NCBI RefSeq assembly: GCF_900473965.1
Contig: NZ_UCNJ01000009.1
Span: 1 to 64,000 of the forward strand
Direction: 5' to 3'
Source: Synechococcus sp. UW179A
Lineage (GTDB): Bacteria; Cyanobacteriota; Cyanobacteriia; PCC-6307; Cyanobiaceae
DNA length: 64,000 bases
Part shown: positions 1-64,000 of the stretch, piece after piece
Numbering within the stretch: the stretch's first letter is position 1
Layout of the letters: every line of letters starts with the position of its first letter
Program-made: the position numbers and the translations under genes
Notes under the pieces: generated by a model
What the model saw: only the letters and a program-made list of their open reading frames with translations
What the model was told of the DNA's origin: nothing
Databases searched by the model: none

Positions 1-938
1 TCCAGGCCATGGATGTCTCTGGTGCCTGGCGATTTAATCGAGGCTCCAGTGATGTTGTCTTGGTTTCATTAGACAATGGCATTGGCGATATCGCTGACAA
101 TGCTTCAGACATTCACGATGAAATCAGCCATGTCAATAATAAAACCGCTAAAAACAATAGGGACAAAAGACACCATGGACACCAAGCCATGAGCGTGATG
201 TCAGCCAAGCATGACAGCCAAAACTTAGCTGGCATCGCTCCTGGCAGTGAATTGTGGGCCTACAACGTCTACGACTCTGGAACACAACTTTATGATGCGA
301 TTGAAGGAGCAAAAGCCGATCGAGCGAGCAATCAACGTCTAGTTTTTCAAGGTGGAATCCAAGGAGATTGGTGGTCAAACGGAGCCAGCCAAGCAGATAT
401 GCAAACTGCCATTGATGAAACGGAAGATTACGGATTCTTCGCAATGGCAGCAGGTAATTATGGCGATAAAACTAGCGTCGCAGGAATTGCTCAAGCCGAA
501 GCGACCAATGGCAATGTTGCAAGTATTGGTGCTTTAGAGCACAGCGGAGCAATTAACGATGTCGATGGAATCACAAACTACGACAATCATGAACTTGCCG
601 ACTACTCCAACGCTGGAGCAAATTTAACTCTGGTTGCCCCTACAGATAGTCCTTCCATTAATGGTGATGGTGACATCACCGACTTCGGCGGCACGTCTTG
701 CGCAAACCCAAATGTGGCTGGTGTTGCTGCTTTAGTTTGGTCTGAAAATACTTGCCTCTCAGGCAGCGACGTACGTGATCTTTTGACCCACAGCGCCATG
801 GATCTTGGAGATCTTGGCCGCGACATCACCTTTGGCCATGGCTTGGTCAATGCAGAAGCCGCTGTTCGCCGTTCTCATGCACTTGCAGAGAACTATGAAC
901 TGGCAAGTTTCTACACCAACGATCAGTTCCTGGCCTGA
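1..938 (+). CDS. Subtilisin-like serine protease (S8), 3' part; first member of tandem array
   Basis: This gene enters from the left edge, so its N-terminal domain is missing; the reading frame is open at base 1 (partial Leu codon, then Gln-Ala-Met). The visible part is the catalytic domain. Counting from the Met at base 9, the subtilase triad reads as Asp22 in SLDNGIGD, His56 in HHGHQAMSVM and Ser230 in GGTSCANPN; AAGN supplies the oxyanion-hole Asn. The last residues, ENYELASFYTNDQFLA, are identical in the next two genes. The whole domain is homologous to the catalytic halves of the genes at 1433 and 4234 but clearly diverged from both. Substrate and location are unknown. Confidence 0.85.
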   Translation, partial: QAMDVSGAWRFNRGSSDVVLVSLDNGIGDIADNASDIHDEISHVNNKTAKNNRDKRHHGHQAMSVMSAKHDSQNLAGIAPGSELWAYNVYDSGTQLYDAIEGAKADRASNQRLVFQGGIQGDWWSNGASQADMQTAIDETEDYGFFAMAAGNYGDKTSVAGIAQAEATNGNVASIGALEHSGAINDVDGITNYDNHELADYSNAGANLTLVAPTDSPSINGDGDITDFGGTSCANPNVAGVAALVWSENTCLSGSDVRDLLTHSAMDLGDLGRDITFGHGLVNAEAAVRRSHALAENYELASFYTNDQFLA

Positions 939-968
939 TTGATCAACAACCCATCACACACACAGCAG

Positions 969-997
969 GGATCATCCCAATGGGGTGGTCCTTTGTT
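969..997 (+). terminator. Intrinsic terminator after protease 1
   Basis: A 10-bp stem (GGATCATCCC, loop AAT, GGGGTGGTCC, with two G-U pairs) is followed by a short T-rich run, 30 bases after the stop codon. It is a copy of the terminators at 3840 and 6662, with its left arm changed by compensable substitutions. Confidence 0.75.
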
Positions 998-1090
998 CAT
1001 GCAACAGAACCTTAAGCAAGTGCGGGTTAGTTGCCGACGGAGAAAGAGTCGCTCGACACGGGGGCGTCATGACATCCTCGAAGCCAGCCC

Positions 1091-1196
1091 ACAACATCAC
1101 CGCCGCACGATTGAACCTTAAGCATGGATCGCAGCGCCTGAGTGGATCTAGAAAAGCAGGCTCAACGTAACAGCTCAGGACTGAGCCCCAGCAACC
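1091..1196 (+). pseudogene. Duplicated 5' remnant of the gene at 6834
   Basis: This stretch aligns with 6815-6906, the upstream region and first codons of the intact gene at 6834. It keeps the ATG (1124-1126), GGATCTAGA and the AAGCAGGCTC that follows, and the similarity stops at the shared GCAACC. Codon 6 is TGA (Met-Asp-Arg-Ser-Ala-stop) where the intact gene has TTA. It is a non-coding scar left when the protease unit was copied. The longer open frame from 1142 through this region is an artefact of the same remnant. Confidence 0.75.
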
Positions 1197-1578
1197 AAAG
1201 CATGGACTCCGATGAGCGGAACAAGCGTTCAAATGACGCGCAGCAGCATCGGAGGGTTGATTCAGATCAGAACCTCAACAACGCTGATTTCAGGCCATGT
1301 CAACGGTCAGAGCTGAATCGAGTCACGTTGTGAGCAAAATCACAGCTGTCGTTGATGTCAATCAACGCATCAACCTGCAATTAGAAGGATGGTGAAGTCT
1401 CCGGAGATTCAACTCCACAATACTCTCCTCCAATGTTCAACACCAATTCGTTTTTTCTGAACCAATTTAAATCCTATTTTCAAGCCCCGAGAGGACGACG
1501 CTTCCAAACAAACCGATTCAACAAAGCGGAGCGTCTCGACAACACCCGCGGCGAGCAATACGGCCAGAAAGCCAACGA
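1197..1578 (+). repeat. Long direct repeat, copy A (promoter region and 5' end of protease 2)
   Basis: I found no difference between 1197-1578 and 3998-4379 (382 bases each). The repeat covers 236 bases upstream of the protease start plus the first codons. It must carry the promoter and ribosome binding region of both complete proteases; AGAAGGA about 46 bases before the ATG is the only purine-rich motif and lies too far away to be a normal Shine-Dalgarno. Confidence 0.9.
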
Positions 1579-3808
1579 TTTCGTGTCAAGAGCACAGACC
1601 GGTTTCAACCCTCGACTTAATGATGAAGAACGCTTTGAGGGTGATGCAACACAGTGGTCAAAAGTTGGTCACGGGCAACCAAGTGAAGCAAAGCCATGGT
1701 CAAGATCATTCAGAAGCATTGGACTTGACAGGGATCCAATTGGGTTCAAAAGCGCAGGAAATACAGACTTCAAGAAGTCAGGCAAGGCCTCGAAAAGCTT
1801 AGGACAAGGCTTTGAGAAAGCAAATATTCAGGATCAGCGCGATCCGTTCAAAAGCAATGTCTTAATGCACAACAAAGCCAACGGAATAGAAACCGAAACA
1901 GAAGGAGGCGTTTTCCCTGAGCTCAGCCGAGGAATCATTGATGATCGTGTTGCCTGGAGAGAAGAGTCCAGCAATGGGATCACACAAGCTGGCATCGGTC
2001 GAAACAACCTCCAAACAAATCTCATCAGAGGGGAACATTTCTTTGACCGCAATCTGAACCTGGGTTCAGTATTCGGGCTACAACGCATCTTTGACGCATC
2101 AGGTGATGCATCCAAAAAGGAAGTCTTTGAAGATGGTGCACTGGAAATCAGCTACAACAGGAATTACCTCAATAGTCTTAAAAACGAAATCGCACCCACT
2201 ATCAATTTCCCTGGGAGGGGATACGAATCAAGCCGGTTGTCAGCAACAGTTTCTGCAACCAAATCATCTACTGGCGAAGTAGTCGATCTTGGTAGCACTA
2301 CTCTCAATCTAGATCAAAACAGCTTCTATGTGAACCTCAAGGATCAACTGGAAGCGTCTGACAACTTACTTGACCGGCGCAGCATATGGAATATTGACGT
2401 CAATATTGATGCAACCTACGACAACGGGCTCAACATCAATCTCGAAGAATTCAACGAAAATATCACGATGATTGATGCCCTGGATGTCGGAAGTGGTTAT
2501 CGGGGAGATGTCACGGCTAACAATTTTACCTATCAAAACTACACCAGCACTTTCTTAGGCGATTGCTTCGGCTCCGGCAGAATTTATCACGGTCGTGGCG
2601 GCACAGATACAATCGTTCTGGATGGCATCAACAAAAGCGACATCCTTAAGTTCAACGGTAGTTCTGTCCACCAACTGGGGCAATCGGCAGCGGGCGGCGC
2701 GGCGCTTGGCGAACAAGCCTTCTACGGCGGCACTGTCTTCGACGTTCTCAATCTCAATAACGGAGACGAGCTCTATCTACAGGGCATTGAAACAATCTCC
2801 TGCGAAGATGGTGATATCCGGATCCGCGCCAATATGAGTGATTCCACCAAAGAGCAGTGGAACCTCCAGGCCATGGATGTCTCTGGTGCATGGCGCTTCA
2901 ATAGGGGAAGCAGTGATGTTGTTTTGGCATCACTAGATGCAGGACTTGGCGACTTAGAAGATCATCCAACAGATGTGCATGATGAAATCAGTCACGTCGT
3001 CAATCAGACCAATAAAAACGATACTGGAACTCAACATGGACACAAAGCCATGAGTGTCATGGGTGCTAAACATGGCAATGGTGGAATTGCAGGAATTGCA
3101 CCAAATAGCACTCTTTGGGCATTTACTGGTGGGGAATACAGGGATGGCCAAAGCCATCATCAAAATATTCAGGATGTCATTGGCCTGAGGGATGAAGACC
3201 AGAGGGTTGTATTTCAAGGTGGGTATCAGGGTGATCACTGGTGGAATACAGGCACTCACACAGAAGAGCAGATGCAAGCATCCTTGGATGCCACTGGCGA
3301 GTGGGGTTTTCATGCAATCGCATCAGGCAATTTCAGTGATTACAACAGTGTGTCGGGAGTTGCACAGGCAGAAAGCACCAATGACAACATTGCCAGCATT
3401 GGCGCACTTGAATTCACAGGCACTGAAGAAATTGATGGGATCACAAACATCACTGGCTACCAAATGGCTGACTATTCCAATCGTGGAGACAATTTGACTT
3501 ATGTCGCACCGACAGATAGTCGCGCCATTAACGCCAACGGTGACATCAGCATCTACGATGGAACATCCTGTGCCAACCCCAATGCTGCTGGGGTTGCTGC
3601 TCTTGTCTGGAGTGAGAACACTGACCTTGTTGGCGGTGAGCTGCGCGAAATCCTGACCCAAAGTGCAATGGATCTCGGAGACGTTGGCCGGGACAACACC
3701 TATGGCCATGGCTTACTCAATGCTGAAGCAGCAGTCCGCCGTTCTCATGCACTTGCAGAGAACTATGAACTTGCAAGTTTCTACACCAACGATCAGTTCC
3801 TGGCCTGA
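1433..3808 (+). CDS. Subtilisin-like serine protease (S8) with long N-terminal region; second array member
   Basis: This 791-residue protein has an N-terminal region of about 480 residues followed by a subtilase domain. The predicted triad is Asp502 (SLDAGLGD), His535 (HGHKAMSVMGA) and Ser712 (GTSCANPN). The N-terminal region lacks a classical signal peptide; it is rich in Asn, Gly and Asp and contains GRGGTDTIVLDG, reminiscent of a single degenerate RTX-type repeat, so type I secretion is possible but not shown. The C-terminus ENYELASFYTNDQFLA is shared with its neighbours. The first 49 codons are identical to the gene at 4234, and so is a block near 1850-2135; intervening blocks and the catalytic domain differ. 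It is probably transcribed alone, ending at the terminator at 3840. Confidence 0.85.
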   Translation: MFNTNSFFLNQFKSYFQAPRGRRFQTNRFNKAERLDNTRGEQYGQKANDFVSRAQTGFNPRLNDEERFEGDATQWSKVGHGQPSEAKPWSRSFRSIGLDRDPIGFKSAGNTDFKKSGKASKSLGQGFEKANIQDQRDPFKSNVLMHNKANGIETETEGGVFPELSRGIIDDRVAWREESSNGITQAGIGRNNLQTNLIRGEHFFDRNLNLGSVFGLQRIFDASGDASKKEVFEDGALEISYNRNYLNSLKNEIAPTINFPGRGYESSRLSATVSATKSSTGEVVDLGSTTLNLDQNSFYVNLKDQLEASDNLLDRRSIWNIDVNIDATYDNGLNINLEEFNENITMIDALDVGSGYRGDVTANNFTYQNYTSTFLGDCFGSGRIYHGRGGTDTIVLDGINKSDILKFNGSSVHQLGQSAAGGAALGEQAFYGGTVFDVLNLNNGDELYLQGIETISCEDGDIRIRANMSDSTKEQWNLQAMDVSGAWRFNRGSSDVVLASLDAGLGDLEDHPTDVHDEISHVVNQTNKNDTGTQHGHKAMSVMGAKHGNGGIAGIAPNSTLWAFTGGEYRDGQSHHQNIQDVIGLRDEDQRVVFQGGYQGDHWWNTGTHTEEQMQASLDATGEWGFHAIASGNFSDYNSVSGVAQAESTNDNIASIGALEFTGTEEIDGITNITGYQMADYSNRGDNLTYVAPTDSRAINANGDISIYDGTSCANPNAAGVAALVWSENTDLVGGELREILTQSAMDLGDVGRDNTYGHGLLNAEAAVRRSHALAENYELASFYTNDQFLA

Positions 3809-3839
3809 GTGATCCACCACGTATTGGTCACATCGGCAA

Positions 3840-3867
3840 GGACCACCCCGATGGGGTGGTCCTTTTT
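3840..3867 (+). terminator. Intrinsic terminator after protease 2
   Basis: A perfect 10-bp stem, GGACCACCCC with loop GAT and GGGGTGGTCC, is followed by TTTTT. It sits 31 bases after the stop codon. Confidence 0.9.
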
Positions 3868-3908
3868 CATTGCATCCTCGGAGCAAGGAAATACCATTTC
3901 CGCCCGCA

Positions 3909-3997
3909 CGATTGAACCTTAAGCATGGATCACAGCGCCTGAGTGGATCTAGAGAAGCAGACTCGACGTACCAGCTCAGGACTGAGCCCCAGCAACC
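3909..3997 (+). pseudogene. Second duplicated 5' remnant of the gene at 6834
   Basis: It matches 6815-6906 and the remnant at 1091-1196. It keeps ATG GAT CAC AGC GCC but again has TGA at codon 6, then GTGGATCTAGAGAAGCAG as in the intact gene. Similarity to 6834 ends at GCAACC (3992-3997), the same base as in the first remnant, which fixes the duplication junction. Confidence 0.75.
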
Positions 3998-4379
3998 AAA
4001 GCATGGACTCCGATGAGCGGAACAAGCGTTCAAATGACGCGCAGCAGCATCGGAGGGTTGATTCAGATCAGAACCTCAACAACGCTGATTTCAGGCCATG
4101 TCAACGGTCAGAGCTGAATCGAGTCACGTTGTGAGCAAAATCACAGCTGTCGTTGATGTCAATCAACGCATCAACCTGCAATTAGAAGGATGGTGAAGTC
4201 TCCGGAGATTCAACTCCACAATACTCTCCTCCAATGTTCAACACCAATTCGTTTTTTCTGAACCAATTTAAATCCTATTTTCAAGCCCCGAGAGGACGAC
4301 GCTTCCAAACAAACCGATTCAACAAAGCGGAGCGTCTCGACAACACCCGCGGCGAGCAATACGGCCAGAAAGCCAACGA
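3998..4379 (+). repeat. Long direct repeat, copy B (promoter region and 5' end of protease 3)
   Basis: It is identical on reading to 1197-1578. The first difference is at the third base of an Asp/Glu codon just after the repeat (GAT against GAG). Confidence 0.9.
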
Positions 4380-6630
4380 GTTCGTGTCAAGAGCACAGAC
4401 CGGTTTCAACCCTCGATCTGATGGTGAAACACACTTTGAGCGTGATGCAACACAATGGTCAAAAGTTGGTCGCGGGCAACCAGGTGAAGCAAAAACATGG
4501 TCAAGATCATTCAGAAGCATTGGACTTGACAGGGATCCAATTGAGTTCAAAAGCTCAGGAAATACAGACTCCAAGAAGTCAGGCAAGGCCTCGAAAAGCT
4601 TGGGCCAAGGCTTTGAGAGAGCAAATACTGAGAAGCAGCCAGATCTTTTCAAAAGCAATGTCTTAATGCACAACAAAGCCAACGGAATAGAAACCGAAAC
4701 AGAAGGAGGCGTTTTCCCTGAGCTCAGCCGAGGAATCATTGATGATCGTGTTGCCTGGAGAGAAGAGTCCAGCAATGGGATCACACAAGCTGGCATCGGT
4801 CGAAACAACCTCCAAACAAATCTCATCAGAGGGGAACATTTCTTTGACCGCAATCTGAACCTGGGTTCAGTATTCGGGCTACAACGCATCTTTGACGCAT
4901 CAGGTGATGCATCCAAAAAGGAAGTCTTTGAAGATGGCGCGCTGGAAATCAGCTACAACAAGAACTACCTCAGCAGTCTCAAAAACATCCATGCCCCTAA
5001 ATTCAATCTCTGGGGGGGCATGAGCTTCAATTTGCCTGGCTCGGTATCGGCAACAGTTTCTGCCACCAAATCATCCACTGGCGAAGTTGTTGATCTTGGC
5101 AGCACCACTCTCAACCTTGATCAAAACAGCTTCTACGTGAATCTTAAGGATCAACTGGAAGCATCTGACAGCTTACTTGACCGACGCAGCACATGGAATA
5201 TTGACGTCGATATTGATGCAACCTACGCCAACGGGCTCAACATCAATCTCGAAGACTTTAGTGAAAACATCACCATGATTGATGCCCTGGATGTGGGAAG
5301 TGGTTATCGAGGTGACGTCAGCGCAAATACATTCACGTATAACAATGTAAGCTGGGCCGATTCCTTCGACACCGGCAGGATTTATCGTGGTCGTGGCGGC
5401 ACAGACACTCTTGTGCTCGATGACATCAGCAAAAGCGATATCCTTGAATTCAACGGTAGTTCTGTTAATCAACTGGGGCAATCGGCAGCCGGCGGCGCGG
5501 CACTTGGCGAACAAGCATTCTACGGCGGCACTGTCTTTGACGTTCTCAATCTCAACAACGGAGACGAGCTGTATCTGCAGGGCATTGAAACAATCTCCTG
5601 CGAAGATGGTGATATCCGGATCCGCGCCAATATGAGTGATTCCACCAAAGAGCAGTGGAACCTCCAGGCCATGGATGTCTCTGGTGCCTGGCGATTTAAT
5701 CGAGGCTCCAGTGATGTGGTGATGGTTTCTCTTGATTCTGGCATTGGTGATATTGCTGGCAATGCTGATGACATTGACGATGAAATTGATCATGTCGTCA
5801 ACAAAACAAGCAAAAACACTTGCGCCTTAGCCAAGGACCGTGATCATGGCCATCACTCAATGAGCGTCATGGGAGCGCGTCACGATTCGCAGGGAATTGC
5901 GGGGATCGCTCCAGGCAGCCAAATGTGGGCTTATCAAGTCTGGGATCCAGGCTTTCACGGAGCAATCGAAGATGCAAAAGCTGACAGAGAATCTCATGAA
6001 CGGCTTGTGTTTCAGAATGGTGCGAGTTGGAGTCTTGAAGGGCGTTGGGGACCCAGTGGAAACACCGACTCGATTACCGAAGAACAAATGATGGAATCTC
6101 TGGCTGAGACAGAAGATTATGGATTCTTCTCAGTAGCAGCAGGAAATGACTGGTCCAGAGATGGTGTCAGCACTTACAATCTTGCACATTTCCAAACCGA
6201 CTTTGGGAACATTGCGAGCGTCGGCGCTGTTCAGTTCACAGCAACTGATGAGATCGACAACATCACCAATGTTACCGACACTCAAATCGCTGGATATTCC
6301 AATCAAGGCGATGACCTGACCCTCTCCGCACCCACTGACAGCAGAGCTGTCAATGGAGACGGTGATATCAGAGACTTCGGTGGAACGTCCTGTGCCAACC
6401 CAAATGTGGCCGGTGTTGCTGCTTTGGTTTGGTCTGAGAACACCTCTCTGTCGGGCAGCGATGTGCGTGATCTTTTGACCTATAGCGCCATGGATCTTGG
6501 AGCTGCAGGTCGCGATGATGCTTTTGGTCATGGCATGGTCAATGCAGAAGCTGCAGTCCGCCGTTCTCATGCCCTTGCAGAGAACTATGAACTGGCAAGT
6601 TTCTATACCAACGATCAGTTCCTGGCCTGA
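4234..6630 (+). CDS. Subtilisin-like serine protease (S8) with long N-terminal region; third array member
   Basis: This 798-residue paralogue of the gene at 1433 has the same architecture. The predicted triad is Asp501 (SLDSGIGD), His538 (HGHHSMSVMGA) and Ser719 (GTSCANPN). An insertion before the catalytic His (NTCALAKDRD) and a different loop (SLEGRWGPSGNTD) distinguish it. The N-terminal region carries the same GRGGTDTLVLDD motif and the conserved block ending in NLQAMDVSGAWRF. The C-terminal tail is identical to the other two. Its catalytic domain resembles protease 1 more than protease 2 in places (SGSDVRDLLT, FGGTSCANPNV), suggesting shuffling among copies. A strong terminator follows at 6662. 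Confidence 0.85.
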   Translation: MFNTNSFFLNQFKSYFQAPRGRRFQTNRFNKAERLDNTRGEQYGQKANEFVSRAQTGFNPRSDGETHFERDATQWSKVGRGQPGEAKTWSRSFRSIGLDRDPIEFKSSGNTDSKKSGKASKSLGQGFERANTEKQPDLFKSNVLMHNKANGIETETEGGVFPELSRGIIDDRVAWREESSNGITQAGIGRNNLQTNLIRGEHFFDRNLNLGSVFGLQRIFDASGDASKKEVFEDGALEISYNKNYLSSLKNIHAPKFNLWGGMSFNLPGSVSATVSATKSSTGEVVDLGSTTLNLDQNSFYVNLKDQLEASDSLLDRRSTWNIDVDIDATYANGLNINLEDFSENITMIDALDVGSGYRGDVSANTFTYNNVSWADSFDTGRIYRGRGGTDTLVLDDISKSDILEFNGSSVNQLGQSAAGGAALGEQAFYGGTVFDVLNLNNGDELYLQGIETISCEDGDIRIRANMSDSTKEQWNLQAMDVSGAWRFNRGSSDVVMVSLDSGIGDIAGNADDIDDEIDHVVNKTSKNTCALAKDRDHGHHSMSVMGARHDSQGIAGIAPGSQMWAYQVWDPGFHGAIEDAKADRESHERLVFQNGASWSLEGRWGPSGNTDSITEEQMMESLAETEDYGFFSVAAGNDWSRDGVSTYNLAHFQTDFGNIASVGAVQFTATDEIDNITNVTDTQIAGYSNQGDDLTLSAPTDSRAVNGDGDIRDFGGTSCANPNVAGVAALVWSENTSLSGSDVRDLLTYSAMDLGAAGRDDAFGHGMVNAEAAVRRSHALAENYELASFYTNDQFLA

Positions 6631-6661
6631 TTGGTCCACAACCCATCGCACACAGCAGCAA

Positions 6662-6690
6662 GGACCACTCCGCCGGGGTGGTCCTTTTTT
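6662..6690 (+). terminator. Intrinsic terminator after protease 3
   Basis: The stem GGACCACTCC / GGGGTGGTCC has a GCC loop and is followed by TTTTTT. It lies 31 bases after the stop, as in the other two copies. Confidence 0.9.
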
Positions 6691-6833
6691 AAATGCATCA
6701 GATTGGAATGCATCAAAACTCTCAGCCCAGCAAGAGTCAGTCTTCGACTGAGGAACAGTCGATCAGCACATGCCTGTCATGACATCCTCGAAACAAAGCA
6801 ACACCATCACTCCCGCTCGATTGAACCGTGAAC

Positions 6834-7361
6834 ATGGATCACAGCGCATTACTGGATCTAGAGAAGCAGGCTCGGCGAAGCGGTTCAGGACTGACCGCCA
6901 GCAACCTGGTGGGGTGCTGGCAGCTGAACACCATCTGGGCCAAGGGACAAACCAAAGCCAGTGTCCTCAACGGCTGGCTGCTGCGACGCATCGGCGCCTG
7001 CCTTGAGATCAGCAATGGATCAGGCGATCGTCTTCAACTGCGCAACGCCGTGAACCTGTCAGGTCTCACCCTCCAGTTCACAGGCCCAGGCGAACTGAAT
7101 GGCCGCCAACCACTGCTGAAATTCCGCTTTGAGCAAGTGGAACTGCTGCTCGGCCGCTTGACGCTGTTGAAGCGTGAATTGCCATCACCGGAAAAAGGTC
7201 GGGAGCCGTTTTTTGCCCTGATTAGCCGCAGCCAAGAGGGGTGGTTGGTTGCACGAGGCCGGGGCGGAGGGTTGGCCTTGTGGACCCTCAGGGATTCAGA
7301 CGCTGCTCGGACCAGCCATCTTGAGCGGTCCAGCAACGGCGAAGGTGGGGATGGGGCTTGA
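6834..7361 (+). CDS. Conserved hypothetical protein; intact parent of the array remnants
   Basis: A 175-residue soluble protein with no signal peptide. It contains LVGCWQLNTIW near residue 25 and ends with a beta-rich segment (FFALISRSQEGWLVARGRGG). That start-and-end pattern recalls lipocalin-like or PAP/fibrillin proteins, but this is only a resemblance. An in-frame GTG lies six bases upstream (6828); I prefer the ATG at 6834 because the ATG, not the GTG, is kept in both duplicated remnants. The 3' end overlaps the minus-strand gene ending at 7288 by 74 bases. Confidence 0.75.
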   Translation: MDHSALLDLEKQARRSGSGLTASNLVGCWQLNTIWAKGQTKASVLNGWLLRRIGACLEISNGSGDRLQLRNAVNLSGLTLQFTGPGELNGRQPLLKFRFEQVELLLGRLTLLKRELPSPEKGREPFFALISRSQEGWLVARGRGGGLALWTLRDSDAARTSHLERSSNGEGGDGA

Positions 7362-7848
7362 GGTCGAGCTGCTCCACACGATCCAGGGCAATGCGCATGA
7401 TCAGCAGATGATCGGAGATCGGCTCGTCATCGGCAACTTCTTGCGGCCAAGGCCCTTGCGAATGAAAGGGTTGACCAGGAGACGGCCAGGCCCAGACCAT
7501 GCGACCGGACGGTGACAGGCGTTGCCAATGATCGAGCAACGTCTCCGGTTCCTGCTCAGCACTGACCAGAACCGCCGTGCCACGCAGACGAAACTGCTCT
7601 CTAGCCTTGCGGAACAGCCAGCAGAGTTCAACCCTCGGCTGACTCAGCAGCTCAGAAGGCTTATCACTGCGCACGTCGGTGAGCAGCTCCAGTTCTCCTG
7701 CAGAACTCCAACCTCGAAACACCAGGGTGCGCACGCGGGGCGTCCCGTCTGATGCAGCAGTGGCCAGCTGCAGCCAGGTGGCTCCAGGTGATCGTCCCTC
7801 ACGTTGACGAGCTCCACGCACGACTGCGCGCCAGGGAGGCAGACTCAT
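7288..7848 (-). CDS. Pyridoxamine 5'-phosphate oxidase-related FMN-binding protein (Alr4036-like)
   Basis: A 186-residue protein beginning MSLPPWRAVVRGARQREGR, then the flavin-binding barrel typical of pyridoxamine phosphate oxidase relatives (WLQLATAASDGTPRVRTLVF, ELELLTDVRSDKPSEL). The family binds FMN; the natural substrate of this cyanobacterial subgroup is not established. I chose the start 13 bases after the upstream stop (TCAGGA precedes it); an alternative start at 7875 would overlap the upstream gene by 14 bases. It is probably co-transcribed with the redoxin-like gene at 7862-8638. Confidence 0.75.
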   Translation of the reverse strand: MSLPPWRAVVRGARQREGRSPGATWLQLATAASDGTPRVRTLVFRGWSSAGELELLTDVRSDKPSELLSQPRVELCWLFRKAREQFRLRGTAVLVSAEQEPETLLDHWQRLSPSGRMVWAWPSPGQPFHSQGPWPQEVADDEPISDHLLIMRIALDRVEQLDLKPHPHLRRCWTAQDGWSEQRLNP

Positions 7849-7861
7849 CACAGTGTCCTGA

Positions 7862-8638
7862 TCAATCGGCATCATTCAGCCAGGGATCGAGAAATGCAAG
7901 TGGGCGCTGCATTGTTGCCGAAAATCCAAGGATGCCACGATCGCGGTAGACGTAGAGGAGGGAATCGTCGCTATCCAGCAGGAAGGTACCGCCGCGCTGC
8001 GTGATGAAGCGATCATCCGGCACGTACGTGCTCCAGTGACGGAGCACCTCATTCATGTTGCGCAGGCGAACCGTGGCCAGCTCAAATGGGCGCTGGAAAC
8101 CCTCGCCGCCAGCCCGCCGGAACAGAGCGGCAGGAATCGGAGGCAGAACTCCTGTCGACACGGTTTCATCAGCATCAAAGCGTTGAGCCGCTGAACGGTC
8201 GCCGGTGTAGCCACGCAACACCTCGGCCAGAGTTCCTGGGGAACCAACGCCGGCACACATCAGCAGAAGCGATGGCCAGGGCCCTCCTGGAGCCTGAAGA
8301 CCGGGAGATAGGCCAAGAGCCTGATGCAACTGGGAATCAGGCTCCACCTGAAGCAACTCCTGCGGCATCCCCGTAAACGAGCAGAAGCGCTCTGCCCCTG
8401 CCTGATCGCCAATCGCAATGGCGAGGGGGCGAATCCCTGCCTGTTCGAGCCTGGGCAGCGCAGGGACTAACGCCTGGGCATATTCCATCGAATCAAAGTC
8501 ACCAAGCTGTGTCAGCAGCAGAATCAGACGCTTGAAGCCCTGATCATGGACTTGACTCTCTGCAATACGTTCCAACAGTGCTTCTGGTGCTTTCATGAAA
8601 GGGCTGTCAACAGTGCCTCGTAGAGGTCCGACCTGCAT
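7862..8638 (-). CDS. Peroxiredoxin-like (AhpC/TSA fold) protein without a peroxidatic Cys
   Basis: From the Met at 8638 the protein has 258 residues. The order of elements (FKRLILLLTQLGDFDSMEYAQ, then LEQAGIRPLAIAIGDQAGAERFC, then a segment around LLYVYRDRGILGFS) follows the PRX-like/AhpC-TSA family. At the site where peroxiredoxins carry Cys, this protein has GDFDS with no Cys, so thiol peroxidase activity is doubtful. The ORF can be extended to 8758, but the extension looks unlike coding sequence and would abut the divergent gene at 8757. Confidence 0.65.
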   Translation of the reverse strand: MQVGPLRGTVDSPFMKAPEALLERIAESQVHDQGFKRLILLLTQLGDFDSMEYAQALVPALPRLEQAGIRPLAIAIGDQAGAERFCSFTGMPQELLQVEPDSQLHQALGLSPGLQAPGGPWPSLLLMCAGVGSPGTLAEVLRGYTGDRSAAQRFDADETVSTGVLPPIPAALFRRAGGEGFQRPFELATVRLRNMNEVLRHWSTYVPDDRFITQRGGTFLLDSDDSLLYVYRDRGILGFSATMQRPLAFLDPWLNDAD

Positions 8639-8756
8639 GACAGCATGGTCTGTTTGGCCCGCAAACGGTGAGCGATGACTCCCACTCTCCGACGAGTGGA
8701 GCTTGCCGACAAGCCGTGCTCTGTGCAGCGTGGGGACAGCACAGACAAGTCTGACC

Positions 8757-9038
8757 ATGGGACGGGTCCAGAGGTTGGCAGCTCAGCGGCAGGTCACGCC
8801 CTACGAGCTGTCGCGCAACATCCTTCAGGAAGCTGGTTACGGAATCACGCGCAGGGAATCGAAGACCCCTGCAGGGCATCGAGGCTATGACGTGGTCTTC
8901 CCCTGCACGATTGATGGACAGCCACATCAGAAAATGATGCGACGAACATGGCTGATCGAACTGGCTGAACTGGTTCTAGAAGGATTCAAGCCAGAGGAGA
9001 TTGCCGTCAACTATTTCAAACGAGAATTTGACTCATAA
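8757..9038 (+). CDS. Hypothetical protein
   Basis: A 93-residue basic protein from ATG 8757 (MGRVQRLAAQRQ). It includes YELSRNILQEAGYGITRRES and a C-terminal helix LAELVLEGFKPEEIAVNYFK. I do not recognise the family; the first third could be a small helical DNA-binding region, which is a guess. A longer form from 8703 is possible. The final codons and stop are part of a short tandem duplication (9018-9055). Confidence 0.6.
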   Translation: MGRVQRLAAQRQVTPYELSRNILQEAGYGITRRESKTPAGHRGYDVVFPCTIDGQPHQKMMRRTWLIELAELVLEGFKPEEIAVNYFKREFDS

Positions 9039-9055
9039 AACGAGATTGACTCATA
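9018..9055 (+). repeat. Short tandem duplication across a stop codon
   Basis: Two adjacent units, AAACGAGAATTTGACTCATA (20 bases) and AAACGAGATTGACTCATA (18 bases), overlap the last codons and TAA of the gene at 8757. Confidence 0.85.
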
Positions 9056-9222
9056 CCCCTCCCACGACATTGTTCAATTCAACCAGCGAGCAAGACAAAC
9101 CTCATAATCATTCATGGAGGCATGATTTCAACGATCCCAAGCTAATATAAAAAGTGTTCGTACCACAAAAACTATCGAGAGCGATAAGCTATAGAAGACA
9201 ATTAATTTTCAGAAACAATCAA

Positions 9223-9441
9223 CTAAAGGGAAGTCCCATTACAGAGCCTTACAGCGACAGCACGTTTTTCTGAAAAAGACATTTTCTCTACATTGCTTTC
9301 TCGAATCACTTCATCAACGCAGTGATTGAAATAGCGCGCTTGATTCGCCATTGGAGAAATCTGAATTGCTCCATAGATCACAGCAAAGATGAAGAGCACT
9401 GGGTAAAGGTGTGCGTTGATCAGCTCACGTGCTTGTGACAT
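9223..9441 (-). CDS. Small membrane-anchored hypothetical protein
   Basis: From the Met at 9441 the product has 72 residues. One hydrophobic segment near the N-terminus (LYPVLFIFAVIYGAIQI) is followed by a soluble tail with two Cys (HCVDEV, RLCNG). An upstream Met at 9480 would add 13 residues. No family recognised. Confidence 0.5.
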   Translation of the reverse strand: MSQARELINAHLYPVLFIFAVIYGAIQISPMANQARYFNHCVDEVIRESNVEKMSFSEKRAVAVRLCNGTSL

Positions 9442-9555
9442 TGATGAATCCATCACTAACTGCGCAGTAGCAACGAACACACCAACGCGTCAAGCAAAAT
9501 AAACACCTTACACAGCCTGAAAGCCGAGGCCTAAGAAGGAATAACGTTGCAGCCG

Positions 9556-9565
9556 CCCCCCCCCC
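9556..9565. repeat. C10 homopolymer tract
   Basis: Ten consecutive C bases lie in the non-coding interval 9481-9712, in which I see no gene. A second C10 tract lies at 19808. Confidence 0.9.
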
Positions 9566-9712
9566 AAAACAGTCATCAGCTCTTGTCAAAGAGGGCAATC
9601 AACACGCCGGGCAAAACAGTCAAATCACAACATCAACACAGGAGTGATCTATCACTGTCAAGCCAAGTCCCCGAAAGCCGTCTGAGCTACTTCGATTCAC
9701 CAATGTGAGCAA

Positions 9713-9931
9713 ATGGGCAACCGAGTCTCATCTCCCTTGTCTCTGGACATGAAAACGGCTTTGATAACAATGTGTCACCCGGGAGCCCCCGCCGTGATCG
9801 GTCAAACCAGGATTTACTGTCACCAGGGACAAGAGTTTCGCCTTGTTGAGGTTCCATCTCAGGAGGCACCAGTGCAGATCCAGGAACTCACGGATCAAGG
9901 CTGGGAAATTGAGGCTGAAATCCCTGTTTGA
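9713..9931 (+). CDS. Small hypothetical protein
   Basis: A 72-residue ORF; an internal Met at 9749 (MKTALITMCHPGAP) is a plausible alternative start. The C-terminal half (VQIQELTDQGWEIEAEIPV) looks like ordinary protein sequence. No motif, signal peptide or membrane segment is seen and the family is not recognised. Confidence 0.45.
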   Translation: MGNRVSSPLSLDMKTALITMCHPGAPAVIGQTRIYCHQGQEFRLVEVPSQEAPVQIQELTDQGWEIEAEIPV

Positions 9932-10016
9932 ATGGCTGCAAAAGATCGGAGACACTCACTTCAGAGTGTCAACTCCGAAAGCCAGCCCCCAAAACCAGAC
10001 CTCGGAGCTGCCGTGA

Positions 10017-10166
10017 TCAGCGGGGCTGGCTTTGGTCATCGTCGTCAAACTTCTGTACCGCCGAATCAATCAATCCCCTGGTATCGGTGTTCAAGGAAGC
10101 CACAACAAAAAACACCAGGGACAGCACCCCTGCGGCAACAATCACAACGACACTGAGATTGCTCAT
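10017..10166 (-). CDS. Small single-pass membrane protein
   Basis: Starting at the Met at 10166, the 49-residue product is one hydrophobic helix (LSVVVIVAAGVLSLVFFVVA) followed by a charged tail ending in DDDDQSQPR. The open frame extends upstream to 10289, but that part does not look coding. Function unknown. Confidence 0.5.
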   Translation of the reverse strand: MSNLSVVVIVAAGVLSLVFFVVASLNTDTRGLIDSAVQKFDDDDQSQPR

Positions 10167-10444
10167 CTCAAGATTGCCGTAACGGAACGCGAGATAGATC
10201 ATCGTGGGCGAACAGCTCGAACCCGATGGGCTCAAGCCCATTCTCTGGATCATCAATGTACGCGTGAACCGAAACGAACCGCTTCCCACAGAGGCAGGAG
10301 CACGGCCAAGCCACGCGTTGACACATCTGTACTACTCCACTAGAACAGGTGTATCAGCAGAGGATCCATGGCTCCGAGCTCCCCCTATGCACCGTTCAAG
10401 GCTGAGGAGTGGATGCGTGCGTCCCTGATCACCCCACGCAAACG

Positions 10445-10693
10445 ATGCCAAGCCATGGTTGGATCCAGGATCCCAGCACCCAGGACACGAAACGGTTCCA
10501 TGCCGACGAAAAAAGCTGGAAATGCGAGCCGAGGGTGTTCGTGGATTCAGGGCGACCTTTTCCAAACCAAGCACCATTGCTGAGCACACGCGTTCATCTG
10601 AGCCAGCACACTGCTGAACGCCTCTGGGGTGAACTCCTGCGCGTTGGTTGGATCCCATGTAGGCCTCAGTGGGCCGCTGACGCTGAATTCTGA
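10445..10693 (+). CDS. DUF1651-like protein
   Basis: An 82-residue protein with the pattern I associate with DUF1651 of marine picocyanobacteria: GWIQD near the start, RFHADEKSWKCEPRVFVDSG, a central Thr-Arg, then ERLWGELLRVGWIPCRPQW near the end. Function is unknown. The ORF can start 36 bases earlier at 10409; the start at 10445 (MPSHGW) fits the family better. A minus-strand ORF covering the same bases is taken as its shadow. Confidence 0.6.
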   Translation: MPSHGWIQDPSTQDTKRFHADEKSWKCEPRVFVDSGRPFPNQAPLLSTRVHLSQHTAERLWGELLRVGWIPCRPQWAADAEF

Positions 10694-10725
10694 GCAGTGA
10701 ATCCTTGCCTGACACAGCGGTGTGG

Positions 10726-10995
10726 TCAGCCGAACTGGTAATGCTTACGAACGGGTTGATGAACCTGCCAGGTGCATGACAGTCCTGCTGGAAATTCAAC
10801 AAGGTCACCAGCACCGAATCGAACCGGCTCACCGTTTTCAGGTGTCACCGTGACTTCACCCTCCAGCAGCAGACAGGTTTCCCGCTGGTCGTAATGCCAG
10901 GGGAACGAGCTGATTTCACAGGCCCAGACCGGCCAGTCGCGAACGCCAAGGGCCAGGATCACACTCTCCGGGCAGTTGGAGGTCACACAGATCAT
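10726..10995 (-). CDS. Cupin-domain protein
   Basis: An 89-residue single-domain cupin: WPVWACEISSFPWHYDQRE, then LLLEGEVTVTPENG, GAGDLVEFPAG and a final WQVHQPVRKHYQFG. The DUF861/ureidoglycine-aminohydrolase type of cupin is the closest match I know. The HYDQRETC segment resembles the usual metal-site HxH-x(n)-E, but with only one clear His. It is divergent from the bestrophin gene, 29 bases away. Confidence 0.8.
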   Translation of the reverse strand: MICVTSNCPESVILALGVRDWPVWACEISSFPWHYDQRETCLLLEGEVTVTPENGEPVRFGAGDLVEFPAGLSCTWQVHQPVRKHYQFG

Positions 10996-11024
10996 CGCGG
11001 GGTCGGTCGCGGCATCAGCAAACC

Positions 11025-12059
11025 ATGATTACTCGGCGCCGGCCCCAGGCATCGAGCCTTGGCAATAGAACGCGTGATTGGCCAGCGATGATCGCTGCTG
11101 TGATCAAGTCTCTGCAAAAGCAGCCCATGATCGACTCTGGCGACTACGGCTATCCACCAAGCACCCGAAGACATGACTACGTACTCGTTTTGCTGCAGCT
11201 GCTCTGGCGCATGCGCTTTGACCTGCTGGTGCTGCTGTTGATCACTGTTCTCGTCCATCAGAACTGGATCCCCCGCAACTGGACCGCCAATGAAAGCGTG
11301 GTGCGGATTATGGGCATCGCCGCATCGATTTTTCTGGGCTTTCGCAACACCCAGGCGATCGGACGCTGGTGGGAAGCCAGGAAACTCTGGGGCAGCGTTG
11401 TCAATGTGAGCCGAAGCTGGGCAGACTCATTGCGGGCCCATCTCGATAGCAGCAGGCCGCCCGGACGTCAGGAACGTAAGTTATTGCGTTTGCAGGTTGC
11501 CATCATCTGGCAACTGAACTTTCAACTGCGCAACTTCTGGCAGCGAGACCTAAGGGAGATGCAAGATCAATTGCTGCAAGATCTGAAGTTGCCCAGTACC
11601 ACCAACCTGCGCCAGCTGGGACAGCTGAGGGGGGTGTGGATCGGGGATCTGCATCGCCAAGGATTGACCGATGGATTCGGACGTCTACAGCTGATGCAAG
11701 TCGGCAACGCCTGCACCGATGCCATTGGTGGCTTGGAGCGAATCCGCAACACACCACTTCCAGCGTCTTACGCGGTTTTCGTCAGACTTCTGAATTGGTT
11801 ATTCGTTCTGTTGCTGCTGTTGTACTTCCACGACCTGGGTCCTGACTCACAAAGTCGTTTTGGAAGTGTGGTGATCGTGGTGCTGTTCCTGATGGCGGAA
11901 CGGATCGGTGCCTATGTGGAGGGTCCGTTTGACGCAGATTGCAGCAGCTTTTCCCTGCCCCTGGACAGCATCTGCCTCACGATCAGTCATGACCTGCTCG
12001 ATCATGCGACCGATCACGTGCAACACCTCAAATCGGATGATCCCGTGCGCTGGACCTGA
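11025..12059 (+). CDS. Bestrophin-family (UPF0187) membrane protein
   Basis: A 344-residue protein with the bestrophin fold markers: RRHDYVLVLLQLLWRMRFDLLVLLL (first membrane helix), then IFLGFRNTQAIGRWWEARKLWG, the conserved segment of this family, and a C-terminal region with a second hydrophobic block (LLNWLFVLLLLLYFHDLGP). Family members are anion or proton-linked channels; in cyanobacteria a role in bicarbonate or chloride movement has been considered, but nothing here shows the ion. The first 20-34 residues look unconserved, so the true start may be Met 11088 or 11127. Confidence 0.75.
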   Translation: MITRRRPQASSLGNRTRDWPAMIAAVIKSLQKQPMIDSGDYGYPPSTRRHDYVLVLLQLLWRMRFDLLVLLLITVLVHQNWIPRNWTANESVVRIMGIAASIFLGFRNTQAIGRWWEARKLWGSVVNVSRSWADSLRAHLDSSRPPGRQERKLLRLQVAIIWQLNFQLRNFWQRDLREMQDQLLQDLKLPSTTNLRQLGQLRGVWIGDLHRQGLTDGFGRLQLMQVGNACTDAIGGLERIRNTPLPASYAVFVRLLNWLFVLLLLLYFHDLGPDSQSRFGSVVIVVLFLMAERIGAYVEGPFDADCSSFSLPLDSICLTISHDLLDHATDHVQHLKSDDPVRWT

Positions 12060-12088
12060 GCAGAACAGGGCAAGGTGGAAAACCACAG

Positions 12089-12343
12089 TTATGGTGCTCC
12101 CAGATATTGATTGCTGAATTCCCAGGCCACAGAACAGCGATACTGATAATTCAGGCCAGCGATGCCAATCCTTTTGCAGGTTGCATCGGTGATTGCCGCC
12201 CCTTCCGGAACTTTTGACAGCAATTTGTTCAGCGTCACCTCTCTGTTTCTTCCGCTACCAGAGATGGACAAATCAGTTGCAATCGCACCAGAACCAAAAC
12301 CAAACAGAAGGAAGCTCAGCAGAATTGCACTTAGGATTCTCAT
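12089..12343 (-). CDS. Small secreted protein, paralogue of 31129-31374
   Basis: From Met 12343 (MRILSAILLSFLLFGFG) the 84-residue product has a signal peptide ending near AIA, then a short mature part. The mature part shares VTLNKLLSKVPEGAAIT, a Cys, RIG, and YRC with the protein at 31129, which has VTLNNLMSKVPQGATIT and the same two Cys. The paired Cys could form a disulfide outside the cytoplasm. No family name known. Confidence 0.6.
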   Translation of the reverse strand: MRILSAILLSFLLFGFGSGAIATDLSISGSGRNREVTLNKLLSKVPEGAAITDATCKRIGIAGLNYQYRCSVAWEFSNQYLGAP

Positions 12344-12551
12344 GACCAACAGGACTGCTTTCCAAGAAATAGCCACACAGAGAAACATTGACCTGATGCT
12401 TGACACATCCTGATCAGGATTGGATTGCGCCTAGACAAGCCGATCATTGAACGTTGCTGCTCCTGTCTTGATCACTGCCCATGACTTGGATCAGGGAATG
12501 TTCGTCAGTGGGAGCTCATAAGATGAATGAAAGCCTGGACTTTTGATCAGC

Positions 12552-12965
12552 ATGCCTTCCATTCTGGTTCAAATCACCATCCCGTTCGTTCTGGCCCTGT
12601 TCCATTTTGTTGGCCCCTTGCCCACCGACCTGGGTACTGATGCAGGACACCTGAGTCCTTGCCCAGGCCCTGAGCACTGTGCAAGCACCGTATGGAAGGT
12701 TGCCGATTCCTCCGCAGCGCTGAAACAGCTCTCTGAACGGATCGAGAACTCTCCACGCACCGAGATTATCGAACAGAGCACCAACTACCTGCATGCCACC
12801 TACAGCAGCAGGATCTTTGGTTTCGTCGATGACGTTGAACTTCATACCAACGATACGGTCACTCTGGAGGCACGCTCCATCTCGCGCCTCGGAGAGTCCG
12901 ACCTCGGCGTAAATGCACAACGCCTGGAGAGCCTCTCCAAGACGGTTGAAACATCGGAAGCTTGA
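12552..12965 (+). CDS. DUF1499 domain protein
   Basis: A 137-residue protein. After a hydrophobic N-terminus (LVQITIPFVLALFHFVG) come the DUF1499 hallmarks LSPCPGPEHC, TEIIEQSTNYLHATYSSRIFGFVDDVEL and ARSISRLGESDLGVNAQRLESL. The family is widespread in cyanobacteria and proteobacteria and of unknown function. The ATG at 12552 is chosen over the TTG at 12543. Confidence 0.8.
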   Translation: MPSILVQITIPFVLALFHFVGPLPTDLGTDAGHLSPCPGPEHCASTVWKVADSSAALKQLSERIENSPRTEIIEQSTNYLHATYSSRIFGFVDDVELHTNDTVTLEARSISRLGESDLGVNAQRLESLSKTVETSEA

Positions 12966-13296
12966 AAAAATAGTCTCTGTCGAGCAATCAATGCTCTAAA
13001 CCTCACCAGCAAATCAACTGCCGGCACGAACGCATCCTGCTCATTGATGAAAGCCTGAATCTCCAATAGTTCAAGCTGAGATGATTCCAACGTCTCGCGC
13101 ATAGGTCACAGTGCTCTAAGCATTGACACCAGTCTCAGCTTTATTGGTGGTCGGATCTATTGGAGAACCTGAACTTATCAGCTCAGCATCGATCAACATC
13201 AACAGAGTGCGTTGCTCAAAAGGGTTTCAACCTAATACAAACAGCTACACATTAATATTTCGCCTGACTCAATAAAGAATTATTCTGATTTACAGC
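12966..13296. other. Intergenic region, AT-richer
   Basis: 331 bases without a confident gene. A minus-strand frame from 13102 running back under the DUF1499 gene is weakly protein-like and is discussed among the rejected items. The base composition becomes AT-rich towards the oxidoreductase at 13297. Confidence 0.5.
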
Positions 13297-14847
13297 TTGC
13301 CTGGAAGTGCATTGCTATTGAATAAAAAAGCAGATTTGACCGTGCCGTCACGCTTACCTTCTCGTCGCACATTTCTTCGCAATTCAATTGCCGGCATGGC
13401 ATCGGTGCCATTTCTTACAGAACATTGGTCTCACGCAAGATCCACTCAAAATACACGTCAGAAAAAAATTGACCGCCAGAAGGTACTTGTTTTAGGAGCA
13501 GGCATGTCTGGATTGACAGCTGCCTTGGCACTACACAGAGCAGGGCATGACGTGAAAGTCATTGAATATCAAGATCGTGTTGGAGGTCGCTTACTATCCA
13601 TACCTTTGAAAGGCGGACAATTTTCAGAAGCTGGCGGAGGACATTTTCGCTCAAATATGCCCTACGTTCTAAAATACATCGAGCATTTTAAGCTACCTCT
13701 TCTTAGCCTCAATGATGGCCTTCCACGCTATTTGTATGACGGCAAAACAGCAGAATCCGCTTCATTATTCAATTGGCCATTTGATTTAAACAAAAAAGAA
13801 AGAAACGTGACTGTTTCCTCTACCTTAAATCATTACCTGTTTTTAAATGGTCTGGATACTGATACCGTCCTTGCCGCTGAATGGCCTGATTTTGATACAC
13901 GCAAACGGCTTGACAAGCTAACAATCGGAGAGATGCTCAAGCAAGTCGGAGCTTCGGATGCGTTTCTCAAGGTTCTCGACGCCCACGGGGGAACATTTAC
14001 ATCAAGCTCGCCCGCTTTAAGCACGATTCCTGACTTAGCTTACCATTTTGGTGATCAGAATCTTTTTCGCATAAAAGGTGGCAACGATCAATTACCAAAA
14101 GCACTAGCTCGAGAGCTTGAAGGGCACATTATTCTTAATTCTCCGGTGGTGGAGATCAGCCAATCCACCAACAAAGTAAACATCCGGGTTGCTGATGGAC
14201 GTGAGTGGTCTGCAGATCACTTGATAACCACGATTCCATTTACAGTCTTAAAAGACGTTAAAGTGACCCCGAACTGGTCCTCAAGAAAAAGCAAGATGTT
14301 TAATGAAATGGAGTGGGATAAAACAGTAAAAGTAGTTGTTCAAACTAAAACGCCAAAATGGCTTAGCCATCATATTCACGGCTGGCCCCTTGCTGGCTCT
14401 GATCAACCATGGGAAAGAGTAATTGATATCACGGGCAACGAAGAAGGTGGTTACGGTAATACTTTTTTCTATCTTAATGGTGCAAACGCCGAGCGACTTC
14501 TCGCAAGACCACGTGCCATTCGTGCGCAGGAAATAGTTGATATGTTCAGAAAGGATATGCCTGATTTGTTTGATCAAGTAGAAATGATCAAGGAGTTTGC
14601 CTGGTCTGAGCAACCTTGGGTCAGAGGTTCCTTTGGCAGCCCTCCTGTTGGGGGAGCTTGGATGATCAACGAATGGGAAAAAGCAGAAGGCCGAATTTAT
14701 TTTGCCGGCGATTTCACCACGATGAAGAGTGGATGGGTGGAGGGTGCAATTGAATCTGGATTACGAGCCGCGCGTCAAATCGATCCACAGGCAAAACCTG
14801 AGGCAGACCCATATTCTTGGCTAAGAACAAACGCGGAAGCCTGTTGA
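13297..14847 (+). CDS. FAD-dependent amine oxidase family protein with Tat-like leader
   Basis: A 516-residue flavoprotein. An N-terminal SRRTFLRNSIAGMASVPFL resembles a twin-arginine signal, so export to the periplasm or thylakoid lumen is likely. The dinucleotide-binding motif VLVLGAGMSGLTAALALHRA follows near residue 65, then GGRLLS, and near the C-terminus GRIYFAGDFTTMKSGWVEGA, the usual FAD site of monoamine and L-amino-acid oxidases. The substrate cannot be told. The annotated start is a TTG; a GTG at 13342 directly before the Tat motif is equally possible. Codon use is visibly more AT-rich than in neighbouring genes, suggesting acquisition. Confidence 0.8.
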   Translation: MPGSALLLNKKADLTVPSRLPSRRTFLRNSIAGMASVPFLTEHWSHARSTQNTRQKKIDRQKVLVLGAGMSGLTAALALHRAGHDVKVIEYQDRVGGRLLSIPLKGGQFSEAGGGHFRSNMPYVLKYIEHFKLPLLSLNDGLPRYLYDGKTAESASLFNWPFDLNKKERNVTVSSTLNHYLFLNGLDTDTVLAAEWPDFDTRKRLDKLTIGEMLKQVGASDAFLKVLDAHGGTFTSSSPALSTIPDLAYHFGDQNLFRIKGGNDQLPKALARELEGHIILNSPVVEISQSTNKVNIRVADGREWSADHLITTIPFTVLKDVKVTPNWSSRKSKMFNEMEWDKTVKVVVQTKTPKWLSHHIHGWPLAGSDQPWERVIDITGNEEGGYGNTFFYLNGANAERLLARPRAIRAQEIVDMFRKDMPDLFDQVEMIKEFAWSEQPWVRGSFGSPPVGGAWMINEWEKAEGRIYFAGDFTTMKSGWVEGAIESGLRAARQIDPQAKPEADPYSWLRTNAEAC

Positions 14848-15156
14848 ATGGGGGAGCAAAAGTTGTACGGAGAGAGTATGAGGATATTGCATAAACTGCA
14901 TGATCTCCTATCCATTACGGACGCTCTCAATCCCTGACTCTCGTCGTACAACAAAACATATTGACCCTCCAAGAACACACGCCGATATTGACTTTATTCA
15001 CCATACATTTCGATAATAGATATTACAACTGGGTGCCTGGTGAGTGGAACAGGTGTTGACTGAAATCAAACCCTGAGCAGACTCAATTCACATTCACTGT
15101 CAGTGCTCTCTAAGCGATGACAGCAATGTACTGCTCGACAGAGACAGCTCACTGCC
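14848..15156. other. Intergenic region
   Basis: 309 bases in which I see no gene, RNA or clear terminator. Confidence 0.5.
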
Positions 15157-15408
15157 TTGAATCCCTCCAGCCTTCGCAGATTCATCTTCACTCTGATCAC
15201 CGGATACTTGGCGATCTTTGGAGTTCAGCAAATTCCCTACGAGTTTGAGAATCAGTGGCTTGTTCTGATCCCAGTCCTGATCGTTGTTTATATCATCACC
15301 GTGTGGCTGGATGGGATCTTTTTCAAAGATTCTGCTGTGACCACGACAACTGAGCCCAGAACAAAGAAAGTTCAAAAGCAATCATCGAACAAGGGTTTTG
15401 GCCAATAA
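15157..15408 (+). CDS. Small membrane protein, hypothetical
   Basis: An 83-residue ORF from a TTG start with two hydrophobic segments (RFIFTLITGYLAIFGV and WLVLIPVLIVVYIITVWL) and a Lys/Ser/Thr-rich tail. No ATG is available near the N-terminus. Unknown family. Confidence 0.4.
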   Translation: MNPSSLRRFIFTLITGYLAIFGVQQIPYEFENQWLVLIPVLIVVYIITVWLDGIFFKDSAVTTTTEPRTKKVQKQSSNKGFGQ

Positions 15409-15580
15409 CCAGCCAACACTCACAACGGAACGTCAACCAGCTTGGTCTTGCCAATCAATGGCGATTGTGTGTCCATGCATACGACCGCATTCCGACAATG
15501 AGGAGAAGGTTGATCTGCGTCTAAGCCATGGGTGGCACGACGAGAAAACTCAGGGGCAGAGCTGGCACTCTGCCTCTTTT

Positions 15581-15769
15581 TCATGGGCGGCAAGCATAAA
15601 CATCCAGAACCCGACCGAGATCGGTACTCCGGGTTCCAACCCGATGACAATGGGCCTCGGCGGGTGGAGTTCTTAAACCCACGTGAATCGTGAAATCGGC
15701 ATTCACTCCACTCGCCAAAACAAAGAGACAGGTGGCCAGGCAAAGCAGTGCTGCGATCCACTTTGGCAT
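15581..15769 (-). CDS. Small secreted protein, hypothetical
   Basis: A 62-residue product with a clear signal peptide (MPKWIAALLCLATCLFVLAS, cleavage near VNA) and a short mature part with two Cys (AHCHRVG and YACRP). Two other frames cover the same bases, but this is the only one with a recognisable protein architecture. Confidence 0.5.
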   Translation of the reverse strand: MPKWIAALLCLATCLFVLASGVNADFTIHVGLRTPPAEAHCHRVGTRSTDLGRVLDVYACRP

Positions 15770-15943
15770 TGCCTTGAATCAAAGCACTCGATTCTGCCCA
15801 CTGTCGCCCACTCCCGGAGCGTCAGGTGAAAGCTCGTGGGGTTCAAACACCATGGAGAGTGCATTGAAAAGCCCCCGGTCTCGCCTCCGAGGGCTGATTG
15901 AGCACCCTGCACCCCATCACCTTGACGCATCAACACGAGGCTT

Positions 15944-15965
15944 AGATCCCCCGAAATGGGGATCT
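15944..15965. repeat. Perfect 8-bp hairpin
   Basis: AGATCCCC, loop CGAAAT, GGGGATCT. No T-run follows on either strand, so it is not a standard terminator. It lies between 15770 and 16055, where I see no gene. Confidence 0.7.
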
Positions 15966-16055
15966 TGCCCAAAGATGATCAGAAGCTTTTCTGAAGCCAC
16001 TTGACCCCACAACGCTTCGCGCACTAGTGCAGATGCACTAGCTGCCAAGTGATCC

Positions 16056-16286
16056 GTGGATGAATGGGACTACGTTGATGAAGGAGGGCTTCAGAACTGG
16101 AAGGGAGCCCGAATCTGCCTCACCTGTCAGCACTTCACCTACGGAGTAGATGCTCACTGCCGCAAGAAGGTGGCCTGCAAGCTCAGACAATAGCTGCTCC
16201 ACCAGGGACACCACCTGACTAAACGCTGCCAACACTGGTGTCCAACCTGGCAAGACCAGGCTGGCTTGTGTCCAGAGTACGGCTGA
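16056..16286 (+). pseudogene. Small Cys-rich conserved protein interrupted by in-frame TAG
   Basis: From GTG 16056 the frame reads VDEWDYVDEGGLQNWKGAR, then ICLTCQHFTYGVDAHCRKKVACKLRQ, then TAG at 16191-16193. The same frame continues LLHQGHHLTKRCQHWCPTW and ends PEYG at TGA 16284. Both halves look like one about 76-residue protein with CxxC-type Cys pairs on each side, and I recall similar uninterrupted short proteins in marine Synechococcus, though I cannot check. The TAG follows AGACAA; one C-to-T change of a CAG codon would explain it. It is either a recent nonsense mutation, a readthrough gene, or a truncated 45-residue functional product. Confidence 0.6.
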
Positions 16287-16771
16287 TCACAAATGGAAAA
16301 TCACGTACCTCCAACGCTTCAATGATCAGGATCGAAACATTGGGTGATCCTCAAAGTGAATCAAGCCATTGCTGAAGTCTGATCTGAATGGCAACGCAAC
16401 CAATCCAGATCACTAGTGATAATCGACGAAAACGCTTATCAGGAACCCGTTGCAGCCTTGAAAAGGCAAGAAGGAAGAGGCTTGAGCTCACCGGCAGGCA
16501 TAAACAGAACAATTCGCCTTAGCCAATGGCTTGGTCTGAGTGACCATTTGGGTCAAACGACGACGCAGGGCCACACAGTCTTGGCACTGGCACGGCTCAT
16601 CATCATGAACACTGGCATGAATCCGGACAGGCTGAAATCGGCTGCGCATGGGAAACGACCTTTTCTCTGTTGTGACGCGCTCTACGGCATCCGGCCAGCA
16701 CTTATCACAAACCTGTGATTCTTATGCATGAACCGACGACGTGTAGGGGCCCATCAGAGGAGAGTCGCCAT
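16287..16771. other. Intergenic region
   Basis: 485 bases. A GTG-initiated frame at 16416-16718 is open but has no recognisable feature and I do not call it. No hairpin terminator was found for either neighbour. Confidence 0.4.
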
Positions 16772-17896
16772 TCAGGACGCGATCAACTCGGCCAGATCTA
16801 GACCGCTCTGGAGGGCCCCCTCCGCCATGCCAAAACCAGATCCCGCAATCCAGTCGCCACAAAAACCCACACGGACTCGTCTGCACCACTGCAGTGCATT
16901 TGGCATTCCTTGGTCCAAGGGTTGTGCAGCTCCCCAGCGCATTACACCAAGTGAATGAGCGTTGGAGACCAACCCCTGTAGTGATGGCCAGGGCTGCAGA
17001 ATCTCTGGCAACAGGCTCAGCAATCGCTGTTCCTGAACAGTCATCAACTGTGGCTGTGTTTCGGGTGTGATCAACGCACCATCATCAAGGCCATGCATCA
17101 CCAGGCCAAGACCACCCTGTTGCTGTCGCTGAAGCACAATGCGTTCCACTCCGAATTGCTGCTGAGCGCGAGGCGTTAGCCAGATCTGCCGAGGCAATGA
17201 ATCGGAATCCATCGCTGGAAACTGAACCATCAGATTCCAACGGATGCTCGCGTTGAGGTTGGCAATCCAGGCGAGTGCTTCATCAAGTACAGAATCGTGC
17301 CCCTCAGGGACAGCCTCACGCAGGGGCACATCTCTCCAACCAAGCATCGCTAACGAACGAGGATGTGCGAGGAGCGTTCCGCTCAGGATGAGTCCCCGGC
17401 CTCGAAGCCCACCCGGAAACACCCAGCGCTCATCAACCCTGGAGAGTGTCTGAATCCGCTCTCCAAAACGGGCGTCGACAGAATTTCCGCCATCAGAAAG
17501 CAACGTCTCCACCACGGTTGCCATCGTGGGGATGCCTCGCCAGCGCGGCCCTCGCAGCAGAGGGTGATCAGGAGGCGCAACAACGGCACCAAGATGGTCC
17601 AGGCCAACGACTGGATCGCGGTCAACGCGAACAACGCCACGTTGCTCAAGCGATGTCATCAACTCCCGCAGCTGCCCACAAGGCTCGGACTGAAAGCTCA
17701 GGGTCGGAGTTCCATGATCCAGTCGCCATAGAGGGGAGTCGCGTCGTCGCCTAGTCGCCGAGCGTCCTCCAGGTCCCCGACCAGCTTCCAAAATCTGAAT
17801 AGTGCCGCACCAGCCCTTGCTCTTCAGAGCTGCCACCAACGCGCAACCGGAAAGCCCAGCACCGATCACAACAAGATCAACATCCCTGCCAGGCAT
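16772..17896 (-). CDS. NAD(P)/FAD-dependent oxidoreductase, renalase-like
   Basis: Starting at Met 17896 (MPGRDVDLVVIGAGLSGCAL), the protein has 374 residues. The Rossmann motif GAGLSGCALVAAL, the ILEAGRGPGGRSATRR segment and the C-terminal GFCGDWIAGSGFGMAEGALQ match the renalase-like flavoprotein family common in cyanobacteria. Substrate unknown. The open frame extends 37 codons upstream through a non-coding leader with a terminator hairpin (17936), so the longer start is rejected. That hairpin sits 40 bases before the start codon, which may mean attenuation. Confidence 0.75.
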   Translation of the reverse strand: MPGRDVDLVVIGAGLSGCALVAALKSKGWCGTIQILEAGRGPGGRSATRRRRDSPLWRLDHGTPTLSFQSEPCGQLRELMTSLEQRGVVRVDRDPVVGLDHLGAVVAPPDHPLLRGPRWRGIPTMATVVETLLSDGGNSVDARFGERIQTLSRVDERWVFPGGLRGRGLILSGTLLAHPRSLAMLGWRDVPLREAVPEGHDSVLDEALAWIANLNASIRWNLMVQFPAMDSDSLPRQIWLTPRAQQQFGVERIVLQRQQQGGLGLVMHGLDDGALITPETQPQLMTVQEQRLLSLLPEILQPWPSLQGLVSNAHSLGVMRWGAAQPLDQGMPNALQWCRRVRVGFCGDWIAGSGFGMAEGALQSGLDLAELIAS

Positions 17897-17935
17897 GGAA
17901 ACCAATGAAAACGTTTTGATTCTGAACGAGACAAC

Positions 17936-17962
17936 AAAAAAAGACGGGTGGCGACCCGTCTT
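17936..17962 (-). terminator. Strong intrinsic terminator without an obvious upstream gene
   Basis: On the minus strand, a perfect 9-bp stem (AAGACGGGT / ACCCGTCTT, loop CGCC) runs directly into a T-rich tract. No protein gene lies just upstream on that strand. Confidence 0.85.
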
Positions 17963-18045
17963 GACTCTCCCTAAGCGCTTCCCGGAGCAGAACTCCGTGC
18001 TCACCACTTATCGCGTAGATAGGGCACTGACGCCGTAGGAATCGA
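17936..18045 (-). ncRNA. Candidate small RNA or attenuator leader
   Basis: The minus-strand segment ending at the terminator above contains a second hairpin (CGGAG, loop TTCTG, CTCCG) and a weak one (TATC ... GATA). It has no open frame worth calling. It either is a free small RNA of roughly 100 bases or the regulated 5' leader of the oxidoreductase at 16772-17896. The 5' end is a guess. I could not match it to Yfr1, 6S, SRP RNA or a known riboswitch from memory. Confidence 0.35.
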
Positions 18046-18419
18046 TACTCAAATCATTGAACACAAAGCATCAAATTGAAAGCCTTGAAGCAAGCACAGT
18101 GCAGGCGCCTGAGATCGCAAAAGAAAACCGCAACAGCAACCAGACTGAAAGCAGCACCAGCACTAACAGCGCAGCCACCGCTTGAACCACGATCATCGAC
18201 AGTGACTTGCCCGAAAGATGCTCTCTCGTGATCAGTCACTGCAGAGGCGGATTGAAGATGCAGAAATGCAATACCGATAGGGAGACGCTGATTAACAGGA
18301 TCGCCTGAAAAGATCAGCCTCTTCAAAGAGCATGCGATCAAGACGGATGAACTTCCATATCCATGTTGATGCGTGCAAGTATAGAATTGATACGTTGAGC
18401 AAAGCGTGACCAAGCCTCA

Positions 18420-19130
18420 GTGAAAATCCTTCTCAAGGAGAGCTTCGACGAATGGCAGAAGATGATCAACCAATCAGATTGGGGGCACAAAATTTTAATC
18501 TGCTGCGGTCATAAACCAACAGCTATTTCCATAGCAACGCTGTTTGCCATTGACCCAGAATCCAAGACAGATCACTTGATCGGTGTCTGCACCTCTCAGA
18601 GCGAATGCCTTGAACTAATTCAACAATCCCACGATCCATTGTTGATCTTCATCAGCGGGCGATTGGACGACGGGTCAGGCATCAGTCTGATCAACGCCAT
18701 CCACGATCAAGCCCTGAGCGCATCAGGCGAAGACCACATCACCGTCCTGACATTGAATACGGTCAATCCATTATCGCTCAAGGAAGCGATAAACTCAAGC
18801 GCAAATATTATCCTAACCCATCGCGGATTTGAAACACTTACAATTTATCACGTGCTTCATTCAGTCAAGGAGAAAATTAATTACGTTGACCCCTTGATTC
18901 ACCACATTCTGGATCCCAGCCATCTGAGAAAGAGCAATCTTCTATCCAAGCGAGAGCTTAATGTTCTCGAATTAGTTTGCGACGGCATGACCAATCATGA
19001 AATCGGGAGTGAATTGCACATTGCAGATGTCACAGCACGACAACACGTGCAGGCAGTCATTAGAAAACTCCACGCAAGGAACAGAACAGATAGCGCCGTC
19101 AAAGCCATCAGAGAAGGATTGGTTGAATAA
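18420..19130 (+). CDS. LuxR/NarL-type transcription regulator with degenerate receiver domain
   Basis: A 236-residue protein. Residues about 175-232 form a LuxR helix-turn-helix (LSKRELNVLELVCDGMTNHE, then IGSELHIADVTARQHVQAVI, with RKLHARNRT at the end). The N-terminal part aligns with a receiver domain (LLIFISGRLDDGSGISLI), but the position of the phosphorylated Asp is Ser (ISG rather than LLD), so phosphotransfer control is unlikely. It starts with GTG. No kinase gene is adjacent. Regulon unknown. Confidence 0.75.
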   Translation: MKILLKESFDEWQKMINQSDWGHKILICCGHKPTAISIATLFAIDPESKTDHLIGVCTSQSECLELIQQSHDPLLIFISGRLDDGSGISLINAIHDQALSASGEDHITVLTLNTVNPLSLKEAINSSANIILTHRGFETLTIYHVLHSVKEKINYVDPLIHHILDPSHLRKSNLLSKRELNVLELVCDGMTNHEIGSELHIADVTARQHVQAVIRKLHARNRTDSAVKAIREGLVE

Positions 19131-19366
19131 TTGAAGTTCAACTCACAAAATCTGAGTCAAAAACGCTTGAAAGGTGATTAATGTCATATCGACCACAACA
19201 AAACGCTTTAAATCGATACCAACTACTTTTAAACAAAATATTAAAAACAAATTTGAAACCCCTGGCACGTTTTTCCATCCAATAATCCTCACATATTCAA
19301 AAAAAAGCCTCAACAAACTCTAGGTTCAAAATGATCGCAAGTTACTCATAACAATGAAAATGACAA

Positions 19367-19567
19367 CTATGAACCAGCCTCAAGATTCTGAGCAGACGTC
19401 ATCCTTCGCTCTTCGCTCGCCAAAAAGTCAGACCACATACCAACAAGAAAACTCAGTGTCGACAACGCACGAACCTGCTCCTGGGAACCAGGCCTGGTGT
19501 ATTTGAAATCCATGAACATTTGATCAGCAACAGACTGCTGCTCTTTACAGCGTGAATCAATCGACAT
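19367..19567 (-). CDS. Small hypothetical protein
   Basis: A 66-residue soluble product from ATG 19567 (MSIDSRCKEQQSVADQMFMD), with an amphipathic C-terminal part (LSTLSFLVGMWSDFLASEER). No family recognised. Confidence 0.4.
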   Translation of the reverse strand: MSIDSRCKEQQSVADQMFMDFKYTRPGSQEQVRALSTLSFLVGMWSDFLASEERRMTSAQNLEAGS

Positions 19568-19892
19568 CAATCAGCCCCTTGCCTGAACGGAAGGCAGATC
19601 AGTGGACTGTGCCAGCACATCAATCACACTTGACGTCATTCCAGCGCCAGAAGCGACGAACACGTCATAGGCCTTCAAGCAGTCAATCATCGATAAGGCT
19701 ATTAACTTCTGTAAAGAACTTTAGTCCATTTGTAAAGCTGTGTAACTAGGTGGTTTTGCTCCTCTTCTACACCCGGCGGCAGGGGGCGTCGGGGCCACTT
19801 CTGCCATCCCCCCCCCCTAAACAGATCAGGTCTTAGGGGCGAGGACTGATGCTGAGCTTTGTGGCTAGGTTTCGTGCTCGCATCTATCGGAT
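19568..19892. other. Intergenic region with C10 tract
   Basis: 325 bases. The only notable element is the C10 homopolymer at 19808-19817, followed by CTTAGGGGCGAGG. I see no gene. Confidence 0.5.
19808..19817. repeat. C10 homopolymer tract
   Basis: Ten C bases, 76 bases upstream of the start at 19893, in the probable promoter region of that gene. Confidence 0.9.
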
Positions 19893-20561
19893 ATGACGCG
19901 CACGATTGCCATAAGCGGTGCCTCGGGCAAAACAGGCTTCCGTGTTGCCGAAGAAGTTCTGGCTGCGGGCGATCAGGCCAGGCTGCTCCTGCGCCCTGAA
20001 TCCCAGATTCCAGCATCACTAGCAGGCTGTGAGCAGCACCGGCTCAGCCTGATGGATGCCAACGCCTTGGACAACTCTCTACGCGGAGTAGATGCTCTGG
20101 TGATCGCGACAGGAGCCCGCCCATCCGTTGACCTGACGGGGCCGATGAAAGTCGATGCTTGGGGCGTCGAACGCCAGATCGAGAGCTGCAAGCGTGTTGG
20201 CGTCAACCGGGTAGTCCTGGTGAGTTCCTTATGCGCAGGGCGTTGGAAACACCCTCTCAACCTGTTTGGATTGATCCTGGTTTGGAAGCGTGTGGGTGAA
20301 CGCAATCTGGAGAACAGCGGGCTCGACTGGACAGTGATCAGACCCGGTGGGCTGAACGAGCGCGAAGAAGACCTGGAAGGGGAGGGCGTGGTTTGGACTG
20401 GAGCTGACCAGCAGGAAAGCGATTCAATTCCTCGCCGTCTGGTTGCACGCTGCTGCCTCGAAGCCTTGAACACCTCCGATTCAATCGGCAAAATCCTTGA
20501 GGTCACTAGCTCAAAGCAACAACCTGTGGTGAGCTTGCAGGAAGCGATTACCAGCTGCTGA
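19893..20561 (+). CDS. NAD(P)-binding SDR-like protein (atypical SDR, NmrA/Ycf39-like)
   Basis: A 222-residue Rossmann protein: TIAISGASGKTGFRVAEEVL at the N-terminus, LRGVDALVIATGARPSVDLTG and NRVVLVSSL in the middle, and LDWTVIRPGGLNERE later. No classical YxxxK catalytic pair is visible, which is usual for the atypical NAD(P)H-binding group that includes Ycf39-like proteins. Some relatives help photosystem assembly, but this one cannot be assigned. Confidence 0.8.
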   Translation: MTRTIAISGASGKTGFRVAEEVLAAGDQARLLLRPESQIPASLAGCEQHRLSLMDANALDNSLRGVDALVIATGARPSVDLTGPMKVDAWGVERQIESCKRVGVNRVVLVSSLCAGRWKHPLNLFGLILVWKRVGERNLENSGLDWTVIRPGGLNEREEDLEGEGVVWTGADQQESDSIPRRLVARCCLEALNTSDSIGKILEVTSSKQQPVVSLQEAITSC

Positions 20562-20647
20562 GCCTTCGGATTCAACCCAACCCCGATAGGGGCCAGGCTG
20601 CAGAACGCAAGGCATGATCATGATCTTCACCTTCGTCGAGTAGATCT

Positions 20648-20875
20648 GTGCCCTGGAAGCCAGCAGAAGCCTGGACCAGCCTCACCCCTAGAGCAGGACG
20701 ACGTCACTTCCGTTTGATTTTGCAAGGGGGGCGCGGTGCTGAACGCTGGGTGGAGCTGGCTTCACTGCTGGATCCGCAGGTGCGACTTAGGGAGAGCTGG
20801 AAGCAGCTTCAGGACAAATCGCAATGGCAGAGCGGCTGGCAGCCCATTCCCTCTAATGACTCAGACGGAGTCTGA
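20648..20875 (+). CDS. Trp-rich small protein (TIGR02450-like)
   Basis: A 75-residue protein from GTG with six Trp spaced along it (PWKPAEAWTSL, AERWVELASL, ESWKQL, SQWQSGWQPI) and RRHFRLI near the middle. This fits the cyanobacterial family of short Trp-rich proteins I know as TIGR02450, function unknown. Its 3' end overlaps the minus-strand methyltransferase by 15 bases. Confidence 0.6.
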   Translation: MPWKPAEAWTSLTPRAGRRHFRLILQGGRGAERWVELASLLDPQVRLRESWKQLQDKSQWQSGWQPIPSNDSDGV

Positions 20876-21526
20876 AACCAAGGGTTTGGTGGCAATCACA
20901 GCGAAAAAAGGATCTCCCTTGGCACCGACCCAACCAAGAGGGCCCGTTTGCTGCGTCTGTTCAGCAACAAGCTCAGGCTTGGGCCATCCCTGAGCCATCA
21001 TCACCTCCGCCACGTAGCGCAGATGATCGCCGTCACCGCCATCGGTCCAGATCTGAGGTGCCTTCGTGAAAAACATGCGATTACTGAAAGCGCAGATGAC
21101 CTGCCCCCTTGGTCGGGTGATGCGCAGCAGCTCAGCGGCCACCGCTTCGGGCTGCTGCAGATACTGCCAGCCGGCCACGATCAACGTGCAGTCAACACTG
21201 GTGTCGTCGAGCGGCAGTATCTGATCACGGTTGAGGTTCTGCACCCAGTGACGGTCGAGTCGCGGATTGGCCTGTAACTCCTCAGCATTCAGGCCATGAC
21301 CGATCACCTGCTCGTAGCGCTGTTGCTCCGGCAGGTGACTGACCCAGCTGCTCATCAGATCCAGCACAACGGCACAACTGGGAATGCGCTCGCTGTAGAG
21401 CTGCGTCAAGCGCAAGCGGAACGCTGCATCGAGATGCTGAACAAAACGGGGATCGCTGTAGAACAGCGCATCATCGCTGTCATCGAGCTTGAAGCGCTCA
21501 TTGTCGTTCAAGACCTGCACGACCAC
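20861..21526 (-). CDS. SAM-dependent methyltransferase-like protein
   Basis: A 221-residue protein. The order of motifs is methyltransferase-like: SCAVVLDLMSSWVSHLPE where motif I is expected, LPLDDTSVDCTLIVAGWQYL (motif IV region) and LRITRPRGQVICAFSNRMFF (post-motif). Motif I is degenerate, lacking the GxGxG loop, so catalysis is not certain. The substrate is unknown. Confidence 0.7.
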   Translation of the reverse strand: MVVQVLNDNERFKLDDSDDALFYSDPRFVQHLDAAFRLRLTQLYSERIPSCAVVLDLMSSWVSHLPEQQRYEQVIGHGLNAEELQANPRLDRHWVQNLNRDQILPLDDTSVDCTLIVAGWQYLQQPEAVAAELLRITRPRGQVICAFSNRMFFTKAPQIWTDGGDGDHLRYVAEVMMAQGWPKPELVAEQTQQTGPLGWVGAKGDPFFAVIATKPLVSDSV

Positions 21527-21629
21527 GGGTAAATCCTTCTGTCCAAGGGAACCGGAACCTAAAGAAACCAGCGACGAAGCGCGTCTCTAGAGGCTCACCA
21601 ACACGCAGCTGGTACAGGTTTGTTGTTGA

Positions 21630-23165
21630 TTAAAGAGACAGGCTCTCCAGCAGTTGCTTCTGAGACCGCTGTCCAGTGATCGCATGGGCGGCCATCGCTC
21701 CACTGGCGGCGACAGGCGGAATACCAATACCGGGGAAGGTGCTAGCACCGCACTGAAGAAAACCTTGCAGGGGTGTCTGCACACCCGGGAACAAACCTTT
21801 AGCAGCCGACAGCGCTGGTCCATAACTGCCCTCATGCACTGACAGGAAATGACGGTGGGTCAGAGGCGTCCCCTCCATCACGATTCGGCAGCGACTGCGC
21901 AGATCTGGGATGCGCTGCTCAAGCACCTGCCAAAACACCGAACAACGCTGCTCACGCTGCTGGTCATAAGCAGACGTGGACCGTTCCAAACCACGCCAAT
22001 GAAACCAAGGTTCATTGGCCGGTGTATAGGCATGCAGAACGTGCTGACCAGGAGGAGCCATCGATGGATCCAACGCCGAAGGAATCGACACCACCACGGC
22101 ATTGCGTTCGGCATCAATCCCCCGTGTCCAGTCTCCAACCCACACCGTGTGAATGGGCAGATCCTCCAGGCCAGTGGCATCAAAGCCCAGATGCAGATGA
22201 AGAAAGGAGGCGCAGGCGGGAGTCTCCAAACGTTGACGGCGCCAGGAGGGTGATGTTGCTTCAGGCAACAGCTTTGCCGTACTCCAGGCATCAGCATTGC
22301 TGACCACATAATCCGCAGCGAACTGTTCACCGTTGACCAGTTGGACGCCGACAGCCCGATCACCATCCAGCAAAACTCTCTTCACACGGGCGCCAAGGCG
22401 CAGGCAGCCGCCATGTTTCTCAAGTCCACGCACCAGAGCCTGCACAACAGAAGCACTCCCGCCCTTAGGAAAATCGAGGCAGGCCTCAGGTTCAAACCAT
22501 TCACCGAACAGTGTTGCCATCGCAGCCGCATTGGTATCGGCCATGGGCATTCCACTGATCAGAAAGCAGAGCAGATCAACCCAATGGCGGAGGAAGGGAT
22601 CCTGAAGGTGGCGGTCCACCAACGGACCGAAGGCTCCGCTGAGATGGCGCAGTGCCGGCAGGTGGGGGAGCAAGCGACCGCTGCGTCGCAGGAGTGGTCC
22701 AAGACCATCGAGTCCACCCGGCGGTAGTGCCAACAGCGGCAGTGCGTCCGCCGCCGCTGCGATGGGCTGCAACACTTCAGCGAAACGACGCCACTCCTCA
22801 ACCACCGCCGTTCCACGCAGATCAGCGACAACCTGTTCGAAGCCATCAGCGCCAACCCCGATGCGCAGATGCCCTTCAGGAAACAGCACATCCCAGTCCC
22901 GATAGGGAATCACATCCAGAGGTTCATCCAAGGCCTTGAGAATCTGAGCCAACGGGTTGCTACTTGGCCATCGGCCCAGTCCGCTCCAGAGAGAAGGGCC
23001 TGATTCGAAATGATATCCCTGCCGCTCAAAGCCATGAGCAGCACCACCCGGATGGCCATGAGCTTCGAGAACCATCACCTCGTGACCGGCCCTGGCACAC
23101 AAGGCAGCACAACAAAGACCACCGATACCGCTGCCGATCACGATCACCTCACACTTGGTGGTCAT
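21630..23165 (-). CDS. FAD-dependent carotenoid isomerase/desaturase-like protein (CRTISO/CrtH family)
   Basis: From Met 23165 (MTTKCEVIVIGSGIGGLCCA) the protein has 511 residues. GSGIGGLCCAALCARAGHEV and LEAHGHPGGAAHGFERQGYH are the FAD-binding start of the phytoene-desaturase/CRTISO superfamily; FPKGGSASVVQALVRGLEKH and the C-terminal GASTFPGIGIPPVAASGAMA are its other landmarks. Family members isomerise or oxidise carotenoids in the membrane. Several paralogues occur per cyanobacterial genome, so it cannot be equated with CrtH itself. The extension to 23231 is not supported. Confidence 0.75.
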   Translation of the reverse strand: MTTKCEVIVIGSGIGGLCCAALCARAGHEVMVLEAHGHPGGAAHGFERQGYHFESGPSLWSGLGRWPSSNPLAQILKALDEPLDVIPYRDWDVLFPEGHLRIGVGADGFEQVVADLRGTAVVEEWRRFAEVLQPIAAAADALPLLALPPGGLDGLGPLLRRSGRLLPHLPALRHLSGAFGPLVDRHLQDPFLRHWVDLLCFLISGMPMADTNAAAMATLFGEWFEPEACLDFPKGGSASVVQALVRGLEKHGGCLRLGARVKRVLLDGDRAVGVQLVNGEQFAADYVVSNADAWSTAKLLPEATSPSWRRQRLETPACASFLHLHLGFDATGLEDLPIHTVWVGDWTRGIDAERNAVVVSIPSALDPSMAPPGQHVLHAYTPANEPWFHWRGLERSTSAYDQQREQRCSVFWQVLEQRIPDLRSRCRIVMEGTPLTHRHFLSVHEGSYGPALSAAKGLFPGVQTPLQGFLQCGASTFPGIGIPPVAASGAMAAHAITGQRSQKQLLESLSL

Positions 23166-23304
23166 GGTGTGATCCGCTCGGTGACTGGTCAGTTCATAGC
23201 GGGTCGGAGCTGAATTCCGACACATGAACACTGGCTGTCATCAATAAAGCCAACCGGGATCAGCCAAAAACTGCTTCAGTGATCGCAGAGAACGTGTTGA
23301 AGCA

Positions 23305-23841
23305 TTGATCGCTCTGCCACTGATTCTGCTCGGCTTGGCCTGGCTTCAGGAACTGGTTGATCAATTGTTTTTCGGCGGTCGCTGGAACCTGGCAATGGGG
23401 CCTGGAACACCCTGGTGGACCTTATTCACAGCACCATTTAGCCACCAAGGTTTAGGCCATCTCATCACCAATAGCCTGGTGTTCCTTCCGCTCAGCTATC
23501 TGGTGCTAGCAAGGAGCCAGAAGGCCTATCTGAGCGTTTGGATCGCAGTGTTTGTGCTGGAGATTCCGATCTGGTTGTTCTGGCCGGTAGGCGCCCATGG
23601 ATTATCGGGTGTGGTGTACGGACTACTGGGCTATTTGGTGCTGATCGGTTGTCTGGAAAGGCGACCTTTATCAATTTTGCTGAGCATCATTGCCCTGCTG
23701 CTCTACGGAAGCGCCTTACCAGGATTACTCCCGTGGGCATCTCCCGCTGGAGTGAGCTGGATCGGACATGCATCCGGCTTCGTAGCCGGATTAATGGCCG
23801 CGCTTGCGGTCTATCGAGCACCAGCTCAGCTGGATGTCTGA
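23305..23841 (+). CDS. Rhomboid-family intramembrane serine protease
   Basis: A 178-residue protein with about five hydrophobic segments. The catalytic Ser motif is GLSGVVYGLLG, and the catalytic His lies in WIGHASGFVAGLMAAL; GHLITNSLVFLPL is the usual conserved helix with His and Asn. Rhomboids cleave membrane helices of other proteins. The only canonical start in frame after the upstream TAA (23245) is the TTG at 23305. Its 3' end overlaps the next minus-strand gene by 16 bases. Confidence 0.8.
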   Translation: MIALPLILLGLAWLQELVDQLFFGGRWNLAMGPGTPWWTLFTAPFSHQGLGHLITNSLVFLPLSYLVLARSQKAYLSVWIAVFVLEIPIWLFWPVGAHGLSGVVYGLLGYLVLIGCLERRPLSILLSIIALLLYGSALPGLLPWASPAGVSWIGHASGFVAGLMAALAVYRAPAQLDV

Positions 23842-24074
23842 TCTCCATCTGCGCCGTCTTCAGCAGCCTGGATTTTGAACAGAAAGCGACTGGAAAGACG
23901 AACCGCAAGAACGGAGGCAGCAGCTCCGTAACCGATAAAAGTGGCGGCCTGACCAAAGCTCCCTTCTTGATAAAGATCTGCGTGGAGAAGCAACCAGTCC
24001 ACGAGTGAGGAAGCCGTGCCCCAAACCACGACCCAGACCGAGACGTAAATCACTCCCCTGGAGGTGTTATTCAA
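23826..24074 (-). CDS. Small membrane protein, hypothetical
   Basis: An 82-residue protein with two hydrophobic stretches (GVIYVSVWVVVWGTASSLVD and FIGYGAAASVLAVRL) and an acidic tail (AAEDGADGDQTSS). No family known. Confidence 0.6.
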   Translation of the reverse strand: MNNTSRGVIYVSVWVVVWGTASSLVDWLLLHADLYQEGSFGQAATFIGYGAAASVLAVRLSSRFLFKIQAAEDGADGDQTSS

Positions 24075-24112
24075 GACGAGAGAGCATGCGCTGGGTCAAC
24101 GCTAAGCGAACC

Positions 24113-24415
24113 TCAGTCACGTCTCAGCCAGGAATCGGCCCCCGCGAACCAATCACCGAGGTCATCAGCCTCGGGGCTCTGCAGCTGGTCAGGTTCTGCA
24201 CTGCCGAGATCAAGACCATCGAGAAGGCAGTCGATACCTTCAAGAGGGCCTGCTGCAAGTTGTTGTCGGCGTGCACGACGAAGCCATGATGAAACCGTGC
24301 GATCTCGATCGGCGAATTTCTGGAGGTAAACACGATCCGACAGACTGACACTGGAACCCTCAGCCATTCGCCGCAGGATTGACTGCAGTTTTAGACGGGT
24401 GCTGGTGGTGAGCAT
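24113..24415 (-). CDS. Conserved hypothetical protein
   Basis: A 100-residue soluble protein. The first half is basic and helical (STRLKLQSILRRMAEGSSVS, LSDRVYLQKFADRDRTVSSW), the second half acidic and ending DWFAGADSWLRRD. It resembles short cyanobacterial proteins of unknown function, and I cannot name a family. Confidence 0.65.
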   Translation of the reverse strand: MLTTSTRLKLQSILRRMAEGSSVSLSDRVYLQKFADRDRTVSSWLRRARRQQLAAGPLEGIDCLLDGLDLGSAEPDQLQSPEADDLGDWFAGADSWLRRD

Positions 24416-24555
24416 GGACCGAACGCTCCGAACTGGCGACGTTATGGCTTGTCATAGCGACAACAATGCCAACGATCAAATCTATTTGCGCAAACAGACA
24501 AGACAACAACCAATGGCTACAACCATGTCAGTGATGAACCATTCGAGGAGAGTCA

Positions 24556-24765
24556 ATGAGTGATCAGGAACAACAAAGGCCTGTCGTGATCCAACAAGGG
24601 GGCAACGGGATCGGTCTTGTTCTTGCTGCATTGATCGTGGGTGGTGCCATTGTCTATGCCGTCAACATTTGGTCCAATACTCAGCAACAGAAGCTCAGAG
24701 TGCCCGCAGAAGCGATCCAGAAAGGCGTTGAATCTGTCAAGGAAGCGATCAAACCAGGGTCTTGA
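24556..24765 (+). CDS. Small single-pass membrane protein
   Basis: A 69-residue protein: a short Gln-rich N-terminus, one helix (GIGLVLAALIVGGAIVYAVN) and a basic tail (EAIQKGVESVKEAIKPGS). GAGGAGAGT lies just before the ATG (GAGGAGAGTCAATG), a good ribosome binding site. Unknown function. Confidence 0.65.
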   Translation: MSDQEQQRPVVIQQGGNGIGLVLAALIVGGAIVYAVNIWSNTQQQKLRVPAEAIQKGVESVKEAIKPGS

Positions 24766-24891
24766 ACGAGGCTCATTGAGCAGGTGCTTAGGAGAAAACA
24801 TGCAGACAATGCAAAAAGCCATGCAATAAAAAGTTCTGAAATGATCAAGCCCCTTACATAAAACATCTAATTTCAAATCAGCCATCCGCAC

Positions 24892-25515
24892 ATGAAGAGA
24901 TTTGTTGCCATCGTTCTTTCAATCTCAACCCTGTTAGCAGGTTGTACGGCATCGGATCGGTTTGAAGAAAAAACATTTCTGAGCAATGGACCTTACCAAC
25001 AAGGGACCATCAGTATCGACAGATCAAAACTGCAGACAGTCGTGACATGGTGCAGCCCAACTCTTCTGCAAATGGCGGTTTACGACAATGTTCAAGAAAG
25101 CTACCCCACGGAGTACACGCAATTGAAAGGGAAGGACCATCCTCTACAAATGTCTGTCACTGTTTTTCCACAAGACTTACCGTTCAGCTATGCCGCGGAG
25201 TACAGCAAACCAAAAGATGTCACCAGTATCTGCAGTCCTGCAAGCATCCAGACAACCCTAAGCACTGAGACGGGCAATTCACCGACTCTCAATAAAAATC
25301 TGGGGCAATCATTTGAGGTAAGAAGCGATAAAATGGTGGCCGTGAAAGTGGACTGCAACGCATGCAAAGCTGGCTATTCAGAACTTGACCACTTCAATGG
25401 CCCGGATTATGGAAAGGAAGGAGGAGTAGCATTAATCCCTGCGGGAGAAGCTTCAGACGTGATAGGAGAATGCAAGGACAATATTTTCTCGATTCAGATC
25501 AACCCAGCGAATTAA
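24892..25515 (+). CDS. Putative lipoprotein
   Basis: A 207-residue protein whose N-terminus MKRFVAIVLSISTLLAGCTA is a lipoprotein signal with lipobox LAGC. The mature part contains several Cys (TWCSP, SICSP, DCNACKAG, GECKD), suggesting disulfides in the periplasm. The gene is comparatively AT-rich. No domain recognised. Confidence 0.7.
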   Translation: MKRFVAIVLSISTLLAGCTASDRFEEKTFLSNGPYQQGTISIDRSKLQTVVTWCSPTLLQMAVYDNVQESYPTEYTQLKGKDHPLQMSVTVFPQDLPFSYAAEYSKPKDVTSICSPASIQTTLSTETGNSPTLNKNLGQSFEVRSDKMVAVKVDCNACKAGYSELDHFNGPDYGKEGGVALIPAGEASDVIGECKDNIFSIQINPAN

Positions 25516-25596
25516 TCATAATCCGAGGCAACGATTGAAAGCAATTACTCGCACAACAGATAGCAGTCAGCACCGAAAGACATACAACCCAAAAAA

Positions 25597-25932
25597 TCAA
25601 CGGCCATCAAAGGCCTTTAACACCTTATCAAGCACAATGATGTTCCGCATGTGCTGAACCTCAGTTAGTCCGTTCACCTTCATAAACTCAGCGAGACGGT
25701 CAGGAAAATCTATAATTTCGCGACCGGTATCAACAAATTGACGAAAAGCCTTAAGCAACTCATCCTTATTATCAGCACGCTGAATAGCACAGCAGCACCA
25801 ATTGATTGCCGCATGTTCCTGAAGCTGATATTCTCGGAGCTGATGCTTTAAGGTATTGATCGTTGCTTTTGTTTTTCTTGCATAAAAAGCCCATGCCAAA
25901 CTAAGAAAGGCCAGAATAATTGTTTGTACCAC
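25597..25932 (-). CDS. Membrane-anchored hypothetical protein
   Basis: A 111-residue protein from GTG: one N-terminal membrane helix (TIILAFLSLAWAFYA), then a soluble helical domain with INWCCCAIQ and FRQFVDTGREIIDFPDRLAEF. No family recognised. Between its start and 26169 I see no gene. Confidence 0.55.
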   Translation of the reverse strand: MVQTIILAFLSLAWAFYARKTKATINTLKHQLREYQLQEHAAINWCCCAIQRADNKDELLKAFRQFVDTGREIIDFPDRLAEFMKVNGLTEVQHMRNIIVLDKVLKAFDGR

Positions 25933-26169
25933 GCACGCAAGGCGACTAGATCAAGACTAATCAAGCCGGAACGGAGTGTCAAAACAGATCAGCAGTTCAT
26001 CAACAGAATCGACAAATCAAACAACGCCTGGGGCACGGAATAAAGACCAGCAACCCAGCATTAATGCCAAGCCAATCAGGTCACAAAAGACATTCAGACC
26101 CAGCACAATCTAGACTGTTGTCTTATCAGACTTTAATGTGTAAACTACGAACTAATTCAACATAGCTCT

Positions 26170-26304
26170 GTGAAATATTTACTTCTGCTTGGCCTACTGT
26201 TTGTGATCGCAGTTTTGGGAGCTTATTTGAATGGTCAAACAGATACCCCAACAGAAAACCAGGACAATGTTAGAGGAATCTCTGAGTTGCGATTCACAAC
26301 TTAG
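26170..26304 (+). CDS. Micro-protein with one membrane helix or signal peptide
   Basis: A 44-residue GTG-initiated frame: MKYLLLLGLLFVIAVLGAYL followed by a polar tail (NGQTDTPTENQDNVRGISEL). A 7-bp hairpin at 26318 follows its stop codon, which suits a separate transcript. No clear Shine-Dalgarno. Confidence 0.45.
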   Translation: MKYLLLLGLLFVIAVLGAYLNGQTDTPTENQDNVRGISELRFTT

Positions 26305-26317
26305 CGACAGCAAGGCC

Positions 26318-26335
26318 TCAGGCCCTTAGGCCTGA
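26318..26335. terminator. Hairpin after the micro-protein gene
   Basis: TCAGGCC, loop CTTA, GGCCTGA. There is no T-run, so it may only be a stabilising 3' hairpin rather than a terminator. Confidence 0.35.
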
Positions 26336-26419
26336 AATCCCATAAGCCAATTTTCTTGCTAACAATTTCCAGCTCTTGTGCGAGGCATGTTCAGGCGTCT
26401 TGGGGCATGGAATCGTCTG

Positions 26420-26596
26420 TTATTGAGCAACGGTTTTCTCTTCAGAGGAAGTCCCATCAATCACCAGTGACTTTTGATTCGACTCTTGCTCTTCAGCCGA
26501 TTCCTGAAACACGATGTCGATTTCAGCAACCCAAGCAATAATCGCAATTAGACCCACAACGGTGCCGATCCATAAAGCAGTCCGTCGACTCGACAT
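26420..26596 (-). CDS. Small single-pass membrane protein
   Basis: A 58-residue product: MSSRRTALWIGTVVGLIAII is a positively charged start plus membrane helix, followed by an acidic tail (VFQESAEEQESNQKS). The arrangement (positive inside, acidic outside) is typical of a small membrane protein. Family unknown. Confidence 0.55.
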   Translation of the reverse strand: MSSRRTALWIGTVVGLIAIIAWVAEIDIVFQESAEEQESNQKSLVIDGTSSEEKTVAQ

Positions 26597-26710
26597 GCGG
26601 TTAAAGGCCTAGTGCGTTGAGACTAGTGCCAAAAGACAAGCTGCCAATGCTCGGGACAGGCCTTGTAGCAGTTTGGCCAGGCGTACCAGAGAGAAAAGCC
26701 AAGAGGCAGG

Positions 26711-26842
26711 CTATGGGAGCAAATCAAACCACATAATCAAAACAAAGAAAACAGCCGCAGAAGACAGAGCTGTTGACAAGAATGAAAGCAACAGCGTATC
26801 GCTCAATCCATGCTGAACATCATATTCAACAACAGTTGACAT
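26711..26842 (-). CDS. Small single-pass membrane protein
   Basis: A 43-residue frame: an N-terminal polar part (MSTVVEYDVQHGLSDTLLLS) and a hydrophobic helix (ALSSAAVFFVLIMWFDLLP) reaching the C-terminus. The N-terminal spacing recalls short photosynthetic small subunits, but no match can be claimed. Confidence 0.45.
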   Translation of the reverse strand: MSTVVEYDVQHGLSDTLLLSFLSTALSSAAVFFVLIMWFDLLP

Positions 26843-26996
26843 GGGCTATTAATGAACCTTCTACTTGAATAGCGGCCAGCGAAAAGTCGAGCCTGAGCAC
26901 AGACTGAGAAATTAATGAATGTTTTTGATCGGCATTACCTACGATTCACAAGCATAATAGAATAAGCATTAACACATAACAGTTAAACAACGTCCG

Positions 26997-27110
<114 letters not shown>

Positions 27111-27160
27111 ACCGCAATCAAACTTCTCTCGAATCAACATAAAGCCTGAAGGCCCTGATC

Positions 27161-27367
27161 TCACCCACCTTCCATCGATTGTTGATGGCTGTGCTGACGA
27201 AAAAGATCACTGGCCTCATCAATCTCAGTGATTTCAGCATTCTTCTCCATGCTTTCGTCTTGACGACGCTGCTGCTGCTCACGCTCCTGTTGCTGCTCTT
27301 CCCTGCGAACAGCCCGTGCGTAGGCGTCGCTTGAATCAGAACCGGTTCGGCGCTTTTCCGAGCTCAT
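27161..27367 (-). CDS. Gln/Glu-rich small hypothetical protein
   Basis: A 68-residue charged protein dominated by a probable coiled helix (AVRREEQQQEREQQQRRQDE). It is divergent from nth. Similar short proteins occur near nth in marine picocyanobacteria as far as I recall. No function known. Confidence 0.6.
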   Translation of the reverse strand: MSSEKRRTGSDSSDAYARAVRREEQQQEREQQQRRQDESMEKNAEITEIDEASDLFRQHSHQQSMEGG

Positions 27368-27445
27368 GAACCCACAGTTCGAAGCTCTGCCAATCTCTCA
27401 TCCCAGGCACGGCGCTGCAATCATGGCTGTCGACCCCAGGGCGTG

Positions 27446-28099
27446 ATGAACAAGGGCGAAAGAGCCAGAGTGATCCTCGATCGGCTGAACGAGCAGTACC
27501 CCGAGACGCCGATTCCCCTGGATCACAGCGATGCCTTCACGCTGCTGATCGCCGTTCTGCTCAGTGCTCAGTGCACCGACAAAAAGGTGAATGAAGTCAC
27601 TCCAGCCTTGTTTTCTGCTGGGCCAACGCCCGCTGCCATGGCAGCACTCGACGAAACAGAGATCCATAGCCACATCCGTCAGCTGGGACTGGCGAAAACC
27701 AAAGCGCGCAATGTGCACAAACTCGCCCACATCCTGGTGAATGTCCACGACGGAGCAGTGCCACAGAGTTTTGAAGAGCTTGAAGCTCTACCGGGTGTCG
27801 GTCATAAAACCGCCAGCGTGGTGATGGCGCAGGCCTTCGATGTTCCCGCCTTCCCAGTGGACACTCACATACATCGTCTGGCCCAACGCTGGGGGCTGAG
27901 CAAGGGCGACAGCGTTGTGAAAACGGAAGCCGATCTCAAGGCTCTCTTCCCCAGGGAACACTGGAATCGACTGCACCTACAGATCATTTTCTACGGCCGC
28001 GAGCACTGCACCGCTCGCGGCTGCGATGGCACGGTCTGCAAGCTGTGTCGAGAGCTCTATCCGAAACGCCGCAAGCCGGTGATTTGGCGTAAACCCTGA
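27446..28099 (+). CDS. nth: Endonuclease III (DNA glycosylase/AP lyase)
   Basis: A 217-residue base-excision repair enzyme that removes oxidised pyrimidines and cleaves at the abasic site. The helix-hairpin-helix [17 protein letters not shown] carries the catalytic Lys, and [15 protein letters not shown] the catalytic Asp. Near the C-terminus the Cys pattern is C-x4-C-x4-C-x2-C ([14 protein letters not shown]) rather than the Escherichia coli C-x6-C-x2-C-x5-C iron-sulfur spacing. The stop codon overlaps the thiD start by one base, so the two form an operon. ATG 27446 is preferred to the adjoining GTG 27443. Confidence 0.9.
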
Positions 28100-28920
28100 T
28101 GCAGGCCCAACACATCACTCCACCGATCGCCCTCACCATCGCAGGAAGCGATTCAGGAGGAGGTGCCGGGATCCAGGCCGACCTGCGTGCGTTTATGGCT
28201 TTCAGAGTTCATGGCTGTAGTGCCCTGACCTGCGTCACTGCGCAAAACACTTGCGGAGTGTCTCGAGTGGATCCAATCCCGCCCGCAGGCCTGGAATCAC
28301 AGCTGCGAGCCATCCAGAACGACCTACCTGTCGATGCACTGAAAACTGGGATGCTGCTGAATACCGAACTGATTCAAACCACTGCTGAACTACTCCGGCA
28401 CTGGACCATTCCCAAGGTGATCGACCCTGTGATGGTGAGCCGCACAGGTGCAGTACTGCTTGAAGCTGACGCGATCGCGGCGCTTCGCTACGACCTGCTG
28501 CCGCTGGCAACCCTGCTCACCCCGAATCGCCATGAAGCCCGTCTGCTCAGCGGCCATGAGCTGAACAACGACAGTGACACCGAGAAAGCAGCCGCCGTAA
28601 TCCACGCTCAGGGCCCCGCAGCAGTTCTGATCAAAAGCGGCAGTGATCGATCCATGGGTGGCCGGGATTTGCTGTTTAACGGCCAACCCCACTGGCTTGA
28701 AGAAGGAAGGTGGGTGGACACGCCAAATACCCACGGCACAGGCTGCACGCTGTCAGCAGCCATCACCGCAGGACTAGCTCTTGGCAAGGATCTCGACGAG
28801 GCGATTGCGCTGGCACGTGCGTACGTCAAACAAGGCCTGATGCAGGCCCTAGCCATCGGACAGGGTCAGGGACCGATCTGCCACTGGGTGGAAATCAGAG
28901 ACATTAAAGAAAGTGATTGA
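28099..28920 (+). CDS. thiD: Hydroxymethylpyrimidine/phosphomethylpyrimidine kinase
   Basis: A 273-residue ribokinase-fold enzyme that phosphorylates the pyrimidine precursor of thiamine. [20 protein letters not shown] is the substrate-binding start, [13 protein letters not shown] follows, LLTPNRHEA is the ATP-site region and [13 protein letters not shown] is the C-terminal anion-hole motif. Length and motifs match the family. It is translationally coupled to nth. Confidence 0.9.
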
Positions 28921-28969
28921 GAACAAAAGTCAATGTGCTGTTACATTGCTCAACATTCGCATCGGTTCC

Positions 28970-29206
28970 ATGAGTCAGCAGCAGGCAACCAACAAGTGGT
29001 TTCAGGATTCAGCCGCCCGCGCCATCCATGAACAACAGCTCGAACAGGTGGAACGTTTCAACGGGCGTGCCGCCATGTTGGGCATCGTGATTGGCGTCTT
29101 GACTGAAGCCATCACAGGTCAGGGAATCGTCCATCAGATCGGACTCGGACCACTCGTTGATGGATACGTCGCCTGCAGCGCCAAATATCTTCCCTTCTGT
29201 TTCTGA
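28970..29206 (+). CDS. High-light-inducible (Hli/Scp) one-helix protein
   Basis: From Met 28970 (MSQQQATNKWFQD) the product has 78 residues. ERFNGRAAMLGIVIGVLTEA is the chlorophyll-binding helix of the Hli family, with the Glu, Asn and Arg ligands and the AMLG motif. Such proteins bind chlorophyll and carotenoid in thylakoids and protect photosystem assembly under light stress. The tail SAKYLPFCF is unusual. A longer start at 28913 would overlap thiD and is rejected. Confidence 0.85.
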   Translation: MSQQQATNKWFQDSAARAIHEQQLEQVERFNGRAAMLGIVIGVLTEAITGQGIVHQIGLGPLVDGYVACSAKYLPFCF

Positions 29207-29215
29207 CTCGCGTGC

Positions 29216-29247
29216 AGACCTGCAAGTCTCAGTCCGCCTGCAGGTCT
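29216..29247. terminator. Stem-loop after the hli gene
   Basis: A 9-bp inverted repeat (AGACCTGCA / TGCAGGTCT) with a 14-base loop starts 10 bases after the hli stop. It has no T-run, so terminator function is uncertain. Confidence 0.45.
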
Positions 29248-29280
29248 CACTCCTAGGTTGAAGTCAGTCGACCCAGAGGC

Positions 29281-29550
29281 ATGGCTCGCAAGCGTCGCAA
29301 ACTGAGCAAGGAGATGGAGGCTGAGATCAAGGCAGCCGAGAAGAAAGTGGAATTTGTCTCGGCGATGATCAGAGACATCCGCGAGGAAGACGTACAAAAC
29401 GAGTACGCGGAAGCCTTTGCCCAGGTTCATGCCGCTTGCACCCACCTGGCAGCGCTTTACGTCACCGAGGGGGTGACCGAAGAAAGCGAGGGAACTCTTG
29501 CTCTCTACAAAGGCCTTTTGGCGCGCTTCGAAGAGGAATACGAGCTCTGA
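29281..29550 (+). CDS. Conserved hypothetical protein
   Basis: An 89-residue highly helical, charged protein (MARKRRKLSKEMEAEIKAAE, then KKVEFVSAMIRDIREEDVQN). A coiled-coil is likely. Start and length are clear, but no family is recognised. Confidence 0.65.
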   Translation: MARKRRKLSKEMEAEIKAAEKKVEFVSAMIRDIREEDVQNEYAEAFAQVHAACTHLAALYVTEGVTEESEGTLALYKGLLARFEEEYEL

Positions 29551-29631
29551 ACTTGAGCCGCAGGTCACAGTGCCACCCATGGCCGAGCCGCTGGAAGCCG
29601 GTACAACCGGTGCATCAAGTACATCCAAGCC

Positions 29632-30174
29632 ATGGCAGACCAGGGCCCAAAGACCCCACAAAGCTCGGACCCACGTTGGTTCGTTCTGATGATGGCCAGC
29701 CGCTGGCCGCTGGCTGTGGTCATTGCCGCATGGGCCATTGCCGTGGCTGCCATTCAGATTCTTCGCCAACCGATTCCCATTGGCTTGCCACTCAATCAGC
29801 CATTTCCCGTGCGGCTCGTCGGTGGCATCACCGTCGACAAACTCTCTGCACCGGTCAGCGTGAAAGGCGAGGAGCCCCTGTCGATCGAAGCTGTCAAGGT
29901 GTTACCCGTCAGTGGTGACGTGGGAGTCCCCAAAGGTGTAGCTGTGACTCAACCAGTCAATGTCGAGGGCGGAGTCTCCGTGGATGGTTCCGTCACGGTG
30001 GGAGAGGTCACCGCTCCTGTCAGCGTGAATGGCCCCGAGGGAGGCCCAGTGCTGGTCGGCACTCCCGACGGGGAACTGCTGAATGTGACCGGAGGAGTGA
30101 AAGTGGATTCTGTTGGAGGCAAGATCAACGTGCAGCTGCGCGATGCCGCCAAATCCGTCCTGCCAATCCCCTGA
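29632..30174 (+). CDS. Membrane-anchored beta-rich hypothetical protein
   Basis: A 180-residue protein with one N-terminal membrane helix (WPLAVVIAAWAIAVAAIQIL) and a long Val/Gly-rich exterior made of short repeated strands (VSVKGEEPLSI, VNVEGGVSVDGSVTVGE, VSVNGPEGG, VNVTGGVKV-like). The repeat suggests an extended beta structure. The next gene starts 4 bases after the stop. Role unknown. Confidence 0.65.
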   Translation: MADQGPKTPQSSDPRWFVLMMASRWPLAVVIAAWAIAVAAIQILRQPIPIGLPLNQPFPVRLVGGITVDKLSAPVSVKGEEPLSIEAVKVLPVSGDVGVPKGVAVTQPVNVEGGVSVDGSVTVGEVTAPVSVNGPEGGPVLVGTPDGELLNVTGGVKVDSVGGKINVQLRDAAKSVLPIP

Positions 30175-30178
30175 CGCA

Positions 30179-31012
30179 ATGCCCACGCCTTTGGACCGCG
30201 AGTTGAAATCTCTCAAACTGGCGGTGGTGGGGCATCAGGAATGGGTCACCTTTCTGGAGGTCGATGCACTGCCCAGGCCTGGCAGAATCGGCAGAGCATT
30301 CCGAGACCTCGAAGAACCGGCCGGTGCCGGACCTGTGATTGCTGTCCAGCTGGCACGCCTCACTGGTCAAAGAGTCCTCTTTTTCACAGCACTCGGCCGG
30401 GATGCGATTGGCCAACGCAGCGAACAGCGCCTCAGAGAGCTAGGCATTGAACCGGTGGTTGCCTGGCGCGACAAGCCCAGTCGCCGTGGAATCAGCCTGA
30501 TGGATCCCAGCGGTGACCGCGCGATCACGGTCATTGGAGAGCGTTTGATGCCTACGGCTGAAGATGAACTCGGATGGGAAAGACTTGCCGACTGCGACGG
30601 CGTTTTCGTCTCGGCTACCGACTGCGATGGCCTCCGCCAGGCTCGCCAGGCAAAGGTCCTGAGTGCAACACCACGGCTGGGCCTCTCGGTTTTACAGCAA
30701 GCATCCGTGCCACTGGATGCCTTGATCGGCAGCGGTCTGGACCCGGGTGAACAGGTTCCCGACAACTGTCTTCATCCTGCACCCACCGTTCGCATCGCCA
30801 CGGAGGGTGAGGCCGGAGGCCTGATGATTCCCGGCGGACGTTTTGATGCTGTGGAACTGCCAGGCCAGATGGTGGAGACCTATGGATGTGGTGACAGCTT
30901 TGCCGCAGGTGTCACCGCAGGACTAAGCGCAGGTTGGAGCACCCATCAGGCCGTTGCGCTTGGAGCGCGCTGCGGCGCAGCCTGTGCTACACGCTTCGGG
31001 CCTTACGGCTGA
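30179..31012 (+). CDS. PfkB-family carbohydrate kinase
   Basis: From Met 30179 the enzyme has 277 residues. It has the ribokinase-type features LEEPAGAGPVIAVQLARLTG, TALGRDAIGQRSEQRLRELG and the C-terminal catalytic signature ETYGCGDSFAAGVTAGLSAG, where Asp is the base. The sugar cannot be determined. The Gly-Ala of the usual GAGD loop is Gly-Cys. It probably shares a transcript with the upstream membrane protein. Confidence 0.8.
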   Translation: MPTPLDRELKSLKLAVVGHQEWVTFLEVDALPRPGRIGRAFRDLEEPAGAGPVIAVQLARLTGQRVLFFTALGRDAIGQRSEQRLRELGIEPVVAWRDKPSRRGISLMDPSGDRAITVIGERLMPTAEDELGWERLADCDGVFVSATDCDGLRQARQAKVLSATPRLGLSVLQQASVPLDALIGSGLDPGEQVPDNCLHPAPTVRIATEGEAGGLMIPGGRFDAVELPGQMVETYGCGDSFAAGVTAGLSAGWSTHQAVALGARCGAACATRFGPYG

Positions 31013-31128
31013 AGCAGATCCGTTCGGCGTCCGAAAAGATCAGCAACGAACACCCCTCTTGATTCAACGCGTTTTCACTGATGCTCACATTGATGCATCA
31101 GGCTCACATTGAGAAGAGGTGGAAGAAA

Positions 31129-31374
31129 TCATTCAAATGTGATTTGGCAGCGGTAGCGATAGCCCCTGCCTGTTCCAATTCTGATGCAGGATGTGTTTGT
31201 GATAGTTGCACCCTGTGGCACTTTTGACATGAGGTTGTTCAATGTCACCTCTTCGCTTGTGTGACCGAGTCTGATCAAGGTTTTGGGCTCTGCTTGAACC
31301 ACGGGAACGCAAGCAAGCAAACCCATGAGAAGCTTTATCGAGATCGACTTGAAGAGGATTTTCGACAACACCAC
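31129..31374 (-). CDS. Small secreted protein, paralogue of 12089-12343
   Basis: An 81-residue product with a signal peptide (ISIKLLMGLLACVPVVQAEP) and a short mature part containing VTLNNLMSKVPQGATIT and two Cys (NTSCIRIG and YRCQITFE), matched in order in the protein at 12089. The gene is AT-rich. Function unknown. Confidence 0.6.
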   Translation of the reverse strand: MVLSKILFKSISIKLLMGLLACVPVVQAEPKTLIRLGHTSEEVTLNNLMSKVPQGATITNTSCIRIGTGRGYRYRCQITFE

Positions 31375-31421
31375 AAATCGCTGCTAAGACTCTTGAATAA
31401 CAAGTTCGGCATCATAAACGG

Positions 31422-31646
31422 ATGAAATTTGAATTCACAAAGGAGGAATTTGATGAAATAATTGCTGCTGCCAAAGAGGCAAGGATTCGCTGGAAAAAAG
31501 CCAGAACATTATGGAGAGTGGGACATCACGCTTATCTCAAGCACAATGAACAGGAGCTTGAAGAAAACATCGAACGATTTAAGCAAACTGAAAAAATGCT
31601 GATTGATCGCTACAAAACCGTCACTGGCGAAGACTGGCATCGGTGA
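31422..31646 (+). CDS. Small helical hypothetical protein
   Basis: A 74-residue charged protein (MKFEFTKEEFDEIIAAAKEA), likely all helix. AGGAGGA occurs shortly after the ATG rather than before it. Unknown family. Confidence 0.55.
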   Translation: MKFEFTKEEFDEIIAAAKEARIRWKKARTLWRVGHHAYLKHNEQELEENIERFKQTEKMLIDRYKTVTGEDWHR

Positions 31647-31667
31647 GTCTTGCAACGGCAGGTTGGA

Positions 31668-32141
31668 TCAACTCAGGAATGCCGGTGCCAAAACTCTGGC
31701 ACGCAGCAACCAGTCATCGACACGCTCAATGGAAGCTGCCTTGGCCTTTCCCACTTCGACATCGCGATAGAGATCAGCGATCTTCCATGCGCTGGTGCGT
31801 GGATCATCACCAGAACGCGGGATCAAATGCAGATGAAGATGTCGGGCACCCTCTCCAAAGGCAATGGCATAGACGCGATCGCAGCCTGTGACCTCACGAA
31901 TTAACTGGGAGGCTCGTTGCACAACATCGCCCCACTGCCGCGCTTCGTCGGGGGCAAAGTTCATCGGACCACCAATGTGTCGCCGGGAATCCAACAGACA
32001 CCAGCCGGTCAAGGGAGCAGGGCAAGGATGATGTCGCAGCAACCAGAGATCACTTCGCCAAACCTCATGGGACGTCAGCTCAGCCTCGTCGCCATGCAAG
32101 GAACAGATTGCGCAGGAGGCTTTCGGCTCCAGAGAAACCAT
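31668..32141 (-). CDS. HIT-family protein
   Basis: From Met 32141 (MVSLEPKASCAICSL) the protein has 157 residues. The histidine triad HLHLHLIPR lies near residues 101-109, and an N-terminal CxxC may bind a metal. The HIT family hydrolyses or transfers nucleotides; the substrate here is unknown. It lies divergent from gap. Confidence 0.8.
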   Translation of the reverse strand: MVSLEPKASCAICSLHGDEAELTSHEVWRSDLWLLRHHPCPAPLTGWCLLDSRRHIGGPMNFAPDEARQWGDVVQRASQLIREVTGCDRVYAIAFGEGARHLHLHLIPRSGDDPRTSAWKIADLYRDVEVGKAKAASIERVDDWLLRARVLAPAFLS

Positions 32142-32221
32142 GGACTTGAGGGAACGACCTGAGCTCACTCTGTCTGCGTCCCAGAAAAGGAGGGGGTTTT
32201 CGATGGCAATGGGCTCTATAA

Positions 32222-33256
<1,035 letters not shown>

Positions 33257-33304
33257 ACCTTCTCAGGTCTTTCAGCGCAGCTCAGTTCCGAAAAGAATAA
33301 TGAG

Positions 33305-34540
33305 CTACTTCTTGGCGGTGGCAACTTGCTTTTGTTGATCTAGAAGATTAGCCAAAGATTGTTGACAAGTCCAACGAAGTGGAACCCAGGCGGCAGTCTT
33401 GGAGAGTTCGTCCAATAAATCCATCTGGTCGAAAAGCTGTAAATCAACACAAGCCCAGGCAGCCGCAATTCTCGACTTGGTGTATTGAGGAGTTGTCTCC
33501 GCAAGAGCTGACCTAATCAAATCACCTTTCTCTTGTATTTTGCGCAAACCTATGATGCAAGTTAAATAATAATGAGTGACATAATCAGACCATAATCTTT
33601 CCTGCATACTTTCAATCAAATTCAAACATTGATCACGCTCAATTCGCATCATACTGGCCGCAGCTCCATATTGTCGAGCCTCATCACGGTGACTGAGATT
33701 TTGCTCAATCTCATCAGGATTATCACCACACTGCCACTCCTTCTTTATATCCAACAACAGAGGATTATCCCGCAAAAGCTGTTTTAATAAAACCTGATTC
33801 TGTGGCTCAGAGACTGAGTTGTTGGCATCAACAATTTGAAAGAAACTTTTAGCTCTCAACGACATGGATACCGGAGCACGAATCAAATCAGGAAGAAGAG
33901 CTTCATCACCAGAGTCTCCAATATCGATAACCGCGGAACGCCGCTTACCAGCAACAAGATCAGTGAGACATGCCAGCAAGGGCTTCATCAGCTCGACTTC
34001 ACCGTAAAGCAGTGCTATGCAGGCCCTAGCTGCACCAGAAACCAAGAGACTTTCGTGATCGCATAAACCGCCAATCCGCTCCTTTGACTGAGCACTTTTA
34101 ATACGAAGCCTCGTGAAAAGCTGAATCACCGCACGTGCTTGTGTGACTTCTCCATCCAACAGATTGAGAAGATGATTTTCCTCGTCTTCACTTGGCGACC
34201 AGCCAATTCTGATCAGTGCAGATAAGGAATTAATCACTGCCTCCGTATCAGTACACCTCAGGACTTCAACCAATGCAGGAATCGCCTTTGCATCCTTCCT
34301 TCTACCCAGTGCTTCGACAGCCTTACGTCGAGTTATCCTATCGAACAATTCATCAACTTTGAGATCACTAGTCGCCCTGATCAAAGCATCAAGAGTTTCA
34401 TCGCAATCACACAAGCCTAATCTGGTGGCCGCAAAATAGCGATCAGCAGGTCTTTCAACAGAGTCTGTTTTGGCGAACAATAAATGAAGTGCATCAGACT
34501 TTGATATTCCTTGAACCAAAACATCGAATCGCTCTGCCAT
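33305..34540 (-). CDS. HEAT-repeat phycobilin lyase, CpeY/MpeZ type
   Basis: A 411-residue HEAT-repeat protein. The stretch ADRYFAATRLGLCDCDETLD, then DRITRRKAVEALGRRKDAKA followed by IPALVEVL is the core of the CpeY, MpeY and MpeZ lyases that attach or isomerise phycoerythrobilin on phycoerythrin. The exact member (MpeY, MpeZ, MpeW, MpeQ or CpeY) cannot be told by eye. It lies between gap and psbA with no phycobilisome structural gene visible. Next upstream on the same strand is a 55-residue RHH protein. Its AT content is higher than that of its neighbours. Confidence 0.7.
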   Translation of the reverse strand: MAERFDVLVQGISKSDALHLLFAKTDSVERPADRYFAATRLGLCDCDETLDALIRATSDLKVDELFDRITRRKAVEALGRRKDAKAIPALVEVLRCTDTEAVINSLSALIRIGWSPSEDEENHLLNLLDGEVTQARAVIQLFTRLRIKSAQSKERIGGLCDHESLLVSGAARACIALLYGEVELMKPLLACLTDLVAGKRRSAVIDIGDSGDEALLPDLIRAPVSMSLRAKSFFQIVDANNSVSEPQNQVLLKQLLRDNPLLLDIKKEWQCGDNPDEIEQNLSHRDEARQYGAAASMMRIERDQCLNLIESMQERLWSDYVTHYYLTCIIGLRKIQEKGDLIRSALAETTPQYTKSRIAAAWACVDLQLFDQMDLLDELSKTAAWVPLRWTCQQSLANLLDQQKQVATAKK

Positions 34541-34788
34541 ACCCCTACAACATTAAACAAAGAACCTTAAACTATCGCCAAGCCAAGGGAAGAGAAAACA
34601 TTCAAGCAAAGGCGTTACAGTTTTTAATTACATCTTCTCTCAAAACAATAACTCGGAAAAACAATACTGTTGCCAGCTTAATCAGACTGGCTCAAACCCT
34701 CTTACTTAAACCAACAACAGCAAAATCACAGGAGACTCCATATCACTAGAGAAACAAAAAGCGATCTTGAATGAAACAATCAAAAAGA

Positions 34789-34956
34789 TTACTTGGCACG
34801 ATGGTCAACCAATTCAATAAGATGAGCATCATGCTTATTACAGAAATCAGAAACACACTCTCGCAAAATATGCCCAATAGAAACCCCTTCGGTATAACAG
34901 AGAAGTTTTAAATTCTTATGGAGTTCATCGCTGAGCTCAAACGTGACTCGTTTCAT
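34789..34956 (-). CDS. Ribbon-helix-helix DNA-binding protein, 55 residues
   Basis: It begins MKRVTFELSDELHKNLKLLC; the alternating KRVTFEL strand, then two helices (DELHKNLKLLCYTEGVS, IGHILRECVSDFCN) is the ribbon-helix-helix pattern of small transcription factors and antitoxins. No toxin gene is adjacent. It may regulate the bilin lyase on the same strand or a neighbour; that is inference. Confidence 0.65.
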   Translation of the reverse strand: MKRVTFELSDELHKNLKLLCYTEGVSIGHILRECVSDFCNKHDAHLIELVDHRAK

Positions 34957-35168
34957 CTAAAGACAGCGGACATAATTAGGAGCGTAAAAAAGAAAAAGCC
35001 CTAATCCATTTATCCTAGATCTTTTAACAAGAAATGGATTCAGAAAGCTATTCAGTTTACAAAGCTCAACAGCGACGACCCATGGTGCAAGCAAATATTG
35101 CAATCACAAGCTTGATGGCAATCAGAGAATCTCAGAGCAGTAAATTGATGGAAACATCCAGGAGCCCA

Positions 35169-35492
35169 ATGTCTAAGGCTGCGCTGCATGCTTTTATTGA
35201 CAGAGCAAGAGAGGACCAGACATTCCGAGACCAATTAGCCGATCTCGGACCGCAACAAATCATTGATTATGCGGCTCGCAATGGGTTCATGTTCTCCGAC
35301 GAGATTAAAGGCCGGTTCATCAATCGCTGGGCTGGTGTTTACTTCTGCCCTCAAGCCATTGAGGTTGGCACCCTTTGCCCCAAACTGGTTCCTGAAGGTT
35401 ACAAGAATTTGATACATTATGCCCAATCAACCTGCAGCTCTTCAGAACTCAAAGAAGAAGAGCGTGATTTCAGATCGGGGCATAAATACTAA
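35169..35492 (+). CDS. Nif11-domain small protein
   Basis: From ATG 35169, with a GGAG motif just upstream, the product has 107 residues. The first half (MSKAALHAFIDRAREDQTFR, then DQLADLGPQQIIDYAARNGF) is the Nif11 leader-like domain. The second half has three Cys and no Gly-Gly cleavage site, so a role as a peptide-natural-product precursor is not supported by the usual mark. The frame extends to 35034, but the start with a ribosome binding site is preferred. It is near the bilin lyase and psbA. Confidence 0.65.
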   Translation: MSKAALHAFIDRAREDQTFRDQLADLGPQQIIDYAARNGFMFSDEIKGRFINRWAGVYFCPQAIEVGTLCPKLVPEGYKNLIHYAQSTCSSSELKEEERDFRSGHKY

Positions 35493-35850
35493 TCAAATCG
35501 GTTCAAACTGAAGGTCTTAAGCCATACCTTTTCGGCAAGTCGGCTGATCACACTTAAGTTCAAAGTCAGGCTTAAACGCAACTAAAAAATAAAAGTCCCT
35601 CAAACCCACTGCCTCGAGCCGCCTAGCATCACGACTGCGCTAAAACACAACAAAATCAACATTATGGCATCCAATATGCCGTAAATCACAGCCCAGTCTC
35701 TCTGTAAAAACTTTTATTTGGAACGACAATTTATGCAATAATTGCACCCAAACTTCCACGAAGACCATCGACTTGACAATTGACTTCTCGCCCATTCAAC
35801 AGGTCAAAGCTATCTATTTTTTAGCATTTAATATCCGCGATAAGCACTCA

Positions 35851-35880
35851 TTGTTGATTGTTGATTGTTGATTGTTGATT
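35851..35880. repeat. Heptanucleotide tandem repeat, (TTGTTGA)4
   Basis: Four consecutive TTGTTGA units with a partial fifth (TT), followed by ACTGATCT. It lies beyond the psbA terminator, in an AT-rich context. Confidence 0.9.
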
Positions 35881-35902
35881 ACTGATCTGACAGAAAGCCA
35901 AC

Positions 35903-35930
35903 AAAAAACCCCCTCGTGAGAGGGGGTTTT
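35903..35930 (-). terminator. psbA intrinsic terminator
   Basis: On the minus strand the stem CCCCCTC / GAGGGGG with a 4-base loop is followed by six T. A matching A-run on the other side makes it possibly bidirectional. It is 54 bases after the psbA stop. Confidence 0.9.
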
Positions 35931-35983
35931 CCGATTCAGCTCAAGCTGAATCTCTTAGAGACTTCAGCCTCAGGCTGTCTCGA

Positions 35984-37060
35984 TCAACCGATGGCGGGAG
36001 CTTGCAGAGCCACAGGTGTGGACTCAGCAGCAGCCAGGTCGAGGGGGAAGTTGTGAGCGTTGCGCTCGTGCATCACTTCCATGCCAAGGTTGGCGCGGTT
36101 CAGCACATCAGCCCAGGTGTTCAGGACACGGCCCTGACCATCAAGGATGGACTGGTTGAAGTTGAAACCGTTCAGGTTGAAGGCCATGGTTGACACGCCC
36201 AGGGCGGTGAACCAGATGCCGACAACGGGCCAGGCAGCCAGGAAGAAGTGCAGGCTACGGCTGTTGTTGAAGGAGGCGTATTGGAAGATCAGGCGACCGA
36301 AGTAACCGTGGGCAGCCACGATGTTGTAGGTCTCTTCCTCTTGGCCGAACTTGTAGCCGTAGTTCAGTGAATCGTTTTCGGTGGTCTCGCGGACCAAGGA
36401 GGAGGTCACCAGTGAACCGTGCATGGCGGAGAACAGTGAACCACCGAAGACGCCAGCCACACCAAGCATGTGGAAGGGGTGCATCAGGATGTTGTGCTCG
36501 GCCTGGAACACCAACATGAAGTTGAAGGTGCCGGAGATGCCCAGGGGCATGCCGTCAGAGAAGGAACCCTGACCGAAGGGGTAAACCAGGAACACGGCGG
36601 AGGCAGCAGCCACAGGTGCGCTGTAAGCAACGCAGATCCAGGGGCGCATGCCGAGGCGGTAGGAGAGTTCCCACTCGCGACCCATGTAGCAGAAGATGCC
36701 GATCAGGAAGTGGAAGACAACCAGCTGGTAAGGACCGCCGTTGTACAGCCACTCGTCGAGAGAAGCAGCTTCCCAGATGGGATAGAAGTGAAGGCCGATG
36801 GCATTCGAGGAGGGCACAACAGCACCAGAGATGATGTTGTTGCCGTAGATCAGGGAGCCAGCAACGGGCTCACGGATGCCGTCGATGTCGACCGCGGGAG
36901 CGGCGATGAAGGCAATAATGAAGCAAACGGTGGCTGCAAGCAGACAGGGAATCATCAGCACACCGAACCAACCCACATAAATGCGGTTATTGGTGTCGGT
37001 GACCCACTGACAGAAATTTTCCCAACTGCCGCGGCGACCGCTGCGGATTGCAGTAGCCAT
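35984..37060 (-). CDS. psbA: Photosystem II D1 protein
   Basis: A 358-residue reaction-centre protein. [36 protein letters not shown] and the P680-ligand region [15 protein letters not shown] identify D1. The C-terminal extension [19 protein letters not shown] has the maturation site after LDLA. In [12 protein letters not shown] the residue at the isoform position is Glu (usual position 130, here 129 as the N-terminus is one residue short), marking the high-light D1:2 type. The gene ends at the terminator at 35903 and has a triple repeat upstream at 37185. Only one psbA copy is in this window. Confidence 0.98.
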
Positions 37061-37184
37061 GAAAGAAATGAGAACGGAGATGAACCAGGCCTTCCAATTG
37101 GTCGGCGAAGATTCGAACCAAGGCTATGGAAATGTCGACTCGTGACCTGGCAATCACATCATTCGAGTCAACTCGCAGCATTGA

Positions 37185-37214
37185 TTCATGACAACTTCAT
37201 GAAGGCTTCATGAA
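37185..37214 (-). promoter_or_regulatory. Triple TTCATGAA direct repeat upstream of psbA
   Basis: Three 8-bp units (TTCATGAC, TTCATGAA, TTCATGAA on the plus strand) occur with 3-bp spacers (AAC, GGC), giving an 11-bp period. This geometry is that of tandem sites for winged-helix OmpR/PhoB-type regulators. The units are 125-154 bases upstream of the psbA start codon. The sequence does not match the HLR1 consensus I know for RpaB. Confidence 0.5.
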
Positions 37215-37258
37215 CAAACTTGAAGCAGCTCCGATTGCACAAGCTCAGATCGTCTGAG

Positions 37259-38572
37259 TCATGCAGTTGTGCAGCTGTTGCGTGCCTGGATCCACTCACG
37301 GGCCTGCTGAGCAAACCCAGCGAGATTGAGGCGCTCCTGCTCTGCAGCACGCGCCACTAAGAGTGGTGCCTGTCGCTTGAGCTCCTCCAGATCGGGCTCT
37401 GCAACGCCCGCATTCAGCGCCATCCAGTCGGCCATGGAAACGCCCACCACCCTGGTTAGGTAAGCAGCGCTCAACCCTTGCATGGCACCTGCTGCAATCC
37501 AGCTGGCTCCATCAAGCTTGGCGAGTCCGAGCAACGCCTGACCGCTCAATTCCACAACGCCCTGAGCCAGGGCGGCGCTACCCAGCTGCCGGGCAACAAC
37601 CTGGAGCACCTCGGCACTCCAGGGACAGCTCCAGATCGTTGCCATCTCCTTCACCATCAGTCCATTGCCCACGGCAACAGCCAACAGATCAACAGAGGGA
37701 ACAGGTGAAGCGATGACAACCCCAGCCACGATCCACTGACTGCGCTGCAGCAGCAGGCGGAATCTCTCCCTTCGCAGCGCTTCAAGATCAGCCTGCCAGC
37801 GCTGATGCAGGTTGCTAAGCAGGCGTTGACGCGTGGCCTGTCGCACCCGTTCCGAACGCATCAGCTGTTGACGGACCGGCTGGAGCACACCACGAAGCTC
37901 CATTACTTCACCGGACCAAGGGAGCAGGCATGGATGCCAGCGCTCCGGCAATTGACAGCGCAAAGCCTCCAGATGGTCGTCAGCAGACCTGTCGACTGAC
38001 GACTGCAGAAGAAGCCAAACCGGACGATCCGCAGGCAGCTGGTCCAACCAGAGCAAATCCGCAGCCCGCAGAGGCAGGGGAAGAACATGCAACAACACAT
38101 CCAGCTCCTGAAGATCGTCAGGCCAGCACCAGGCCGAGGAGGTCACCGGTAGTGGGTTGGCCAGACAGAGATCGAGCGAGCTCACTCCCGCCAACGCCTG
38201 CTGCAACTGGACAGTGGCGGGAACTACGGATCCCTCAGTGGCCACAACACCGAGCGTGAGCGGCGCATCAAAACCTTCGATTCGTCGCAGCTCAATTTCA
38301 CGGGGAGAGCGCAATCCCTGCAGTCCCAACGCCAGCTCAAGCTCCGCGAATTGCTTCAACACCACCTCACAGCGCTGGATCCAACCTTTCAGGGATGCCG
38401 GCTCGCGAAAGCTGGGTTGCTGCGGGGGCCTGGACAGCCACCAAAGACCTGCAGCAGCAACAGCAATACCCAACCCACCACCTGGAACGTGCAACACGTC
38501 CGCCAGAAGCCACTGACCGGTTCCGATCACGCCCACCGACAGCAGCAGAGGCCTGATCAAACCGGATGTCAT
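37259..38572 (-). CDS. DUF697 (YcjF-like) membrane protein
   Basis: From Met 38572 (MTSGLIRPLLLSVGVIG) the protein has 437 residues: two hydrophobic N-terminal segments, a central basic helical region, and a C-terminal DUF697 domain (SPVPSVDLLAVAVGNGLMVK, then ELSGQALLGLAKLDGASW and VVGVSMADWMALN). I see no GTP-binding P-loop in the middle. The function is unknown. It follows the small gene at 38580 by 7 bases. Confidence 0.7.
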   Translation of the reverse strand: MTSGLIRPLLLSVGVIGTGQWLLADVLHVPGGGLGIAVAAAGLWWLSRPPQQPSFREPASLKGWIQRCEVVLKQFAELELALGLQGLRSPREIELRRIEGFDAPLTLGVVATEGSVVPATVQLQQALAGVSSLDLCLANPLPVTSSAWCWPDDLQELDVLLHVLPLPLRAADLLWLDQLPADRPVWLLLQSSVDRSADDHLEALRCQLPERWHPCLLPWSGEVMELRGVLQPVRQQLMRSERVRQATRQRLLSNLHQRWQADLEALRRERFRLLLQRSQWIVAGVVIASPVPSVDLLAVAVGNGLMVKEMATIWSCPWSAEVLQVVARQLGSAALAQGVVELSGQALLGLAKLDGASWIAAGAMQGLSAAYLTRVVGVSMADWMALNAGVAEPDLEELKRQAPLLVARAAEQERLNLAGFAQQAREWIQARNSCTTA

Positions 38573-38579
38573 GGTTCCA

Positions 38580-38858
38580 TCACCCAGCGACAGGGAGCGG
38601 ATCAATTGCACCGGTAACTGCACTGGGATCCTCCAGATCTGGCCTTCTTAGCTCACCAACAGTGATACAGCCCAGAGAATCCGCAGCCTGCAATCGATCA
38701 ACAACTCGGTCGTGTCTGTACCAGCCGAATTCTGCAAGCGGGCTAGGCGCTGGCATCGACGGCAGGGGATCACCGCAACGCCATTGGAAACAGTCCAGGT
38801 CACTGTCAGAAGCACGGTGATGCGTCACACTTGCGCCTGACTCCAGGCCCCGGGCCAT
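38580..38858 (-). CDS. Small hypothetical protein upstream of the DUF697 gene
   Basis: A 92-residue frame. The C-terminal part (LAEFGWYRHDRVVDRLQAAD, SLGCITVGELRRPDLEDP) looks protein-like. The first Met is at 38858, but that start codon physically overlaps the divergent ATG at 38857, so a start at Met 38756 (MPAPSPLAEFGWY, 58 residues) is more credible. Its stop is 7 bases before the DUF697 start. Confidence 0.5.
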   Translation of the reverse strand: MARGLESGASVTHHRASDSDLDCFQWRCGDPLPSMPAPSPLAEFGWYRHDRVVDRLQAADSLGCITVGELRRPDLEDPSAVTGAIDPLPVAG

Positions 38859-39378
38859 GACTGATTCCTACAGCGATTCCCGCCATCAGGGCGGACAAGG
38901 TGACAACGGCCGCGATAGCGGTCGTGGAGGCCGCGGGGGACGCGGCCAGGGCAACCGTGAGGGCGGTGGCTTCAGAATCAGGCTGAGCGATAACGAAATG
39001 CGCTCCGCACGAGCTCTCCAGGAGGCCTTCAATCTCCGCTCGACTGTTGCCGTGCTCGGCTTCGCAGTGCGCACACTTGGCCAGATGCTCGACGAGGGGA
39101 AGCTGGAGGAGCTAGTAGCCCAGCAACGTGCCCAGGGCAACCGTGGAGGTGGCAGCCGTCGTGATGATGACCGTGGTGGACGGCGTGAGGGTCGTGGAGA
39201 AGGCGGTCGAGGATCCCGACCGGATCCCTTCGCGCGCCCTGCCAAGCCCCAGCCCCCTGCTCCGGAGCCTGAGCCTGAAGAGGTTGCTGAAACAGCAGCT
39301 GTTGCAGAAGCGGACTCAACTCCTGAACAACCGGCAGATGATGAAGGAGCAAACCAGGACAGCACAGCTGAGGCCTGA
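38857..39378 (+). CDS. Gly/Arg-rich hypothetical protein
   Basis: A 173-residue protein: an N-terminal Gly/Arg-rich region (SGRGGRGGRGQGNREGG), a short ordered core (IRLSDNEMRSARALQEAFNL, then AVLGFAVRTLGQMLDEGKLE) and a low-complexity acidic Pro/Glu tail. RGG-type sequence suggests nucleic-acid or protein binding, which is not demonstrated. trpS starts 3 bases after the stop, so they are probably co-transcribed. Confidence 0.65.
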   Translation: MTDSYSDSRHQGGQGDNGRDSGRGGRGGRGQGNREGGGFRIRLSDNEMRSARALQEAFNLRSTVAVLGFAVRTLGQMLDEGKLEELVAQQRAQGNRGGGSRRDDDRGGRREGRGEGGRGSRPDPFARPAKPQPPAPEPEPEEVAETAAVAEADSTPEQPADDEGANQDSTAEA

Positions 39379-39381
39379 TTA

Positions 39382-40395
39382 ATGGGGCTGCCTCGTGTTC
39401 TTTCGGGCGTCCAGCCGACGGGCGCCCTTCATCTGGGCAACTGGCTGGGAGCGATCCGCAATTGGGTTGATCTTCAGAAGGATCACGACACTTTTTTCTG
39501 TGTCGTCGACCTGCATGCCATCACGGTTCCCCATGATCCGGATCGATTAGCCCAGGACACCCTCAGCACGGCAGCGCTTTATCTGGCCTGCGGCCTGGAT
39601 CCCGATCACTCAACTGTTTTTGTTCAGAGCCAGGTGGCCGCCCACAGCGAGCTCTGCTGGCTACTGAACTGCGTCACTCCTCTGAATTGGCTGGAAAGGA
39701 TGATCCAGTTCAAAGAAAAGGCGGTCAAACAAGGCGACAACGTGTCTGTGGGTCTGCTCGACTACCCCGTGCTGATGGCAGCGGACATCCTTTTATATGA
39801 CGCTGATCTGGTTCCAGTCGGTGAAGACCAGAAGCAGCACCTTGAACTGGCTCGTGACATCGCTCAACAGCGCATCAATGCCCGGTTCGGCAAGGTTGAG
39901 ACCCCCGTGCTCAAGGTTCCCAAACCACTCATCCTCAAGGAGGGCGCCAGGGTGATGAGCCTGACGGATGGCCGCAGCAAGATGAGCAAGAGCGATCCCA
40001 ATGAGGGAAGCCGCATCTCTCTGCTTGACCCACCAGAACTGATTGCCAAGAAAATTAAGCGGGCCAAGACAGACCCTGAGCGTGGCCTGGAATTTGACAA
40101 TCCCGATCGTCCCGAGACCGACAACCTGCTGGGGCTCTACGCCATTCTCAGCGGCAAAGGACGAGACGTCGTGGCCCAGGAGTGCATCGAGATGGGCTGG
40201 GGCCAGTTCAAACCCCTGCTGGCGGAAGCCACGATTGCTGCTCTCGAGCCAATTCAGGAGCGCTACCACCTGCTGATGGACGACCGCGCTCAACTGGAGA
40301 TGGTCCTGCAGAAGGGACACGAGCGGGCGGGCACCGTTGCTGACTGCACTGTCAGAAGGACGCGGGAAGCCATGGGGTTCCTCAGCGCCAGCTAA
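39382..40395 (+). CDS. trpS: Tryptophanyl-tRNA synthetase
   Basis: A 337-residue class I aminoacyl-tRNA synthetase charging tRNA-Trp. The HIGH-like element is TGALHLGNWLGA and the second signature is SKMSKSDP; GLLDYPVLMAADILLYDADL and PVGEDQKQHLELARDIA are conserved in the bacterial family. Length is normal. Confidence 0.95.
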   Translation: MGLPRVLSGVQPTGALHLGNWLGAIRNWVDLQKDHDTFFCVVDLHAITVPHDPDRLAQDTLSTAALYLACGLDPDHSTVFVQSQVAAHSELCWLLNCVTPLNWLERMIQFKEKAVKQGDNVSVGLLDYPVLMAADILLYDADLVPVGEDQKQHLELARDIAQQRINARFGKVETPVLKVPKPLILKEGARVMSLTDGRSKMSKSDPNEGSRISLLDPPELIAKKIKRAKTDPERGLEFDNPDRPETDNLLGLYAILSGKGRDVVAQECIEMGWGQFKPLLAEATIAALEPIQERYHLLMDDRAQLEMVLQKGHERAGTVADCTVRRTREAMGFLSAS

Positions 40396-40629
40396 TCAAT
40401 CCCAAATCAATTAAAAAGATTCGCTAATACTTAAAGCCCGATGAGAGCGCCAAGTGCGTCAAAGAGCACTCATGCGATGGGTTGCGCGCCATCAGGTCGG
40501 TCTCGCGAGTCCAGCGTCGAGATTTAACTGAGCTTTTTTGCCTAGGCATATCAACGGCAACGCGTCAAGAGCGCGCTCGGGGCCCTCGCCATCAAGCCAT
40601 GGCATTGACGATGGTGGCGGCTCCTTTGT

Positions 40630-41358
40630 TTGGAGTTAACTCGGTTGCTGCATCGATTCACCCAACGGATTCACCCCCTTGCCCAGGCCGCGCCAAAAGC
40701 CATCGGTCTTGGCTCAATCGGAATGGGGCTGGCGCTTTCCCTGGGACAGAGCCTGCAGGCTGAGCGCTCCAGCGAACGCAATCAGCAGAACCGCATGGTT
40801 GCTGAAGCCCTAAAGCCGCAACGATCCGCGAATACCACAGCTGACAACATCAGCGCGGCGACCGTCTCCAGCCAATCGGCATCGCATTACGCAATCACCC
40901 CTGAACGTCGCGCACTGCTCAATACCATTCGCTTTGCTGAAGGCACCTGGAAGGACGGCAAGGATCTTGGCTACCGCATCCTGTATGGAGGAGGCCAGTT
41001 TCAGGATCTCTCTCGCCATCCGGAACGTGTGGTCGTCAAGAGATATTCCAGTGCCGCAGCAGGGGCTTATCAATTCCTGCCAACCACCTGGCATGAAGTA
41101 GCCCATCGGCTTGACCTGCCCAGCTTCGCGCCTGAGCACCAGGACCAGGCAGCACTGCATCTCGTTAAAAAGCGTGGCGCCTTGCAGGAGATTGATCGAA
41201 ATGGCCTCACCAAAGCAGCAATGAACCGGCTCGCACCGGAATGGGCTTCCTTTCCAACCCATGCCGGCCAAAGCGCTTACGGACAACCCGTCAAAAGCCA
41301 TGCCGAACTTGTGGCCTTCTACGTAAGCAATCTGAGCCAGCTGCGACAGGGTGCCTAA
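40630..41358 (+). CDS. Lysozyme-like muramidase (lambda endolysin/GH104 type)
   Basis: A 242-residue protein with a membrane or signal segment near residue 33 (MGLALSLGQSLQA) and a C-terminal domain: ALLNTIRFAEGTWKDGKDLG with the probable catalytic Glu, YRILYGGGQFQDLSRHPERV and AAGAYQFLPTTWHEVA. This is the lambda-endolysin-like glycosidase fold, acting on peptidoglycan. The start is a TTG; other starts are possible. It lies alone between trpS and a minus-strand gene. Confidence 0.75.
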   Translation: MELTRLLHRFTQRIHPLAQAAPKAIGLGSIGMGLALSLGQSLQAERSSERNQQNRMVAEALKPQRSANTTADNISAATVSSQSASHYAITPERRALLNTIRFAEGTWKDGKDLGYRILYGGGQFQDLSRHPERVVVKRYSSAAAGAYQFLPTTWHEVAHRLDLPSFAPEHQDQAALHLVKKRGALQEIDRNGLTKAAMNRLAPEWASFPTHAGQSAYGQPVKSHAELVAFYVSNLSQLRQGA

Positions 41359-41407
41359 TGGCGCTCCAGGTGATAGGAGTAGAGGCCAACACCCCAAGCC
41401 AGAAAGG

Positions 41408-41719
41408 TCATCCAGAGGAACGCGAAACACGCGCCGAAAGAGCACAGACCTCCATCACCAGCTGATGCCAGGGAGCCATCGCTTTCATCGAAACGGCGAC
41501 AGGCTCAGATGAGGCTTGCAGCAGAGAGCGCGTGGCTGCGATCGAACGCTTTCCGTCAGCAAGACGTTCGGCCAACTCCAATCGATCAGCTGAGGAAAGA
41601 ACACTGTCAGGACAATGCTCAAGTATTGCCTGACCCCTGGTAAACCAGTGGTCGAAATCAGCAAGTAACGAAGCGAGGAGTGATCTCAGCAAGTCACCAC
41701 CTTCAACATCAGAGGACAA
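41408..41719 (-). CDS. DUF2605-like protein
   Basis: A 103-residue helical protein: LLRSLLASLLADFDHWFTRG near the start, a central SIAATRSLLQASSEPVAVS, and APWHQLVMEVCAL. That arrangement is my recollection of the cyanobacterial DUF2605 family. Function unknown. Confidence 0.6.
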   Translation of the reverse strand: MSSDVEGGDLLRSLLASLLADFDHWFTRGQAILEHCPDSVLSSADRLELAERLADGKRSIAATRSLLQASSEPVAVSMKAMAPWHQLVMEVCALSARVSRSSG

Positions 41720-41825
41720 GTGAAACGAGCCTCATTCTTTGGCGAGAGTACATCCACCAATAGGATGCTCATGGCTTGCCAGCTGCGGCAACAGCCTTCG
41801 ATCAGATCTCAGGAATCACGCCTCC

Positions 41826-43763
41826 ATGCCCGTCGTCACTCTTCCAAACGGAACCACCAAAAGTTTTGACGGGCCAGTCACCATCGCAGACGTAGCAGCG
41901 TCAATCGGACCTGGCCTGGCTAAGGCAGCTGTCGCAGGAGTGGTCGATGGTGAATCCTTGGACATGGCTATGCCAATCGAGAAGGATGTCGACTTACGTC
42001 TCTTAACAGCAAAAGATGCCGAAGGAATTGACATCATAAGACACTCATTTGCCCACCTCGTAGGGCATGCAGTGAAACAGCTCTACCCAGAAGCTCAGAT
42101 GGCCATCGGACCTGTCATTAAAGACGGATTTTATTACGATATTGCTTATGACAAACCCTTCACTCCGGAAGACTTAGAAGCCATAGAACAGCGAATGAAA
42201 GAGCTGATTGCAAAAGACTACGAAGTCAATGTTGAGGTCGTGAATCGCAATCAGGCAAAACAAGCATTTAAATCCAGAGAAGAGCCCTACAAACTGGAAA
42301 TTGTTGAAGAAATACCCGACGGCGAAACAATCAAGCTCTATCACCATGAGGAATACACAGACATGTGCCGTGGGCCACATGTCCCTAATACAAGTCACTT
42401 ACGACATTTCAAGTTAATGAAAGTGTCTGGAGCTTATTGGAGAGGTGATTCCAACAACCAAATGCTGCAAAGAATCTATGGAACAGCCTGGAGTACAGAA
42501 AAAGAACTTAAATCGCACTTAAAAAAACTCGAAGAGGCCGAAAAAAGAGATCACCGACGTCTTGGCCGCCAGCTTTCACTGTTTCATATTCAGGACAATG
42601 CACCTGGCATGGTGTTTTGGCACCCACCAGGATGGGCAATCTATCAAAAGCTCCAGCAATATATACGTAGACGGCTGAGGGAAGCTGGCTACCAAGAAAT
42701 CAGTACTCCTCAGATTGTTGATAGAACCTTGTGGGAAAAATCGGGACATTGGGACAAGTTTAAAGAAGACATGTTTACAACCTCATCTGAAAACAGAGAC
42801 TACGCGGTCAAACCTATGAACTGCCCGTGCCACGTTCAAATTTTCAACCAGGGATTGCGTAGTTATAAAGACTTACCAGTCAGACTTTCAGAATTTGGCT
42901 CATGCCACAGAAACGAGCCATCAGGAACATTGCATGGACTGATGAGAGTCAGAAATTTTGTTCAAGATGACGGGCATATCTTCTGCTCAGAAGATCAAGT
43001 TCAGTCCGAAGTATCAAACTTCATCGATCTCGTCTTTGACGTCTACAAAACACTTGGGTTTGACACAATTTCAATCAAATTATCAACACGTCCCGAAAAG
43101 AGAGTGGGTAGCGATGAAGTTTGGGATAAATCCGAAAAGGCACTACAGGATGCCCTAGAAAACAAAAATTTGGAGTGGGAGTTATATCCAGGGGAAGGAG
43201 CTTTCTATGGCCCCAAAATTGAATTTTCTTTGCAGGACTGCTTGGGCAGGGTGTGGCAATGCGGAACAATCCAGGTTGACTTCTCAATGCCTGACCGTCT
43301 GGATGCAAGCTTCATTGGGGAAGATGGATCTCGACATACACCTGTGATGCTTCATAGAGCAGTTTTAGGTAGTTTTGAACGCTTCATCGGCATTCTGATT
43401 GAAAATTATGCTGGTGAATTCCCGTTCTGGCTTGCACCCGAACAAATCAGAATCCTTCCAGTGAGTGATGACGCAAGAAACTTCTCCAAAACAGTCCAGA
43501 AGAAGTTACTGAATCAAGGTATTTCCGCCACGGTTGACGAATCTGGTGAGCGCCTTGGCAAACTAATCCGCAACGGAGAAAAAGCCAAGATCCCAGTACT
43601 GGCTGTTATCGGAGCTAAAGAGACTGAAAACAACACTGTCAGCCTTCGAAGCAGAAAAAATGGAGATCTCGGGGAAATATCAATCAACGAATTGATTGAT
43701 TATTGCAATCAAGCTAACAACAATAAATCAGAAGACCCTCTTGCAACAGCAGTGCACTCATGA
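41826..43763 (+). CDS. thrS: Threonyl-tRNA synthetase
   Basis: A 645-residue class II synthetase. An N-terminal TGS-like part ([20 protein letters not shown]), an editing domain ([20 protein letters not shown], later [10 protein letters not shown]) and the catalytic core ([44 protein letters not shown]) precede an anticodon-binding domain. The start at 41826 follows homology; the frame extends to 41739. The gene is clearly more AT-rich than its neighbours. It overlaps the DUF1824 gene by 4 bases. Confidence 0.95.
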
Positions 43764-44146
43764 AACTGAGTGACTTAAATCGATTAAGAACTGCGCCAGT
43801 TCTAAGTGCATCTGAAAAGGCCTTAATGGCACCCGAACTTCAGGAGCAGATGACTCTGTATCGATGGTTCACCGCTGGAATCATGGCGTTAACGGCTGAT
43901 CAGGCTGTTCAATCACTTCGCCAGCTTGAGCAATATCAGGCCTGGCCCGCTCATGACCTAATTGCTGATCCAAAACTTGATGGACCGGTTTATCTCAAAG
44001 CCAACCAGCAGACATTGACCGCCAGATTGCGCATCGAGCATGGTCTTGGGGAAGGAATCCTGATCAGCGGTCATGGCTATGACAACACTGAGCCAAGCGT
44101 GACCTGGGGACCGCTGCCCCTCGATTTCTTCGATTCGACGAGCTGA
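43760..44146 (+). CDS. DUF1824 protein
   Basis: A 128-residue protein translationally coupled to thrS (ATGA overlap). It contains [20 protein letters not shown] and [15 protein letters not shown], ending [13 protein letters not shown], as in the DUF1824 family of cyanobacteria. Function unknown. Confidence 0.75.
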
Positions 44147-44237
44147 CGCTTCTCCATCCTTGGGCTGGGTTGATCTAATTGGTTGCCGAGTTGCGACGTG
44201 AGCTCCAGCCTGAAGTTAGAAGGCCTGATCCGCAGCC

Positions 44238-45314
44238 ATGGCAGCCAAGACCTACCTGGCAGGCGATCTTGGAGGCACAAAGACACTCCTCAGCATCTAC
44301 AGGGAGGTTGATGGGCAGCTGAAGAAAGAGCACAGCCGCCGCTACAAATCAGCCGATTGGCACGATCTCGAGTCGATGCTCAAGCATTTTCTAGATCAAA
44401 CACCTGCCGAGCTTCCAAGACCAACCACGAGTTGTATTGCCGTTGCCGGGCCTGTGCATCAGGGCAGCGCAAAGCTCACCAATCTGCCCTGGCAGATGAG
44501 CCAGACATCTCTATGCGCTGCAACGGGGTTGCAAGATCTGGAACTGGTCAATGACTTCGCTGTACTGGTGCATGGGCTTTCCCATTTCAGTCACGAACAG
44601 CAGGTGGTGCTGCAGACTGGACGGGACCGCTCAACTCCCGCACCTGCCGGAGCCGAAAACGGACCTGTGGCCATTCTCGGTGCGGGAACCGGCCTCGGCA
44701 TGGCGCGCGGACTGCCCACGCCAAACGGTTGGCTTGCCTTACCCAGTGAAGGCGGGCATCGGGAATTTGCACCGCGAACCGAGGCGGAATGGGAATTAGC
44801 TCAGTGGCTTAAACAGGACCTTGGACTGCCACGTTTGTCCATCGAGCGGATAGTCAGTGGCACAGGGCTTGGGCATGTGATGAATTGGCTGCTTCATCGT
44901 CAGACGGGGATCCAGCATTGTCTGATGGCTCACGCCCACGCCTGGCGCACCCTGTCTGCCGATCAACCGGGCTATCAAGATCTCCCGTTCTTCACAGGCA
45001 AAGCAGCCGCAGACGGTGATCACTTAGCTAGCGAAGCACTGAAACTCTGGCTTGGAGCCTATGGATCCGTCGCTGGAGACCTGGCACTCCAGGAGCTCTG
45101 CATCGGAGGGCTCTGGATCGGAGGAGGAACGGCCCAGAAGAACCTGGTTGGCCTTAGCTCCAAGCAGTTTCTGGAGCCAATGCGTTCCAAAGGACGGTTT
45201 CGTTCTCTGATCGAGGGTTTGACCATCCGTGCGGTGATTGATCCGGAGGCCGGATTGTTTAGCGCTGCTTGCCGTGCACGTCATCTCTTGGAGTCGGGTG
45301 GGACACTGGCCTGA
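44238..45314 (+). CDS. glk: Glucokinase
   Basis: A 358-residue ATP-dependent hexokinase of the bacterial Glk family. The N-terminal phosphate loop is YLAGDLGGTKTLLSIY, and the sugar-site residues lie in LELVNDFAVLVHGL. ILGAGTGLGMARGL and PSEGGHREFAPRTEAEWELA follow as in the family. It phosphorylates glucose for glycolysis or glycogen metabolism. thrB begins 14 bases later. Confidence 0.9.
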   Translation: MAAKTYLAGDLGGTKTLLSIYREVDGQLKKEHSRRYKSADWHDLESMLKHFLDQTPAELPRPTTSCIAVAGPVHQGSAKLTNLPWQMSQTSLCAATGLQDLELVNDFAVLVHGLSHFSHEQQVVLQTGRDRSTPAPAGAENGPVAILGAGTGLGMARGLPTPNGWLALPSEGGHREFAPRTEAEWELAQWLKQDLGLPRLSIERIVSGTGLGHVMNWLLHRQTGIQHCLMAHAHAWRTLSADQPGYQDLPFFTGKAAADGDHLASEALKLWLGAYGSVAGDLALQELCIGGLWIGGGTAQKNLVGLSSKQFLEPMRSKGRFRSLIEGLTIRAVIDPEAGLFSAACRARHLLESGGTLA

Positions 45315-45328
45315 GTAGAGCAGCAGGG

Positions 45329-46276
45329 ATGGCGCAGCCGCGCATAGGCCAGACCGTGGTGGTGGATGTACCAGCCACCACCGCCAACATCGGGCCAGGC
45401 TTTGACTGCCTTGGCGCCGCACTGGATCTCAACAATCGCTTCACGATGCGACGCATCGAAGGCCATGGAGAGCGTTTTGAGCTGATTATCGAAGGGCAAG
45501 AGGGATCACACCTGCGAGGAGGTGCTGAAAATCTCGTGTACAGAGCCGCTCAACGCGTCTGGAAAGCGGCTGGAGAAGAACCATTTGCCCTTGAAGCAAG
45601 GGTACGTCTTGCCGTGCCTCCTGCAAGAGGACTGGGCAGCAGCGCCACGGCAATCGTGGCAGGGCTTGTAGGAGCCAACGCACTCGTTGGAGAGCCTCTG
45701 AGTCGGGAGAAACTGCTGGAGCTTGCGATCGATATCGAAGGGCATCCCGACAATGTTGTGCCCTCGCTGCTGGGCGGCCTCTGCATGACGGCCAAGGCCG
45801 CCTCACAACGCTGGAGGGTTGTGCGCTGCGAATGGATGAATAGCGTTAAGGCTGTTGTAGCGATTCCAGCGATACGGCTGAGCACTAGTGAAGCCCGTCG
45901 CGCCATGCCCAAGGCTGTTCCAGTGAGCGATGCAGTGGTCAATCTGGGTGCACTGACTCTGCTGCTCCAGGGTTTGCGCACCGGGAACGGCGACCTGATC
46001 TCGGATGGGATGCACGACAGGCTGCATGAGCCCTATCGCTGGCGATTGATCAAGGGCGGACAGGAGGTCAAAGAAGCCGCTCTGGCGGCAGGAGCCTGGG
46101 GATGCGCCATCAGTGGAGCCGGTCCAAGCATTCTGGCCCTCTGCTGCGAAGAGCATGGTGCCGCCGTGAGCCAGGCGATGGTGAAAGCATGGGAGTCCGT
46201 GGGTGTTGCCAGTCGCGCACCGCTGCTCAGCCTTCAAACAGCAGGCAGTCACTGGCAGCCCAAGGATGCAGGCTGA
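45329..46276 (+). CDS. thrB: Homoserine kinase
   Basis: A 315-residue GHMP kinase for threonine synthesis. VDVPATTANIGPGFDCLGAA is the substrate loop, PPARGLGSSATAIVAGLVGA the phosphate loop and HPDNVVPSLLGGL a third motif. The start at 45329 (MAQPRIGQ) is preferred over 45269, which lies inside glk. glk and thrB probably share a transcript. Confidence 0.95.
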   Translation: MAQPRIGQTVVVDVPATTANIGPGFDCLGAALDLNNRFTMRRIEGHGERFELIIEGQEGSHLRGGAENLVYRAAQRVWKAAGEEPFALEARVRLAVPPARGLGSSATAIVAGLVGANALVGEPLSREKLLELAIDIEGHPDNVVPSLLGGLCMTAKAASQRWRVVRCEWMNSVKAVVAIPAIRLSTSEARRAMPKAVPVSDAVVNLGALTLLLQGLRTGNGDLISDGMHDRLHEPYRWRLIKGGQEVKEAALAAGAWGCAISGAGPSILALCCEEHGAAVSQAMVKAWESVGVASRAPLLSLQTAGSHWQPKDAG

Positions 46277-46348
46277 GCCCATAGCTGGGTAGAAGTACTC
46301 AGGAGAGGCCCCGGAGCTGATAAGTTCAATCACAATCTTGGGAGTTCC

Positions 46349-47920
46349 ATGGACGCCAACCTGCCGCTGTCGGCTGCGTCCGACGCAGGGTTCCCCTGGC
46401 TCTCGCTGATCGTGCTGCTTCCTGCAGCTGCAGCGCTGTTGATGCCGCTTCTCCCAGGAGAAGATCAGAACACTTCACCGATTCCACGCAATCTCACGAT
46501 TGCCGTCCTGCTGGCTGATCTCGGTCTGATGATCGTTGCGTTCAGCCGTCACTACGACCCGCTGGACAGTCAGCTTCAGCTCGTGGAACGGGTCAATTGG
46601 GTGCCTGCGATCGGCCTGGAGTGGTCCCTTGGAGCCGACGGACTGTCAGCTCCACTCGTTGTGCTCAGCGGTCTGGTCACGCTGCTAACAGTGGCCGCCA
46701 GCTGGAACATCACGCATAAATCCAGGCTCTATTTCGCACTGCTGCTTGTGCAGGCCTCTGCTCAGGCCCTGGTGTTTCTGTCCCAGGACTTCCTGCTGTT
46801 CTTCCTTGCCTGGGAGCTGGAACTGGTGCCGGTTTACCTGCTGATTGCCATCTGGGGCGGTCAGAACCGTCAGTACGCAGCAACCAAATTCATTCTCTAC
46901 ACAGCTCTGGCATCTCTGTTGATCCTGATCAGTGGCCTGGCCATCGCCAATTCCGGAGACAGCTTCACACTCAACATGACGGAAATGGCCCAGCGCTCCC
47001 CCGGAGGCAGCTTCGGCCTGCTCTGCTACCTGGGCTTCCTGGTGGGATTCGGCGTGAAATTACCGATTTTCCCCCTGCATACCTGGCTTCCGGATGCCCA
47101 CGGTGAAGCGAATGCTCCGGTCTCAATGCTGCTTGCAGGCGTTCTGCTCAAAATGGGCGGTTACGCGCTGCTGCGCTTCAACGTACAGATGCTGCCCGAA
47201 GCCCATCTGGTGCTGGCACCGGCTCTGATCATTCTCGGAATCGTCAACATCGTTTATGGCGCTCTCAACGCTTTCGCCCAGGACAACGTGAAGCGCAGAA
47301 TCGCCTGCAGCTCAGTCAGTCATATGGGTTTTGTGCTGGTGGGCATCGGCGCCGTCGATGCGCTCGGCCTCAGCGGAGCCATGCTGCAGATGATCAGTCA
47401 TGGTCTGATTGCTGCAGCGATGTTCTTCGTCACAGGCTGCTTCTACGAACGCACCAAGACTCTCTCCATCCCCAACATGGGAGGCCTGGCCAAAGCCCTA
47501 CCGATCACATTCGCCTTTTTCCTTGCCAGCTCTTTAGCCTCACTGGCCCTACCGGGCATGAGCGGCTTCATCAGCGAAATCACAGTGTTCCTCGGCATCA
47601 CCAGTCAGGACAGCTTCACCACCTTTTTCAGAGTCACGACCATCGTGCTGGCAGCTATCGGGCTTGTCCTCACGCCCATCTACCTGCTGTCGATGTGCCG
47701 GAGAGTGTTTTTCGGACCACGAATTCCCGCACTCGCTTTCGTGAAGGACATGCGCCCTCGCGAAGCGGTAATCGGACTCACCCTGCTTGTCCCCACACTG
47801 GTGATCGGATTCTGGCCTCGGATCGCCATGGATCTCTATGAGGCATCCACCGATGCCCTTGCCTCCGATCTGGCAAGTCACACGGTTGTTGCTGCCCGTG
47901 CCCTTCTCCCCACCGGCTGA
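46349..47920 (+). CDS. ndhD: NAD(P)H-quinone oxidoreductase subunit 4 (NdhD)
   Basis: A 523-residue polytopic subunit of the cyanobacterial NDH-1 complex, which moves electrons from ferredoxin to plastoquinone and pumps protons. The conserved Glu of [20 protein letters not shown] and the Lys of [20 protein letters not shown] mark the proton channel. Many hydrophobic helices are present. It belongs to the NuoM-like family; whether it is the NdhD1 (respiratory) or a CO2-uptake form cannot be decided by eye. Confidence 0.9.
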
Positions 47921-47926
47921 TCACCC

Positions 47927-50044
47927 ATGAGTACCCCAGAACTGCTGCGCGGCAAAGGTCTTCCTCGCTTTGAGGCCATCGACGCTGAGCAGGTCAACAA
48001 GGAGATCCCTGTCCTGCTGACCACGCTGAACGATCAGCTGGAGACTCTGGAAACATCGCTGCAGCAGCGCCTCGCGGCAGCCTCACCCCTGAGATGGGAC
48101 GAGCTGATGCCCAGCCTGCATCAGCTTGGTGAGCGGCTGCGCTGGAGCTGGGGGGTGGTGAGTCATCTCACCGGTGTCCGCAACACCCCTGAGCTGCGTG
48201 AGGCCCATGCAAAACAGCAACCCGAAGTGGTGCGCTTCAGCAATCGCCTCGGCCAGAGCCAGGTGCTGCACGAAGCTCTCAGCAAACTGAAAACATCCCC
48301 CGCTCAACCGCTGGACGGCACACAAACACGCATCCTCGATGCTGAGCTTCTCTCGATGCAGCATCGCGGAGTTGGCCTGAGAGGACATGAGCAGGCTGAT
48401 TTCAACAGCACCAGTGAGCGGCTCGCCGCTCTCTCGACCAGTTTCAGCAATCACGTACTGGATGCCACGCAGAGCTGGAGTCTGGTGATCCACAACCGTG
48501 ATCAGCTTCAGGGGGTTCCAGACCGTGCCCTGGCGATCCTCGCTTCAGCTGCAGCAGAAGCCGGGGATCAATCAGCTGATGGTTCAGCACCAACCGCTGC
48601 TGAAGGCCCCTGGCGTCTGGGTCTGGACATGCCGCGCTACATCCCGGTCATCACCCACGCCAAGGACCGAAACCTGCGTGAAACCCTCTATAAGGCACAC
48701 GTGAGCCGGGCCAGCCATGGCGATCTGGACAACGCACCCCTAATCGAGGAAATCCTGCAGCTGCGGCGTGAGCAGGCATCACGGCTCGGGTACTCCAACT
48801 GGGCGGAGCTCAGCCTTGCCTCAAAAATGGCGGATGATGTTCCAGCTGTTGAGTCACTGCTCGAAGAGCTGAGATCTTCAGCGATGCCTGTGGCTCAACA
48901 GGAACTCCAGGAACTGCGTGAATGCGCCTTGAGCCATGGTGCCCTAGAAGCCGATGCACTGGCGCCATGGGATGTGAACCACTGGGCAGAGCAGCTGAGA
49001 CGCGAACGTTTCGATCTCGATCAGGAAGCTCTGCGTCCCTGGTTTCCTCTCCCCCAGGTGCTCGAGGGGCTGTTCAGCCTCTGTGAACGCTTATTCAGCA
49101 TCCGTATCAAGGCCGCAGACGGTGAGGCACCCATCTGGAATGAGGATGTGCGCTTCTTCCGAGTGATGGACTGCAGCGGCGAGAATCTGGCGGCCTTTTA
49201 TCTGGACCCTTTCAGCCGTCCCGCTAGCAAACGCGGCGGTGCATGGATGGATGAATGCCTGAGTCGTCAACGCAATGCCGACGGTGATCTCACCCTGCCG
49301 GTGGCTTACCTGATCTGCAATCAGACACCTCCCTCAGGAGACACACCCAGCCTGATGAGCTTCGAAGAGGTGGAAACCCTTTTCCATGAATTCGGTCATG
49401 GCCTCCAGCACATGCTCACCACGGTTGAGCATCCGGAAGCAGCTGGGATTAACAACGTGGAATGGGACGCCGTGGAGCTTCCAAGCCAGTTCATGGAGAA
49501 CTGGTGTCTCGATCGAAGCACCCTGATGGGGATGGCACGCCACTGGCAGACGGAAGAGCCTCTACCAGAGGCCGACTATCAGAAGCTCTGCAGCAGCCGC
49601 ACCTTCATGCAGGGGAATGGCACGCTTCGACAGGTCCATTTCGCTTTGACCGACCTGCGCCTCCACAGCCAATGGACCCCGGAGCTGAAGATCAGTCCGG
49701 ATGCATTCCGTCGCCGCATCGCTGAAACCACCAGCGTGCTGCAACCGGTGGAGGAAGACCGCTTCCTCTGCGCCTTCGGCCATATCTTTGCAGGCGGTTA
49801 CGCCGCTGGCTATTACTCCTACAAATGGGCCGAGGTGCTCAGCGCCGATGCATTTGCCGCCTTTGAGGAAGTGGGTCTGGAGAAAGACGATGACGTCGCT
49901 GCCACAGGTGAACGTTTCCGCAACACCGTCCTCAGCCTGGGTGGCAGTCTGCGGCCTGCCGAGGTCTATCGACGTTTCCGCGGCAGGGACGCGACCAGCG
50001 CTGCGCTCATCCGCCATACCGGTCTGGCGGTCTCGGCGTCCTGA
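47927..50044 (+). CDS. M3-family oligopeptidase (oligopeptidase A-like)
   Basis: A 705-residue zinc metallopeptidase. HEFGH sits near residue 487 (EEVETLFHEFGHGLQHML), with the third ligand Glu expected downstream. KRGGAWMDECLSR and the C-terminal HIFAGGYAAGYYSYKWAEVL are typical of the PrlC/OpdA family, which degrades short peptides, including cleaved signal peptides. It begins 6 bases after ndhD. Confidence 0.9.
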   Translation: MSTPELLRGKGLPRFEAIDAEQVNKEIPVLLTTLNDQLETLETSLQQRLAAASPLRWDELMPSLHQLGERLRWSWGVVSHLTGVRNTPELREAHAKQQPEVVRFSNRLGQSQVLHEALSKLKTSPAQPLDGTQTRILDAELLSMQHRGVGLRGHEQADFNSTSERLAALSTSFSNHVLDATQSWSLVIHNRDQLQGVPDRALAILASAAAEAGDQSADGSAPTAAEGPWRLGLDMPRYIPVITHAKDRNLRETLYKAHVSRASHGDLDNAPLIEEILQLRREQASRLGYSNWAELSLASKMADDVPAVESLLEELRSSAMPVAQQELQELRECALSHGALEADALAPWDVNHWAEQLRRERFDLDQEALRPWFPLPQVLEGLFSLCERLFSIRIKAADGEAPIWNEDVRFFRVMDCSGENLAAFYLDPFSRPASKRGGAWMDECLSRQRNADGDLTLPVAYLICNQTPPSGDTPSLMSFEEVETLFHEFGHGLQHMLTTVEHPEAAGINNVEWDAVELPSQFMENWCLDRSTLMGMARHWQTEEPLPEADYQKLCSSRTFMQGNGTLRQVHFALTDLRLHSQWTPELKISPDAFRRRIAETTSVLQPVEEDRFLCAFGHIFAGGYAAGYYSYKWAEVLSADAFAAFEEVGLEKDDDVAATGERFRNTVLSLGGSLRPAEVYRRFRGRDATSAALIRHTGLAVSAS

Positions 50045-50063
50045 TCAGAATGAGGCCTGAGCC

Positions 50064-51533
50064 ATGGCAGACAATCTGCTCAGGCTCAGTGCAACCTGGG
50101 GCCATTCCGCTGACGACGGCACCGATCTAGCTCCTCTGATTGCGCTGGATGAAGCACTGGAGCAGAGCAGCTTGCGGCGCGGGATCAGTCGTGATGCGTT
50201 TCTCAAAGAGCTGCTCAGCGATCTGCACCATCAACGTTTGATCCCGCTGTTACTAATGCTTCCAAGGCGTTGGCGCGGACAAAGCGCCAGCCTGCCGGAA
50301 CATCTGCGCAGCTTGGGAAGCCTGCTGGAAAACAATCTTTTCAGCCCATTGTTAGGGGCGACCCTGGCCGATGATCTGCAGCACATCCTGCCCGCAGTCT
50401 CCAAACCCTCAGCAATCAATGCCCTTGATCGCTGGTGTCAACGACAGATCTCCATCAGCCCAGAACAGTCCCTGGCACTGCCGCAAACCCTCGAAGCTCT
50501 TTGGTCCATCACGGCAGACGCCATTGAGAAATTGCCGGTCATGAAAAAGGAAACCTCTGGAACTCTGGCGAAGATCAGTGCCATGGGTGGGGTTCTGACC
50601 TGGAGCAACTGCGGACTCCCCAACGTGCAGGCAGAACCTGAGCGGCGGCGCAACAGTCTGCTGGCACAGATCCTCAACGTGCTGGGGAGTAACCGACTGC
50701 CCAGAGCAGGGACTACATCCGAATTGTTCAGGTTCGAGGGAGTCAGCAGTGGTCGTGCGTTGCTGAACCACCTCCATAACAAGGGCTGGCAGTCTCGCGC
50801 CCGCTTCCGGTCCAGCGTCGCCACTTTCGGCCTCGGTGCCAGCACTTTCATCGGTGAGCAATGGAAACAGATCCCGCTGGGAGTGCCGTATCGCACCGGT
50901 CTTCTCGATCCAAAAGGAGAAGAGATGCAGGCGCTGATGCCCCACTGTTCCGTGGAGATGGAACTGCAGCCTCCTGGCAGCTCACCGGTTCTATTGCAGT
51001 ACTACCAGGGCGCTGAAGGATTAAATGGCTGGGCAGGCCTGAATGAGCTGCATCGTCCCTGGCAGAACGAACGGAGCAATGGCACCGTTGCCTATCAAGC
51101 CACCGAACTCAGCGGCGAACAACTGGAAGAGACCCTCGATCTCTGCGAACTCATCGGAGCCGTCCACAACAACGAAGCCCAGTTCAGCCATCTCCATATG
51201 GGTGGATACGGAGCGTTGGGTTTCTGCATCGATTCCACAGCACTGGTGGAGCAGGCGATGACGGGACGCACCAATCTGTTCCCACTTGCACTCGGAGACC
51301 TTTGGCGTCAGCGATTGCACCGACAGTTGCAACAGCAACTGGATGCGGGCCTGCAAGCGACCGACGACAGCGTGAACCGCTACCGACTTGCCCTGGACGA
51401 GCTGCCCCAGGACCTCTTCCATGACAACCAATCTCGCCCCGAGGCTCATCGAAGATTGAAAGCGAGCCAGCCACGACACAGCCCTTTCGCGCTGGTGCGC
51501 GCTCTCAACGGGGAGTTCTCAACGGAGGACTGA
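50064..51533 (+). CDS. Conserved hypothetical protein
   Basis: A 489-residue soluble protein with no recognisable motif. RFRSSVATFGLGASTFIGEQ and FSHLHMGGYGALGFCIDSTA look conserved. It starts 19 bases after the peptidase. Its last 29 bases overlap the minus-strand gene ending at 51505. Confidence 0.6.
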   Translation: MADNLLRLSATWGHSADDGTDLAPLIALDEALEQSSLRRGISRDAFLKELLSDLHHQRLIPLLLMLPRRWRGQSASLPEHLRSLGSLLENNLFSPLLGATLADDLQHILPAVSKPSAINALDRWCQRQISISPEQSLALPQTLEALWSITADAIEKLPVMKKETSGTLAKISAMGGVLTWSNCGLPNVQAEPERRRNSLLAQILNVLGSNRLPRAGTTSELFRFEGVSSGRALLNHLHNKGWQSRARFRSSVATFGLGASTFIGEQWKQIPLGVPYRTGLLDPKGEEMQALMPHCSVEMELQPPGSSPVLLQYYQGAEGLNGWAGLNELHRPWQNERSNGTVAYQATELSGEQLEETLDLCELIGAVHNNEAQFSHLHMGGYGALGFCIDSTALVEQAMTGRTNLFPLALGDLWRQRLHRQLQQQLDAGLQATDDSVNRYRLALDELPQDLFHDNQSRPEAHRRLKASQPRHSPFALVRALNGEFSTED

Positions 51534-52632
51534 GCGCTGAACGCTCCAGCTCCCTGCAGATGGCCTCAACCACCGAGCTGCGGAACGCCGTTGAAAATGG
51601 GCCGGAAGAGCCGTTGTGACTCATCCCCTCGATCATGTATCGCTGGATTGCGTGATGTCGTTGCCAACGATTCCAGTTGGAGAGTGGCAGCAGGGGAAGA
51701 CGACCGGGATAGGCGATCCGCCCCAGGGCAGCCACGGGATCATGGCTGCCTAACACCATGGCCACGTCATTGAGGGACTCAAGCGCGCCGTTGCCGCTGA
51801 AGACACCACAGACCGTAATCACCTGAACTCTCACACGACAGAGCTGCTGAAGAATCTCAGCGATCCCGATCGCCATCTCTCCACCACCGCTGTAACCGAC
51901 GAGGACGATGCGAGAAGCCTGGTGGGGCCGAAAGCCGATCGAATCGAGGCGGCGGGCGATCTTCAACGCCAACTCGTAGTTCATCACCGGGCCATAACGG
52001 CGATCCGAGGAGATTCCAACCTTGATGACGTTGTTCGCCTGCACACAGAAGGCGCAGATGAAGCGAACCAGACCATTGGGGTGATGCTCCTGCAGGGCAA
52101 ATAAGCGCTGCCAGAACCACCCGGCGAAGGTGGTCGAACGCAGTCCCGCGTTGGTGATCGTGTAAGCCTCGATCCCTTTCACCAGCATCGTGTCATCCGC
52201 AATCGACTCCTGCAGACAGCTCAGGAAGTCGCTCACACGCGGTGGATGGCTCTCTTCACTCTGGTGAATGCCATCAAGGTAGACGACAAAGTGACGATGC
52301 TCAGCAGAGCCCTCGCTGCCCGATGCAAATAGGCGGCTGGGGTCTGGAAGACCATGCATCCAGCCTTCCCAAAAGACGAAATCGACCATCACCGAATAGA
52401 CGCCAACTAGTGCGACCACCACGACCAGCACGATCCCGAACCAGGTCAGCAGCTCCAGCAGCGATTCCGGTTGCAACAGTGAGGTTGCATCCCGACGGAC
52501 AGCAGTCAGGCCGAGCAGGCCGAGCATGGCAACACAGACCAACGCCACCACCAGCCAACGGCGCACATGCCGAAGACGACGACGTTGATGCTGGACAGCT
52601 GCTTCGGTTTCTACGGGGAGAGACCCTGTCAT
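51505..52632 (-). CDS. Membrane protein with alpha/beta-hydrolase-like domain
   Basis: A 375-residue protein. Two N-terminal membrane helices (WLVVALVCVAMLGLLGLTAV and LTWFGIVLVVVVALVGVYSV) precede a soluble part with FVVYLDGIHQSEESHP and IVLVGYSGGGEMAIGIAEIL, a possible nucleophile elbow Gly-Tyr-Ser-Gly-Gly. A serine hydrolase is possible, but I see no full triad. It overlaps the preceding gene by 4 bases, at the end of a minus-strand operon. Confidence 0.55.
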   Translation of the reverse strand: MTGSLPVETEAAVQHQRRRLRHVRRWLVVALVCVAMLGLLGLTAVRRDATSLLQPESLLELLTWFGIVLVVVVALVGVYSVMVDFVFWEGWMHGLPDPSRLFASGSEGSAEHRHFVVYLDGIHQSEESHPPRVSDFLSCLQESIADDTMLVKGIEAYTITNAGLRSTTFAGWFWQRLFALQEHHPNGLVRFICAFCVQANNVIKVGISSDRRYGPVMNYELALKIARRLDSIGFRPHQASRIVLVGYSGGGEMAIGIAEILQQLCRVRVQVITVCGVFSGNGALESLNDVAMVLGSHDPVAALGRIAYPGRLPLLPLSNWNRWQRHHAIQRYMIEGMSHNGSSGPFSTAFRSSVVEAICRELERSALSPPLRTPR

Positions 52633-53180
52633 GGCGACGTCAGGGCTGAAACCTCTGTGGCGAGCATGGCGTAGCTAGTGCGCCAGCGCTGCGCAAACAG
52701 CAAGCCAACCAGCAGCAGGGCGAGCACAAAACCAGGAAGCGCCACCACCAGGCTTGTCTCCAGGGGGATGTTGTAAACCGCCTGAAGCAGCAACATCACG
52801 TTGAGATGGATCCAAGCCAGCAGAGTCACTGCAATCAGATCACTTACGTAAGGAGCAGCCGCCAGCACGTAAAACAAACCGGGCCACATGGCGGCACCCA
52901 TACGATTGGCAAAGGTGATCGGTTGCAGAGGAACACCTTCGAGAAGCATCAGCATCAGGCTGTGACAAAGGATTCCGAGCAGAAAAGCCAAGCTGAGCAC
53001 CAGGGCATCCACGATCATGTGCATCAGGATTTGGATCGGTGTCAGTCGGTTGGCGAGCAACGCGAACAGATGCGAGGCAGACATCGACAATCCAACGCCA
53101 ACTAGCAGACCGACGCCGGTGTCCATGGCCAGCAGAAGCTGACCCATGGACTGCAGAAATGCCAACAGCTGGTCAGCCAT
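52629..53180 (-). CDS. Integral membrane protein, hypothetical
   Basis: A 183-residue protein with about five hydrophobic segments (GVGLLVGVGLSMSASHLFAL, LVLSLAFLLGILCHSLMLML, MWPGLFYVLAAAPYVSDLIA, IHLNVMLLLQAVYNIP, LVVALPGFVLALLLVGLLFA). The topology resembles YIP1-type proteins, but the resemblance is not strong. It overlaps the downstream gene by 4 bases. Confidence 0.6.
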   Translation of the reverse strand: MADQLLAFLQSMGQLLLAMDTGVGLLVGVGLSMSASHLFALLANRLTPIQILMHMIVDALVLSLAFLLGILCHSLMLMLLEGVPLQPITFANRMGAAMWPGLFYVLAAAPYVSDLIAVTLLAWIHLNVMLLLQAVYNIPLETSLVVALPGFVLALLLVGLLFAQRWRTSYAMLATEVSALTSP

Positions 53181-53185
53181 CGGCT

Positions 53186-53881
53186 TCAGGCCTGACGCAG
53201 ATGGGGACGATTAACGATCCAGATAACGATGATCGAGAGCACGGCGCAGTAGAAGCACCAGACCGAATTGAAAGTTGCGCTGTAAGTGGCCCACGTGAGG
53301 AAGATCGACACGAAAATGAGCACACCAAAAAGCTTCACAGCCTTGTCGCTGACTGCCAGAAGCGGCAGGACAATAAAGCCCCAGTACACCAACTCACCAA
53401 CGGGTTCCGTGTTGACGAAGTTGTGAAGGATGCTGTGCAGATCAGAAATGTTGTAAATAAGTCGACCATTGCTGTGTACCGCTGGCTGAATCGCCGGCGG
53501 GTTGAAGAGCATCGGCACATAGAAGGCGATGCCGAGAACAGTGGCCACGATCGCGACCCATTTCAAGCGTCGTTGTAATCCCTTGGAGTCCGTACTTCGG
53601 CTGATCGACCATGCGCTCCAAGGGATCCAGATCATCCAAAAGCAATAGGCGAAAAAGAGAAAACCGAGGCCACCAATCGTTGCGAGGGGCTCGATGCCGC
53701 CATTGTCGATCGCAGTCCATTCCAGCCCCTCGACAAATTGCTGAACCCCGAAGAAGAACGGCACCAGGGCGAGAGGCTTGTAATCAGGGCGCTCATGACG
53801 CGTAGCCAGATGATGCGAATAAAGACCAAGAGGAACGAGCACGGCTGATGCCGTAAAACTTGCCGAAGCCGAAAAACACAT
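53186..53881 (-). CDS. DUF6629-like membrane protein
   Basis: From Met 53881 (MCFSASASFTASAVLVPLG) the protein has 231 residues and six or more hydrophobic segments, including FFFGVQQFVEGLEWTAI and GFLFFAYCFWMIWIPWSAWS. MCFSA followed by a Ser/Ala-rich helix is the signature I associate with DUF6629. Function unknown. Confidence 0.65.
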   Translation of the reverse strand: MCFSASASFTASAVLVPLGLYSHHLATRHERPDYKPLALVPFFFGVQQFVEGLEWTAIDNGGIEPLATIGGLGFLFFAYCFWMIWIPWSAWSISRSTDSKGLQRRLKWVAIVATVLGIAFYVPMLFNPPAIQPAVHSNGRLIYNISDLHSILHNFVNTEPVGELVYWGFIVLPLLAVSDKAVKLFGVLIFVSIFLTWATYSATFNSVWCFYCAVLSIIVIWIVNRPHLRQA

Positions 53882-53951
53882 GCGCGGCAGGACATGGATG
53901 ACATTCAAAGTGTGCCCATCAGCACAGAACATGTCACTGTTCGTGCACCAA

Positions 53952-54566
53952 TCAGTCACTCAGAAGCGTTCTCAGCAAAACATCAAGCGATCGGGGATGC
54001 GACATCAACTGCTGATGGGTCAATACAGGAACTCTGCTTACGAGTCCTACTGGCAGATGGGCTTGCCACCCCGGGACAACCATCAAATCCCAGCGACAGT
54101 AATAACTGACGCAGTCCAATCCCTTGAGCATCTGCACATCAGCGTTGAGAGAACGCAACAGAGGACTGCCTCGTTTCATGTCGGCAAGCCCGGCGCACAG
54201 CCATGAGGGAATCCATTGAGCCGTGATAGTTCCCCGCTGCGGACTGCCAACACTGACAAAACGATGGGTGCGTTGGGCACCACCTAGCTGCTGTAGCCAG
54301 ACACGCCCGATGATGCCGCCCATTGAAAAACCAAGCAGGTCCACCTCCACGTCATCACCCCAGTGCTCACGGATATGAACGTCGAGCTGCTCCGCCAGGT
54401 TGCGCAAAGGAACAGCCCCCAGGCGGTGTGGGAGATGGGGCACCAACAGTGGTACGTCATGCACCTCCAAAAGACGGACCAATCGTCGAAATAGATGAGG
54501 CGTATCCCAGAGGCCATGCACCAGAACCAGCGGTCGCCGTGATGAAGAAGGCACCGTGGTGGTCAT
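53952..54566 (-). CDS. Lipase/esterase-like alpha/beta hydrolase
   Basis: From Met 54566 the protein has 204 residues. PLVLVHGLWDTPHLFRRLVR is the oxyanion-hole entry (HG), and VDLLGFSMGGIIGRVWLQQL carries the nucleophile Ser in Gly-Phe-Ser-Met-Gly. A C-terminal Asp/His pair is likely in RWDLMVVPGW and SHPRS. Substrate unknown. It lies 1 base after folB. Confidence 0.8.
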   Translation of the reverse strand: MTTTVPSSSRRPLVLVHGLWDTPHLFRRLVRLLEVHDVPLLVPHLPHRLGAVPLRNLAEQLDVHIREHWGDDVEVDLLGFSMGGIIGRVWLQQLGGAQRTHRFVSVGSPQRGTITAQWIPSWLCAGLADMKRGSPLLRSLNADVQMLKGLDCVSYYCRWDLMVVPGWQAHLPVGLVSRVPVLTHQQLMSHPRSLDVLLRTLLSD

Positions 54567-54567
54567 A

Positions 54568-54951
54568 TCAGAACGGCTTGCGGCGCCAGCGCTCAAGGCT
54601 CACCGTACCCGCGAAACCTGGAATCGGAGCATGACATTTGCTCAGCCAAAGATGCATCGGCAACGCCCCATAGATCTCCTCAAGCTCCTCAAACATGCGT
54701 TCACTAAAATGCTCGAGGGTAAGGCAGCTGATCTCTTCAGCAAGGCGCTGCAGAGCCTGAACTCCCAGGCTGTAATCAGCGGTTGCCGCCAACGAATCAG
54801 CAGAGGCAGAGTGGCTCAGATCAAGATGCAGCTCTAGATCAACACGGAACCACTGACCGTGTTCACGCTCATGGTCAAGGACCCCAACATGGGCCCAGAG
54901 GCGGAGATTATCGACTCTGATGATGTCCAGGGGATGGGTAACGTTGCTCAT
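54568..54951 (-). CDS. folB: Dihydroneopterin aldolase
   Basis: A 127-residue folate-synthesis enzyme converting dihydroneopterin to the hydroxymethyl pterin. The family pattern is seen in [51 protein letters not shown] and [14 protein letters not shown]. It overlaps proA by 4 bases and is followed 1 base later by the lipase-like gene. Confidence 0.85.
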
Positions 54952-56264
54952 CCCTCCAAATCCACATGGCTGAAGCGACGCGCACCCGAGGCATAGTCGG
55001 CAGCGATGTGGCCGTCACCACGTAATCGATAGCGATAGGTCACCAGCCCCTCTAAACCCACAGGACCTCTTGGAGGCAGGGTCTGAGTACTGATACCCAC
55101 TTCTGCGCCGAATCCGTAACGGAAGCCGTCGGCAAATCGCGTGGAACAGTTGTGATAAACACCGGAGCTATCGACTGAGCGCAGGAATCGCTCCGCCGTA
55201 GAGACGTTCCGGGTTGCGATCGCCTCGGTATGGCGTGAGCCATAGCGACGGATGTGCTCAAGAGCTGCCTCAAGATCATCCACAACACGAACAGACAGGG
55301 TTAATGCCAGATATTCCGTGCCCCAGTCCTCGTCGGCCGCGGCCTCACTGATCCCGAGGGCACAAGCTCCTGGATCGCCGAGCAGCCGCACACCTTCGGT
55401 CTGGAAGGCGGGGATGGCCTTCGCCAGGAAAATCCCGGCGATATCGGCATGAACCAATAGCGTCTCGATTGCGTTGCAGGCAGCCGGATACTGCACCTTG
55501 CTGTCCAGGGCAATGGTCACAGCCTGATCAGGGTCCGCCTCGGCATCTACATACAGATGACAGACCCCATCGGCATGGCCGAGCACGGGAATGCGGGTGT
55601 TGTCTTGAATGAAGCGCACCAGTTCGTTACTGCCCCTGGGGATAATCAGATCCACCAATCCCTCAAGGCGCAGCAGTGCAAGGCTGTCTTCACGGGTGGT
55701 GAGCAGAGCGAGGGCTTCGGGAACGACCGACGTGGCAGCGAGTCCCTCTTGCAGTGCTGCCATGACTGCCTTGTTGGTGCACTCGGCTTCACGTCCACCC
55801 TTGAGGATCGCCCCGTTGCCGGACCGGATCGCCAGTGAGGCGATCTGGATCACAGCATCCGGTCGGGCCTCGAAGATCACACCCACGACCCCGAGAGGGA
55901 CGCTGACGCGTTCAAGCACAAGACCGTCATCAAGCTCCCGGTGTAACTGACGTCGGCCGAGGGGGTCAGCAAGCTCTGCCAGCTGTCGCACCCCGGTGAT
56001 TGCTCCTTCAAGCTTGACTTCATCGAGCTTGAGACGGGCCATGAGTGCCGAAGCAAGCCCACTCTGCTCGGCGTTCTCACGGTCCCTACGGTTCGCGGCA
56101 ACGATGGCGCCGGTGTGCGCACGGAGTGACTCCGCCATGGCCAGCAGCGCCTGCCGACGCTGGTCATCGCTGGTCAGGCCCAGATCCGTGGCGGCGCGGC
56201 GCAGGCCCACCGCCACAGACAGAAGCTCCGGGGAGGGGTCTGGAACGGCCTGCACGGGCGACAT
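54948..56264 (-). CDS. proA: Glutamate-5-semialdehyde dehydrogenase (gamma-glutamyl phosphate reductase)
   Basis: A 438-residue aldehyde-dehydrogenase-fold enzyme for proline synthesis. [20 protein letters not shown] and [20 protein letters not shown] are ProA-specific, and the catalytic Cys is in [17 protein letters not shown]. The C-terminal [20 protein letters not shown] motif is also typical. It is in a tight minus-strand run between the ROK kinase and folB. Confidence 0.95.
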
Positions 56265-56280
56265 TTAAAAACGACTTCCA

Positions 56281-57207
56281 TCATCCCGCCTGGGGAGACG
56301 CTGAAGGCAACAGCCGCTGAATTGCCAGGCGTGCGGCGCCCAGACGCCCCGCGCCATTGCCTAGTGCACACGCCTTGATTTGGAGGCCCTCGCGACTCAC
56401 CTCCTGAACACGGGTAGCGACCTCATGTCGCAGCGCAGGAAGGAAATGCTCACTGGCCCCAGCCAATCCCCCCCCAATCAGCACCAGCTGCGGTGTGAAT
56501 AGGTAAACGAGCGAACTGATCCCTGTGCCGAGAAGCTGGCCGTAGCGCTCCCAGTGGGCCCTGGCCTGCGCATCCCCACTGGATGCGGCCATGGCCAGTG
56601 AGGACGGCTCTTTGCCACTGAGCCGCTTCAAACCGGCGATGCTCGCAAACTGTTCCAACGACCCCCTGTTGCCACTGTTGCACTCAGGTCCATCTGGAAA
56701 CAGCGTGATCAGCCCCGGTTCCGCGGCAGCTCCGTTGTGACCTGTGAATAACTGGCCACCGACCATCACTCCTCCGCCAACGCCGGTTCCCAGTGTGAGC
56801 AGCACCACGTCGCTGCAGCCCAGGGCCGCGCCTTTCCAGGCCTCACCCACGAGAGCGCAGTTACCGTCATTGGCGAGAGTGACCCTTCGCTGCAGGCGTG
56901 GTTCAAGCCACGCGGCCAGTGGTACCTCCTCCCAGCCCGGCAGATTGATGCAAACGCGGGCCACCCGCGCTTGGGCATCCATCGGACCAGGCAGGCCAAT
57001 CCCCACCACCGAAGCCAAGCCATGAGGGTCGAGGCTTCCGATCGCCTCGACGATCTCCACACAAACTGATCCCGGTGTGGCGGGTTGAGGCGTTGGACGC
57101 TGATGTTCCGCCAGCAACTCTCCCTCAAGGCTGAACAGACCCAGCTTGATCGCGGTTCCGCCGAGATCGACACCTAGAACGCACCGCTCAGCGATCGATT
57201 CAGTCAT
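56281..57207 (-). CDS. ROK-family sugar kinase without the zinc-binding Cys set
   Basis: A 308-residue ASKHA kinase. CVLGVDLGGTAIKLGLF is the phosphate loop and TLGTGVGGGVMVGGQLFTGH the second. In the usual CxCGxxGCxE zinc motif only the first Cys remains (ECNSGNRGSLEQF). It probably phosphorylates glucose or a related sugar, but the loss of the zinc set makes this less certain. It begins 3 bases after the large TamB-like gene. Confidence 0.8.
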   Translation of the reverse strand: MTESIAERCVLGVDLGGTAIKLGLFSLEGELLAEHQRPTPQPATPGSVCVEIVEAIGSLDPHGLASVVGIGLPGPMDAQARVARVCINLPGWEEVPLAAWLEPRLQRRVTLANDGNCALVGEAWKGAALGCSDVVLLTLGTGVGGGVMVGGQLFTGHNGAAAEPGLITLFPDGPECNSGNRGSLEQFASIAGLKRLSGKEPSSLAMAASSGDAQARAHWERYGQLLGTGISSLVYLFTPQLVLIGGGLAGASEHFLPALRHEVATRVQEVSREGLQIKACALGNGAGRLGAARLAIQRLLPSASPQAG

Positions 57208-57210
57208 CGC

Positions 57211-60200
57211 TCAGAAGCGCATGAACAACTGCAACTGGCTCTGCCAAGTGCCCTGACTATCAACCGATCCAGACAGACTCATGTTCGGGTTGATCTGATA
57301 GGTCACGGTTCCCTGCGACGGGATGTCGTTGCGATTAGGAGCAGCCAGCACAGAGAAGTCGAAGCGTTCAGTGATGGAAACACCCACGTCGGTCACGAGG
57401 GCGAGCTGTGGAGGGACCTGGCCGGAAACGCGCTCCTTCTCATTCTGAACAACGGTGTTGACGTAGGTCGGATAAAGGGCGAACTGCAGCCTCTGGCTGA
57501 ACGAATCCGAGAGCGTTCCAAGGACCGGAGACAACAGCGACTGCCCAAGAACGGCGGCCAGAGCCGCTCCGGCGCCAGCTCCCGAAAGACCAGCCAGAGA
57601 GTTACCGCCGATCAGTGCCAGCAGCTGCGGCTGGGGAAGCGATGGTGAACTACGCAGAGTGATGCTCTGACCCAGTCGGTCGGCCGGTCCGGTGGCCGAG
57701 AGCATCACCTTGATGAGCCGGAGCTGACCTCCGGCACCGAGATTGCCGAGACCGTTGGTCTCAAACACCGATTTGGAGAAGGCATTGTTGTTGTCATTGT
57801 TGACGGTCACGTTGTCGGAGACCCTGGTGACCATGGCGACATCCACGTAGGGGATCAGCCCGAGCGAAGGGGTGAACACCGCGACATTTGCAGCGGCGCG
57901 ATCAAGGTTGAAAGTCGTGGTGAACGCGGTCACCCGACCTGACAACAACTGAACAACGCCACGCAGTTCCAGGCTTGGGTCAAGAGCTCCATTGACGGTG
58001 AGCAGACCTGCCGTGGTGAAGTTGTACCAAGGCTGCATTTCCACTCTCAGCTTGGGACCAAGCGTGAGGCGCAGGTCGCGGAATCCGATGAAGGGAAGTT
58101 TCGGCAGGGATGCCTTGATCGAGCGGCTCGTCTCCGCCTCCACATCAGCACTCTGCAGAAGCAGAGGCTCTTTGAAGTCCCACTTTTCCTCAAGAAGTTC
58201 ATCAACGGAGACGGCCTTGGTCAAGAAAGCCTTGGTGGAGTCAGCCTTCTGAGAGAGTGGACTCCTGACGCGCGAAAGCACCGAGCGGTTCGGCCGAATC
58301 GCTCCATTGCTGACCTCGAGAATTCCGCCGATCTGTGGGTTCACCACAGCTCCGGTGATCATTAGGTCAGCGCCGACCTGCACATCGGCATTGGGAAGTT
58401 TCACCCGTGCCTTCTCGAGCTGGATTCGCAGGGGTTTGGCCTCGGGATAGGGGCGCAGAAGTGCAAGAGCACCACTTCCCTTGAGTTGACCACCTGCGCC
58501 AACACTTCCCTTGAGTGACTGCACTTCCAAGCGGTCAAAGTCGAAGAGCATGGAGCCGTTGACTTTGGCAAGGCTCTGACCCTGTGTCTTGAAGGCAGCG
58601 TCCTTGATCACGATGTAGCCATTGGCTTTCGGCGTCAGCAGAGTGCCACCGAGCAACAGGCGAAGATCCACATCACCCCTGTCCCAGGTCACGGTGTCGT
58701 TAGCCAACCCGGTCAGGAACTTCAGGCCATCGCCAAGACTCACAATGCGGACATCGAGCGGCTGATCAGCAGCAAAGGGAATTCTTCCGGTGAGGGTCAC
58801 TGGTTCTCTGGAGGATTCAGAGACGAGAGCCAGATCGAGCTTGAGAGCCTGATCGCTCAGCAGTACCTGTCCGCGTTTAAGCGCAATCGGATTGGGGCCG
58901 AGCCGTGCATTCTCGAGAACCAGCTCGCTGCTGATTGTTGCCTTGGCACCGTCGAGGCGGTAAGTGCCGCTCATGCCAAGGGCTCCCATCAGGGACCTCG
59001 GCACGGGTGCAACCAGTGCCAGCAGGCTGAAGGGCAGATGCGCAAAGGAGAACTGCCCCTCTCCTCCCTGCAGTGGACCTTCAATCCGTGCGGTGAAGGG
59101 TTTCACTTGCAAGGCGTAATCCGCATCATCACCCTCGATCCATAGATGCCCCCGGGCATTGAGATCAAGATTGAGACGACTGATCCGAGGACCGGTCAGA
59201 TCGATCACCGCATCCACCTGCCCGCGGAGATCCTCAACACGGAACGGTTCACGGTCACGGTTCTCCCTCCGTGCCTGCAGCAAGGCCTGCCGAGCGTCAC
59301 GCAAGGCCTGCAGTTGCCCGTCAAGATTGCCGCCGAATGTGTTCACCAGCAGCGTGCCCAGATCTGCCGCTGAGCCCTGCTCTAAGGGAGCATCCTGATT
59401 GAGCCTGGGCAGGCTTAGGACACTGTTGCTGAGCCAGCGAGCGCTCAGTCCCCTGGCCACGGCCTCACCCTTGAAAGGACCGTCAACCCGTCCTTCGACA
59501 TCCACGGTGATCTGGCCCGTATCCGGTGGCAGTAGCTCGCCCGTGATCGCGTAACGACGATCCGAATAACGGCCTGTGAGCAGAATTTGCTGAAGCTGCA
59601 GCCCCATGATTCCAGGACGGCTGATGCTCAGATCGCCTGTCATGGCGAGCGGTTGCAGCCCAAGTGTGCCGTCACCACTCAAGCGGCCGTAAACCCCTTC
59701 CCAGCGTTGCTTGGGCGGAAGAGCCAGTTCAAGTCCATCAACCGTTAGGTCATTGGCTGTCCATTGGTAAGCAGCCGGCGTTCCACTGAGCTGCAGATCC
59801 CCCTGGCGGCGGCGCAGCATCACTTCGCTGGGGAGCCAGTTTGCGCCCAGCCGGGCCTCAAGTGATCCCGCGATGACCGAGCCAACCGACGCCATCGACA
59901 GCACACCGCCTCCACCGGAGCGACCGAGGAAGGTTCCACGCCAGTCCTCCATCAGGCGCATAGCACCCGCCCGCGGATGATTCAGCGCAAGACGCAGATC
60001 AGGCCGCAGTGCCTCAAGAGGGCCCAGCACCCGCCCTGAGGCCGAAATCGTTCCATCCATTTCCGTACCAAGAAGAGGACCCAGCCGCTTCAGGGGGTAG
60101 GAGTCAAGATTCAGATCAGCCTCCAGTGGACCGGTTTTCAGACCACCTGCACCAAGGCTGAGCGGCATCTGAGCACGGGCGGTGAGATCAGGACTGCGGA

Positions 60201-61614
60201 ACTGCTCAAGCTTCAGCAATCCCGATTGCGCAGTCCAGCCAGCCTGCAGCGACCAGGCCTGCAGCAAGGGATTGCTGGCCTGAGCGATAGCTAGAGATAC
60301 TTCCGGCTTGAAGGATGCTCCGGTCAACCTCAGCTCTCCTTCAAGGGGAGCTTCAGTGCCGAGAAGAGACGGAACGAGAGGAAAGCGCTTCCAAGCGGGC
60401 CCCGCCAGATCAAGCTGCTGGGTCGCAATCTTCAACTGAGGATGCAACGCTCCCTTGGCCTTCACATCCAGACCGGGTGCTTTGAGATCAAGCCCATCCA
60501 GTCTTGCCGACCAGTTCTGGGAGTCACGCCAATCCGCACTCAGTTGCGCACCAAGTCGAAGAGGTCCGTCCACCGGGATGGAGTCGGGCAAAGCCCAAAG
60601 CCCACTGATGCGCAATTTCGGTTGGTACCAGTCACCGTCCAACTGGAAAGCCAGATTGCGGTTCTGATCCAGTTCCTTGAGAGCTCCTTTGAGAGCAAAG
60701 GAACGGTTGAGACGCACACTGCCCCCAAATGAGGCCTTGTAAGGCCCGTAAGTCCATCCACTGTTCGTGACTTTGAGCACGTCCCCACGACAACTGATGC
60801 GCAGTTGCGGCGACTCAAGCCTGTGCTCCATGGCCTGGCCGCTGAACTCAGCTTTTTGCAGGGATACTCCCCCGCTGCAATTGGCTTGTCCCCGACGCCA
60901 GCCCAGGCGCAGGTTGCCTCCCAGCTGCCCCCGCATCTGAAAAGGCCACTGCAACGGCAGCAGGCCCTGATAACGAGCCAACTGAATCCGTTCCAGTCGG
61001 GTGGTGAGCTCAAACTCCGGGCGGACCCAGCGCCCCTGTGCCTTAACGGTGATACGCCCCCTCTCTGGAAGCACAAACTTGAGGACGCCATCAGCCCTGT
61101 GCTCATCCAGACGGATGCCGCTCCAACCTGCAGCTGTGAGACTGAGTCCTGCAGGAGCAATCCGGATCCTGGCAGGATTGCTGAAACGCACCTTCAGATC
61201 CACTCGGGGGGGTTTGCCCTGTTTTGGGAAGGGGCCTGGAACCCAGTAATCACCATTGTCATTGCGCCGAAGCTCAAGATGAGCTCCTCTGACCCGCACC
61301 TGTAACACCGGCCTGAATCGCTGCAGACTGGCCAGGGGATCGAGCCCGATGGTGATGCGCTGAATCTCCGCAGTCGACTGATCAAGTGGACCTTTGCGGA
61401 CCTGAACAGGTCCTAAAGCGATTCCCTGCAGACCCAAGCCGCGATAGCGACCGATACTGACGGGATGACCGAGGGGCTTAGAGATCTGAGCCTCAATGCC
61501 TGGACGCAGACGCTGAAACAGGGAATCGGCCCAGCGATCGGCCGAGAACCAGAGAGCGCCCCCACCGATGAGGGATCCTCCCAGAACAGACAGAACGAGC
61601 CTGTTACGCCGCAT
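57211..61614 (-). CDS. TamB-like translocation and assembly module protein
   Basis: A very long 1467-residue protein with one N-terminal membrane anchor (LVLSVLGGSLIGGGALWFSA) and a long body of repeated beta strands. Its C-terminal part (LDPSLELRGVVQLLSGRVTA, later VMLSATGPADRLGQSITLRS) is the DUF490/TamB domain, and the last residues (WQSQLQLFMRF) end in an aromatic, as outer-membrane beta proteins do. TamB-family proteins span the periplasm and aid lipid transport or outer-membrane protein assembly. The start at 61614 (MRRNRLVLS) is preferred over 61635. Confidence 0.8.
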   Translation of the reverse strand: MRRNRLVLSVLGGSLIGGGALWFSADRWADSLFQRLRPGIEAQISKPLGHPVSIGRYRGLGLQGIALGPVQVRKGPLDQSTAEIQRITIGLDPLASLQRFRPVLQVRVRGAHLELRRNDNGDYWVPGPFPKQGKPPRVDLKVRFSNPARIRIAPAGLSLTAAGWSGIRLDEHRADGVLKFVLPERGRITVKAQGRWVRPEFELTTRLERIQLARYQGLLPLQWPFQMRGQLGGNLRLGWRRGQANCSGGVSLQKAEFSGQAMEHRLESPQLRISCRGDVLKVTNSGWTYGPYKASFGGSVRLNRSFALKGALKELDQNRNLAFQLDGDWYQPKLRISGLWALPDSIPVDGPLRLGAQLSADWRDSQNWSARLDGLDLKAPGLDVKAKGALHPQLKIATQQLDLAGPAWKRFPLVPSLLGTEAPLEGELRLTGASFKPEVSLAIAQASNPLLQAWSLQAGWTAQSGLLKLEQFRSPDLTARAQMPLSLGAGGLKTGPLEADLNLDSYPLKRLGPLLGTEMDGTISASGRVLGPLEALRPDLRLALNHPRAGAMRLMEDWRGTFLGRSGGGGVLSMASVGSVIAGSLEARLGANWLPSEVMLRRRQGDLQLSGTPAAYQWTANDLTVDGLELALPPKQRWEGVYGRLSGDGTLGLQPLAMTGDLSISRPGIMGLQLQQILLTGRYSDRRYAITGELLPPDTGQITVDVEGRVDGPFKGEAVARGLSARWLSNSVLSLPRLNQDAPLEQGSAADLGTLLVNTFGGNLDGQLQALRDARQALLQARRENRDREPFRVEDLRGQVDAVIDLTGPRISRLNLDLNARGHLWIEGDDADYALQVKPFTARIEGPLQGGEGQFSFAHLPFSLLALVAPVPRSLMGALGMSGTYRLDGAKATISSELVLENARLGPNPIALKRGQVLLSDQALKLDLALVSESSREPVTLTGRIPFAADQPLDVRIVSLGDGLKFLTGLANDTVTWDRGDVDLRLLLGGTLLTPKANGYIVIKDAAFKTQGQSLAKVNGSMLFDFDRLEVQSLKGSVGAGGQLKGSGALALLRPYPEAKPLRIQLEKARVKLPNADVQVGADLMITGAVVNPQIGGILEVSNGAIRPNRSVLSRVRSPLSQKADSTKAFLTKAVSVDELLEEKWDFKEPLLLQSADVEAETSRSIKASLPKLPFIGFRDLRLTLGPKLRVEMQPWYNFTTAGLLTVNGALDPSLELRGVVQLLSGRVTAFTTTFNLDRAAANVAVFTPSLGLIPYVDVAMVTRVSDNVTVNNDNNNAFSKSVFETNGLGNLGAGGQLRLIKVMLSATGPADRLGQSITLRSSPSLPQPQLLALIGGNSLAGLSGAGAGAALAAVLGQSLLSPVLGTLSDSFSQRLQFALYPTYVNTVVQNEKERVSGQVPPQLALVTDVGVSITERFDFSVLAAPNRNDIPSQGTVTYQINPNMSLSGSVDSQGTWQSQLQLFMRF

Positions 61615-61699
61615 GCTGGTTGGACCTCCTCGCATCGATGCCCGTCAATACGCCGGAGGTCGACGCAATATAAGGACCACATTCCCAGCAGACCAGCCC

Positions 61700-62143
61700 A
61701 TGCCACTTGAGGAATTGCTCTCCACCTCCAGCATCTGGCTCGCCAAGGGCGGAGTTGCGCTGTTCGGCTTGACCCTGATCGCTTTCATCGCCCGCTGGGG
61801 GATCCGTTTCCGACTGGTGGGAGTGAGCAGCTTCACGCTGCTGTTGTCGGCCAGCTGCTGGGCTTTTGGTCTCAGCTACACCCCAAGCATCAGCGTGGAG
61901 GGTGCACTACGGGCACCGATCGTTTTTGACAATGGTGACAACCTTGTTGTGGCGCAGGCCCAGGCCGATTTTCCCGACGAAGCGATCGAGCCAACCCTGC
62001 AGCAACTAGCAGGGAACGTGCGTCCCGGCGGCCGCAACAGCCCGGAGGTGACCGTTCGCCTGCGTCAACTGCAGCCCGCAGGTGAAGGGGCTTCCCGATC
62101 GGTGGTTCTGGGTGAAACCGTGCGCGACTTCCGAGCCGGATGA
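61700..62143 (+). CDS. Ycf51-like membrane protein (DUF2518)
   Basis: From Met 61700 (MPLEELLSTSSIWLAKGGVA) the protein has 147 residues. Two hydrophobic helices (IWLAKGGVALFGLTLIAFIA and FTLLLSASCWAFGLSYT) are followed by a soluble part with YTPSISVEG and RLRQLQPAGEG. This fits the Ycf51 family found in cyanobacteria and plastids; function unknown. The frame extends to 61568 but overlaps the divergent TamB-like gene there. Confidence 0.65.
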   Translation: MPLEELLSTSSIWLAKGGVALFGLTLIAFIARWGIRFRLVGVSSFTLLLSASCWAFGLSYTPSISVEGALRAPIVFDNGDNLVVAQAQADFPDEAIEPTLQQLAGNVRPGGRNSPEVTVRLRQLQPAGEGASRSVVLGETVRDFRAG

Positions 62144-62544
62144 GACCCGAGGATCCTCTGCAGGACCTACCCCAGGGCCTCCGCGATGAACAGAAACAGC
62201 TTCTTGCCTCCGGCATTACCACCTGGGGGCAGCTGCAGGCTCTGGACGCGCTGCAGATCAGTCGACTTGCCGCCAGTGGGCGGGCGTCAGCACGCAACCT
62301 CAGACGGCTTCAAGGCATGGCGGATCTCGCCTGCGCGTTAGACCTGGCTCCCCAGGATGCTGCCCTGCTGATGCATGCAGGACTGGCCACCGTGACAGCG
62401 ATCGCTGCGGCTTCCCCTCAGGACTTGATCACCAGAACCGGACGGCTTGAACGTCAGCTGCGCAGCGGGCGTCCCCCGGTTGTGGATCTGGTTCTGGCCC
62501 GTCGCTGGATCAAGAGGGCCAGGGAGAGGCAAAACACGAACTGA
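62140..62544 (+). CDS. DUF4332-like helix-hairpin-helix protein
   Basis: A 134-residue protein coupled to the preceding gene by a 4-base overlap. LPQGLRDEQKQLLASGITTW and LAPQDAALLMHAGLATVTAI are the repeated helical units of DUF4332, a family with helix-hairpin-helix character suggesting nucleic-acid binding. Function unknown. Confidence 0.65.
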   Translation: MRPEDPLQDLPQGLRDEQKQLLASGITTWGQLQALDALQISRLAASGRASARNLRRLQGMADLACALDLAPQDAALLMHAGLATVTAIAAASPQDLITRTGRLERQLRSGRPPVVDLVLARRWIKRARERQNTN

Positions 62545-62609
62545 CCGTCCAGACCAGCCAGGTCTGTCTCACCCGTTTCAAATGAGGTCAGATTCGGACA
62601 GAGGTTCCG

Positions 62610-62897
62610 ATGTATTTCCTCAACAACCTCAGATTCTCAACAGTTGCGGTTATTTCAGCGCTGTTTGCGCTGAGCCCTGTCAGTCATGCCCAGTCTTCGC
62701 TTTTGGAGAGCGTCAAACGCAATCCTGGGGAAGCTCAGGCGCTCTGCCAACAATTCAAATCCATCAATTCCCGTGGTGAGTCAGCACTGTCGAGCCAATC
62801 CATTGCTGTGATTGCCGGCCAACGCAACCTCAACAAAACGGAGGCTGAAATTGTGGCGACCTACGTGATTGGACTCAACTGTCCGGATGTTCGCTGA
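62610..62897 (+). CDS. Small secreted protein, hypothetical
   Basis: A 95-residue product with a signal peptide (FSTVAVISALFALSPVSHAQ, cleavage after SHA) and a helical mature part with two Cys (ALCQQFKSIN and GLNCPDVR). The last 11 bases overlap the next gene. No family known. Confidence 0.65.
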   Translation: MYFLNNLRFSTVAVISALFALSPVSHAQSSLLESVKRNPGEAQALCQQFKSINSRGESALSSQSIAVIAGQRNLNKTEAEIVATYVIGLNCPDVR

Positions 62898-64000
62898 TGC
62901 GTCACTAATCACCCGCGACGGCGTTGAGCTCGTCTCACGGGTGTGGCGACCCTGCGGCCATGGACCCTGGCCTGCACTGTTGATGCGACAGCCCTACGGC
63001 AGGTCCATCGCATCAACGGTCACGCTTCCCCACCCCGATTGGTGGTGCAGTCACGGCTTTGTCGTCGTGGTTCAGGATGTGCGCGGTCAGGGAGATTCGG
63101 AAGGATGCTTCCGAGGATTCGCGCAGGAAGCCCAAGACACTGAAGACACCTTGACCTGGCTGAGGCAAAGACCAGAGGTCAATGGTCGTGTCGGCATGTA
63201 TGGCTTCTCCTATCAGGGTCTGACTCAACTGCTGGCGCCTCCGGGCTGCCAGCCGCCTGACTGCCTTGCACCGGCCATGTGCGGCCTGGATGAACGCGAT
63301 CACTGGAGCTGCGATGGCAACGCCCACTGGTGGCACTTGGGACTGGGCTGGGGATTGCAGCTGGCGAGTCTTCAGGCCAAAAAGCGGGGAGATCATGGGG
63401 CCTGGGACGAGATCAGACGCAGCCTTGAGGACGGCAGCTACCTGCGTGAAGGCATGGCGATGCTTGAACGCCATGATCCCTGCGGCATGGCCCTGCGCTG
63501 GCTCAAGCAAAACCCCGAACGGGACAGCGACTGGATCCACCATTCCGTGGCGCATCGATGGCTGCAGCAGCCCATGCTGTTACTGGGCGGATGGTGGGAT
63601 CCCCATCTCCGCGGCGTGATTGCGCTTGCGGAACAAGCGAGGGCGGCAGGAGGTCGACCTGAACTTCACATCGGTCCAGCCACCCATCTTCAGTGGTGGG
63701 CAGAGAGCAGCGCCTTGCTGCTGAACTTCTTTCAGCGGCATCTGATCTCCTCTCCCAGCGACTCCGCACCTCTGCAAAGTGCAGATGACATTGTTGTTTG
63801 GCTCTGGAACCAGGTCAGCGAAAGCTGGAGCGGACCGAAGGATCTGAATCCAGCATCGATCACTCCCTCATCCGGGATCTCAGCACAACCATCAACCCAG
63901 GAGCGCTGGTACCTCTGCAGTCGTGGCCTCGCTTGCCTTGAGCCTGAAGAAGGACAGATTCTTTCTATAGAACCTGATCATGCCGGCAGGGTGATGATCG
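62887..64000 (+). CDS. CocE/NonD-family hydrolase, partial (runs off the window)
   Basis: The first 371 codons are visible. LITRDGVELVSRVWRP and WPALLMRQPYGRSIAST start the domain; VVVVQDVRGQGDSEGCF and VGMYGFSYQGLTQLLAPPGC are family landmarks, with the nucleophile Ser in Gly-Phe-Ser-Tyr-Gln-Gly (usually Ser in GxSYxG). The family includes X-Pro dipeptidyl peptidases and cocaine-esterase-like enzymes. The substrate is unknown and the C-terminal jelly-roll is only partly present. Confidence 0.85.
   Translation, partial: MFADASLITRDGVELVSRVWRPCGHGPWPALLMRQPYGRSIASTVTLPHPDWWCSHGFVVVVQDVRGQGDSEGCFRGFAQEAQDTEDTLTWLRQRPEVNGRVGMYGFSYQGLTQLLAPPGCQPPDCLAPAMCGLDERDHWSCDGNAHWWHLGLGWGLQLASLQAKKRGDHGAWDEIRRSLEDGSYLREGMAMLERHDPCGMALRWLKQNPERDSDWIHHSVAHRWLQQPMLLLGGWWDPHLRGVIALAEQARAAGGRPELHIGPATHLQWWAESSALLLNFFQRHLISSPSDSAPLQSADDIVVWLWNQVSESWSGPKDLNPASITPSSGISAQPSTQERWYLCSRGLACLEPEEGQILSIEPDHAGRVMI

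Follow-up and report, generated by a model that had tools for sequence, protein, structure and literature searches.

The locus and its setting

The stretch of DNA analysed here (the window, 64,000 nucleotides) lies on contig C9 of the draft genome of Synechococcus sp. UW179A, which comprises 3,057,835 bases in 35 contigs and is 99.97% complete. A lyase gene, a small ribbon-helix-helix (RHH) gene and a Nif11 gene sit beside psbA, all four where an earlier note on this DNA had placed them (Table 1). The genes stand in the order unk10, fciC, mpeZ: mpeZ follows fciC at the 3′ end, unk10 diverges at the 5′ end, and the GC content of the island is 0.433 versus 0.545 for the window. The lyase was also correctly described as lying outside any phycobilisome cluster: MpeA, MpeB, MpeC, CpeY, CpeZ and other phycoerythrin-cluster queries matched nothing in the 64-kb window at a threshold of E 1e-4, and the cluster is found on contig C14. 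Both home sites, that of the mpeZ island and that of the PEII cluster, are contiguous despite the 35-contig draft.

Table 1. Features of the UW179A island and its flanks (positions in the window).
Feature	Position	Strand	Remarks
gap2-type glyceraldehyde-3-phosphate dehydrogenase gene	32249..33256	+	island flank; named from sequence alone, without family search
mpeZ, phycoerythrobilin lyase-isomerase ortholog	33305..34540	-	411 aa, intact, HEAT-repeat, HRDE motif
mpeZ leader, fciAB-less type	34541..34788	-	contains AATTAAAAACTGTAACGC at 34612-34629; unrelated to full-island leader
fciC, ribbon-helix-helix protein	34789..34956	-	55 aa; candidate regulator
decayed copy of element TATCCATTTCTTATCAAAA	35022..35040	-	3/19 mismatches; upstream of fciC in full islands
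deletion junction	35087..35174		fciB and fciA occupy this place in G009 and G026
unk10, Nif11-domain protein	35169..35492	+	107 aa from proposed start; longer ORF 35034-35492 is 152 aa
psbA (photosystem II D1)	35984..37060	-	opposite flank of island

A site outside the phycobilisome region, a nearby psbA or hli gene and low GC all characterize CA4-A islands; here the neighbour is psbA. The tandem AraC-type genes fciA and fciB, which also define such islands, are missing from the locus, and since they are absent from the site and have no ortholog in the genome, the island is a partial rather than a complete CA4-A island. The window holds two further low-GC stretches, one at 41739-43763 with a 674-aa ORF on the plus strand (GC 0.45) and one at about 24553-27250 with short ORFs and little coding before 27443.

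The lyase is an MpeZ ortholog

Residues 1-398 of the lyase match PDB 7mc4 (‘Bilin Lyase-Isomerase’, E 9.4e-124), so by sequence the protein shares the fold family of the 7mc4/7mch lyase-isomerase, while the NCBIfam CpeY model scores 169 bits (E 9.8e-50) against a cut-off of 600, short of the CpeY equivalog level. The HRDE motif described for MpeZ in PMC3877281 is present near residue 285. To sample relatives, all 31 genomes of the genus were searched, 29 of them giving a match at E 1e-20, together with 300 family genomes drawn from a larger group, of which 49 gave a match at E 1e-70. From chosen relatives we built a 54-row lyase tree whose rows were labelled by gene position. The UW179A lyase falls inside an MpeZ clade of 23 rows with support of 100, a clade made up of 16 full CA4-A island rows, five fciAB-less relatives including UW179A and two stand-alone copies; lyases from the PEII-cluster place (the mpeY place), CA4-B lyases (MpeW) and CpeY lie outside it. 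A careful 29-row tree gave the same placement. Outside the MpeZ clade, too, is 7mc4, which groups with the PEII-cluster lyases of CA4-B genomes, which we take to be MpeQ.

We therefore assign the gene as an mpeZ ortholog on the grounds of its sequence. The earlier note had recognized a lyase of the CpeY/MpeZ group, which the 7mc4 match and the clade support bear out, and had asked for a phylogeny, which now places the protein among the bilin lyases rather than outside them; it had missed the specific identity as MpeZ, which came from the tree. MpeU was considered as an identity and ruled out, as mpeU is located in the PEII region (PMC5318389) and the protein belongs to the MpeZ clade. Between the window and G008, a relative of like genotype assembled in one contig (3,314,220 bases), mpeZ shows 66 nonsynonymous and 149 synonymous differences (dN/dS 0.08, dS 0.93); selection counts use this pair only, since other pairs involve chimeric genes.

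fciC and unk10

The 55-aa RHH protein matches RHH_1 below the cut-off (E 0.0032, 17.8 bits versus 20.5), but 21 other islands have the same small protein in the corresponding position (76-95% identity), so the gene is real. The Nif11 assignment (PF07862, E 2.2e-8) is above the Pfam cut-off. For the Nif11 gene, the most likely start is the ATG at 35169, which follows AGGAG at 35160, because orthologs of unk10 are 107 aa long and the longer, 152-aa frame, which begins within the old fciC upstream element, is interrupted by a stop codon in three of four close relatives. Sequence and place identify the RHH gene as fciC and the Nif11 gene as unk10. Relative to G008, fciC carries 3 nonsynonymous and 10 synonymous differences, and unk10 5.5 and 20.5. 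The suggestion that the RHH gene could be a local regulator agrees with the literature, FciC having been named a possible regulator in PMC3877281 (2013); the role is putative.

fciA and fciB are missing from the locus and the genome

In G009 and G026 the same gap2 and psbA genes enclose a full island, mpeZ-fciC-fciB-fciA-unk10. Aligned with G009, the window matches at 34783-35086 (fciC and upstream) and at 35175-35492 (unk10), with fciB and fciA between the two matches, and the 88 bases of the junction show no homology to fciA or fciB. The two genes are also missing at this place in G008, G014, G017 and G018 (in the last three the contigs stop before psbA), and the spacing of fciC and unk10 is 208-212 bases in all five fciAB-less genomes, which points to a single deletion. 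When the UW179A genome was searched with FciA and FciB of G026, the matches were C-terminal only, with best E-values of 1.8e-8 and 1.6e-9; 12 of the 31 genus genomes have full-length orthologs, with E-values no higher than 2.1e-124. Two AraC-type genes on C24 and C25 were ruled out as moved copies of fciA and fciB, their similarity being confined to the C-terminal part. The earlier note was thus right to suspect membership of a chromatic-acclimation island, with mpeZ, fciC and unk10 retained, but a working colour-tuning island is not what is found, since fciA and fciB have been lost, as has the competitor gene mpeY.

The same searches turned up three equal-scoring AraC-type matches in G008 about 20 kb apart (C1:3114562, 3134935 and 3154644), which suggests that a block of roughly this length is repeated, and fciAB fragments with stops in G022 (C1:2255307-2256164). 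G006 shows the reverse decay, with fciABC and unk10 kept and mpeZ absent (L104:5264-8234).

mpeY is missing from the PEII cluster

Queried with MpeZ, the UW179A genome yielded, besides MpeZ itself, only CpeY (26%) and one further lyase (28%). The PEII cluster on C14 reads unk7, unk8, unk9, a 1.1-kb interval, mpeB, mpeA, mpeC, and the contiguous unk9-mpeB interval has no mpeY match at E 10. The interval of G018 is similar and likewise without an mpeY match, and that of G008 is mpeY-less with one insignificant match (E 1.6). G017 retains an mpeY pseudogene (L066:1-1020, on C40) that is broken by one nonsense codon and two one-base deletions and whose start lies beyond the contig end; in the single-cell draft of G014 the PEII piece was not found, so that mpeY could not be assessed there. 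A statement in PMC3877281 that mpeY is present in all PEII strains conflicts with a later paper.

MpeA of UW179A has both Cys75 and Cys83. Residue 141 is Leu in CpeB and MpeB, as given for BIOS-E4-1 and blue-light strains (PMC9705338), but at CpeB-141 this residue is non-discriminating, because the acclimating strains G005 and G010 carry Leu too.

fciAB and mpeY are lost together

Among the mpeZ genomes compared here, a full-length mpeY-type frame is present in 16 of 16 with fciAB, namely 11 of the genus plus G304, G054, G117, G125 and G258 (for the last four, mpeY status comes from the family-wide lyase search alone). Seven of the mpeZ genomes compared lack fciAB (UW179A, G008, G014, G016, G017, G018 and G279), and intact mpeY was found in none of the six that could be assessed. 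In G016, unk10 directly adjoins mpeZ without fciABC (L059:6752-8686, L078:7571-8965), and mpeY is a weak, degraded remnant (37% over 76 residues). G279 has a stand-alone mpeZ (C1:703575-704792; L105, L109) with no other island genes within 15 kb, no FciA match, no FciB within that same 15 kb, where alone it was looked for, and a PEII cluster without mpeY; it looks like a separate blue-locked case.

To explain the fciAB-less rows, the lyase tree requires three changes, and a single clade was rejected (p-AU 1.7e-37); this count is to be read with the cautions that G016 is basal and long-branched, so that its state could be ancestral, and that three rows are chimeric. Genomes arrived at the fciAB-less, mpeY-less pair along different routes: outright loss of mpeY, point mutations in mpeY (G017) or replacement of both loci by recombination tracts (G018).

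Recombination tracts at both loci

Over 84 windows of 1 kb in G018 for which G009 has a match, the two genomes have a mean identity of 93.5% in 76, 78.9% in two from the island and 81.9% in six from the PEII region, these zones having been delimited after the profile was seen. Of 80 windows that can be compared, 7 show UW179A rather than G009 as the closer to G018, and every one of these lies in the island or PEII place. The mpeZ genes of G014, G017 and G018 (single-cell drafts, 70-80% complete) resemble the window over roughly the first 480 bases (88-92%) and G009 from roughly base 600 onwards (92-98%, G014 down to 87 at the end). This chimerism and the identity profile of G018 show that the stretch from unk10 through fciC and the leader to 5′ mpeZ entered these relatives as a recombination tract. 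The mpeY-less PEII cluster of G018 is a second, unlinked tract. In the PEII tree, G018 groups with UW179A and G008 (100/100) and G017 with G009 and G026 (100/100), and the remaining sampled DNA of G018 is of the type found in fciAB-bearing genomes. The direction, into the relatives, we infer from backbone distances.

G018 and G008 are 97-98% identical over several kb after the PEII cluster, which indicates that exchange between these lineages is real. In L128:2001-10000 (about 67-75 kb on C3 of G018), G018 is 92-99% identical to G008 versus 89-95% to its backbone relative G009, which marks a further, recent exchange. Between the window and G008, mpeZ is 82.5% identical and a 4.4-kb flank 93.4%; with identity below that of the flank, mpeZ may be mosaic here as well.

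The earlier note had remarked that such islands can be mobile. This fits in so far as relatives contain the fciAB-less stretch as a recombination tract; as to a phage carrier, one scan of viral contigs, with patterns built from the window protein alone and able to detect only close relatives, found none.

The control regions differ between full and fciAB-less islands

An element near TATCCATTTCTTATCAAAA (19 bp) lies upstream of fciC and ends 60-74 bases short of the gene. All 17 fciAB-bearing islands examined keep the TATCC of this element intact (0-3 mismatches of 19). None of the five fciAB-less ones does (3-7 mismatches of 19); in these the site was identified by position and flanks, six or seven mismatches in the element alone being near chance.

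Among the five fciAB-less genomes the mpeZ leaders resemble one another, all 10 pairs scoring above every shuffle. When these leaders are paired with those of full islands (G009, G026, G005, G054, G125), all 25 cross pairs stay below the 95% shuffle level. With one mismatch allowed, the 18-mer AATTAAAAACTGTAACGC occurs in 5 of the 31 genomes, the five fciAB-less ones. Next to mpeZ, 73 of 110 leader columns are invariant versus 41 of 149 further up, a split chosen after seeing the alignment, and set against fourfold sites in mpeZ codons 1-135 (28 of 55 invariant) the excess is only modest. This suggests constraint on the leader next to the gene; given the recombination tracts, the five leaders do not count as independent observations. 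A search of the 31 genomes for the origin of the leader matched only the five fciAB-less places and 26 bases in G021 (E 8e-4). The fold of the leader, taken as a possible RNA element, was no better than shuffles (z 0.98), positions 31000-38000 had no Rfam match, and a promoter scan gave 3 promoter-like sites versus a mean of 4.2 in shuffles.

A probable fixed blue-light module

The locus is an already known kind in a new genome. BIOS-E4-1, a natural blue-light specialist of clade CRD1 (CRD1C, pigment type 3cA; PMC9124967), likewise keeps mpeZ and unk10 and has lost fciA, fciB and mpeY (PMC3877281, PMC9705338); PMC3877281 describes its partial CA4-A island without fciAB, the lack of differential mpeZ expression under the two light colours, blue and green, and a phenotype locked to blue. 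G008, with its UW179A-like genotype, is probably BIOS-E4-1, and UW179A is another genome, its MpeZ being 87% identical to that of G008. With the complete CA4-A islands of RS9916, BIOS-U3-1 and others, as described in PMC3877281, the locus has in common mpeZ, fciC, a divergent unk10, an adjoining psbA, low GC and a place outside the phycobilisome region; it differs in its mpeZ leader and in that fciA, fciB and mpeY are missing from the genome. The CA4-B island (mpeW, fciAB and unk10 in the PEII cluster) shares unk10 and a lyase of the same group but has no fciC and another place, and MpeW falls outside the MpeZ clade.

In our reading, the degraded CA4-A island very probably serves as a fixed blue-light pigment module. 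MpeZ of RS9916 has been shown by others to attach phycoerythrobilin to Cys83 of MpeA (the PEII alpha subunit) and to isomerise it to phycourobilin, and by analogy the UW179A enzyme would do the same, yielding the blue-absorbing chromophore. Blue light induces mpeZ in full islands, an effect that the literature attributes to FciA and FciB, and MpeY from the main cluster competes for the same cysteine. With fciA, fciB and mpeY gone, MpeZ would be left without regulators and competitor, and the cell would be expected to stay in the high-phycourobilin state whatever the light colour, as reported for BIOS-E4-1; the fciAB-less leader may make mpeZ expression independent of light colour. UW179A is thus probably fixed to blue light, a phenotype carried over from BIOS-E4-1.

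A colour switch that still works, with FciC alone or regulators encoded elsewhere replacing FciA and FciB, is very unlikely. It would account for the constraint on fciC in the absence of fciAB, seen in the differences from G008, for the different mpeZ leader and for the presence of two other AraC-type genes in the genome, but those two match FciA and FciB in their C-terminal parts only, the competitor mpeY is absent, and BIOS-E4-1, with the same genotype, does not acclimate (PMC3877281). We regard it as highly improbable that the island is functionless and on its way out: the loss of fciA, fciB and mpeY and the degraded element upstream of fciC would suit such decay, but the comparison of the window with G008 shows mpeZ, fciC and unk10 to be open and under constraint, relatives have taken up the same stretch as a tract, and no other MpeZ- or MpeY-type enzyme is left for the site that MpeZ would serve.

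That the lyase is instead a relocated mpeY, encoding a plain phycoerythrobilin lyase, is extremely improbable, even with the usual mpeY place empty in UW179A. The lyase tree rules this out, placing the protein in the MpeZ clade apart from the lyases of the mpeY place, as far as position-based labels can be relied on; moreover, its neighbours are fciC and unk10, and G009 and G026 have mpeZ at the same site and carry mpeY besides.

New detail is added on how a blue-locked genotype arises and spreads; at the level of titles and abstracts, we found no description of the recombination tracts, the leader or the element. As a tentative proposal, blue-locking may be a genotype of two loci that is under selection and is passed from lineage to lineage through homologous recombination. 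The fciAB-less stretch, which brings an mpeZ leader of its own, and the PEII cluster without mpeY would be the alleles exchanged, each at one of the two unlinked loci. Uptake of the stretch would be followed by loss of mpeY, whether by deletion, point mutation or uptake of the second allele; the leader would free mpeZ from FciA and FciB, and the decaying element would mark the site of FciA/FciB control in working islands.

Where Synechococcus lives depends in part on its pigment type. The loss of the switch, with mpeZ kept and fciAB and mpeY lost together, is suggested to be other than random decay, because fciAB and mpeY go together by several routes, partly by allele exchange. The 19-bp candidate control element and the replaced mpeZ leader make the action of FciA and FciB, and any role of FciC, testable by reporter fusions. 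Lateral transfer of CA4 islands has been proposed in PMC3877281, with psbA and hli as recombination hotspots. In G005, a partial psbA lies beside the CA4-A island between two complete psbA copies (L051:7579-7902); a partial psbA beside the island is also reported for RS9916 in PMC3877281.
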